DNA of 35,917 bases, taken from positions 12,377 to 48,293 of the forward strand of contig CABVRR010000016.1 in NCBI GenBank assembly GCA_902500705.1, given 5' to 3'. The notes beneath the pieces were generated by a model. The model was not told the origin of the DNA and did no database searches. It saw nothing but the letters and a program-made list of their open reading frames with translations. Shown here piece after piece: positions 1 through 35,917 of this stretch (positions are counted from its first letter, which is position 1; each line of letters opens with the position of its first letter). The stretch is from an uncultured Nitrospira sp. GTDB lineage: Bacteria > Nitrospirota > Nitrospiria > Nitrospirales > Nitrospiraceae. The translations under genes were made by a program, and so were the position numbers.

Positions 1-1011
1 TTTGTGACGGCCAGGATCGAGCAGCCGCTGCAGTCGACACAGGGTGTGATGCATGGTGTCATCGGTCCGCTGACATTTAACGCCGACCGACGACTCAGCA
101 AGATGCTTATGGGGATTCCTCCTTCAATGGATGTGATCGACGGCAGGTTGACGGTCACCGTTGATGGCTCCTGGTCGAGTAATCTCCACGATCGGGCTGC
201 GGGGACGAACGCGATATCGGCAACTGCAAAGATCGTGGCCGACAAACTGTCGGGTCACTACGACGATTATGTTGTGAAGGGCCTGAGCACCACGATGGCG
301 TTATCGACGCGTGGGTTTGAATCGATCATCATGAGTCAGCCGGCCGCGCTCTCTATTATGGCGGTCCAGAGCGGTGTCGACATGACCAACCTTGCGGCTT
401 CCTACCAGATGAGATGGAAATTAGCGGATGAGTTGCCGACAATCCAGGTCAGCGACTTCCAGTGTGAGCTATTCGGAGGAACGGTCAGCAATCCGGGCCC
501 GATTGTGGATGCCGCCAAGCCGCCGGTGACGACGACCTTTTTCTTGAAGAATCTTGATCTGGGAAAAATTCTCAGTATGGAACAGCAGAAGGGATTGCAG
601 GGGACCGGAACGCTCAACGGAACGCTCCCCGTTACCATCACATCGGGGGGCATTATTGTCAAGGACGGCGTCATCGAGTCACAGCCGCCCGGGGGAATTA
701 TCCGGTATGCCTCGACGCCGGAATCGTCAAAGACCCTTTCAGAGTCCGAGCGGCAACTTCAGCTCGTGGCACAAGCGCTCAATAACTTTCAGTACTCGCT
801 GTTGCGCGTTGGTGTAAAATACGGTGAGACAGGATTGTTGGACTTGAATGCTCGGTTGGAGGGTAAAAATCCGGACCTCCGAAATACTCCGCCGATTCAC
901 TTCAATGTGACCGTGCAGGAGCATATTCCGACGCTCCTCAAAAGCCTCCGTTTGGTTGAGGATATTCACGGGACCATCGAAAAGAAATATAAGCGAGTAG
1001 GACCATTATGA
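1..1011 (+). CDS. ydbH: YdbH family intermembrane transport protein, C-terminal part (5' end outside window)
   Basis: The reading frame is open from the first base, so the N-terminal part of this large AsmA-like protein lies upstream of the window. The visible 336 residues are rich in alternating beta-strand and turn sequence, as expected for the C-terminal part of the YdbH/dicarboxylate-transport domain family. In E. coli, YdbH spans the periplasm and with the lipoprotein YnbE forms a bridge that helps move phospholipids to the outer membrane, redundantly with TamB and YhdP. The identification rests mainly on context: the next two genes are ynbE-like and ydbL-like, the same order as in E. 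coli. Its stop overlaps the ynbE start as ATGA at 1008-1011, so the two are probably translationally coupled. The GTG at position 4 should not be taken as the real start. Confidence 0.85.
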   Translation, partial: FVTARIEQPLQSTQGVMHGVIGPLTFNADRRLSKMLMGIPPSMDVIDGRLTVTVDGSWSSNLHDRAAGTNAISATAKIVADKLSGHYDDYVVKGLSTTMALSTRGFESIIMSQPAALSIMAVQSGVDMTNLAASYQMRWKLADELPTIQVSDFQCELFGGTVSNPGPIVDAAKPPVTTTFFLKNLDLGKILSMEQQKGLQGTGTLNGTLPVTITSGGIIVKDGVIESQPPGGIIRYASTPESSKTLSESERQLQLVAQALNNFQYSLLRVGVKYGETGLLDLNARLEGKNPDLRNTPPIHFNVTVQEHIPTLLKSLRLVEDIHGTIEKKYKRVGPL

Positions 1012-1229
1012 GGCAGGCCATGCAGAGCAGACGTGTCTTGGTGGCGATCGGAATGTTGGTGTGGGGCATCTTCTCCCTGATGACGGGGGCCTGTACCCCA
1101 CGGGTCGAGGTTGCGGCGTCGGAGAAACCGATCACGATCAATCTCAACGTGAAGATCGACCATGAGATTCGGTTGAAAGTCGATAAGGACTTGGATCAAG
1201 TCTTGTCGAATGACAGCGGACTATTCTAG
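1008..1229 (+). CDS. ynbE: YnbE family outer-membrane lipoprotein
   Basis: This is a 73-residue protein with an N-terminal hydrophobic segment ending in a lipobox (MTGAC, Cys at residue 29), so the mature lipoprotein is only about 45 residues. The mature part contains the alternating pattern ITINLNVKIDHEIRLKVDKDL, typical of YnbE. In E. coli, YnbE is the outer-membrane anchor that extends the YdbH beta-groove. The start at 1008 overlaps the ydbH stop by four bases. A second ATG at 1020 would give a shorter signal peptide closer to the 61-residue E. coli protein and cannot be excluded. Only 15 bases separate its stop from the probable ydbL start. Confidence 0.85.
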   Translation: MRQAMQSRRVLVAIGMLVWGIFSLMTGACTPRVEVAASEKPITINLNVKIDHEIRLKVDKDLDQVLSNDSGLF

Positions 1230-1244
1230 TTGTCGGAGGACATG

Positions 1245-1580
1245 ATGCGCATTATACGACTGATCATGACGGTGTGGATGATGGTGCTCTGGACGGCGGT
1301 CGCTCCGCCTGCGTTTGCATTGTCGTTGGATGAGGCAAAAGCAAACGGGGCGGTCGGGGAGAAGGCCAATGGCTATCTGGGAGCGGTGAACTCGTCGACA
1401 GCCGACGTTGAAGCGCTGATCGCGGGTGTCAATCAGAAGCGGCGCCAAGCGTATGAAGAGATCGCTAAACGCAACCGCACCAACCTGCAGGCCGTAGAAG
1501 CTCTGGCCGGAGCAAAAGCCGTTGAGAACACCAAACCCGGGAATTTTGTAGAAGGATCTGGTGGGTGGGTCAAAAAATAA
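1245..1580 (+). CDS. ydbL: YdbL family (DUF1318) periplasmic protein
   Basis: This is a secreted protein of about 111 residues. It has a signal peptide ending near AFA, then a DUF1318 domain with helical sequence (SLDEAKANGAVGEK..., VNQKRRQAYEEIAKRN) and the short C-terminal GNFV element common in the family. In E. coli, YdbL is a periplasmic helper that modulates YdbH-YnbE assembly. I chose ATG 1245 because GGAGGA at 1235-1240 sits 4-5 bases upstream. ATG 1242 is the alternative, and the TTG at 1230 lies ahead of the ribosome-binding site so is unlikely. It is the last gene of the trio. Its stop is only three bases from the convergent stop of the next gene, and no terminator hairpin fits between them. 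Confidence 0.85.
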   Translation: MRIIRLIMTVWMMVLWTAVAPPAFALSLDEAKANGAVGEKANGYLGAVNSSTADVEALIAGVNQKRRQAYEEIAKRNRTNLQAVEALAGAKAVENTKPGNFVEGSGGWVKK

Positions 1581-1583
1581 CCG

Positions 1584-2228
1584 TTAGCCGTAGCGGTCGT
1601 TCTTCCACGGGAATGCGGTGTTCGAATACCCGCGCACTTCCCAAAACCCCTTTTCGTCTTTATCGGAAAACGTAATGTCCTTTACCCACTTCGCACCCTT
1701 CCAGGCATACCGTTTCGGGACGACGACACGCACCGGTCCGCCGTGGTCACGGGAGAGGGGTTTGCCGTTCCAACTATGGGCAAGTAGCACATCATCATCG
1801 GCACAGGCTTCAAGTGGAAGATTGGTCGTGTAATCGTCGTAGGATTTGAACAGGACGAATCGAGCGAGCGACAAGGGTTTTACGACAGCCATGATCTGTT
1901 TAAAACTCACACCTTCCCAGTCGTTGTCATATCGGCTCCACGATGTGACGCAGTGGAAGTCTGATCGGTCGGTGAATTGTGGCTGTGCGAGGAATTGCTC
2001 CCATGCCCACGTGGTGGGCGTCGTGACAAACCCGCCGATGCTGAGCCGCCATTCCTCTAGTGGAATCTCTGGTTTGAAACCGAGGTCCAGTACCGGGAAG
2101 TTCTCCACGAGATGCTGGCCGGGAGGCAGTCGAGCATCCCCTTCATAAAAGACTTCACGTTCCTCTCCTCCTCGCCGAGCACGAGCCCATTGTTCTTTTG
2201 TTTTTATCAAACGTTTTGCTTCATCCAT
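1584..2228 (-). CDS. sulfite oxidase-like molybdopterin-dependent oxidoreductase
   Basis: This 214-residue protein is of the sulfite-oxidase/YedY fold. The start is placed at ATG 2228 because GAGGAGG (minus strand, 2234-2240) lies five bases upstream. The frame stays open to 2324 but that extension lacks family sequence. The motif FHCVTSWS carries the cysteine expected to ligate molybdenum, followed by the WEGVSF segment and the HGGPVRVVVPKRYAWKG segment that lines the cofactor pocket. There is no signal peptide, heme domain or dimerisation domain, so it is a minimal, probably cytoplasmic version. Its physiological substrate is unknown. Related small proteins are annotated only as sulfite oxidase-like. 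It stands alone, convergent with ydbL and divergent from the TVP38 gene. Confidence 0.88.
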   Translation of the reverse strand: MDEAKRLIKTKEQWARARRGGEEREVFYEGDARLPPGQHLVENFPVLDLGFKPEIPLEEWRLSIGGFVTTPTTWAWEQFLAQPQFTDRSDFHCVTSWSRYDNDWEGVSFKQIMAVVKPLSLARFVLFKSYDDYTTNLPLEACADDDVLLAHSWNGKPLSRDHGGPVRVVVPKRYAWKGAKWVKDITFSDKDEKGFWEVRGYSNTAFPWKNDRYG

Positions 2229-2368
2229 GGTGGCCTCCTCGTACGAGACTACGGGAATCCGACCCAGTCTGGCAACCGACTCCTTGGAATTGACCCTGTA
2301 GGATATTTCATGACCGTGCGACAAATACCCATGCGGCCTATTTGTTGACAGAACAGAATGGAGTCACC

Positions 2369-3106
2369 ATGATACGCCAGGATGTTGATATGACGACACA
2401 GGTTTCGAATCAGGCAGGAACAGGTAAGGCCAATATAGGAAAGATCCTCATTGCCGTTGTCCTTACACTTGTCGTCGGCGCGTTCTTCTATTTTGACCTC
2501 GGACGGTTCCTAACGCTGACCGCTTTGAAGGAAAATCGAGACAGCTTGCTCGCATTCACAGATGCCAATTTTTCTGTAGCCGTCGCGATCTTTATTGGAA
2601 CCTATGTCTTGGTGGCTGGTTTGTCCCTGCCAGGTGCCGTGATCCTGACGTTAGCCGGAGGATTCGTGTTTGGCGCAGGGTTGGCAACCGTGTTTATTAA
2701 CGTGGGGGCGACAACTGGTGCAACCCTGGCATTTCTTGCCGCCCGGTATGTGTTGCGGGATACGGTGGAGCACAAGTTTGGTGCCAGACTTGGCTCATTC
2801 CAAGAAGGATTCGCCAAAAACGCCTTTAGCTACCTCTTAACCTTACGACTGATCCCGCTCTTTCCCTTCTTCGTAGTAAATCTCGTGTCAGGACTTACCC
2901 GGGTGAATGTCGGGACCTATATTGCAGCCACCGCGCTTGGCATCATTCCTGGGTCGTTCGTCTATGCCTATGCAGGACGCCAGCTCGGCACGATCAATTC
3001 GCTGAGAGAGATCGCCTCTCCAAGTGTCGTTGGTGCCTTCGTGCTCTTGGGACTGCTGGCGCTATTGCCGGTTGCATACAAGAAGCTTTCAGCTAAAACC
3101 GCGTGA
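2369..3106 (+). CDS. TVP38/TMEM64 (DedA-superfamily) membrane protein
   Basis: This 245-residue integral membrane protein has an N-terminal membrane helix (ILIAVVLTLVVGAFFYF), a second around FSVAVAIFIGTYVLVAG and the family core GAVILTLAGGFVFG. After that come the LRLIPLFPFFVVNLVSGLT signature and two C-terminal helices. DedA and TVP38 proteins are implicated in lipid scrambling or transport and in membrane homeostasis, and no substrate can be assigned here. ATG 2369 is chosen because GGAG at 2360-2363 is five bases upstream. The TTG at 2342 has no such site. It is followed after 70 bases by a flavoprotein disulfide oxidoreductase. Proteins of these two families are often adjacent or even fused in bacteria, which supports a shared role. 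Confidence 0.88.
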   Translation: MIRQDVDMTTQVSNQAGTGKANIGKILIAVVLTLVVGAFFYFDLGRFLTLTALKENRDSLLAFTDANFSVAVAIFIGTYVLVAGLSLPGAVILTLAGGFVFGAGLATVFINVGATTGATLAFLAARYVLRDTVEHKFGARLGSFQEGFAKNAFSYLLTLRLIPLFPFFVVNLVSGLTRVNVGTYIAATALGIIPGSFVYAYAGRQLGTINSLREIASPSVVGAFVLLGLLALLPVAYKKLSAKTA

Positions 3107-3176
3107 TGAACACCTTGTTGAGGAACGCTCCTGGCCGAAGGATGTCGGGGTATGATGGTCATCAAGGATTATCGGA

Positions 3177-4730
3177 ATGAGTGAGCACAGCCAATCGTTA
3201 ATCCTTCCACACGATCAGTATAACCAAGAGCTCGTCGCCAATGTGCATCCTGACGATTGGATCAATCCGGAGCCGACCGGACGCTACAACATCGTCGTGA
3301 TCGGAGCAGGAACCGCCGGCTTGATTACGGCCGTTGTGGCCGCGAGTCTTGGTGCAAAAGTTGCGTTGATTGAGAAGCATCTGATGGGAGGGGATTGCCT
3401 CACGGTCGGGTGTGTGCCGTCGAAAGGAATGATTCGAGCTGCCAGAGCCTGGGCCGATTTACGAAAGGCCGCAGAGTTCGGTCTTCGTATTCCCGCTGGA
3501 GTGGAGTATGACTTCGGCGCTGTGATGGCGCGTATGAGGAAGCTGCGGGCCCGCATCAGCCGGAATGACTCTGCTCAGCGCTATGCAAACCTCGGTGTCG
3601 ACGTGTATATCGGCAGCGGGCGGTTTCTCGGTGCCGAGACAATTCAGGTGGAAAGCGCAGGGGGCAGTCGCATCCTCAGCTTTGCAAGAGCCGCAATCTG
3701 TACGGGGGCGCGAGCCACTATTCCTCAGATACCGGGATTGCATGAGGTCGAATATTTGACCAACGAGACGGTCTTTTCACTGACGGAGCTGCCGCAACGA
3801 CTCGGCGTCATCGGGGCCGGCCCGATCGGCTGTGAACTGGCGCAGTCCTTTGCTCGGTTTGGGAGTCACGTTCATCTCATTGAAACGGCGCATGGCATCA
3901 TGCCGAAGGAGGATCGTGATGCCGCGACGATTGTCGAACAGCAGATGGCCCGTGACGGCGTGAAACTGCTTTGTTGCAGCAAAGACCTGAGGATACAGAA
4001 GACCGACCAGGTTAAGCGTGTGATGGTCGATTCGCACGGCCAGCGGTACGATCTTGCCTTCGACGAAATCCTTGTCGGAGTCGGGCGGACACCCAATGTG
4101 GAGCGGGGCGGACTAGAGGCTGCGGGAGTCGAGTACGATAAAAACGGGATTATGGTCAACTCTAGGTTGCAAACCTCAAATCCGAACATCTATGCAGCGG
4201 GAGATGTCTGCTCACGTTACAAGTTCACCCATGCCGCAGATGCCATGGCGCAAATCGTGATCCAGAATGCGCTGTTCCCACATCCGCTCAATGTGGGCTA
4301 CGCCCATGTCGATGCATTGGTGATGCCGTGGTGTACCTTCACCGAACCGGAAATCGCCCATGTCGGGATGTACGAACAGGAGGCAAAGGAGAAGGGACTC
4401 GAAGTTGAAACCTATACGTACAAACTGAATGAAGTCGATCGAGCGGTGCTTGACGGGGAGGAGGACGGGTTTGCCCGTGTGCATATTCAAAGGGGAACGG
4501 ACAAGATTCTCGGTGCGACGATCGTGGCGGACCATGCCGGCGACATGATCAGCGAATTTTCGGTTGCGATGAAGGCGGGAGCAGGAGCGAAAACGATCGC
4601 CGGAACGATCCATCCCTATCCCACTCAGGCCGAGGTGAACAAAAAAGTGGTGAACCTCTGGCGAAAAGCGCACTTCACGGAGGGTACCAAGAAGGTGCTG
4701 ATCAAGCTCTTTGCCTGGATGAGGCGATGA
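3177..4730 (+). CDS. FAD-dependent pyridine nucleotide-disulfide oxidoreductase, MerA-like
   Basis: This is a 517-residue class-I flavoprotein disulfide oxidoreductase. The FAD Rossmann motif GAGTAG lies at 43-48, the redox-active pair Cys74/Cys79 is in GGDCLTVGCVPSK, the NAD(P)H motif GAGPIG lies near 213-218, and the dimerisation domain carries the active-site HPYPTQAE near residue 480. It resembles mercuric reductase, but it lacks both the N-terminal HMA domain and the C-terminal vicinal cysteines that bind Hg(II), ending instead in AWMRR. It is therefore probably not a true mercuric reductase, and its small disulfide or thiol substrate is unknown. About 35 residues precede the FAD domain, more than in lipoamide dehydrogenase. 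AAGGA at 3164-3168 supports the start. Its stop overlaps the DUF3047 start as ATGA. Confidence 0.9.
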   Translation: MSEHSQSLILPHDQYNQELVANVHPDDWINPEPTGRYNIVVIGAGTAGLITAVVAASLGAKVALIEKHLMGGDCLTVGCVPSKGMIRAARAWADLRKAAEFGLRIPAGVEYDFGAVMARMRKLRARISRNDSAQRYANLGVDVYIGSGRFLGAETIQVESAGGSRILSFARAAICTGARATIPQIPGLHEVEYLTNETVFSLTELPQRLGVIGAGPIGCELAQSFARFGSHVHLIETAHGIMPKEDRDAATIVEQQMARDGVKLLCCSKDLRIQKTDQVKRVMVDSHGQRYDLAFDEILVGVGRTPNVERGGLEAAGVEYDKNGIMVNSRLQTSNPNIYAAGDVCSRYKFTHAADAMAQIVIQNALFPHPLNVGYAHVDALVMPWCTFTEPEIAHVGMYEQEAKEKGLEVETYTYKLNEVDRAVLDGEEDGFARVHIQRGTDKILGATIVADHAGDMISEFSVAMKAGAGAKTIAGTIHPYPTQAEVNKKVVNLWRKAHFTEGTKKVLIKLFAWMRR

Positions 4731-5491
4731 CGGCATATCGTATGGTCATGGAGCTGTTGCGAGCGCCTCTGGTCTTGACGATGATGTCAATCGTTGCTGT
4801 CTCTGAGTTGGCGTGGGCTCAGAGTTCGCCGATAGTAGAAGTCGGCAAGTTTTCCGAAGCTTCGGAGGGGGCGGCACTCCCGGATGGATGGAAACCGCTC
4901 ACCTTTAAGAAGATTCCTACCCAGACGAAGTACGAGGTCATCCGTGATGGTGGCGTCACGGTCGTCAAGGCCAGCAGCGAAGCCTCGGCTTCAGGGCTCA
5001 CCAAAACAGTCAAGATCGATCCACGTGAATATCCGATCGTCCGCTGGCGTTGGAAGATTGAGAATGTACTCAAGAACAGCGATGTGCACCGCAAGGAAGG
5101 CGACGACTATCCGGCCCGACTCTACATCACGTTTGAATATGATCCGGACAAAGTGGGCTTTGCAAAGAAACTGAAGTACAAGGCCGGCCGCGCCCTCTTC
5201 GGTGACATTCCGATCGCAGCGCTCAATTATATCTGGGAGCGTAACACTCCGGTCGGCACCATCATTGAGAACGCCTTTACGGAATTTGCACAGATGATCG
5301 TCGTGGAAAATGGGCCACAGAAAGTCGGGCTTTGGGTAGACGAAGAGCGAAACCTCTATGAGGATTATAGGCAGGCGTTCGGTGAGGAGCCGCCGATGAT
5401 CAATGGTGTTGCGATCATGAGTGATACGGATAATACGAAGGAACGAGCGACCGCCTACTACGGCGACATTCTGTTCATGAAATCTCAATAA
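4727..5491 (+). CDS. DUF3047 domain secreted protein
   Basis: This 254-residue protein begins with a signal peptide ending at about AWA (residues 29-31). The mature part is recognisable as DUF3047 from the IVRWRWKIENVL segment, the GDDYPARLYITFEYD stretch and the C-terminal block ending in YYGDILFMKS. The function is unknown. The domain is beta-rich with conserved Trp and Asp residues and acts outside the cytoplasmic membrane. Its start overlaps the stop of the MerA-like gene by four bases, so it is co-translated with it and probably belongs to the same process as the TVP38 protein. It is the last gene of that operon. A 284-base non-coding region follows. Confidence 0.87.
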   Translation: MTAYRMVMELLRAPLVLTMMSIVAVSELAWAQSSPIVEVGKFSEASEGAALPDGWKPLTFKKIPTQTKYEVIRDGGVTVVKASSEASASGLTKTVKIDPREYPIVRWRWKIENVLKNSDVHRKEGDDYPARLYITFEYDPDKVGFAKKLKYKAGRALFGDIPIAALNYIWERNTPVGTIIENAFTEFAQMIVVENGPQKVGLWVDEERNLYEDYRQAFGEEPPMINGVAIMSDTDNTKERATAYYGDILFMKSQ

Positions 5492-5627
5492 TCACGTACG
5501 ATACCTACCTCGGCTGCAACCTGTTCTGATCTCTCGTGTGTCTGTAGTTCAGTAACCGTCATCATCGCAATCCCTCGTTGTATATCAAGATCTTAAGAGA
5601 CTCGTTCACACTCTGGAGTCGGCGTGC

Positions 5628-5689
5628 ATGTCATTCGCTGCTTGAGGTCCTGTCATGTGTCCTTGGGGCGCCTGTGATCAAAATGTGAT
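5628..5689 (+). promoter_or_regulatory. PhoB/OmpR-type direct-repeat array upstream of the beta-propeller gene
   Basis: Four copies of a seven-base element fitting NTGT(C/G)AT lie on the same strand at 5628 (ATGTCAT), 5650 (CTGTCAT), 5672 (CTGTGAT) and 5683 (ATGTGAT). The spacings are 22, 22 and 11 bp, so all face the same side of the helix. CTGTCAT with an 11-bp period is the classical Pho-box pattern, and the last pair has the expected four-base A-rich spacer. A possible -10 box (TGATAT) follows at 5708-5713, a little further away than in textbook PhoB promoters. A PhoB-like regulator is encoded at 7698. Binding is inferred and not shown. Confidence 0.5.
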
Positions 5690-5775
5690 TATTTCGAGAG
5701 GGACGAGTGATATCTGGTTGGTACGGTGAGACGGTCACGATCACACAACTCACCTAACGGACAAGGGAGGGTAGG

Positions 5776-6873
5776 ATGATGAAAAAGGGGTTTGCGAGGA
5801 TGGCAGCGGTGGTTTTTGCCTTATCCGGTTGGATGGTCGGCACCGTATTGGCTCACGATGAATGGTTGACAGTCTATACGATGTCAAACAACCCATCCGG
5901 AAACGCGGTCTTGGCATTTTCGCAGCAGGGGGAGGCGTTGGTTTCGGCCGGAACATTTCCCACGGAAGGCAAAGGCACGGGAGGTGGTCTCGGCAACCAA
6001 GGGGCCTTGGCCTTGAGCGATGACGGAGAAACGCTGTTGGTCGTAAATCCAGGGAGCGATGATATTTCAGTCTTTCGGGTCGATCGTCGCCGCGTAACCC
6101 TGGTGGACAAGGTCAGCTCCGGCGGAATTCGCCCGATCAGCATTACAACCCACGAGGATTGGGTCTATGTGTTGAATGCGGGGGGAGTCGGCAACATCAC
6201 CGGATTTGAATTGACGAGTCACGACAAGTTGAAACCGATTCCGGGGTCGACGCGTCCTCTCAGCGGGCCTGCGACCGCTCCGGCGCAGATTGAGTTTTCT
6301 CCTTCAGGAGACACGCTGGTTGTGACGGAAAAGGCCACACAGATCATCGATACCTATACGGTGGATGAAGACGGCGTGGCGATGGGTCCGATCTCACAGC
6401 CTTCCCATGGGGTGACTCCATTCGGGTTTGCATTCACGAAACGAGGGATTCTTGTCGCCAGTGAGGCGTTCGGGGGAGCGCCGAATGCCAGCGCCGTCTC
6501 CTCCTACTCGATCAATAAGGGTGCTTTGGCACTCGTGAGCGGTTCGGTTCCTACGTTTCAATCAGCCGCCTGTTGGATCGTGATTACAAAAAACGGAAAA
6601 TTTGCCTATGCCAGCAACACAGGCAGCAATAACATTTCCAGTTATACCGTCAGACGTGACGGGACTCTACGGTTGCAAGAAGCCGTCGCGACTTCGACGG
6701 GCGCCGCTCCGATCGATATGGCATTGAGCAAGAACAGCAAGTTTCTGTATGTGCTCAACGCCGCAGCCCGTTCGATCGATGTCTTTCGTGTTGATCGTGG
6801 GAATGGGCGCTTGACCGCAGGGGTTGGAACCTCCGGCCTCCCTGCCGGGACAAACGGTCTGGTGGCACGCTGA
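5776..6873 (+). CDS. secreted seven-bladed beta-propeller protein (lactonase/YVTN-like)
   Basis: This 365-residue protein has a signal peptide (cleavage near VLA-HD). Repeated blades of about 45 residues follow, of the kind found in the 6-phosphogluconolactonase and YVTN families: GGLGNQGALALSDDGETLLVVNPGSDDISVF, IEFSPSGDTLVV and MALSKNSKFLYVLNAAARSIDVFRVD are not one repeat but successive blades. The secreted location argues against the cytoplasmic phosphogluconolactonase reaction, and no catalytic role can be assigned. GGGAGGG at 5765-5771 lies four bases before ATG 5776, with ATG 5779 as the alternative. The long upstream region carries a phased Pho-box-like array, and a strong hairpin follows the stop. 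It is therefore probably its own transcription unit, perhaps induced by a two-component system such as the one downstream. Confidence 0.85.
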   Translation: MMKKGFARMAAVVFALSGWMVGTVLAHDEWLTVYTMSNNPSGNAVLAFSQQGEALVSAGTFPTEGKGTGGGLGNQGALALSDDGETLLVVNPGSDDISVFRVDRRRVTLVDKVSSGGIRPISITTHEDWVYVLNAGGVGNITGFELTSHDKLKPIPGSTRPLSGPATAPAQIEFSPSGDTLVVTEKATQIIDTYTVDEDGVAMGPISQPSHGVTPFGFAFTKRGILVASEAFGGAPNASAVSSYSINKGALALVSGSVPTFQSAACWIVITKNGKFAYASNTGSNNISSYTVRRDGTLRLQEAVATSTGAAPIDMALSKNSKFLYVLNAAARSIDVFRVDRGNGRLTAGVGTSGLPAGTNGLVAR

Positions 6874-6879
6874 TAGGGT

Positions 6880-6924
6880 GCGAGGCTCATGGCCGACGAG
6901 GAATTCACGGCGCATGAGCCTCGC
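6880..6924 (+). terminator. strong stem-loop after the beta-propeller gene
   Basis: GCGAGGCTCATG (6880-6891) is perfectly complementary to CATGAGCCTCGC (6913-6924). The stem extends inward by GCCG/CGGC with one bulged G and a 12-base loop. It starts seven bases after the stop codon. Only TTT follows the stem, so it is a weak match to an intrinsic terminator and may instead protect the mRNA 3' end. The ATG at 6889 sits inside this stem, which argues against that codon as the sigma-factor start. Confidence 0.6.
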
Positions 6925-6999
6925 TTTCATCTGATGGATATCGAGATGAGATCAATTTGTTCTCACCGATTTATGCATTTGCGGTCATCGACGGGCAAG

Positions 7000-7563
7000 A
7001 TGCTCTCTGTGGCTGGAACCGAAGACGCACTGGTCATGCGGTTGCGGCGAGGTGAAGAAGAGGCGTTTCATGAACTGGTCGATCGACACCATGGTGAGCT
7101 GATCCGGAGAGCCCTCGTCTATGTAGCGGACCGGGAAACGGCCAAAGATGTCGTGCAGGATACCTGGATGGCCGTGATCCAAAACCTGCATCGGTTTGAA
7201 GGCCGATCATCGCTTCGAACATGGATCTGTGGAATTCTGGCCCACAAAGCGAATGATCGTGGAGTGCGCGAACAACGCCACAGGAATTTATCCTGGGGTA
7301 AGTCCCGGATGATGTTCTCGCGCTCGTGGGACGATCGGACACCGGAGAAACTGCTCGCTGCCCAGCAAGCAGTCGATGCGATGCGGCGCGCCATTGATCT
7401 CTTGCCGGACAATCTCAAAGCCGTGCTCATCCTCTGCGATCGGGACGGAGTCAAGACGGCGCAAGTCTGCGCGATGCTGAACATCAACAGAACCAACCTA
7501 TACGTTCGACTCCATCGGGCAAGAGAGCGTGTGAAAGTAGCGGTGGATTCTGCTCTAGGGTAA
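7000..7563 (+). CDS. ECF-type RNA polymerase sigma factor
   Basis: This sigma-70 family protein has region 2 from about residue 12 (LRRGEEEAFHELVDRHHG, then the ETAKDVVQDTWMAVI helix and the FEGRSSLRTWICGILAH recognition stretch). Region 4 is C-terminal (IDLLPDNLKAVLILCDRDG, then a helix-turn-helix ending LYVRLHRARERVK). With ATG 7000 it is 187 residues, the usual ECF length. The frame extends to ATG 6889, but that codon lies inside a strong hairpin and the extra 37 residues are not family-like. ATG 6934 and 6946 are other options and none has a clear ribosome-binding site. No anti-sigma gene is adjacent. The next genes are a two-component pair, so how its activity is controlled is not visible. 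Confidence 0.85.
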   Translation: MLSVAGTEDALVMRLRRGEEEAFHELVDRHHGELIRRALVYVADRETAKDVVQDTWMAVIQNLHRFEGRSSLRTWICGILAHKANDRGVREQRHRNLSWGKSRMMFSRSWDDRTPEKLLAAQQAVDAMRRAIDLLPDNLKAVLILCDRDGVKTAQVCAMLNINRTNLYVRLHRARERVKVAVDSALG

Positions 7564-7697
7564 GCTGAAGGCTCGATCGATCGGAATGGATTAGGCTATG
7601 CGACTAATATCTTGTTCAGAATCTGTTTCGACATGAGACGATCAGACAACAATTCCAGGTTTACGAGAGGGTGTATTCAGCATTTGGGGAAGGCCTG

Positions 7698-8411
7698 ATG
7701 ACTCGAAAAATTCTGGTGGTTGAAGATGATCAAGACATTGCGCATCTTGTGCAATTTCACCTGCGTGATACGGGGTATGAGGTGGACGTGGTGCATGACG
7801 GCACGGCGGGGCTGACGCATGCGCTTGCTACATCCTATGATTTGATCGTTCTTGATCTGATGCTGCCGGGGATGGAAGGCTTGGAATTGTGCAGGACGCT
7901 GCGCACGAGCCCACAGTATAGCCCGATTCTCATGTTGACGGCGAAGTCGACGGAAATTGATCGCGTGTTTGGACTGGAGGTCGGGGCAGACGACTATCTC
8001 ACCAAGCCGTTCAGCGTGTTGGAGCTTCTGGCACGAGTGAAGGCTTTGTTTCGGCGTCTGGATGCGCTGAGATCGCAGCCCTCTCCCGCCGAGCACAAAC
8101 CGATTCAAGCGGGCGAACTGGCGATCGATGTAGGCAAGCGAAAGGTCACGCTCCGCGGGAAACCCATCGATCTGACAGCCAAAGAGTTTGATCTGCTGCT
8201 GCAGTTTGCCCAACACCCTGGCCAGGTGTATACCCGCTCAACACTCTTGGATGTGGTGTGGGGATATGCACATGAGGGCTATGAGCATACCGTGAATTCC
8301 CACATCAATCGGCTCAGAGCTAAAATTGAGCAGGATACCAGTCGTCCCCGGTACATTCTGACGGTGTGGGGGGTTGGCTATAGTTTTTCAGAGGAATGGT
8401 CGCACGAGTAG
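7698..8411 (+). CDS. OmpR/PhoB-family response regulator
   Basis: This 237-residue regulator has a receiver domain with the acidic pocket at Glu9-Asp10-Asp11, phospho-acceptor Asp53 (VLDLMLPG), switch Thr81 and Lys103 in YLTKPF. A C-terminal winged-helix DNA-binding domain follows (LTAKEFDLLLQFAQ, VNSHINRLRAKIE, WGVGYSF). ATG 7698 is chosen because GGGGAAGG ends four bases before it. The GTG at 7671 lies upstream of that site. The sensor kinase starts four bases after its stop, so the pair is co-expressed. This family binds direct repeats with an 11-bp period, the arrangement seen upstream of the beta-propeller gene at 5628-5689. Whether it is the true PhoB or another family member cannot be decided from sequence. 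Confidence 0.93.
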   Translation: MTRKILVVEDDQDIAHLVQFHLRDTGYEVDVVHDGTAGLTHALATSYDLIVLDLMLPGMEGLELCRTLRTSPQYSPILMLTAKSTEIDRVFGLEVGADDYLTKPFSVLELLARVKALFRRLDALRSQPSPAEHKPIQAGELAIDVGKRKVTLRGKPIDLTAKEFDLLLQFAQHPGQVYTRSTLLDVVWGYAHEGYEHTVNSHINRLRAKIEQDTSRPRYILTVWGVGYSFSEEWSHE

Positions 8412-8415
8412 GCGT

Positions 8416-9927
8416 ATGTTCAAGACGCTATACGGGAAACTCGTCATGGTCTTCCTCGGGCTCTTTTGCCTGGTCGGTGCCGGGGGGATTCTCTTGACTC
8501 TGTATACGACCCGACTCTATTTCCAAGAGGTCAACCAGAAGCTGAACCAAACCCTGGCCGAGCGCATGGTTTCCGAAAAGATTCTGATGCAATCCGGACA
8601 GATCAACGAGGTCGCGCTTCAGGACATGTTTCACATGCTGATGGTGATCAATCCGGGTATCGAGGTCTATTTACTCGATGCGCAGGGAGCGATCTTGACG
8701 TTTTCTGCACCTCCTGGAAAGGTGAAACGACAACGTATTTCTCTTGAGCCGGTGAACCGATTTTTATCCGGGGCTGAAGACTTTCCCATTCTCGGTGACG
8801 ATCCACGTGAGACTCACCGCCGGAAAATTTTCTCGGCGTTTCCGATTGAGTCGCTCAGCGGCGAAATCGAGGGCTACCTCTACGTGATCCTCGGCGGTGA
8901 AGAATTCGATTCGGTCGCGCAGATGCTTGAGGGGAGCTACATACTCCGCGTGAGCAGTTGGGTGGCCGCTGCGATGCTGCTGTTCACGCTCGTCACCGGA
9001 TTAGTCTTGTTTAAACTCATGACTCGTCGATTGAGAATGCTGACTCGGGCGATGGAAATGTTCAAACGGAGCAATTTTACCGAGCTTCCGGAATCGTCGC
9101 ATCAGCCGTGCAGCGGCGCAGTGCCTTCTCGGCTAGGCGATGAAATGGATGAGTTGGGAAAGACGTTTACGCAGATGGCGGATCGCATCCATCAACAGGT
9201 CGGGTTGCTCAAACAGACGGATCAATTGCGACGCGAATTAGTTGCCGATGTCTCGCATGATCTTCGCACACCGTTGACGTCGTTGCAGGGGTATCTTGAG
9301 ACCATGCTGCTCAAGGAAGGTGCATTGTCGCTCCATGAACAACGGAAATATCTTGAAGTGGCGACCGCTCAGAGCAAGCAGCTTGGAGCGTTGATCGGTG
9401 AACTCTTTGAGCTGGCCAAGCTGAATTCCCGAGAGATGACGCCGCATCGTGAACCGTTCTCTTTGGGAGAACTCGTGCAAGACGTGATTCAAAAATTTCG
9501 GTTCATCGTGGATGCACGGCGACTCAAACTTGAGGCGAACTTTGGGACGAATCTTCCCTTTGTGTCGGCGGATATTGGACTGATCGAACGGGTGCTCGAA
9601 AATCTTATCGGGAATGCCGTCCGGCACACACAGGAAGGAGGAACGGTCACCGTGGCCCTCAGCCTCGCGCAGGAGCGGATCATGACGCAGGTCATGGATA
9701 CCGGATGCGGCATTTCAGCCGAGGATCTTCCATTTATCTTTGACCGATATTATCGGACAGCGGACAGCCGGCAAGAACAATCTGCAGGCGCGGGACTTGG
9801 ACTTGCCATCGCCAAGCGGATCCTTGAGCTTCATGGAAGCGCCATTGAGGTCCAGAGTGCCCTGCATATCGGAACAACGTTTCGGTTTGCTCTGCCTCCT
9901 GCGCTCACGGTACGGCCGTCGACCTGA
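8416..9927 (+). CDS. membrane sensor histidine kinase (HAMP, HisKA, HATPase)
   Basis: This 503-residue two-helix sensor kinase has transmembrane helices at about 9-30 and 181-200. They flank a periplasmic domain of about 150 residues that is not recognised but includes YLLDAQGAILTFS, reminiscent of a PAS-like/Cache sensor. A HAMP linker (about 201-260) follows, then a HisKA domain with His281 in DVSHDLRTPL and a HATPase domain with N box NLIGNAVRH near 396-404, G1 DTGCGIS near 428 and G2 GAGLGLAIAK near 458. It should phosphorylate the response regulator four bases upstream. ATG 8416 is preferred over the in-frame TTG at 8374, which lies inside the regulator gene. The signal is unknown. PhoR-type kinases usually have a cytoplasmic PAS domain, which is absent here. 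Confidence 0.92.
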   Translation: MFKTLYGKLVMVFLGLFCLVGAGGILLTLYTTRLYFQEVNQKLNQTLAERMVSEKILMQSGQINEVALQDMFHMLMVINPGIEVYLLDAQGAILTFSAPPGKVKRQRISLEPVNRFLSGAEDFPILGDDPRETHRRKIFSAFPIESLSGEIEGYLYVILGGEEFDSVAQMLEGSYILRVSSWVAAAMLLFTLVTGLVLFKLMTRRLRMLTRAMEMFKRSNFTELPESSHQPCSGAVPSRLGDEMDELGKTFTQMADRIHQQVGLLKQTDQLRRELVADVSHDLRTPLTSLQGYLETMLLKEGALSLHEQRKYLEVATAQSKQLGALIGELFELAKLNSREMTPHREPFSLGELVQDVIQKFRFIVDARRLKLEANFGTNLPFVSADIGLIERVLENLIGNAVRHTQEGGTVTVALSLAQERIMTQVMDTGCGISAEDLPFIFDRYYRTADSRQEQSAGAGLGLAIAKRILELHGSAIEVQSALHIGTTFRFALPPALTVRPST

Positions 9928-9932
9928 GTGCG

Positions 9933-9961
9933 TTGTCATCGAAATATGATCGTTTTGTGAA
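9933..9961 (+). promoter_or_regulatory. possible second 11-bp-phased regulator site after the kinase gene
   Basis: Starting six bases after the kinase stop, TTGTCAT (9933), ATATGAT (9944) and TTGTGAA (9955) follow each other with an exact 11-bp period. The first fits NTGT(C/G)AT fully and the other two have one mismatch each. No gene start lies downstream on this strand until 10613, so its target is unclear. Chance similarity is quite possible. Confidence 0.25.
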
Positions 9962-10090
9962 TCTTCGGACAGAACGCCATGTTATCAGTGAGCGGTGGTT
10001 GAAACATCAGATAGCGAGGGGATGTGTACTATAGGGCCGGCTGAGCCATAACCACAGGGCGCGTCTATCTGAAAGCAGGTTGGCGACTCG

Positions 10091-10465
10091 TCACTGAATC
10101 GAATTGGCAAAGCCTCCTCGCGTGATTTCCGCGCGGACGCGGTCGCCGACTTTCTTCCTCCCGCGTAGGTGTTTGGTTTCGCGGCTGACATAGAGCTGGA
10201 CCTGGTTCCCTTCATAGTCTTCGACGGTGTAGGTCGCACCCGTGATGTGAGTGAGCGTACCGCCGATAATTCTCCATGCGGGACCTGGTTGTCGGTCATG
10301 TCCGTTGTTTGCGGTTCCGTCGGGTGCTTGCTTCACGGTTTCAGTGAACGAACTGGACGCAGTAGGGTTTTCATGCGCTGAGCCTTTTGCGAAGGCCGTT
10401 TCTGTCATGCCGATCATCAAGCCTCCAATCATCAGTGAACACAGCATCGTGTCCTGGTTTGTCAT
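10091..10465 (-). CDS. small secreted protein with OB-fold-like C-terminal domain, hypothetical
   Basis: This 124-residue protein has a signal peptide (MIGGLMIGMTETAFAKG, cleavage after AFA) and a low-complexity Ser/Thr/Asn-rich linker. Its C-terminal domain of about 60 residues has the pattern GGTLTHITGATYTVEDYEG followed by VQLYVSRETK and KVGDRVRAEI. That strand order resembles DUF5666/OB-fold periplasmic domains. AGGAGGG (10471-10477, minus strand) is five bases before the ATG, a very good ribosome-binding site. The function is unknown. It is transcribed away from the radical SAM operon. Its 5' leader probably includes a perfect 14-bp hairpin at 10498-10530 if transcription starts beyond 10530. 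Confidence 0.75.
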   Translation of the reverse strand: MTNQDTMLCSLMIGGLMIGMTETAFAKGSAHENPTASSSFTETVKQAPDGTANNGHDRQPGPAWRIIGGTLTHITGATYTVEDYEGNQVQLYVSRETKHLRGRKKVGDRVRAEITRGGFANSIQ

Positions 10466-10497
10466 CGCGGCCCTCCTAGCATGGTTTGAGATAGTCT

Positions 10498-10530
10498 CGT
10501 CGCTGATGGTTCAGCAAACCATCAGCGACG
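10498..10530. promoter_or_regulatory. perfect 14-bp inverted repeat between divergent genes
   Basis: CGTCGCTGATGGTT (10498-10511) and its exact reverse complement (10517-10530) flank a five-base loop. No T-run follows on either strand, so it does not look like an intrinsic terminator. It lies 33 bases upstream of the minus-strand secreted-protein gene, just ahead of its ribosome-binding site, and upstream of the radical SAM gene. It could be an operator or a 5'-leader hairpin. Confidence 0.6.
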
Positions 10531-10545
10531 TAGGAATGAAAGCTA

Positions 10546-10561
10546 TTTCTGACTTCAGAAA
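10546..10561. promoter_or_regulatory. 16-bp palindrome TTTCTGA-CT-TCAGAAA, possible operator
   Basis: Two perfect 7-bp half-sites are separated by two bases, midway between the divergent genes at 10465 (-) and 10613 (+). The size and symmetry suit a dimeric repressor or activator. The minus strand also has TTGTCAT at 10563-10569, the half-site seen upstream of the beta-propeller gene. No cognate regulator is identified. Confidence 0.35.
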
Positions 10562-10612
10562 CATGACAAGCAGTTGGGAAAAATTGCAGGGTCAACGCCT
10601 CGTGGGCAGATC

Positions 10613-11671
10613 ATGCTGATACAGATTGACGGAACAGGGGGGCACGCTACCGGGCAGGCGGATGGACTTCCACCTGGAAAGAGATCAAGGCCAAGCCTGG
10701 TTCAAGCCGTATGGGGCGGAGTGGCCAACTTGGTGTTACGGCGGCCGCTTTTGGCGATTTTCCAAGCCTGTCTTCGCTGTAACTCCGCCTGCGGATATTG
10801 CAACCTTCCCTTGAACGAAGGTCGGTACGAAATGTCGCGGCAGGAGATCAAGTCCGTCTTTGGAGATCTCTATCGGAATGGACTTCGTGCGGTATTCGTT
10901 CAAGGTGGAGAACCTCTTCTAAGACGAGGTTTAAAAGAGATACTTCATAATTTAGTTGAGGTTGGTTTCAAGGTCACGCTGATTACGAATGGGACGAAAT
11001 TGACCGCACATCTTGTCGAGGTGTTCGATCACCTCGGGGTCTCCATATCGATCAGTCTGGATACGTTGGATCGGGCCAGGTACGAACGGATTCGGGGTGC
11101 GGATCAACTCGAAGATGTTTTGGCTGGCCTCAATTTGCTGAGCCGCTACCGCCATCCAAAATTTCTGACCGCTATCGTCAGTGAGCTCAATCGAGACGAC
11201 GTCGAGGCTGTCGTCAGATTTGCACAGGAGCAAGGATTCTTGCCGGTCGTCGGAGCCTATCATTGGGATGTCGGCCTCTATGGGAAGCAAGATCAGGCAT
11301 TGATGTATGAACGGGAAAATGCACGACTCGTCTTCGAACAGTTGCTCGAGCATGATCTGCTCCCACCGGGTTATGTTCGACAATATGCCAAGGACAACAT
11401 TGCTTGGCTCAAGGGAGAATCGCTGAAGTCCTGCGACGCGGGCCGGTACAGTATCGCTATCGATGCCTCAGGGAATGTCTCGCCCTGCTTGTCGCTTCCC
11501 GCAGTCGGGAATCTGCTCCACGATTCATTCGATACCATACGTGCTCGATTCGATCGCCAAGCCATTCGATGCTGCTCCGACCGGTCGTCGTGCAATCGAG
11601 TTGATGGGCGAGTGATCGGGTCGGTGCTTCGGCACCCCGTCGCTGCCTGGAGGACACCGATCTCATGGTAA
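10613..11671 (+). CDS. radical SAM protein with SPASM/twitch-like C-terminus
   Basis: This enzyme has about 352 residues and binds a [4Fe-4S] cluster and S-adenosylmethionine through Cys56, Cys60 and Cys63 (CNSACGYC). It also has the radical-SAM barrel motifs VQGGEPLL, LITNGT and SISLDT. The C-terminal part has CDAGRYSIAIDASGNVSPC followed by clustered cysteines (RCCSDRSSC), typical of SPASM/twitch domains that hold an auxiliary cluster and often act on peptides or proteins. The exact reaction is unknown. It lacks the DUF3641 selenodomain of ArsS. ATG 10613 is the best ATG but has no clear ribosome-binding site. TTG 10574 would add 13 residues. It is the first gene of a set with DUF547, ferritin-like and glycosyltransferase genes, 16 bases from the next start. 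Confidence 0.87.
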   Translation: MLIQIDGTGGHATGQADGLPPGKRSRPSLVQAVWGGVANLVLRRPLLAIFQACLRCNSACGYCNLPLNEGRYEMSRQEIKSVFGDLYRNGLRAVFVQGGEPLLRRGLKEILHNLVEVGFKVTLITNGTKLTAHLVEVFDHLGVSISISLDTLDRARYERIRGADQLEDVLAGLNLLSRYRHPKFLTAIVSELNRDDVEAVVRFAQEQGFLPVVGAYHWDVGLYGKQDQALMYERENARLVFEQLLEHDLLPPGYVRQYAKDNIAWLKGESLKSCDAGRYSIAIDASGNVSPCLSLPAVGNLLHDSFDTIRARFDRQAIRCCSDRSSCNRVDGRVIGSVLRHPVAAWRTPISW

Positions 11672-11687
11672 TGAAGGAGGGAGTGTG

Positions 11688-12482
11688 ATGCGGTGGATCC
11701 TCATCGGGCTGGTCATGACGCTCACGGCCTGTTCCAGCGTCCCTACGTCGTTCACTCCCGTCAACCCGTTGTCGGCCGGCGATTTTGCGCATGGATTGTT
11801 GGGGCAGGTCCTCGCTACACATGTCAAAGACGGAGTGGTCGATTATCCCGGCATTCAAGAGGATGATCGACTCGCGGCGTATCTCGCACAACTGGACCGG
11901 GTTGATCCCAATGCGCTTCCTACGCGCCAGGATCGACTGGCCTTTTGGGTCAACGCCTACAATGCATGTGCCATCAAGGGCATTCTTGATCAGTATTCAC
12001 CTAGGAGCTATGTGGGACGGTATCGCTACTTCATCGGACGGGACTATCGAATTGGGGGAGCTCTCCTTAATCTTTATGATCTGGAGCGGCATGTGTTGAT
12101 CAAACAGTTTCAGGAACCACGAATTCATTTTGCCATTGTGTGCGCGTCCGCGTCGTGCCCAAAGCTCCAGTCCTGGGTTTACGAACCCGGCCGACTTGAA
12201 GACCAACTCGATCGTGTCGCCACGGCGTTCATCAACGATCCCATGAAAAATCGTTTCGATCGCAGGGGAAAAATTGCGTCGCTCTCAATGATCTTCAAAT
12301 GGTTTGAAAAAGATTTTTCGATGTCAGCGGGATCGGTGTTGGCGTATGTCGCTCGCTATATCGACGATCCGGACTTGGCACAAGAGCTCGTCCAGCCGGG
12401 GTACCGAATCGAGTTTCTTGAGTATGACTGGAGTTTGAACGGGACCCCACCCAAGGAGCGTGATCATGCTGGTACGTCCTGA
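11688..12482 (+). CDS. DUF547 domain lipoprotein
   Basis: This 264-residue protein has a lipoprotein signal peptide (lipobox LTAC, Cys15) and is therefore anchored to a membrane facing the periplasm or surface. The DUF547 domain is recognised from VDYPGIQ, the FWVNAYNAC motif near residues 86-94, LYDLERHVL and the CASASCPKL motif near 148-156. The family is of unknown function but has a papain-like look, with conserved Asn, His and Cys. AAGGAGGG at 11674-11681 is six bases before ATG 11688, so this start is preferred over GTG 11685. Its 3' end overlaps the next gene by 17 bases, with that gene's ribosome-binding site inside it. DUF547 genes recur near radical SAM and TIGR04283 glycosyltransferase genes in my recollection of bacterial genomes. 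Confidence 0.88.
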   Translation: MRWILIGLVMTLTACSSVPTSFTPVNPLSAGDFAHGLLGQVLATHVKDGVVDYPGIQEDDRLAAYLAQLDRVDPNALPTRQDRLAFWVNAYNACAIKGILDQYSPRSYVGRYRYFIGRDYRIGGALLNLYDLERHVLIKQFQEPRIHFAIVCASASCPKLQSWVYEPGRLEDQLDRVATAFINDPMKNRFDRRGKIASLSMIFKWFEKDFSMSAGSVLAYVARYIDDPDLAQELVQPGYRIEFLEYDWSLNGTPPKERDHAGTS

Positions 12483-13101
12483 TGAGAGGGTGCCGATTGC
12501 TCGGCTCCTGACGTTTTTGGAACAGGGGGAGCGTATGGCGCATGACTGCGCACGAGCTCAGGCGGCGTTGACGGATGATGCGGGACCACGCCGGTTTCTC
12601 ATCAGCCAATCACGGCAAGAAGCCATGCATGCGGTCGTGTTTCAGGGGGCGATCGCGTGGCTGGCCTCAAAACATCTTGGAGACGCGCCGTTCTTGCCGG
12701 CCTTCGAGGAATACCGAAAACTTCTCGACGAGGCGGTGAGGAGTCGTAACTTGGTTGAAACCTACCTGGCCGAGCAGGTCGTGCTCGAAGGGTTGGGCGA
12801 AGCCGTTCTCACACGTATGGAGCGAGGATTGGCCAAACGCGCGGCGCCATTCGGTCGGCTGCGCCGTATCTTGCTTCATCAAGAGCACGCGCATCACGGC
12901 TTCGGTCTTCGTCAACTGGAGCGAGCCATCGATCGTGGCGAAACAGATCGCGCGGCTCTTCGACAACAAGCACAACGCTATCTGGACTTGACCGATTCGA
13001 TGGTCTGCGCGTTGTGCGATCTCTTCGACAGCATCGATGAGGACGCGGGTGCTTGGGCTGCCGATGTCCGAACGTTTCTGCCGCAGTGGGTGGTCGCATG
13101 A
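12466..13101 (+). CDS. ferritin-like diiron four-helix protein
   Basis: This 211-residue, almost entirely helical soluble protein has spaced Glu and ExxH motifs matching a carboxylate-bridged diiron site: Glu19 or Glu22, Glu52-x-x-His55, Glu103 and Glu140-x-x-His143 (HQEHAHH). That is the ferritin/oxygenase pattern, so it may be an oxidase or oxygenase using O2, or a metal-binding protein. I do not recognise the specific family. AAGGAG at 12453-12458 supports ATG 12466 over GTG 12460. It overlaps the DUF547 gene by 17 bases, and its stop overlaps the glycosyltransferase start as ATGA. This tight coupling indicates that the three products work together. The pairing of a radical SAM enzyme and a diiron protein in one operon suggests modification of a common substrate. 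Confidence 0.7.
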   Translation: MLVRPDERVPIARLLTFLEQGERMAHDCARAQAALTDDAGPRRFLISQSRQEAMHAVVFQGAIAWLASKHLGDAPFLPAFEEYRKLLDEAVRSRNLVETYLAEQVVLEGLGEAVLTRMERGLAKRAAPFGRLRRILLHQEHAHHGFGLRQLERAIDRGETDRAALRQQAQRYLDLTDSMVCALCDLFDSIDEDAGAWAADVRTFLPQWVVA

Positions 13102-13802
13102 TCTCCGTCGTGATGCCGACCTACAATGAAGAGACCGTACTACCGGGCAACCTTCACGCGTTGTGCACGCAATCTGGGGATTATGAAGTACTGGTAGTGG
13201 ACGGAGGAAGCACCGATCGGACCCGTGAGGTGGTCATGGATTTCACCCGCAACACTCAGCACTCGAGGCTCGGAGTGGTTCGGCTCTTGACTGCCCCTAA
13301 AGGTCGTGCGTCTCAAATGAATGCCGGTGCGAAAGAAGCCCGTGGTGAATGGCTGCTCTTTCTCCATGCCGATACGGTCTTGCCGCATCGAGCCGTGCAA
13401 CGGCTGAACAAGCTTGAAGCGGACCATGACGTTCAGGCCGGTGGTTTTATGCACCGATTCTCGGGGGATGATTGGCGATTGAGGCTTATCTCCTTCCTCG
13501 ACAACTTCCGCTGTACCCGCAGCCGCATCATTTATGGTGATCAGGCGCTTTTTGTCCGCCGTGCGCTCTTTGAGCAATTGGGTGGGTTCCCCCAACAACC
13601 GATCCTGGAAGATGTTGTCTTTTGTGAACGGCTTATCAGAGTGACCACCCCGTTGTTGCTCACCCCTCCGGTGGTCACTGATTCCCGCAAGTTCATCAAG
13701 ATGGGGATTTGGAGCAGCTTTATCCGTGTCCTGCTGATCATTCTCCATGTCGAGTTCCGTGTACCGGTCCTTCCTAGAGCGTTTTTTCAGGACATACGGT
13801 AA
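13098..13802 (+). CDS. family 2 glycosyltransferase, TIGR04283-like (rSAM/selenodomain-associated)
   Basis: This 234-residue GT-A fold glycosyltransferase opens with ISVVMPTYNEE. VVDGGSTDRT follows and then FLHADTVLP, which includes the metal-binding DxD-like element. The diagnostic YGDQALFVRR, GGFPQQPILED and DSRKF blocks come next, and the C-terminus is hydrophobic. This pattern matches the small TIGR04283 family, named for its association with radical SAM/selenodomain genes and annotated in arsenosugar biosynthesis contexts. The donor and acceptor are unknown. The ATG lies in an ATGA overlap with the diiron protein stop. The partner nucleotidyltransferase TIGR04282 and the ArsS selenodomain are not in the window, so an arsenosugar role is not established. 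It is the last gene of the operon. Confidence 0.85.
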   Translation: MISVVMPTYNEETVLPGNLHALCTQSGDYEVLVVDGGSTDRTREVVMDFTRNTQHSRLGVVRLLTAPKGRASQMNAGAKEARGEWLLFLHADTVLPHRAVQRLNKLEADHDVQAGGFMHRFSGDDWRLRLISFLDNFRCTRSRIIYGDQALFVRRALFEQLGGFPQQPILEDVVFCERLIRVTTPLLLTPPVVTDSRKFIKMGIWSSFIRVLLIILHVEFRVPVLPRAFFQDIR

Positions 13803-14098
13803 AGATTCCTTCTTCAAAGTGAAAAACAGCTGTTATTTCATACGCAATCGTTCCATTTTTCGTAAGACCGAAACGTTTCTAGCTATTCGTGCATAGGCAC
13901 CTCTTCTCAACAATAAGACATTCTTGGACTCGAAGCGGTGGAATACATGAAAACTCTCGGTACAGTGCGGAAATTCCATTTGGATTGGTTTCGCGAGTAA
14001 CGGGAGTGAGATTAGTATCAGATCCCATTTCCGTATGACCATTCCGCTGTCGCTGCTTGAAGAGTGCTAGCGACATGTCCTGTCCATCAGGACCCTGC
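13803..14098. other. non-coding gap between the glycosyltransferase and DHH-CBS genes
   Basis: This stretch of about 300 bases looks more AT-rich than its neighbours and contains no convincing gene. A short minus-strand frame (13833-14042) has no ribosome-binding site or recognisable family. A 10-bp palindrome AACAGCTGTT lies at 13825-13834, shortly after the glycosyltransferase stop, without a loop or T-run. The far right end carries the promoter of the next gene. Confidence 0.6.
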
Positions 14099-14111
14099 TA
14101 GAATGTGGGCA
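14096..14111 (+). promoter_or_regulatory. extended -10 promoter, probable leaderless start
   Basis: TGC-TAGAAT (TG at 14096-14097, hexamer 14099-14104) matches the extended -10 consensus. The ATG follows after six bases, where transcription would begin. No Shine-Dalgarno sequence precedes the ATG, and no clear -35 box is visible. Confidence 0.5.
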
Positions 14112-16753
14112 TGGAAGTCATCACCACACATAGCCATGCAGACTTTGATGGCCTGGCCTCGATGGTGGCAGCGCGCAAACTCTTTCCAGAAGCCAAGCTG
14201 GTCTTGGCGGCTGGAGCGCAGGAAGCTGTCCGAAATTTTCTCGCCGTGCACGACCTTGACATTGTCACACTCAAGGACCTCGACCTTTCACAGATCACCA
14301 AGCTGGTACTCGTCGATACGCAAGAGCCGGATCGGATCGGAGTGCTCAAATCGTGCATGGAGAATCCGTCGGTCGAAGTCGTGGTGTTTGATCACCACAT
14401 CGAACCACATACACCCTGTGCAAGTTATTCGAAACAGTCTGTGATTGAATCGGTTGGGGCTACGATTACACTTCTCGTCGAGCAACTTCGGCGGCGACAT
14501 ACTCCGATCACGCCGTTTGAAGCAACCGTGATGACTCTGGGCCTCTATGAAGAGACCGGATCGTTCGGATTTGCTTCCACGACCAGCCGGGATTTTGAGG
14601 CCGGAGCGTTTCTCATCGCAGCCGGTGCGGACTTGAATATGGTGACGGAGACTCTGCGCCGTCCTCTCGATCCGGATGCCGTTGCGATGCTCAATGACCT
14701 GTTGGAACACAGTGACGTGCATTACTTGGAAGGCCGCAAGGTGCTGGTCGCGACGAGCACGGTCGATCACTGTCATGGGGAAGCCGCTGGTGTGGTGCAT
14801 CTGCTCGCTGAATTACAGGGAGTCGATGCCGTCGTTGTGGCGGTGATGATGACAGATCGGGTGCAAGTGATCGGGCGGAGCCGCAGGCCTGAGATTGATG
14901 TCGGTTGGATCGCGCGAGAATTTGGCGGTGGAGGCCACGCCGTGGCGGCAGCCGCCACGGTCAAAGGCCGGACACTTGTGGAAGTCAAAGAGCAGATCGT
15001 TCGGCTGCTGACCACACAGTACCGCCCGACGCTGCTGGCTCAGGATGTCATGACTCGACCGGTGAAAACGATCGAGATCGGTACCAGTGTGACTGAGGCC
15101 GGACAGCAAATGACAGCTTATGGACTGAATGTTTTTCCGATTGTGGACGAGAAAGGCCATTACACCGGACTTGTCAGTCGAGAGTCGATTCAGAAAGCCT
15201 TGTTTCACCGACTGGGTAAAATAGCAGTGCGTGACATCATGCAGACCGACGCCTATGTTGCACAGCCGGACACGCCGTTTCATGAGATTGAAACGGCGAT
15301 GATCGAGCACAACCAACGTTGTGTCCCGATCATCAAGGACGTGAAGATCATCGGCGTCATAACGAGGACGGATCTGCTGCGGACATTGCACGATGATGTG
15401 TTGAAGGTTGCTCGAATGCGGACGATGCATCCGAACGAAGCCGACACGGAGGTCGGAGGGCCACGCCGCAACGTGAAGGGATTGTTACAGAGCCGTTTGC
15501 CGCATCGTCTGATGGCGCTGCTGGAAGATGCAGGGCAGTTGGCCGATCGCCGTGAGACCCCGATTTTTGTTGTCGGTGGCTGCGTACGGGATCTGTTGCT
15601 GGGCATCGAGAATTTTGATGTGGACCTTGTGGTTGAAGGTGACGGCATCGCCTTCGCGCGAGCGCTTGGGGAAATGTGGCATGCGCGAGTGAAGGTGCAT
15701 GAGCGATTCGGCACGGCCGTCCTGCTATTGGCGGATGGCTTCAAGCTTGATGTGGCGACTGCACGGACGGAGTATTACGAATATCCCACCGCGTTGCCGA
15801 CGGTCGAGCACAGTTCCATCAAAAAAGATTTGTACCGGCGTGATTTCACGATCAATGCCTTGGCTGTCCGCCTGAACGGCAAGGGGTTCGGTGATGTGCT
15901 GGACTACTACGGTGGGCAACGCGATCTGAACGCCAAGGTGATCCGAGTCCTGCACGGGTTGAGTTTCGTGGAAGATCCGACGCGAGTATTTCGGGCGATC
16001 CGGTTTGAAACTCGGTTCAGGTTTCATTTAGGCAAGGATACAACGGCGTTGATCGCCGGGGCCGTCAAGATGAACCTGTTTCAACGACTATCCGGTCATC
16101 GCCTATTAGAAGAGCTGAAGTTGCTCTTAGCCGAGCGAGAGCCGAAACAGGCGATCATGCGATCGGCGGAGTTAAACCTCCTGAAATTTATTCACCCCAA
16201 GCTGAGGTGGTCAGACCGGTTGGATATATTATTTGCTGCGCTCGAAGAGGCCGTCGATTGGTACCGACTGTTGTATTTGGATCGAAAGATGGATGTTTGG
16301 CTGGTCTATATGATGGGACTGCTTGATGTGTTGCCTGAACCTGCGGTGAGCAATACACTGAAGCGGTTTCCCTTTTCCGAGTCGGAATCCACGAGACTCA
16401 AAATGGCTCGTGCGGGTTGTCGTAGTGTGATTCGTCGATTGTCCTCGAAACGACCGATCAAGCCGGCTGATGTCTACCATCTCTTGTCAGGGCGCTCAGA
16501 TGAAATGCTGTTGATGCTCATGGCCAAGAGTAAAGGCGAGACCATCAAGCGGCAGGTCTCGGCCTTCCTCACGACCTATCAGCACGTGAAATCGATCTTG
16601 ACGGGCAGAGATTTGAAGGCGATGGGACTCAAGCCAGGACCACAGTTCAAGCAGATCCTCGATCGCTTGCTTGATGCGCAACTGAACGGCGCAGTAAAGA
16701 CAGAAGCAGAGGAGCGACAGTTTGTCCAACAGGTCGCGCATGACCTCAAGTGA
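14111..16753 (+). CDS. DHH-CBS-tRNA nucleotidyltransferase/poly(A) polymerase fusion
   Basis: This is an 880-residue fusion. Residues 1 to about 310 form a DHH/DHHA1 phosphoesterase domain (HSHADFDG at 7-14, FDHH at 93-96, GGGGHAVAAAA near 275). About 320-445 hold two CBS repeats, which usually bind adenine nucleotides (VMTRPVKTI... and DIMQTDAYVAQ). From about 480 a class-II nucleotidyltransferase head follows (VGGCVRDLLLG, then DVDLVV with the catalytic Asp pair, RRDFTINALAV) with the RNA-binding body and tail. Similar fusions in deep-branching bacteria such as Aquifex are A-adding enzymes that complete the tRNA CCA end alongside a separate CC-adding enzyme, so A-addition is the likely activity here. 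The upstream GTG 14105 falls within two bases of the presumed -10 box, so ATG 14111 is preferred. Confidence 0.9.
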   Translation: MEVITTHSHADFDGLASMVAARKLFPEAKLVLAAGAQEAVRNFLAVHDLDIVTLKDLDLSQITKLVLVDTQEPDRIGVLKSCMENPSVEVVVFDHHIEPHTPCASYSKQSVIESVGATITLLVEQLRRRHTPITPFEATVMTLGLYEETGSFGFASTTSRDFEAGAFLIAAGADLNMVTETLRRPLDPDAVAMLNDLLEHSDVHYLEGRKVLVATSTVDHCHGEAAGVVHLLAELQGVDAVVVAVMMTDRVQVIGRSRRPEIDVGWIAREFGGGGHAVAAAATVKGRTLVEVKEQIVRLLTTQYRPTLLAQDVMTRPVKTIEIGTSVTEAGQQMTAYGLNVFPIVDEKGHYTGLVSRESIQKALFHRLGKIAVRDIMQTDAYVAQPDTPFHEIETAMIEHNQRCVPIIKDVKIIGVITRTDLLRTLHDDVLKVARMRTMHPNEADTEVGGPRRNVKGLLQSRLPHRLMALLEDAGQLADRRETPIFVVGGCVRDLLLGIENFDVDLVVEGDGIAFARALGEMWHARVKVHERFGTAVLLLADGFKLDVATARTEYYEYPTALPTVEHSSIKKDLYRRDFTINALAVRLNGKGFGDVLDYYGGQRDLNAKVIRVLHGLSFVEDPTRVFRAIRFETRFRFHLGKDTTALIAGAVKMNLFQRLSGHRLLEELKLLLAEREPKQAIMRSAELNLLKFIHPKLRWSDRLDILFAALEEAVDWYRLLYLDRKMDVWLVYMMGLLDVLPEPAVSNTLKRFPFSESESTRLKMARAGCRSVIRRLSSKRPIKPADVYHLLSGRSDEMLLMLMAKSKGETIKRQVSAFLTTYQHVKSILTGRDLKAMGLKPGPQFKQILDRLLDAQLNGAVKTEAEERQFVQQVAHDLK

Positions 16754-17046
16754 GCTGTTGGGAGTATCAGAAACAACGGATCAAGGGCGTGAAGGATTGA
16801 ATGGCATACATAGGCTAACTTCTCCAACTGTTTGAGCGGCCACCTCTCTCGAATCGAAGCATCTCTCCTACAATTGTCTATCCACGTACTCTTTTCTTCC
16901 GCTGCCGGCACGAAGTCTTTTTGTAAGTAATTGTAAAAGTTTCGCTTTTTAGAGCCAAGCGCCGTTCAACATGATATCCATTGAGTGAGGACGAGCACCA
17001 TTGCTCTAAATAAATGGTTCGTTATTGCCGATAGTTAAGTATTGCG
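16754..17046. other. intergenic region upstream of the complex I operon
   Basis: These 293 bases are AT-rich toward the right end (16919-17046) and hold no gene or tRNA that I can see. The region must contain the main nuo promoter, but I cannot place -35 and -10 boxes with confidence. The nuoA ATG has no Shine-Dalgarno sequence, so a leaderless or weakly initiated nuoA is possible. Confidence 0.5.
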
Positions 17047-17511
17047 ATGGTAGATGACGCTATTTGGCAAATTTGTCTCTATGGGCTTTGTGTCGGTGTG
17101 GTGATTGCCGTCATGCTGGGCTTGCCGCCCTTGCTTGGCGAACGGCACTGGAAGAAACCCGAACGTCGCTCAGAAAGCGCAACGGGCATTCCCTATGAAT
17201 GTGGGATTCGACCGACTGGCAGCGCTCAAGTCCGCCCACCAGTGCAATATTATTTGATCGCCATGTTTTTCGTCATCTTTGATGTGGAGGCGGCGTATCT
17301 CTATGCCTGGGCCGTCGCTGTGCCTGAAACAGGCTGGCTTGGGTTTATTGAAGTCACGATCTTCGTGACCATTCTGTTAGCGTCTCTTGCGTATTTGTGG
17401 CTCACCGGAGCGCTCGACTGGCATGCACAGTCTCACCGTCTGCGAGTCCGTCACCGCCAGACACCAAGCCTGCAGGAGTCAAAGGAGTTCTACGATGACC
17501 GAGTGGCGTGA
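17047..17511 (+). CDS. nuoA: NADH-quinone oxidoreductase subunit A
   Basis: This 154-residue membrane subunit of complex I has three transmembrane helices (about 7-29, 73-92 and 100-122). The conserved loop between helices 1 and 2 contains [11 protein letters not shown] with the conserved Cys, and [21 protein letters not shown] follows in two pieces, carrying the acidic residues near the quinone tunnel. It is slightly longer than many NuoA proteins because of a charged C-terminal tail of about 25 residues. The protein sits at the junction of the peripheral and membrane arms. It is the first gene of the 13-gene cluster, and its 3' end overlaps nuoB by 17 bases. No ribosome-binding site precedes the ATG. 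Confidence 0.95.
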
Positions 17512-18202
17512 CGGAAGACTTGAAGGGGTGCGCATTAGGGATGGTGGAGATGGCTCGTTGACCTCTGTTGTTGGCGACTCGGTCCTCTTTGCAACACTAC
17601 AAGACCTCTTAGCGTGGGGACGCAAGAATTCGCTCTGGCCGTTGAACTTCGGCTTGTCGTGCTGCTTCGTCGAGATGGCCACGAGTCTGACGAGTGTCTA
17701 CGACGTCTCTCGGTTTGGTGCGGAAGTCGTACGCGGGTCACCACGGCAGGCCGATGTGTTGGTCGTGTCGGGAACGGTGTTTATGAAGGTGGCTCCCGTC
17801 ATCAAGCAGCTCTACGAACAGATGCTGGAACCGCGTTGGGTGATTTCGATGGGGTCCTGCTCAAACTCCGGAGGAATGTTCGACGCCTACTCGGTCGTGC
17901 AAGGCGTCGACAAATTCATTCCCGTAGACGTGTATATGCCGGGATGCCCGCCCCCGCCACATGCTTTTATGGAATGCCTGCTGCTGCTCCAGAATATGGT
18001 GGGATCAGAGCGCCGACCCTTGAGCTGGCACTTCGGTCCGCAGGAAGTTCAGAGACCCATTATGCCTTCGATGCGAGATGCGAAACGAGCGGAGCGAATG
18101 AGTCAGCGTGAATATCCCGGAATCGATGTGCTCCCAAGAACCGATCTGCTCTCTCCCCATTTTGCAGGGCAGCCGGACGGCCGTTCGAAAGGCCAGTCAT
18201 GA
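17495..18202 (+). CDS. nuoB: NADH-quinone oxidoreductase subunit B
   Basis: This 235-residue subunit carries cluster N2, the last iron-sulfur centre before quinone. The ligands are the tandem Cys56-Cys57 (LSCCFVEMA), Cys122 (MGSCSNSGG) and Cys151 (MPGCPPPP). AAAGGAG at 17481-17487 lies seven bases before ATG 17495. The longer open frame from 17387 lies inside nuoA and is not used. The C-terminal tail after about residue 185 is long and charged. The stop overlaps nuoCD as ATGA at 18199-18202, implying translational coupling and stoichiometric synthesis with the 49-kDa/30-kDa fusion that shares the quinone site. Confidence 0.96.
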
Positions 18203-20001
18203 CTCCGCGATCCTCGGGCCTGCGCGACACGATGAGTGGTGAACAAACGGGGTTGGTAGAGGAGCTCACGACGCATTTCGGTTCAGAAAGATTTCTGACT
18301 GCGGTGCAATCTACCAAGGATGGGATTCCGACCATCTGGATCGAGAAGCATCGGCTTCGTGAGACACTCCACTATGTCAAATCTGAGCTTCCTCGTCCGT
18401 TTCCCATGCTGTTCGATCTGAGTGCGACAGACGAACGGCTTCGCCGACATCATGACGGACTACCGATCAAAGCTTTTACCGTGTTCTATCATCTTTTTTC
18501 CCTCGATCGGAATCAATCACTCCGCATCAAAGTGGCACTCGATGGTGAGCCGCTCTCTCTGCCGTCGAGCAGGGATCTGTGGCCGAATGCCGATTGGTAT
18601 GAACGAGAAATCTTCGACATGTTTGGCATTCGTTTCGACGGGCACCCATTTCTCCGTCGTCTCCTCATGCCTTCATGGTGGGAAGGGTATCCGCTTCGCA
18701 AAGATCATCCCTCACGTGCGACGGAAATCGGGCAATTCCAATTGCCGCCGGACAAGCTGGCCATGACCCAGGACGCCTTGCAATTCAAACCTGAGGACTG
18801 GGGCTTAGCTTGGACCCACCACGACCAGGACTCAGACTTCGACTATATGTTCATCAACCTCGGCCCGGCACATACCGGCACGCACGGTGTGCTTCGACTC
18901 GTGGCGCAACTCGCGGGTGAGGAAATCATCCATATCGTCCCGGATATCGGCTTCCACCATCGCTCCCAAGAAAAGATTGCCGAACGGCAAACCTGGCATT
19001 CCTTCATTCCCTACACCGACCGTGTCGATTACCTTCAGGGTGTGCTGAATGAGATGCCCTATTGTCTCTCGGTCGAACGATTGGCGGAGGTGACCGTGCC
19101 GCCACGGGCACAAGTCATCCGAGTCATGATGTCCGAATTCTATCGAATCGCCAGTCATCTTGTCTGGTACGGGACCTTTGCCGGGGACATCGGTGCCTTG
19201 TCGCCGGTGTTTTACATGTTCAACGATCGCGAGCGAATTCTTTCAATTACCGAGGCCATTTGCGGCGGCCGGATGCATCCGAATTGGCTCCGGATCGGTG
19301 GGGTTGCACGGGATCTTCCCATCGGATGGGACACACTGGTCAAACAGTTCGTTGATTGGTTTCCCAGCAGACTAGATGACTATGAGCGCCTTGTGATGGA
19401 CAATCCGATTCTCAAGCAACGAACCGTCGGGATCGGGGTCTTGTCCCTTGATGACGCCATCGCGTGGGGCGCCACCGGTCCGATGCTACGAGCCTGCGGC
19501 TTGCCGTGGGATTTGCGAAAAAGCCGCCCGTACTCCGGCTATGAACAGTTCGACTTTGACGTCCCGGTTGCCTCACACGGCGATTGTTATGATCGGGCAC
19601 TGGTGCATGTCTTGGAGTTGCGTCAGTCGCTGCGGATTATTCGCCAATGTCTCGATGCCATGCCGTCCGGTCCCTATACATCGCTCGATCCCCTTGCCAC
19701 TCCGCCGTTGAAGACGCACACGATGCAGGACATTGAAACGCTCATCAATCATTTTGTCGGAGTGAGTTGGGGCCCCGTGCTTCCACCCGGTGAAGCGGAA
19801 GTTCCCACTGAATCGTCGAAAGGGCAGACCAGTTATTACTTGACGAGTGATGGGTCGCAGCTTTCGTACCGGACCAGAATCCGCACCCCCTCGTTTGCCC
19901 ACATTCAGATAGTGCCATTAATGGCCCGCGGCGAATTGCTTTCGGACCTCTTGGCCGTACTTGGCAGTGTGGACTACGTGCTTTCTGATGTGGACCGATA
20001 A
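18199..20001 (+). CDS. nuoC: fused NADH-quinone oxidoreductase subunit C/D
   Basis: This 600-residue fusion matches the length and order of E. coli NuoCD. The NuoC (30-kDa) part covers about 20-190 with the signature [12 protein letters not shown] and FLRRLLMP. The NuoD (49-kDa) part from about 210 contains [14 protein letters not shown], which has the loop lining the quinone site, then [10 protein letters not shown] and [13 protein letters not shown]-like sequence, and ends in YVLSDVDR as NuoD normally does. The symbol nuoCD is often used. The fusion is typical of Escherichia-type complex I and less common in bacteria with split nuoC and nuoD. It is coupled to nuoB by a four-base overlap and separated from nuoE by a 77-base gap with a perfect hairpin. 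Confidence 0.96.
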
Positions 20002-20006
20002 GACCG

Positions 20007-20043
20007 TGCTTCGTGCTCAGTCCTGAATGCTGAGCACGAAGCA
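20007..20043. repeat. 14-bp perfect hairpin in the nuoCD-nuoE gap
   Basis: TGCTTCGTGCTCAG (20007-20020) and its exact reverse complement (20030-20043) flank a nine-base loop. It starts six bases after the nuoCD stop. No T-run follows, so it is not an obvious terminator. It may protect or process the mRNA. The ten-base string GTGCTTCGTG recurs at 26277-26286 in the nuoI-nuoJ gap, which suggests a dispersed intergenic repeat. Confidence 0.6.
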
Positions 20044-20078
20044 TACACGGGCTCAGAACCCGACACTCAGGACTTACT

Positions 20079-20543
20079 ATGCTGTCAGGCACTGAACGAC
20101 AAGAACTTGAAGACGCCGTAACGCATTACCCTGACAAACGAGGGGCTGCCATCGATGCTTTGTTGATCATTCAGCGACGACGTGGCTGGATCTCGGATGA
20201 AACACTTCTCGATATTGCACAGTTTCTCGAAATCACGGCTGAGGATCTGGATAGCATCGCTACATTTTACAACCTCATTTTCAGAAAACCCGTCGGTCGG
20301 CATGTCGCCTTTGTGTGTGACAGCGTCAGTTGTTGGATCAAGGGGTCTGAGCAAGTTCAAGAGCAGATCAAGGCACTCTATGCCGCGGATCTTGGACAGA
20401 CATCGCCAGACGGACGTCTGACGGTCTTGCCGATTGCGTGCTTAGGGCACTGCGAACGGGCACCGGCCGTGATGATCGATCAGGATGTGTATGGCGAGGT
20501 GATGCCTGAGAAGGTTGAATCGATTATGGAAAAGTACACATAA
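20079..20543 (+). CDS. nuoE: NADH-quinone oxidoreductase subunit E
   Basis: This 154-residue thioredoxin-fold subunit of the NADH-oxidising module binds the [2Fe-2S] cluster N1a through Cys80, Cys85 (CDSVSC), Cys121 and Cys125 (CLGHC). The N-terminal helical part includes ALLIIQRRRGWISDE, the usual NuoE signature. It works with NuoF and NuoG at the tip of the peripheral arm. A weak AGGA precedes the ATG. Unlike most neighbours it is separated from both flanking genes by gaps (77 and 68 bases) that contain repeats, so its expression may be set separately. Confidence 0.96.
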   Translation: MLSGTERQELEDAVTHYPDKRGAAIDALLIIQRRRGWISDETLLDIAQFLEITAEDLDSIATFYNLIFRKPVGRHVAFVCDSVSCWIKGSEQVQEQIKALYAADLGQTSPDGRLTVLPIACLGHCERAPAVMIDQDVYGEVMPEKVESIMEKYT

Positions 20544-20611
20544 ATCAGTTTTAAGTTTTTAGTTCTTAGCTCTCGAAAACTCAACACCATAACAGTCACA
20601 ACTCAAAACTC
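20544..20611. repeat. AT-rich repeat fragment in the nuoE-nuoF gap
   Basis: The gap is built of short related words: AGTTTT occurs near the left and AAAACTC twice to the right, so the two halves are partly complementary. AGTTCTTAGC (20561-20570) recurs at 26325-26334 in the nuoI-nuoJ gap, and GTTCTTAGC recurs at 34361-34369. This looks like a degenerate member of a dispersed intergenic repeat. No ribosome-binding site is clear before nuoF. Confidence 0.4.
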
Positions 20612-21922
20612 ATGAAGATGGAACGGCCACTCACTGAACATATTCATCTGGATGGCACCACGCGAACGCTACGCGAGTACGTGAAAGACGGTGGATATCG
20701 TTCGGTTCAACGGCTCGCCACTATGTTGGGTCCCAAAGATGTGCAGCGCTTGGTAACCGAATCGGGATTGCGCGGCAGAGGTGGGGGAGGCTTCCTCACC
20801 GGTACGAAGTGGGGCTTCGTTCCAATGGGTCCCAGTGCGCCCAAGCCGAAGTATATCGTCGCAAATGGCGATGAAATGGAGCCAGGCACGTTTAAGGATC
20901 GTGTGCTGATGGAGGGTGATCCTCACGGCCTCGTTGAAGGCATGATCTTAGCCGGATATGCCTTGGATGCAGAGGTCGGCTACATTTTCTTGCGTGGAGA
21001 ATATCATCTGTCGGCGCAACGACTGACTCGTGCTATTGCGGAAGCCTATGAGGAAGGGTATCTCGGCAAGCCTCTTCCTGGGACGACGTTTTGTTTTGAC
21101 CTCCATCTTCATGCCAGTGCCGGCCGGTACATCTGTGGCGAAGAGACGGCACTGATCAATGCGTTGGAAGGCAAACGGGCAGTTCCTCGAGCGAAACCTC
21201 CCTTTCCACAGGCGGTCGGTTTATGGGGGAAACCGACTGTCGTGCAGAACGTCGAGACCCTCTACAACATCCCACATATCGTCAATCATGGTTCTGACTG
21301 GTATCGCCGTTTGAGTCGAACTCAAGACGGGGGTACGAAGATCTATGGCATCAGCGGTCGCGTCACCAATCCTGGATGGTGGGAATTGCCGCTCGGCACC
21401 ACTGCGCGGGAAGTGCTGGAACGATATGCCGGGGGGATGTCCGATGGCGTTCGCTTTCGGGGCCTGTTGCCAGGCGGCATCTCCACCGCGTTTATGACCG
21501 AAGAACACTTGGATCTCCCTATGGATTTTTCGTCGATCCCGCCTGAGGTGGGTCGGCTTGGCACCGCCACGATGATCGTACTGGACGACCACACCTGTCC
21601 CGTTGGATTCGTGCTGAATCTAGAAAAGTTTTTTGCTCGAGAGTCCTGTGGCTGGTGTACGCCTTGTCGAGAAGGGTTGCCGTGGGTGGCGAGAATTTTA
21701 ACGTCGTTTGAGGAAGGACGTGCCAGCAAGGAAGATCTGGCGCTCTTGGACATGCATACGAAGTGGCTTGCTCCCGGCCATACATTCTGCGGTCTCGCCC
21801 CTGGTGCGATGGCCCCCCTGCAATCAGCCTTGAAATACTTTCGTGATGATTTCGAGCGTCACATTAGTTTGAGGCATTGTCCCTGGAGCAAGAAACCTGC
21901 GCAACTACGAGTAGTAGTCTAA
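20612..21922 (+). CDS. nuoF: NADH-quinone oxidoreductase subunit F
   Basis: This 436-residue catalytic subunit oxidises NADH using FMN and passes electrons to [4Fe-4S] cluster N3. The FMN/NADH-binding glycine-rich motif GRGGGGFLTGTKW lies near residues 55-67, YICGEETALINALEG is present, and the N3 ligands are in ESCGWCTPCREG (three Cys) plus HTFCGLAPGA. ATG 20612 is used, with ATG 20618 two codons later as an alternative, and neither has a good ribosome-binding site. It is followed after four bases by nuoG. All catalytic features are present, so the NADH-dehydrogenase module appears intact, which distinguishes this locus from complex I-like clusters lacking nuoEFG. Confidence 0.96.
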   Translation: MKMERPLTEHIHLDGTTRTLREYVKDGGYRSVQRLATMLGPKDVQRLVTESGLRGRGGGGFLTGTKWGFVPMGPSAPKPKYIVANGDEMEPGTFKDRVLMEGDPHGLVEGMILAGYALDAEVGYIFLRGEYHLSAQRLTRAIAEAYEEGYLGKPLPGTTFCFDLHLHASAGRYICGEETALINALEGKRAVPRAKPPFPQAVGLWGKPTVVQNVETLYNIPHIVNHGSDWYRRLSRTQDGGTKIYGISGRVTNPGWWELPLGTTAREVLERYAGGMSDGVRFRGLLPGGISTAFMTEEHLDLPMDFSSIPPEVGRLGTATMIVLDDHTCPVGFVLNLEKFFARESCGWCTPCREGLPWVARILTSFEEGRASKEDLALLDMHTKWLAPGHTFCGLAPGAMAPLQSALKYFRDDFERHISLRHCPWSKKPAQLRVVV

Positions 21923-21926
21923 TTGT

Positions 21927-24686
21927 ATGGCGACTATCATTGTCGATAACAAGTCGTACACCGTTGATGAGCGACAGAATTTGTTGTCTGCTTGTCTCGG
22001 ACATGGACTGAGCGTGCCCTATTTCTGCTGGCACCCGGCCATGGGATCGGTCGGGGCATGCCGCCAGTGCGCGGTCAAACAGTTCAAAGACGATCGTGAT
22101 CAGTCTGGTCGACTGGTCATGTCCTGCATGGCGCCAGCAATTAATGGCACGCGTATCTCGATTGATGACCCAGAAGCCAAAGCCTTTCGTGCGTCAGTCA
22201 TCGAATGGTTGATGGTGAACCATCCACACGACTGCCCCGTCTGTGACGAAGGAGGGGAGTGCCATTTGCAAGATATGACGGTCATGACCGGGCATGTTTA
22301 TCGGCGCTACCGTTTTCCGAAACGGACCCATCGTAATCAGGTTCTTGGTCCCTTCATTCGGCATGAGATGAATCGGTGTATTCAATGTTACCGCTGCGTA
22401 CGCTATTACCGAGACTATGCGGGTGGGCGCGATCTCAATGTGTTCGGGTCGCATGACGCCGTCTACTTTGGCCGGGAACAGGATGGGGTCTTAGAGAATG
22501 AGTTCAGTGGCAATCTTGTCGAGGTCTGTCCGACCGGAGTCTTCACGGACAAAACCTTCTTCCATCATTATACGAGGAAATGGGATCTGCAATCCGCGCA
22601 GTCGATCTGCCCACATTGCAGTCTCGGCTGCAACACCACTGCCAGTGAGCGGTCTGGCACTCTGCGTCGGATCACCAATCGGTTTAACAGCCAGGTCAAC
22701 GGCTACTTTTTATGCGATCGGGGACGATTCGGATATGAGTATGTCAATAGCCCGCATCGCATCAGACGAGCCGTTGTGCGGCAGGAGCGTCACCGGGGCC
22801 AGTCAGGAACGACGGAAGAAGTACCGCAGCCCTTCGAATTCGCAGCGGATCGGGTGCGACAGGCACGTGGGATCGTGGGCATTGGGTCGCCTCGCGCGTC
22901 GCTCGAGGCCAATGTCGCCCTTCGATCTTTGGTCGGACCGCAGCAATTTTATCAAGGGATCGATGAGCAGGAACACCAGCTTCTCTCCACGATTCTGAAC
23001 ATATTTCGGACCGGACCGGTACCTTCCGCGTCCATTCACGATGCAGAACAGTCAGATGCAGTTTTCGTTCTTGGAGCGGATCTCCTGAACGAAGCGCCAC
23101 GCTTGGCGCTTGCTCTTCTTCAGTCGATTCGGCAACAGCCGATGGAACAGGTCGATGAATTGAAGATTCCTCGCTGGGACGAAGCGGCCGTGCGCAACGC
23201 CGTACAAAACAGACGAGGCCCCTTGTTCTTGGCGGGATATCAACGCACCTGGTTTCATGAGTACGCCACCGACACGTACTTCGCCGCGCCGGACGATATC
23301 GCGCGGTTGGGATTTGCCGTGGCTGGAACCATCGCTCAAGAATCACCGTCCGTTCCTAATCTGAATCGTGAGGCCGGAGAGCTTGCGCGGCGTATTGCCG
23401 AGGCCCTCAGTCATGCCCAACGCCCGCTGATCATTGTCGGTACGGGAAGCCGCTCTCAGGCGACGATAGAAGCAGCCGCCAATGTTGCCTGGGCCTTGCA
23501 CCGCCAAGGGAAACAGCCGCGACTCAGCGTCGTGCTTCCGGAGGCCAATAGTATGGGTCTCGCATTGCTTGGTGGGAGGAGCTTGAATGACGCGTTCGAC
23601 GCAATCAGTCAGGGAACGGCCGATACCGTGATTGTGTTGGAGAATGACTTGTATCGTCGCGCGGACCAGGCGAAGGTCGATGCGTTCTTTGAGAACGCGC
23701 GAACGAGTATGGTCATCGATTCCCTTGACCATCGCACGGCGGCGCACGCTGACGTGGTGCTCCCGGCAGCCACGGGTCCGGAGTCCGATGGAACATTCGT
23801 CAGCCAAGAAGGCCGCGCCCAGCGGTTCTACCAAGTGTTTGTCACGGACGGTGACGTCAAAGCGAGCTGGCAGTGGCTCAGTGACCTTGGACGTGCAACC
23901 TCACAGAAGAATGATCGTGAGTCCGGAGTGGGGACCTGGCACAATTTCGATGATGCGGTCTCCGCAACGGCGATGGTTGCTCCTGAGTTCGCTCGCATCG
24001 GAGAGATCGCACCATCGGCGAGTTTTCGTCTGGTCGGTCAAAAAGTCCCCAGACAGTCTGAGCGCTGTAGTGGGCGTACGTCACTGACTTCTCATCTGAC
24101 CATGCACGAACCGCCTCCCCCAGGCGACCTTCATTCGCCGCTTGGATTTACAATGGAAGGATATCGAGGGCCGCTGCCCTCACCGCTCATTTCTCAGTTC
24201 TGGGCTCCTGGTTGGAATTCTATCCAAGCTGTGAATACGTATCAGAACGAAGTCGGCGGACCATTGCGAGATGAAATGCCTGGTGTCCGGCTCATCGAAC
24301 CAGGTGCCACGAAGGTAGCCGGTTGGTTCACCGCCGTTCCACGTGCGTTTCAGCCGACCGATCAGCGTTGGTTGCTGCTTCCACTATCCGCCGTATTTGG
24401 AAGCGACGAACTCAGCAATCGATCTCCGGCGATTGTCGAACGAATCGCCCAACCGTCCCTGTCCTTGCACCCATCAGATGGAACACGGTTGGGTCTTCAG
24501 GAACACAGCGTGATTGACCTGGCGTTCCAAGGAGCGACGTATCGTCTTGCTGTGCACTTCGAGCCATCTACTCCGGTGGGTACGGTCGGCCTTTCTCTGG
24601 TGCCTGACGTATCCGGCGTCAGCGTTCCGGCGTGGGTCGATCTGTGTGCGGCGATCAAGATCGAACGAACGCGGAGGGCTGCATGA
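21927..24686 (+). CDS. nuoG: NADH-quinone oxidoreductase subunit G, with N7 cluster site
   Basis: This is a 919-residue iron-sulfur subunit. Cluster N1b ligands are Cys34, Cys45, Cys48 and Cys67. The His-Cys site for N5 lies near 99-112 ([14 protein letters not shown]) and the N4 site is around CIQCYRC (151-157) with CPTG at 201. The extra N7 site has Cys228, Cys231, Cys235 and Cys263. The N1b and N7 numbering equals that of E. coli NuoG, and the protein is close to the E. coli length. The C-terminal half is a molybdopterin-oxidoreductase-like fold without expected cofactor (for example [17 protein letters not shown]). It starts four bases after nuoF, and its stop overlaps nuoH as ATGA. It is a close structural match to the Escherichia type. 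Confidence 0.95.
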
Positions 24687-25639
24687 TTGATTGGAGCCAC
24701 ACCGCATTCACCATCGCCGTCATTCTTGGCAGCTGCCTGACCTTGGCTGGGATGTTGATCTGGGTCGAACGACGACTGCTCGGTGTCTGGCAAGAACGAT
24801 ATGGCCCGAACCGTCTGGGGCCAGGCGGATGCCTGCAATCATTGGCTGATATGATCAAGATCTTCACGAAAGAAGACTGGATCCCACCCTTTGCGGATAA
24901 GGCGGTGTTCGTGATCACACCAGCCATCGTCGTGATCACTGCACTCATGTCGTTTGCCGTAGTGCCGATCGCACCGAGCTTCGTTGTCGCCGATCTCAAT
25001 GTCGGGGTTATGTTCTTCTTGGCCATGTCGAGCCTTGCCGCCTACAGTGTCATCATCGGAGGGTGGGCATCCAACAACAAATTCGCGTTTCTCGGCAGCC
25101 TTCGGGCGATCGCGCAATTATTGAGTTATGAAGTCTTCATGGGAATATCCCTCATGGGCGCGGTGCTCTTGGCCGGGTCGTTCAACCTCAGTGATATTGT
25201 GGAGGCACAACGGCATCAATGGTTTGTGATTCCTCAATTTCTTGGGTTTCTTGGGTTTTTCATGGCGGGACTGGCTGAAGCCCATCGCACCCCGTTCGAT
25301 ATGCCTGAGGCGGAAGCCGAGCTCGTTGCCGGCTACCACTCGGAGTACAGTGGGATGAAATTTGGGATGTTCTTTGTCGGTGAATATCTCAGCATTCTTC
25401 TCCTTTCGGCAATGACCGTGATCCTGTTCTTCGGTGGGTGGCACGGACCCTGGTTGCCGCCGATGGTGTGGTTTGCCGTAAAGATGTTCGGCTTCATTGC
25501 CCTGATTATTCTGATTCGCGCGGCCTGGCCTCGGTTCCGTTTTGATCAACTCCTGTCATTCGGGTGGAAGGTCGTGATGCCGCTCGCGTTGGTCAATCTC
25601 TTGGTCACGGGCGGGGTGGTGTTGTGGAGAGCAGGATGA
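24683..25639 (+). CDS. nuoH: NADH-quinone oxidoreductase subunit H
   Basis: This 318-residue membrane subunit has about eight transmembrane helices and forms the quinone-tunnel entrance and the link between the arms. Family signatures seen are [18 protein letters not shown] in the first cytoplasmic loop, the [13 protein letters not shown] loop and the [19 protein letters not shown] stretch with the acidic residues near quinone. GGAGG at 24673-24677 and the ATGA overlap with the nuoG stop fix the start at 24683. The earlier in-frame ATG at 24632 lies inside nuoG. A 69-base gap with no clear structure separates it from nuoI. Confidence 0.96.
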
Positions 25640-25708
25640 CAGGCACTCACCATCTTGTAGGGAACATAGGTCGGTGCGTGTGCGAAGGGGCTTAGAACGG
25701 CTGTACGC

Positions 25709-26251
25709 ATGATGAACACATGGATATATGCCCGTAATCTGATCGTGGGGTTATGGATTGTCTTTAAACGGACCTTCACGAAGCCGGTCACGGTTCAATA
25801 TCCAGAGGAACGACCGTATTTGCCGCCACGCTGGCGTGGACGAATCGTCCTCACTAGAGATCCTGACGGGGAAGAGCGCTGTGTCGCCTGCTACCTCTGC
25901 TCTGTGGCTTGTCCGGTCGATTGTATTGCGCTTCAGGCTGCGGACAATCCGGAGGCTCACGACCGCCGCTATCCGGCATTCTTCCGGATCAATTTTTCAC
26001 GCTGTATCTATTGCGGCATGTGTGAGGAAGCCTGTCCGACCAATGCGATCCAACTCATTCCAGATTTCGAACAGAGTGAATATGCTCGTCGGAATCTGGT
26101 CTACGAGAAGGAAGATCTGCTCATCAGCGGGACCGGCAAGTATCCGGACTATAACTTTTATCGAGTGGCCGGCGTGAGAACTCACGACAAAGACAAAGGA
26201 GAGGGTGAGCACGAACTCCATCCTGTAGATGTGAGGAGTTTGCTGCCTTAA
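25709..26251 (+). CDS. nuoI: NADH-quinone oxidoreductase subunit I
   Basis: This 180-residue ferredoxin-like subunit, the same length as E. coli NuoI, carries [4Fe-4S] clusters N6a and N6b. The two motifs are Cys58, Cys61, Cys64, Cys68 ([12 protein letters not shown]) and Cys99, Cys102, Cys105, Cys109 ([12 protein letters not shown]). An amphipathic N-terminal helix ([19 protein letters not shown]) anchors it to the membrane. ATG 25709 and 25712 are adjacent alternatives and neither has a strong ribosome-binding site. A 128-base gap containing a repeat separates it from nuoJ. Confidence 0.96.
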
Positions 26252-26276
26252 CAGAGAGCGTAAAGCGGTTGATGTT

Positions 26277-26334
26277 GTGCTTCGTGTTTCGAGCTTCTCG
26301 TTTTGGAAGCAACACAAAGCATGAAGTTCTTAGC
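26277..26334. repeat. imperfect hairpin/repeat in the nuoI-nuoJ gap
   Basis: The left part (from 26275, TTGTGCTTCGTGTT) pairs imperfectly with AACACAAAGCATGAA to the right, with a further GCTTC/GAAGC pairing inside. It contains both GTGCTTCGTG, shared with the nuoCD-nuoE hairpin, and AGTTCTTAGC (26325-26334), shared with the nuoE-nuoF gap. This composite structure supports a single repeat family scattered in the operon gaps. Confidence 0.45.
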
Positions 26335-26379
26335 CTGGAATCTTTGATCTGTGAGATAAAACGTCGAGGTGTGTGAGTT

Positions 26380-26877
26380 ATGGAAACGCTATTCTACATC
26401 GCCGCCGCCGTCACACTCCTGGCGACGTTGCGCGTCATTACGCATGTACATGCGGTCCATGCGCTGCTCTACCTGGTTGTGGCACTGATCGCGTTATCGC
26501 TGATTTTCTATTTGCTCGGTGCAGAGTTCGCTGCCGCGCTCGAAATCATTATTTACGGGGGTGCCATCATGGTGCTCTTTATTTTTGTCGTCATGCTCCT
26601 GGGGCCGCTCGCCGTTGAACAGGAACGGACCTGGCTCACGCCCGGCGCATGGGTAGGACCCAGTATCCTGGCCCTGGTGCTGTTAGGGGAGGTGGGCTAC
26701 CTCATTGTGGCCGGGGACCTTCCCGCTATATCTATTCAAGAACCAAGACAGAAAGCGGTCTCCATCGCCCTCTTTGGACCCTATATCATCGGGGTGGAAC
26801 TGGCGTCGATGCTGTTGCTGCCTGGTTTGATCGGCGCCTATCACTTAGGGCGTCGTTTATCGAGTGAGGCTCGTTGA
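26380..26877 (+). CDS. nuoJ: NADH-quinone oxidoreductase subunit J
   Basis: This 165-residue membrane subunit has five transmembrane helices. The conserved third helix contains [19 protein letters not shown], with the glutamate and the pi-bulge region ([10 protein letters not shown]) that moves during coupling. The C-terminal helix contains [17 protein letters not shown]. The ATG at 26380 follows a GAGGTGTGTGAGTT leader with a weak ribosome-binding site. Its stop overlaps the nuoK start by one base (TGATG at 26875-26879). Confidence 0.95.
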
Positions 26878-27176
26878 TGTTGAGCACGCCGGCGCTCCTA
26901 TTGGCCACGATGCTGTTTGGTCTTGGCTTGATCGGCTTATTGAGCCGACGGAACATTCTGTACATGCTCCTCTCGCTCGAAATCATGCTGAATGCTGCCG
27001 CGCTCGCGTTCATTGCTGGGGGAGCTCGTTGGGGACAAGTCGATGGAGAGATCATGTTCTTGTTCATCCTCACCCTGGCAGCGGCTGAAGTCTCTGTGGC
27101 GCTGGGAATCGTGCTGCAGTTGTCGTACCGGTTTAGAACATTGGATGCCGATGCATTCAGTGAGATGAGAGGTTGA
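26877..27176 (+). CDS. nuoK: NADH-quinone oxidoreductase subunit K
   Basis: This 99-residue, three-helix membrane subunit is homologous to MrpC. The conserved glutamates of helices 2 and 3 are present in [13 protein letters not shown] and [11 protein letters not shown] and belong to the central proton path. ATG 26877 is preferred over TTG 26874 because it makes the usual one-base stop-start overlap with nuoJ and lies seven bases after GAGG at 26866-26869. A 139-base gap separates it from nuoL. That gap has an 8-base direct repeat (CGAAACAT at 27253 and 27274) but no gene. Confidence 0.95.
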
Positions 27177-27315
27177 GCCACGTGAACAATCCGGCAAAGG
27201 GCTGAAGGTGACTGGTTCCCAGTTTCATATGTCACAACCCGATTACTCGGCTCGAAACATGACACTCGCTATACGAAACATTCTCTAGCGGGTTCCGGGA
27301 ACGACGAGAGATGAG

Positions 27316-29205
27316 ATGATGAACTTGCTTTGGCTCATCCCCATTCTTCCGCTCGCCGGATTTCTGATACTGGCCTTGCACGGCGAGCACTTGTCTCGTC
27401 GGCTGGTCGCATGGGTTGGATGCGGTTCCGTCGGCATGTCTGCTTGTATCACTGCGCTCGTCGGCGTCGAGTTTTTCCATGGCCTTCCGGATCGTGCATC
27501 TTATCAGCAGACCATGTGGAACTGGATCGACACGTCCGAGATGACCGTCGGACTCTCCTGGCATCTGGATGCGCTCTCATTTCTCATGGTTGCGGTGATC
27601 ACGGGCATCGGCTTTTTGATCCATCTGTACTCGACCGAATACTTGTCCGACGATGATGGCTACGCACGGTTTTTTGCCTACATGAATCTGTTTGTATCAG
27701 CCATGCTGACGTTGGTGTTGGCAGACAATCTGCTGCTGCTCTATCTCGGCTGGGAAGGGGTAGGGCTCTGCAGCTACCTCTTGATCGGCTTTTGGTATCA
27801 CAAACCGGAATACGGCACCGCCGCACAGAAGGCCTTCATCGTGACTCGTATCGGAGACACGGCCTTTGCCGTCGGCCTGTTTATCATCTTTACGCAATTG
27901 AAGACGTTATCCATCCAGCAGGTCCAGACCCTTGCCGTTGAGGCATGGCCGGTTGGATCGAATATCGCCATGATCGTGGCCGTGCTGCTTTTGATCGGCG
28001 CCGTGGGAAAGTCGGCACAATTGCCGCTTCAAGTATGGTTGCCGGACGCGATGGCAGGTCCCACGCCGGTCAGCGCGCTGATCCATGCGGCAACAATGGT
28101 GACAGCGGGTGTCTACCTGATCGCTCGCATGCATGACCTCTTTGCCCTGGCGCCGCTGGTACAAGGGATCGTCGCAGTGGTCGGCCTGCTGACGTTGTTA
28201 CTCGCAGCCTCCAGCGCCTTGGTGCAGCACGACATTAAGCGAGTGCTTGCCTATTCGACCATGAGCCAGATCGGCTATATGTTCCTTGCACTCGGTGTCG
28301 GCGCCTGGTCTGCCGCGCTCTTTCATTTTCTCACTCATTCTTGCTTCAAAGCGCTGCTGTTTTTAGCAGCCGGATCTGTCATCCATAGCCTCCACCATGA
28401 GCAAGACATTTTCCGCATGGGAGGGCTTAGACGACAGCTGCCGTGGACATTCTGGACATTTCTTATTGGGGCTGCAGCGATGTCCGGCGTCCCCTTGATC
28501 ACCGCTGGGTTCTACAGTAAGGACTGGATCTTGTGGTCGGTCTGGTCTTCGCCGTTGAGCCAGCAGTGGATGTGGGTTGGTGCGTTACTTGGGGCATTCC
28601 TCACCGGTCTGTACAGTTTCCGGTTGATCTTTCGGGTCTTTTTTGGAGAGGTCCGCACTGCGGCACACGGGGAGCCAGGCCTTGCGATGCGAGTTCCTCT
28701 TGTGGTGCTGGCGGGTCTCTCTCTCTCTGTCGGTTTTCTCGAAATCCCTCACACGCTTGGCGGCCTGTCTCTGTTTGGCCCCTATTTATCCCAGGTCTTG
28801 CCGACGATGGAGGTACGGCCGGGGATGGATGACTCGAGTGAGGCGTTCGAACAGATCGCCGTCACCTGCTCGGCTTTGCTGGGGATCGGATTGGCCGCGT
28901 TCTTCTTTCTCCCACGAGTAAGTGTGGTCGACCGACTTGTAGGAACAGCAGTGGGTCGTTTCTTCGTGCCCTTCTGGCAAGGTGGATGGGGGTTTGATCG
29001 TCTCTATGAGCGTGCATTCATCCAACCCTGGTTCGCTCTGACCCGCGACGCAGGTGAGTTCCTCGACCGAGGCTACGGAGTACTCGTCACGGGAGCTGAA
29101 TTCTGCCATGTACGGTTGAGTCGTACTCAAACGGGGCATATCCGTTGGTACGCGGCCACGATTGCCGTGGGCACGCTGATGTTGCTCGGTCTATTTGCGT
29201 TGTAA
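27316..29205 (+). CDS. nuoL: NADH-quinone oxidoreductase subunit L
   Basis: This 629-residue antiporter-like subunit lies at the distal end of the membrane arm and includes a C-terminal extension long enough for the lateral helix. The proton-channel residues are present: Glu147 in YLGWEGVGLCSYLL and Lys232 in GAVGKSAQLPLQVWLPDAM, followed by the GPTPVSALIHAATMVTAGVYL stretch in the same region. The length and residues agree with a functional canonical NuoL (613 residues in E. coli). ATG 27316 and ATG 27319 are adjacent, and GAGAG lies just before. Its stop overlaps nuoM by one base (TAATG). Confidence 0.95.
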   Translation: MMNLLWLIPILPLAGFLILALHGEHLSRRLVAWVGCGSVGMSACITALVGVEFFHGLPDRASYQQTMWNWIDTSEMTVGLSWHLDALSFLMVAVITGIGFLIHLYSTEYLSDDDGYARFFAYMNLFVSAMLTLVLADNLLLLYLGWEGVGLCSYLLIGFWYHKPEYGTAAQKAFIVTRIGDTAFAVGLFIIFTQLKTLSIQQVQTLAVEAWPVGSNIAMIVAVLLLIGAVGKSAQLPLQVWLPDAMAGPTPVSALIHAATMVTAGVYLIARMHDLFALAPLVQGIVAVVGLLTLLLAASSALVQHDIKRVLAYSTMSQIGYMFLALGVGAWSAALFHFLTHSCFKALLFLAAGSVIHSLHHEQDIFRMGGLRRQLPWTFWTFLIGAAAMSGVPLITAGFYSKDWILWSVWSSPLSQQWMWVGALLGAFLTGLYSFRLIFRVFFGEVRTAAHGEPGLAMRVPLVVLAGLSLSVGFLEIPHTLGGLSLFGPYLSQVLPTMEVRPGMDDSSEAFEQIAVTCSALLGIGLAAFFFLPRVSVVDRLVGTAVGRFFVPFWQGGWGFDRLYERAFIQPWFALTRDAGEFLDRGYGVLVTGAEFCHVRLSRTQTGHIRWYAATIAVGTLMLLGLFAL

Positions 29206-30758
29206 TGCCTATGACCCTTTGGCTGCTCATATTGATCCCGATGCTGGCTGCGCCTCTCTCATGGATGGGACAGCAGTGGTCACGTCATGCTGCCCGCTGG
29301 ATCGCGCTTGGCGCCTTGTCTCTTGATTTTCTTCTGGCCCTGGTGCTCTGGAGCCAAGGCCCCCCGGGCTCAGCTTCTGGTCACGGTTCGTGGCTCGTTG
29401 AAAGCCAAACCAGCTGGATTCCTCGGTGGGGTATTAGTCTGCATCTTGGTCTTGATGGTCTCAGCCTGGTGCTCATCCTCCTCACGGCGTTTCTCGGCAT
29501 CATCGCCATCATCGCATCCTGGACAGACATCCAGAATCGAGTCGGGTTTTTCCATTGCAATGTCCTCCTGGCGCTCGGTGGAGTGATCGGGGTATTTCTC
29601 GCGATCGATCTCATTCTGTTTTTCTTTTTTTGGGAATTCATGCTGGTGCCGATCTATCTCCTGATCGCCGTCTGGGGGCATGCCAATCGCCGATACGCCT
29701 CGTTCAAATTCTTTTTGTTTACCCAGGCGGGGAGTCTGTTACTCCTCGTCGCGATGATCACCATGGCCTTTCTTCATCAACAGGCAACCGGGAGGCCTAG
29801 CTTCGACTATGCCGATCTCATGGGTCTGACGCTGACCCGGGAGATGGCCTGGTGGCTCGCACTCGCATTCTTCATTGCCTTTGTGGTGAAGCTGCCGGCG
29901 CCACCCTTTCATACCTGGTTGCCCGACACCTACACCGAAGCTCCGACCGGGGTCAGTATTATTCTCGCCGGGTTGCTGGCAAAAACGGGAGCCTATGGAT
30001 TGCTGCGATATACGGTTCCCATGTTTCCAGAGATCATGAGCGAGTTTGCACCCTTCGCCATGGGACTTGGCGCCGCCGGCATTCTTTACGGAGCGGTCTT
30101 AGCCTGTTCTCAAACCGATTTGAAACGACTCATCGCCTACAGTAGCTTAAGCCATATGGGATTTATCTTGCTGGGTGCCTTTGCTATGACGGAATTGGCT
30201 TTGCAAGGAGTCGTCATGCAATTGGTGGCACATGGGCTGAGTACCGGTGGTCTCTTTCTGCTGGCTGGTGCCCTGTACGAACGATTTCAGACCAGAGACA
30301 TGCGACAGATGGGAGGGTTGTGGAAAGTGATTCCCCGTGTCGCATCGATGGCGTTATTTTTTGCCTGTGCGTCACTCGGGCTGCCAGGTTTGGCAAATTT
30401 TATCGGCGAATTTCTCGTGCTGTTCGGGTCCTATTCTGTTCAGCCGATCATCACGATTCTGGCCTCAATCGGCATGGTCATGGCCGCGATATATTCACTC
30501 GGCATGATGCAGCGCACGTTCTTCGGCCAACTGCGTGAAACCCGTTCGATACCGGACCTCTCGAATGTTGCGTTCGGCACATTGCTGCTCATGGCGGTCC
30601 TTCAGGTCTGGCTCGGCCTCTATCCGAGACCGGTGTTGGCAACCACAAAACCGGTAGTGGACGCTCTTATCCAGTCAGCATCGTTGCCAGCCCAGGCGTC
30701 TCATTCAGTACCGGTCATGCCGTCCACTCTCTTCACTTCGCAGGCGAATACTCCATGA
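29205..30758 (+). CDS. nuoM: NADH-quinone oxidoreductase subunit M
   Basis: This 517-residue antiporter-like proton-pumping subunit has Glu144 in FFWEFMLVPIYLL, which matches the E. coli position. The channel lysines lie in FVVKLPAPPFHTWLPD and GLLAKTGAYGLLR. The start ATG 29205 overlaps the nuoL stop by one base, with ATG 29211 as an alternative two codons later. The open frame extends upstream to 29145 inside nuoL and is not expected to be used. There is only one nuoM in this cluster, so it is not the two-NuoM arrangement that has been described for some complex I loci in Nitrospira. The stop overlaps nuoN as ATGA. Confidence 0.95.
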   Translation: MPMTLWLLILIPMLAAPLSWMGQQWSRHAARWIALGALSLDFLLALVLWSQGPPGSASGHGSWLVESQTSWIPRWGISLHLGLDGLSLVLILLTAFLGIIAIIASWTDIQNRVGFFHCNVLLALGGVIGVFLAIDLILFFFFWEFMLVPIYLLIAVWGHANRRYASFKFFLFTQAGSLLLLVAMITMAFLHQQATGRPSFDYADLMGLTLTREMAWWLALAFFIAFVVKLPAPPFHTWLPDTYTEAPTGVSIILAGLLAKTGAYGLLRYTVPMFPEIMSEFAPFAMGLGAAGILYGAVLACSQTDLKRLIAYSSLSHMGFILLGAFAMTELALQGVVMQLVAHGLSTGGLFLLAGALYERFQTRDMRQMGGLWKVIPRVASMALFFACASLGLPGLANFIGEFLVLFGSYSVQPIITILASIGMVMAAIYSLGMMQRTFFGQLRETRSIPDLSNVAFGTLLLMAVLQVWLGLYPRPVLATTKPVVDALIQSASLPAQASHSVPVMPSTLFTSQANTP

Positions 30759-32242
30759 GCCTTCAAGACCTTATCGTGCTGACCCCCATTCTCAATCTTG
30801 GGATATTTTGTCTCGTGACCATGCTCGCCATCGCCTTTCGGAGAAACCATGCGAGAATTGCAGCCTTTGCGTTCGTGGCTTGTCTGCTCACACTGGCAAC
30901 TCTGCCCTGGGTCGCCTCAGCAACGCCACGGGCGGTCACGGCGTTATTGATAGTGGATCGCTATGCCCTGTTGTACATGGGGATCGTCCTCTGCACGACC
31001 ATGATGGTGATTGGGCTCTCCTATCACTATCTGCACATCCAATTTCGTGAGCGTGACGGAATTGAAGAGTATTACCTTCTGCTTCTCCTCGCGACGTTTG
31101 GGGGACTGGTGCTTACTGTCTCGGTCCACTTCGTGTCGTTTTTTCTGGGACTCGAATTGCTCGGTCTGTCTCTCTGCAGTTTGATCGGATACGTACGAAC
31201 CAGACGCCATCCGATGGAAGCCGCGGTGAAATACCTGCTGCTCTCTATCTCTGCCTCGGCGATTCTGTTATTCGGCATGGCCCTCTTGTACTTTGAAAGT
31301 GGGTCCATGACATTTCGTGGGGTAGGGATGGTGGTCAAACAGGTGCAGGCCGTGCCTGGACTCTGGTTGGGAGGCGTCGTTCTGGTCTTTATCGGCATCG
31401 CATTGAAACTTGGGTTGGCGCCGTTTCATATGTGGATTCCCGATGTGTACCAAGGTGCTCCAGCCCCCATCACGGCGTATATCGCCACGGTGTCCAAGGG
31501 AGCGTTGGTCGCGTTATTGCTCCGTTTCGTGACGGATATTGGAGCGTTGGAACTTCCCTCACTGGTCCATCTGTTTAGCCTCCTGGCCGTCGTGTCGATG
31601 GTCGTGGGGAACGTGCTCGCCCTGTTTCAACAGAATGTCAAACGGCTTCTGGCGTATTCCTCGATTGCCCATCTCGGATATCTCCTTGTGGCGTTGTTGG
31701 CCGGCGGCCCCACAGCTGCTGAAGCCGTCACATTCTATGTGATCGTGTACTGTGCCATGACGCTGGGATCCTTCGGTGTGGTAACCGCGTACTCTCGTGA
31801 AGCAGGGGATGCAGAACAGTTTGAAGACTATCGCGGGTTATTTTGGACACGTCCCTGGCTCGCCGCCATGTTGGCACTGAGCCTATTATCGCTGGCTGGT
31901 ATCCCGGTCACGGCTGGATTTATCGGAAAGTTTTATGCCATTGCCGCTGGCGTCGATGCTGGACTGTGGTGGCTGGTGTTGGCGTTGATTGGGAATAGTG
32001 TCGTCAGCTTGTACTATTACCTGCGACTGGTCGTGACCCTGTTCGGTGATAAGCCGGCGTCCGCCACTACTCCTCAAGGGCTCGCTATAGAATCTCCGCA
32101 AACATCAGGTTGGATGGCCATCTGCTCTCTGGGGCTTGTCGCCTCGATCATCCTCATCATAGGAATCTATCCAGAACCACTCATGGAGTTGATCCGCACT
32201 TCCGTCAGCAATCTGCTCATGGTGGCTCAGCAGAAACCATGA
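30755..32242 (+). CDS. nuoN: NADH-quinone oxidoreductase subunit N
   Basis: This 495-residue antiporter-like subunit sits next to NuoK in the membrane arm. Glutamate in FFLGLELLGLSLCSLIGY, and lysines in IALKLGLAPFHMWIPDVY and ATVSKGALVALLL, are the expected proton-path residues. The gene is coupled to nuoM by a four-base overlap and closes the cluster. Only 36 bases separate its stop from the convergent DUF6573-like gene. There is no strong terminator, only a 5-bp TTGGC/GCCAA stem, so read-through antisense into that gene is possible. Confidence 0.95.
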   Translation: MSLQDLIVLTPILNLGIFCLVTMLAIAFRRNHARIAAFAFVACLLTLATLPWVASATPRAVTALLIVDRYALLYMGIVLCTTMMVIGLSYHYLHIQFRERDGIEEYYLLLLLATFGGLVLTVSVHFVSFFLGLELLGLSLCSLIGYVRTRRHPMEAAVKYLLLSISASAILLFGMALLYFESGSMTFRGVGMVVKQVQAVPGLWLGGVVLVFIGIALKLGLAPFHMWIPDVYQGAPAPITAYIATVSKGALVALLLRFVTDIGALELPSLVHLFSLLAVVSMVVGNVLALFQQNVKRLLAYSSIAHLGYLLVALLAGGPTAAEAVTFYVIVYCAMTLGSFGVVTAYSREAGDAEQFEDYRGLFWTRPWLAAMLALSLLSLAGIPVTAGFIGKFYAIAAGVDAGLWWLVLALIGNSVVSLYYYLRLVVTLFGDKPASATTPQGLAIESPQTSGWMAICSLGLVASIILIIGIYPEPLMELIRTSVSNLLMVAQQKP

Positions 32243-32278
32243 ATGATTTTTGGCGTGAAGCAGGTGAAAGCCAATAAA

Positions 32279-32971
32279 TTAGTTCATCGGAATGATGGTA
32301 GCCGACACTTCATTCGGTAACAGTAAGGTCGCTACCGCGCGATTCTGCTCGTCCGGTTGAATCAACGCGAACAACGGCACCGGCTGTGGCACGCCGCCCG
32401 GCGGCATGGACAACATCGCCGGAAAGTCGATCAGTGGAGAGAGCGTGGCCTGGCTGGCAATGCGAAGCCGAAAGGCCATTAGGACATCCCGCAATCGCTC
32501 CGCCTTCTCGTTTTCCGACAGCGACTCACCGGGTGCAATCCCGATCTCCCAGAGCGGTTTCGTGACCGTGACGGGAAAGGTCAGACCGAGTTTCTGCGCA
32601 TCGGTTGACACATCAATCAGAAATCCGGATTGGATCGCTTGCTGACGATTCGTGATCAGCTGATTGGCCGGGGCATCGGTCCGCACCTCCAACGCATTGC
32701 CTGCATTCGTTGGGTGTTCGAGCTTCGGCTCTTCTGTCGTCAGTAACGTCGAGGCGGATTCGATCAGCACGTCACCGTTTGAGGCATCATGACCGGACGA
32801 TACAACTGCCTCTTCCGGTAGCGTGGGAAGTGCTTGGACGAGACCATCGTAGACTCGTTTGGCCGATTCAGACCAAGCCGGATTAAACGGCCGACCAGAG
32901 AACGCCGCGTCGGCGGCTTTTCGTTCATCGTGTGTGAGAATCCGTGGGGTGCGTGTCGTATCCATAGCCAT
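32279..32971 (-). CDS. hypothetical protein with DUF6573-like C-terminal domain
   Basis: This is a 230-residue soluble protein without signal peptide. The N-terminal segment (ILTHDERKAADAAFSGRPFNPAW) is one I associate with many small proteins of unknown function. A Ser/Glu-rich linker follows at about 55-105. The C-terminal part has GFLIDVSTDAQKLGLTFPV, then LWEIGI, RLRDVLMAFRLRI and LFALIQPDE, resembling DUF6573 proteins that occur on mobile elements and chromosomes. The function is unknown. ATG 32971 is used, with ATG 32965 as a close alternative. It is downstream of and in the same orientation as the MFS gene, 31 bases from it, so co-transcription is possible. Confidence 0.65.
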   Translation of the reverse strand: MAMDTTRTPRILTHDERKAADAAFSGRPFNPAWSESAKRVYDGLVQALPTLPEEAVVSSGHDASNGDVLIESASTLLTTEEPKLEHPTNAGNALEVRTDAPANQLITNRQQAIQSGFLIDVSTDAQKLGLTFPVTVTKPLWEIGIAPGESLSENEKAERLRDVLMAFRLRIASQATLSPLIDFPAMLSMPPGGVPQPVPLFALIQPDEQNRAVATLLLPNEVSATIIPMN

Positions 32972-33002
32972 CAGATAAGCCTGGCTCCCTACAAGTCAAG
33001 AG

Positions 33003-34268
33003 CTAATCGGGTAGGCGTTGGCCCTTCGTTTCAGGAGCGAAAAAAAGCACAATAAGTCCAAGCAGATAGATCAGCGCAACGGTGCTGGCTGCTCGTCCAA
33101 ACGTGCCCAAGGTTGTGACCAGCCAGCCCGTCAGGAGAGGAGCAGCTGAGGCTAAGGCGCGTCCTGCGTTGAAGCAGATTCCTGCGCCGGTCGCCCGTAG
33201 TTGTGTCGGGTACAGCTCCGGAAGATAGATCGGAAACCCGCTGAAGATTCCGTTGTTGAAAAATCCTAAGATCGGCAAGAGCATCAACACTCCGGCATAG
33301 GTCGAGGGGAGCAGATACGTGACCGGCAGCATAATGAAACTCCCAAGACACATCAGCGCGAATACCGGTCTCCTCCCGAATCGGTCGGCCAGGGGGCCGA
33401 AGCCAAGATATCCGAAGATCGCACCGGCATTGAGAGCCATGATGGCATAACTCACGTATTTGGCAAGCATGGCAGGATCTTGCCCTTTCAAATCCGGTAA
33501 CTCACGGATGAGTGTCGGAGCCCAATTCGTCGATCCCCAGAGGCCGAACACCGCCACGAACGCCAGCGTTGACCCGACCAGCGTGGCTCGCCGAAGATCT
33601 CCATGAAAGATGGCCGTGAGGGGGACGGCTTGCTGCTCACGTGCATGTTTCCAGCGTTCTGGCTCTTTCACCCACCAACGAACGAACAGCGCGACGAAGG
33701 CGGGAAGAATACCGATGACGAACAACCCTCGCCAGCCGTAGGCGTCTCGTAACGTGAGATTCATCATCGCAGCTAAAAAGAATCCCACGGCCCATGCCGA
33801 TTGGAGAACCCCCGCCGCTTTGGCACGTTTCTCTTCAGGCCAGGTCTCGGCCACGATTGCGGCTCCGGCCGCCCATTCACCGCCGATCCCGAGCGCAGTC
33901 AAGAAGCGGGACAGCGCGAGATGCCACCATGTTTCTGCCAGGGCGGCTGCACCGGTAAAGACGGCGTAGATAATGATCGTGGCGATCAATACCTTCGTGC
34001 GACCGAAACGGTCCGCCAGGATGCCGAAGGTAATGCCGCCGACCGCCCAGCCGACGAGAAAAATAGAAAAAATAATGCCCCCGTACCAGCCGATTTGCTC
34101 GGTGGTCGGTGGGCCGCTCGACGTCTCCAGTAAGTCGTGCAAGGCGGGATGCAAGACAATGGCATAAATCGTCGCATCCATCGCATCGAAGACCCAGCCT
34201 AACCAGGCCACGAATAAGACCAGCCACTGATAAGGGGTGACACCTGATCGCCAAGAGGAGGAGGTCAT
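33003..34268 (-). CDS. MFS transporter, sugar/organic-acid:H+ symporter type
   Basis: This is a 421-residue protein with twelve predicted transmembrane helices. The start DAMDATIYAIVLHPAL in helix 1 and the motif-A loops GILADRFGRTK (between helices 2 and 3) and GPLADRFGRRP (between 8 and 9) place it in the Major Facilitator Superfamily. It is closest in style to the sialate, aromatic-acid and metabolite:H+ symporter branch (GIGGEWAAGAAIVAETWP is typical). The substrate cannot be named. The long loop with SSGPPTTEQIGWYGG after helix 1 is unusual but short enough to fit. No strong ribosome-binding site precedes ATG 34268. It is divergent from the J-domain gene. Confidence 0.87.
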   Translation of the reverse strand: MTSSSWRSGVTPYQWLVLFVAWLGWVFDAMDATIYAIVLHPALHDLLETSSGPPTTEQIGWYGGIIFSIFLVGWAVGGITFGILADRFGRTKVLIATIIIYAVFTGAAALAETWWHLALSRFLTALGIGGEWAAGAAIVAETWPEEKRAKAAGVLQSAWAVGFFLAAMMNLTLRDAYGWRGLFVIGILPAFVALFVRWWVKEPERWKHAREQQAVPLTAIFHGDLRRATLVGSTLAFVAVFGLWGSTNWAPTLIRELPDLKGQDPAMLAKYVSYAIMALNAGAIFGYLGFGPLADRFGRRPVFALMCLGSFIMLPVTYLLPSTYAGVLMLLPILGFFNNGIFSGFPIYLPELYPTQLRATGAGICFNAGRALASAAPLLTGWLVTTLGTFGRAASTVALIYLLGLIVLFFAPETKGQRLPD

Positions 34269-34399
34269 GCCGTAGCTCTGTTCATCTGCTGGATGGGTGA
34301 TCGCATGTCCGATGAGATAGCTGCGTGACCATGCGCTACGATGTGCGCAAGGCTAAGTAGGTTCTTAGCCCCTGTCAAGGTGAAGCGAGTGGAACCGCA

Positions 34400-34416
34400 T
34401 GCTATAGTCGGTCGCA
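34400..34416 (+). promoter_or_regulatory. extended -10 promoter, probable leaderless start of the J-domain gene
   Basis: TGC-TATAGT (TG at 34400-34401, hexamer 34403-34408) matches an extended -10 element. The ATG follows after seven bases, at the expected transcription start. No Shine-Dalgarno sequence is present. The same arrangement occurs at 14096-14111. Confidence 0.5.
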
Positions 34417-35054
34417 TGGCGCAAGCGAACTACTATCAGGTGCTTGGGGTTTCGCGAGATGCGTCCGATGAAGACATCAAGAAGGCCTATCGACGACTGG
34501 TCTTTGAGCACCATCCCGACCGGAATCCTCACAGGGCGGATGCAGACGAGCGGATCAGAGAGATCAACGTCGCGTATGAGATCGTCGGTGACCCTGAGAA
34601 ACGCAAGACTTACGACCGATTGTCCTGGGGAGACGAGCCGCGTGCTGCGGCAACCGATCCGGGGCGCATACGTGAGGAGATCGAACAGAAGTTGTTCGAT
34701 GAGGGGCGGAAAGAAATGTTTGCGGTCTTCATGAAAAACGTCGCGCGTGTACGGGCGGAATTGAGCGTGATTCGAGAGCGAACGATCCGAGAACAGGGGT
34801 ACGATTCGTTCCTGGAATCGGTCGTTGCGGCACGAGCGTCTGAAATTATGGACGATGTTGTGACGGACGAGATGAATCAGCGGAAACGGCGGCTGATCGA
34901 GGTTGCCACGGACATGCTGGTGTCTCAGGGACTCGCGAAGCGAAGCGACGAAGGTAGGATCCGTTCACTCCGTTCTCGTCTGGACGAACATTTCCGCAAC
35001 GGTCGTATCCACGGCATTGCCTCGGCGTTGGAGTTATTTTATGAAAGACGGTAA
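34416..35054 (+). CDS. J-domain (DnaJ-like) protein
   Basis: This 212-residue cytoplasmic protein has an N-terminal J domain at about 1-70: YYQVLGVSRDASDEDIKKAY, the HPD motif in FEHHPDRNPH that stimulates DnaK ATPase, and YEIVGDPEKRKTYDRL. The rest is a charged helical region (about 80-212) without the Gly/Phe linker, zinc fingers or CTD of DnaJ. It is therefore a class-C J protein that probably targets DnaK to a specific client. The start ATG 34416 lies at the J-domain boundary and seven bases after an extended -10 box. The open frame to GTG 34341 has no family sequence. It is isolated between a divergent transporter and a convergent amidohydrolase. Confidence 0.9.
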   Translation: MAQANYYQVLGVSRDASDEDIKKAYRRLVFEHHPDRNPHRADADERIREINVAYEIVGDPEKRKTYDRLSWGDEPRAAATDPGRIREEIEQKLFDEGRKEMFAVFMKNVARVRAELSVIRERTIREQGYDSFLESVVAARASEIMDDVVTDEMNQRKRRLIEVATDMLVSQGLAKRSDEGRIRSLRSRLDEHFRNGRIHGIASALELFYERR

Positions 35055-35092
35055 GTGTGATCGGTAAACCTGGAAAGGGTGGCGTGACTGGT

Positions 35093-35917
35093 TCATTGTT
35101 TGCCTTTTGCCAGCGGCCCAGCTACAAACCTCCCGGCTTTCATCACGCCCACAATCTTGTCCCGGTCTCGTAGCACTTCGATTCGCCGAAGTGGGTTCCC
35201 ATTCAGGATCACAAGGTCCGCTTCCATCCCTTTTCTCAGGACACCGACCGTATCCTGAATGCCGATGAGTCGGGCTGCCGTCGCGGTCGAGGCGATGATG
35301 GCCTCCATCGGCGTCATGCCGAACGCCACCATTCGCTCAAGCTCTTGCGCATTGTCCCCATGGTAATTGAAAGGGGTTCCGGCGTCGGTCCCCATGGCAA
35401 TAGCAATGCCGCTCTGATGCGCAGATTTGAAGCTGGCCTGATGCCGCTTCGTCATGGACCGTGCTTTTGCCAAAGCAGTCTCCGGAATGCCGCAACCTGG
35501 TCTACCGGCTGCCGTTGTTGCCAGGGCCGATAGGGTCGGAACCATGTAGACCCCGTGCCGCTTCATCAGTGCGCCCGACTCGTCATCCAGCAAGGTGGCG
35601 TGCTCGATTGAGCGTACCCCGGCATGGATCGCATTCTTCATTCCGGCGGCGCCGTGAGCATGGGCCGCGACTCGTTTCCCGGCTTGCTGCGCGGCCTCGA
35701 CCGCTGCGGTCAACTCCTTCATCGTCATTTGGGCCTCATCCGGCGAGGTGCCGGGTGTCAGCACTCCCCCCGAAGCAATGAGCTTGATGACTCCCGCACC
35801 GGCGGCCACCTGCTCAGCGACAACTCGTCTGACCTGCGCCGGGCCCTCCACTTCTTGGCCGATGAACCGTGCATGGCCGCCGATCATGCAGATGGCGCGT
35901 CCTGCACCGACGATGCG
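35093..35917 (-). CDS. metal-dependent amidohydrolase, C-terminal part (5' end outside window)
   Basis: The frame remains open to the last base of the window (RIVGAGRAIC continues before the first ATG), so the N-terminus with the HxH metal motif lies outside. The visible 275 residues include GVIKLIASGG, where the lysine can be the carboxylated metal bridge. The metal-binding histidines lie in RVAAHAHGAAG and RSIEHATLLDDE and the conserved aspartate in MGTDAGTPF. This is the imidazolonepropionase-like amidohydrolase/prolidase group (AtzC/Sgx9260 type). It hydrolyses C-N bonds in an unknown substrate, possibly an N-acyl amino acid or dipeptide. No secretion signal can be judged. Confidence 0.88.
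   Translation of the reverse strand, partial: RIVGAGRAICMIGGHARFIGQEVEGPAQVRRVVAEQVAAGAGVIKLIASGGVLTPGTSPDEAQMTMKELTAAVEAAQQAGKRVAAHAHGAAGMKNAIHAGVRSIEHATLLDDESGALMKRHGVYMVPTLSALATTAAGRPGCGIPETALAKARSMTKRHQASFKSAHQSGIAIAMGTDAGTPFNYHGDNAQELERMVAFGMTPMEAIIASTATAARLIGIQDTVGVLRKGMEADLVILNGNPLRRIEVLRDRDKIVGVMKAGRFVAGPLAKGKQ

Follow-up and report, generated by a model that had tools for sequence, protein, structure and literature searches.

The window, a 35,917-nucleotide stretch of DNA from an uncultured Nitrospira sp., carries four adjacent genes for a radical SAM (rSAM) enzyme, a DUF547 lipoprotein, a diiron protein and a small glycosyltransferase (GT), and these raise the question of whether they work together and, if so, on what. 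Nitrospira are major nitrite oxidizers, and the genome encodes an AMO-family protein, so its organism is probably comammox. To our knowledge, few specialized metabolites have been described from the group.

Layout of the Gene Block

The four reading frames lie head to tail on one strand in the order rSAM, DUF547, diiron, GT (Table 1). The rSAM stop is 16 nt from the DUF547 start, with aaggagg upstream of the latter. The DUF547 and diiron genes overlap by 17 nt, the aaggag of the diiron gene lying inside the DUF547 gene, and the diiron and GT genes overlap by 4 nt (ATGA). These coordinates confirm the initial annotation, which had described a head-to-tail block with these two overlaps. Dozens of genomes share both the order of the genes and the overlap of 17 nt, which puts the arrangement beyond chance. 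Divergently from the block runs a gene for a small exported protein that matches no Pfam family. It has a relative in the corresponding divergent position at 39 of 54 loci, which makes it a conserved neighbor whose part in the cluster is unproven.

Table 1. Genes of the block and its divergent neighbor, in window coordinates.
Feature	Position	Strand	Basis
Small exported protein, 124 aa, divergent neighbor	10091..10465	-	no Pfam match
Radical SAM enzyme with SPASM-like C-terminal domain, 352 aa	10613..11671	+	PF04055 and PF13186 above cut-off
DUF547 lipoprotein, 264 aa	11688..12482	+	PF04784; lipobox LTAC, C15 as lipidation site
ADO-like ferritin-fold diiron protein (predicted), 211 aa	12466..13101	+	model, ADO fold match, aligned ligands
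GT2 glycosyltransferase, 234 aa	13098..13802	+	TIGR04283; own clade

Conservation and Co-Occurrence

Scanning bacterial and archaeal species genomes with an alignment of the diiron protein returned 80 loci, nearly all from Nitrospira or other Nitrospirales. The exceptions by title are two loci from Nitrospinota, two from Nitrosospira and one from Verrucomicrobiota, and these may be mislabelled or contaminated. Loci with over 3.5 kb of flank on the left and 1.5 kb on the right counted as fully flanked. Among the 56 such loci, the diiron gene is accompanied by the GT in 55, by DUF547 in 54 and by rSAM in 45, so the homologs mostly occur in company, in keeping with the initial annotation. The commonest order is rSAM-DUF547-diiron-GT (51 of the 80 loci, contig ends included). 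In the more distant Nitrospirales, it is often DUF547-rSAM-diiron-GT, or the rSAM gene is absent.

The same association appears at the level of whole genomes, given here, as are all our co-occurrence figures, in raw counts over related genomes that ignore kinship. A whole-genome search finds the diiron gene in 21 of 59 relatives. When the cluster-type GT, DUF547 and rSAM proteins are separated from their paralogs by score, they are present in 20, 20 and 18 of these 21, respectively, and in none of the 38 diiron-negative relatives. One of the GTs is split across two contigs, and the missing one falls at a contig end. A sample of 296 genomes across the phylum gave 48 diiron matches, 47 within the order and 1 distant. 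Of its 39 rSAM matches (E 1e-30 or better), 38 are in diiron-positive genomes. The lone diiron-negative match, in G297, is a fragment of ~71 residues, and the 12 kb examined there holds none of the other cluster genes.

Co-occurrence rules out chance adjacency of the four genes. Linkage, conserved order and whole-genome co-occurrence together support the initial idea of a single functional unit, and the four genes are very probably linked in function. On our reading, the locus is restricted to Nitrospiria and is gained or lost as a block. A tie to ammonia oxidation is unsupported; within the genus, 12 of the 20 AMO-positive genomes carry the cluster, as do 6 of the 15 that are AMO-negative. 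Three genomes (L040, L044 and G076:C81) have a diiron gene that looks disrupted although other genes of the cluster persist, which counts against the function proposed below. The lesions are a frameshift, an in-frame deletion of ligand-bearing helices, or both, and reflect either decay or assembly error.

The Diiron Protein

The diiron protein passes the cut-off of no Pfam or NCBIfam family, and sequence searches of Pfam, NCBIfam, PHROGs, PDB sequences and plasmids gave nothing convincing about its function. An AlphaFold2 model was built from 52 relatives (pLDDT 89, pTM 0.86), and it predicts the helical bundle of the ferritin-like diiron-carboxylate superfamily. The best Foldseek matches in the PDB are to cyanobacterial aldehyde-deformylating oxygenase (ADO), with which cyanobacteria make hydrocarbons, the first at E 7e-4 with TM 0.79 and the first five reaching TM 0.82. 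VIA-align superposes the model on ADO with Z up to 23.0 and rmsd 2.5 over 202 residues, and on R2lox and RNR-R2 with Z of ~20 and ~19. The likeness to ADO extends along the entire protein.

The metal ligands of ADO are E32, E60, H63, E115, E144 and H147 (PMC4286721). In a profile alignment that included the S. elongatus ADO sequence, identical to PDB 4quw over its full 231 residues, these six fall on E22, E52, H55, E108, E140 and H143, each of which is invariant in 52 sequences. The hhalign comparison of the diiron protein with ADO (E 0.066) is not significant alone and agrees with the fold match. The initial annotation had listed E52, H55, E103, E140 and H143. Four of these stand, E22 was missed, and E103 is probably wrong, because the alignment places E108 opposite ADO E115; E103 is invariant yet does not align there. 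At the level of fold and alignment, as distinct from coordinates, the model thus passes the check for a metal site. The predicted site is well supported, with its fourth carboxylate assigned by alignment, and judging from the model the protein is highly likely to hold a working diiron center.

The sub-threshold Pfam matches obtained with the 52 members point mainly to diiron families, namely RNR-R2, COQ7, phenol hydroxylase, ADO and MiaE. None passes the curated cut-off of the ADO family itself (PF11266): the window protein has no match to it, and one of the 52 members has a match at E 0.0027. A remote homolog from another Nitrospirota family weakly matches DUF455, AurF and MiaE_2. A diiron paralog also lies outside the cluster in L097, L099 and L150, beside a PEP-synthase-like protein and a CarS-like membrane protein, and the L150 genome holds a clustered copy as well.

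The Radical SAM Protein

The rSAM protein scores 87.6 bits to PF04055 and 25.3 bits to the SPASM family PF13186 (cut-off 21.5). Its CX3CX2C motif at C56/C60/C63 places it in the radical SAM superfamily. Four further cysteines (C274, C292, C321 and C327) are invariant in 58 of 58 sequences, against the seven of a full SPASM domain with two auxiliary clusters, and they would probably serve one such cluster. The earlier description as radical SAM/SPASM-like is therefore right as to the Pfam domains, both above cut-off, and would be wrong if read as full SPASM.

The initial annotation also treated the rSAM gene as a fixed member, and this does not hold. Of the 56 fully flanked loci, 11 have no rSAM gene next to the diiron gene, and in the phylum sample 10 of the 48 genomes with a diiron match gave no rSAM match. 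One of the 11 loci is from N. moscoviensis (L080), whose complete genome has the DUF547, diiron and GT genes with no adjoining rSAM gene, and L087 retains only scraps of one. Since rSAM is missing from about a fifth of the loci, the core is DUF547-diiron-GT and the rSAM gene is an accessory, facultative member. It follows that not every version of the cluster can depend on radical chemistry. Two loci have a methyltransferase gene between rSAM and DUF547 (L101:6020-7018 and L121:3819-4847, 53% identical to each other), possibly an extra tailoring enzyme.

The DUF547 Lipoprotein

The DUF547 protein scores 94 bits to PF04784 (cut-off 27). With this score and its lipobox, and with the GT above the TIGR04283 cut-off, both assignments made initially stand. 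Its invariant residues are C15, H147, C152 and C157, the last three of which are common to distant DUF547 proteins too; we would guess from this pattern that H147, C152 and C157 are catalytic or metal-binding. A model of the protein (window 11730-12479, pLDDT 90.7) has no useful match in the PDB, the best Foldseek hit being at E 2.7. The 14-3-3 proteins offered by VIA-align were rejected, as the best Z of 4.8 is not meaningful.

We know of no function for DUF547, and the literature we found on it is almost all on plants. Our searches found no papers joining DUF547 to arsenosugar, none on TIGR04283, and none joining Nitrospira to radical SAM and arsenic. In Acinetobacter, Burkholderia and Roseomonas plasmids, DUF547 genes adjoin ArsS, TIGR04283 or TIGR04282 genes, and also other radical SAM genes. 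Directly beside DUF547 in Burkholderia glumae and Roseomonas plasmids (L155:12478-14675 and L158:12939-16117) is a different radical SAM gene of ~460 aa, and these pairs lie near ArsS or TIGR04282 genes. The pairing of DUF547 with a radical SAM gene thus recurs.

The Glycosyltransferase and the Arsenosugar Question

The cluster GT passes the TIGR04283 cut-off of 182 with 214.2 bits. In a tree of 29 sequences, however, the cluster GTs form one clade (support 100/100), separate from the canonical TIGR04283 copy of the same genome, and its stem is 2.65 changes per site long. The arsenosugar label therefore comes from profile similarity only and is not to be trusted. The initial annotation reported ArsS and TIGR04282 as absent. 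This is correct for the window and not for the genome, which has ArsS on another contig (G000:C90) and, side by side on a third (G000:C57), a canonical TIGR04283 and TIGR04282. The contrast it drew with a canonical arsenosugar locus survives, given the distinct GT clade and the location of those genes on other contigs; the GT of the block is flanked by members of other families instead.

Nevertheless, the block could be a side branch of arsenosugar or arsenolipid synthesis, further modifying the product of the genome's own ArsS/TIGR04283/TIGR04282 set. The profile score of the GT and the presence of ArsS and TIGR04282 elsewhere in the genome are compatible with this, and it is kept alive by plasmids of Acinetobacter and Burkholderia in which DUF547 sits within an ArsS locus. 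On the other hand, ArsS scores above its cut-off in 52 of the 59 relatives and TIGR04282 in 56, with or without the cluster; being nearly universal, ArsS shows no specific link to it. The canonical TIGR04283 already adjoins TIGR04282, and the cluster GT stands apart on its long stem. We therefore consider the arsenic side branch unlikely.

Proposed Function and Alternatives

Our explanation is that the block is a Nitrospiria-restricted biosynthetic tailoring locus, for O2-dependent oxidation and glycosylation of a probably hydrophobic product that is then handled at the envelope. As a whole, we give this roughly an even chance. Where present, the radical SAM enzyme would modify the substrate first. 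The diiron enzyme would then carry out an O2-dependent hydroxylation or cleavage of an aliphatic substrate in the cytoplasm, as the ADO/R2lox/COQ7-like fold suggests. The GT would place a sugar on the group created by that step. Finally, the DUF547 lipoprotein, which its lipobox would put at the periplasmic face of a membrane, may receive, mature or retain the product. The substrate is proposed to be hydrophobic because ADO has a hydrophobic channel that holds a long-chain fatty alcohol, acid or aldehyde (PMC4286721). Several points weigh against the proposal: a fold does not fix a substrate, the sequence match to ADO is not significant alone, R2lox and RNR-R2 score only slightly below ADO, the rSAM gene is often missing, and the conserved block contains no lipid, polyketide or peptide substrate gene. 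The most likely product would be a modified glycolipid or lipid-like small molecule, an identification of its lipid-like nature that we offer only tentatively.

SPASM-type radical SAM enzymes are frequent peptide modifiers, and so a RiPP or metallophore pathway, in which a ribosomal peptide is modified, possibly with bufferin-type genes, also has to be weighed. Several Nitrospirales loci have same-strand genes for an MNIO (PF05114), a DUF2063 protein and a small Cys-rich protein between DUF547 and rSAM/diiron. Within the Nitrospiraceae loci examined, however, no MNIO-type gene was seen in the cluster, and the rSAM protein passes no RiPP maturase cut-off. No precursor peptide is conserved within 700 bp upstream and 600 bp downstream, where the only conserved small frame is that of the divergent exported protein; a more distant precursor is possible. 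We rate this pathway as unlikely. The bufferin-like set (MNIO, DUF2063 and usually a small Cys-rich exported protein) was seen within the cluster or next to it, in the same orientation, in L112, L116, L117, L119 and L121, and in part in L109 and L115.

That the diiron protein acts on a cellular target such as tRNA or quinone and is merely co-regulated with its neighbors would accord with its weak MiaE_2, COQ7 and R2 similarities and with the unclustered paralogs in three genomes, but the diiron gene and GT are almost never apart (55 of 56 loci have both) and their reading frames frequently overlap. Genes of unrelated function would hardly be expected to do so, which makes this very unlikely.

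Returning to the tailoring locus, we find it plausible, at somewhat less than even confidence, that a new diiron-oxygenase family, with an ADO fold and a different reaction, makes an envelope natural product of Nitrospira together with a dedicated GT, an optional radical SAM enzyme and DUF547. Within reach of our searches, the gene block is undescribed, while its superfamilies are each known already. It adds a diiron family that is unnamed in Pfam and NCBIfam, and it is a context in which DUF547 could gain a function. It also cautions against reading arsenosugar synthesis into every TIGR04283 annotation. With an all-or-nothing distribution across close relatives, the block lends itself to comparative metabolomics.

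Comparison with Known Systems

Arsenosugar loci (ArsS, TIGR04283, TIGR04282, DUF547) resemble the cluster in that a TIGR04283-type GT and DUF547 occur together in Acinetobacter. The cluster differs in lacking ArsS and TIGR04282 and in having a GT of a distinct clade, and its diiron protein has not been seen in arsenosugar loci. Mycofactocin-type clusters also combine a SPASM-type radical SAM enzyme with a GT2, and the TIGR04283 profile is in fact named glyco_like_mftF. However, no precursor peptide was found near our cluster, and its GT scores only 50.5 to MftF, where the cut-off is 280. The R2-like ligand-binding oxidase (R2lox) and ribonucleotide reductase R2 belong to the same diiron ferritin-like superfamily as the diiron protein, but both are longer, and their fold scores (Z ~20 and ~19) are below that of ADO. 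The best fold match is ADO (PF11266). It agrees with the diiron protein in length, in the fold predicted across 202 residues (Z 23) and in all six metal ligands. The two are only 15-19% identical, with no significant sequence match and no Pfam match, and they keep different company: the partner of ADO is acyl-ACP reductase, whereas the neighbors of the diiron protein are rSAM, DUF547 and GT.
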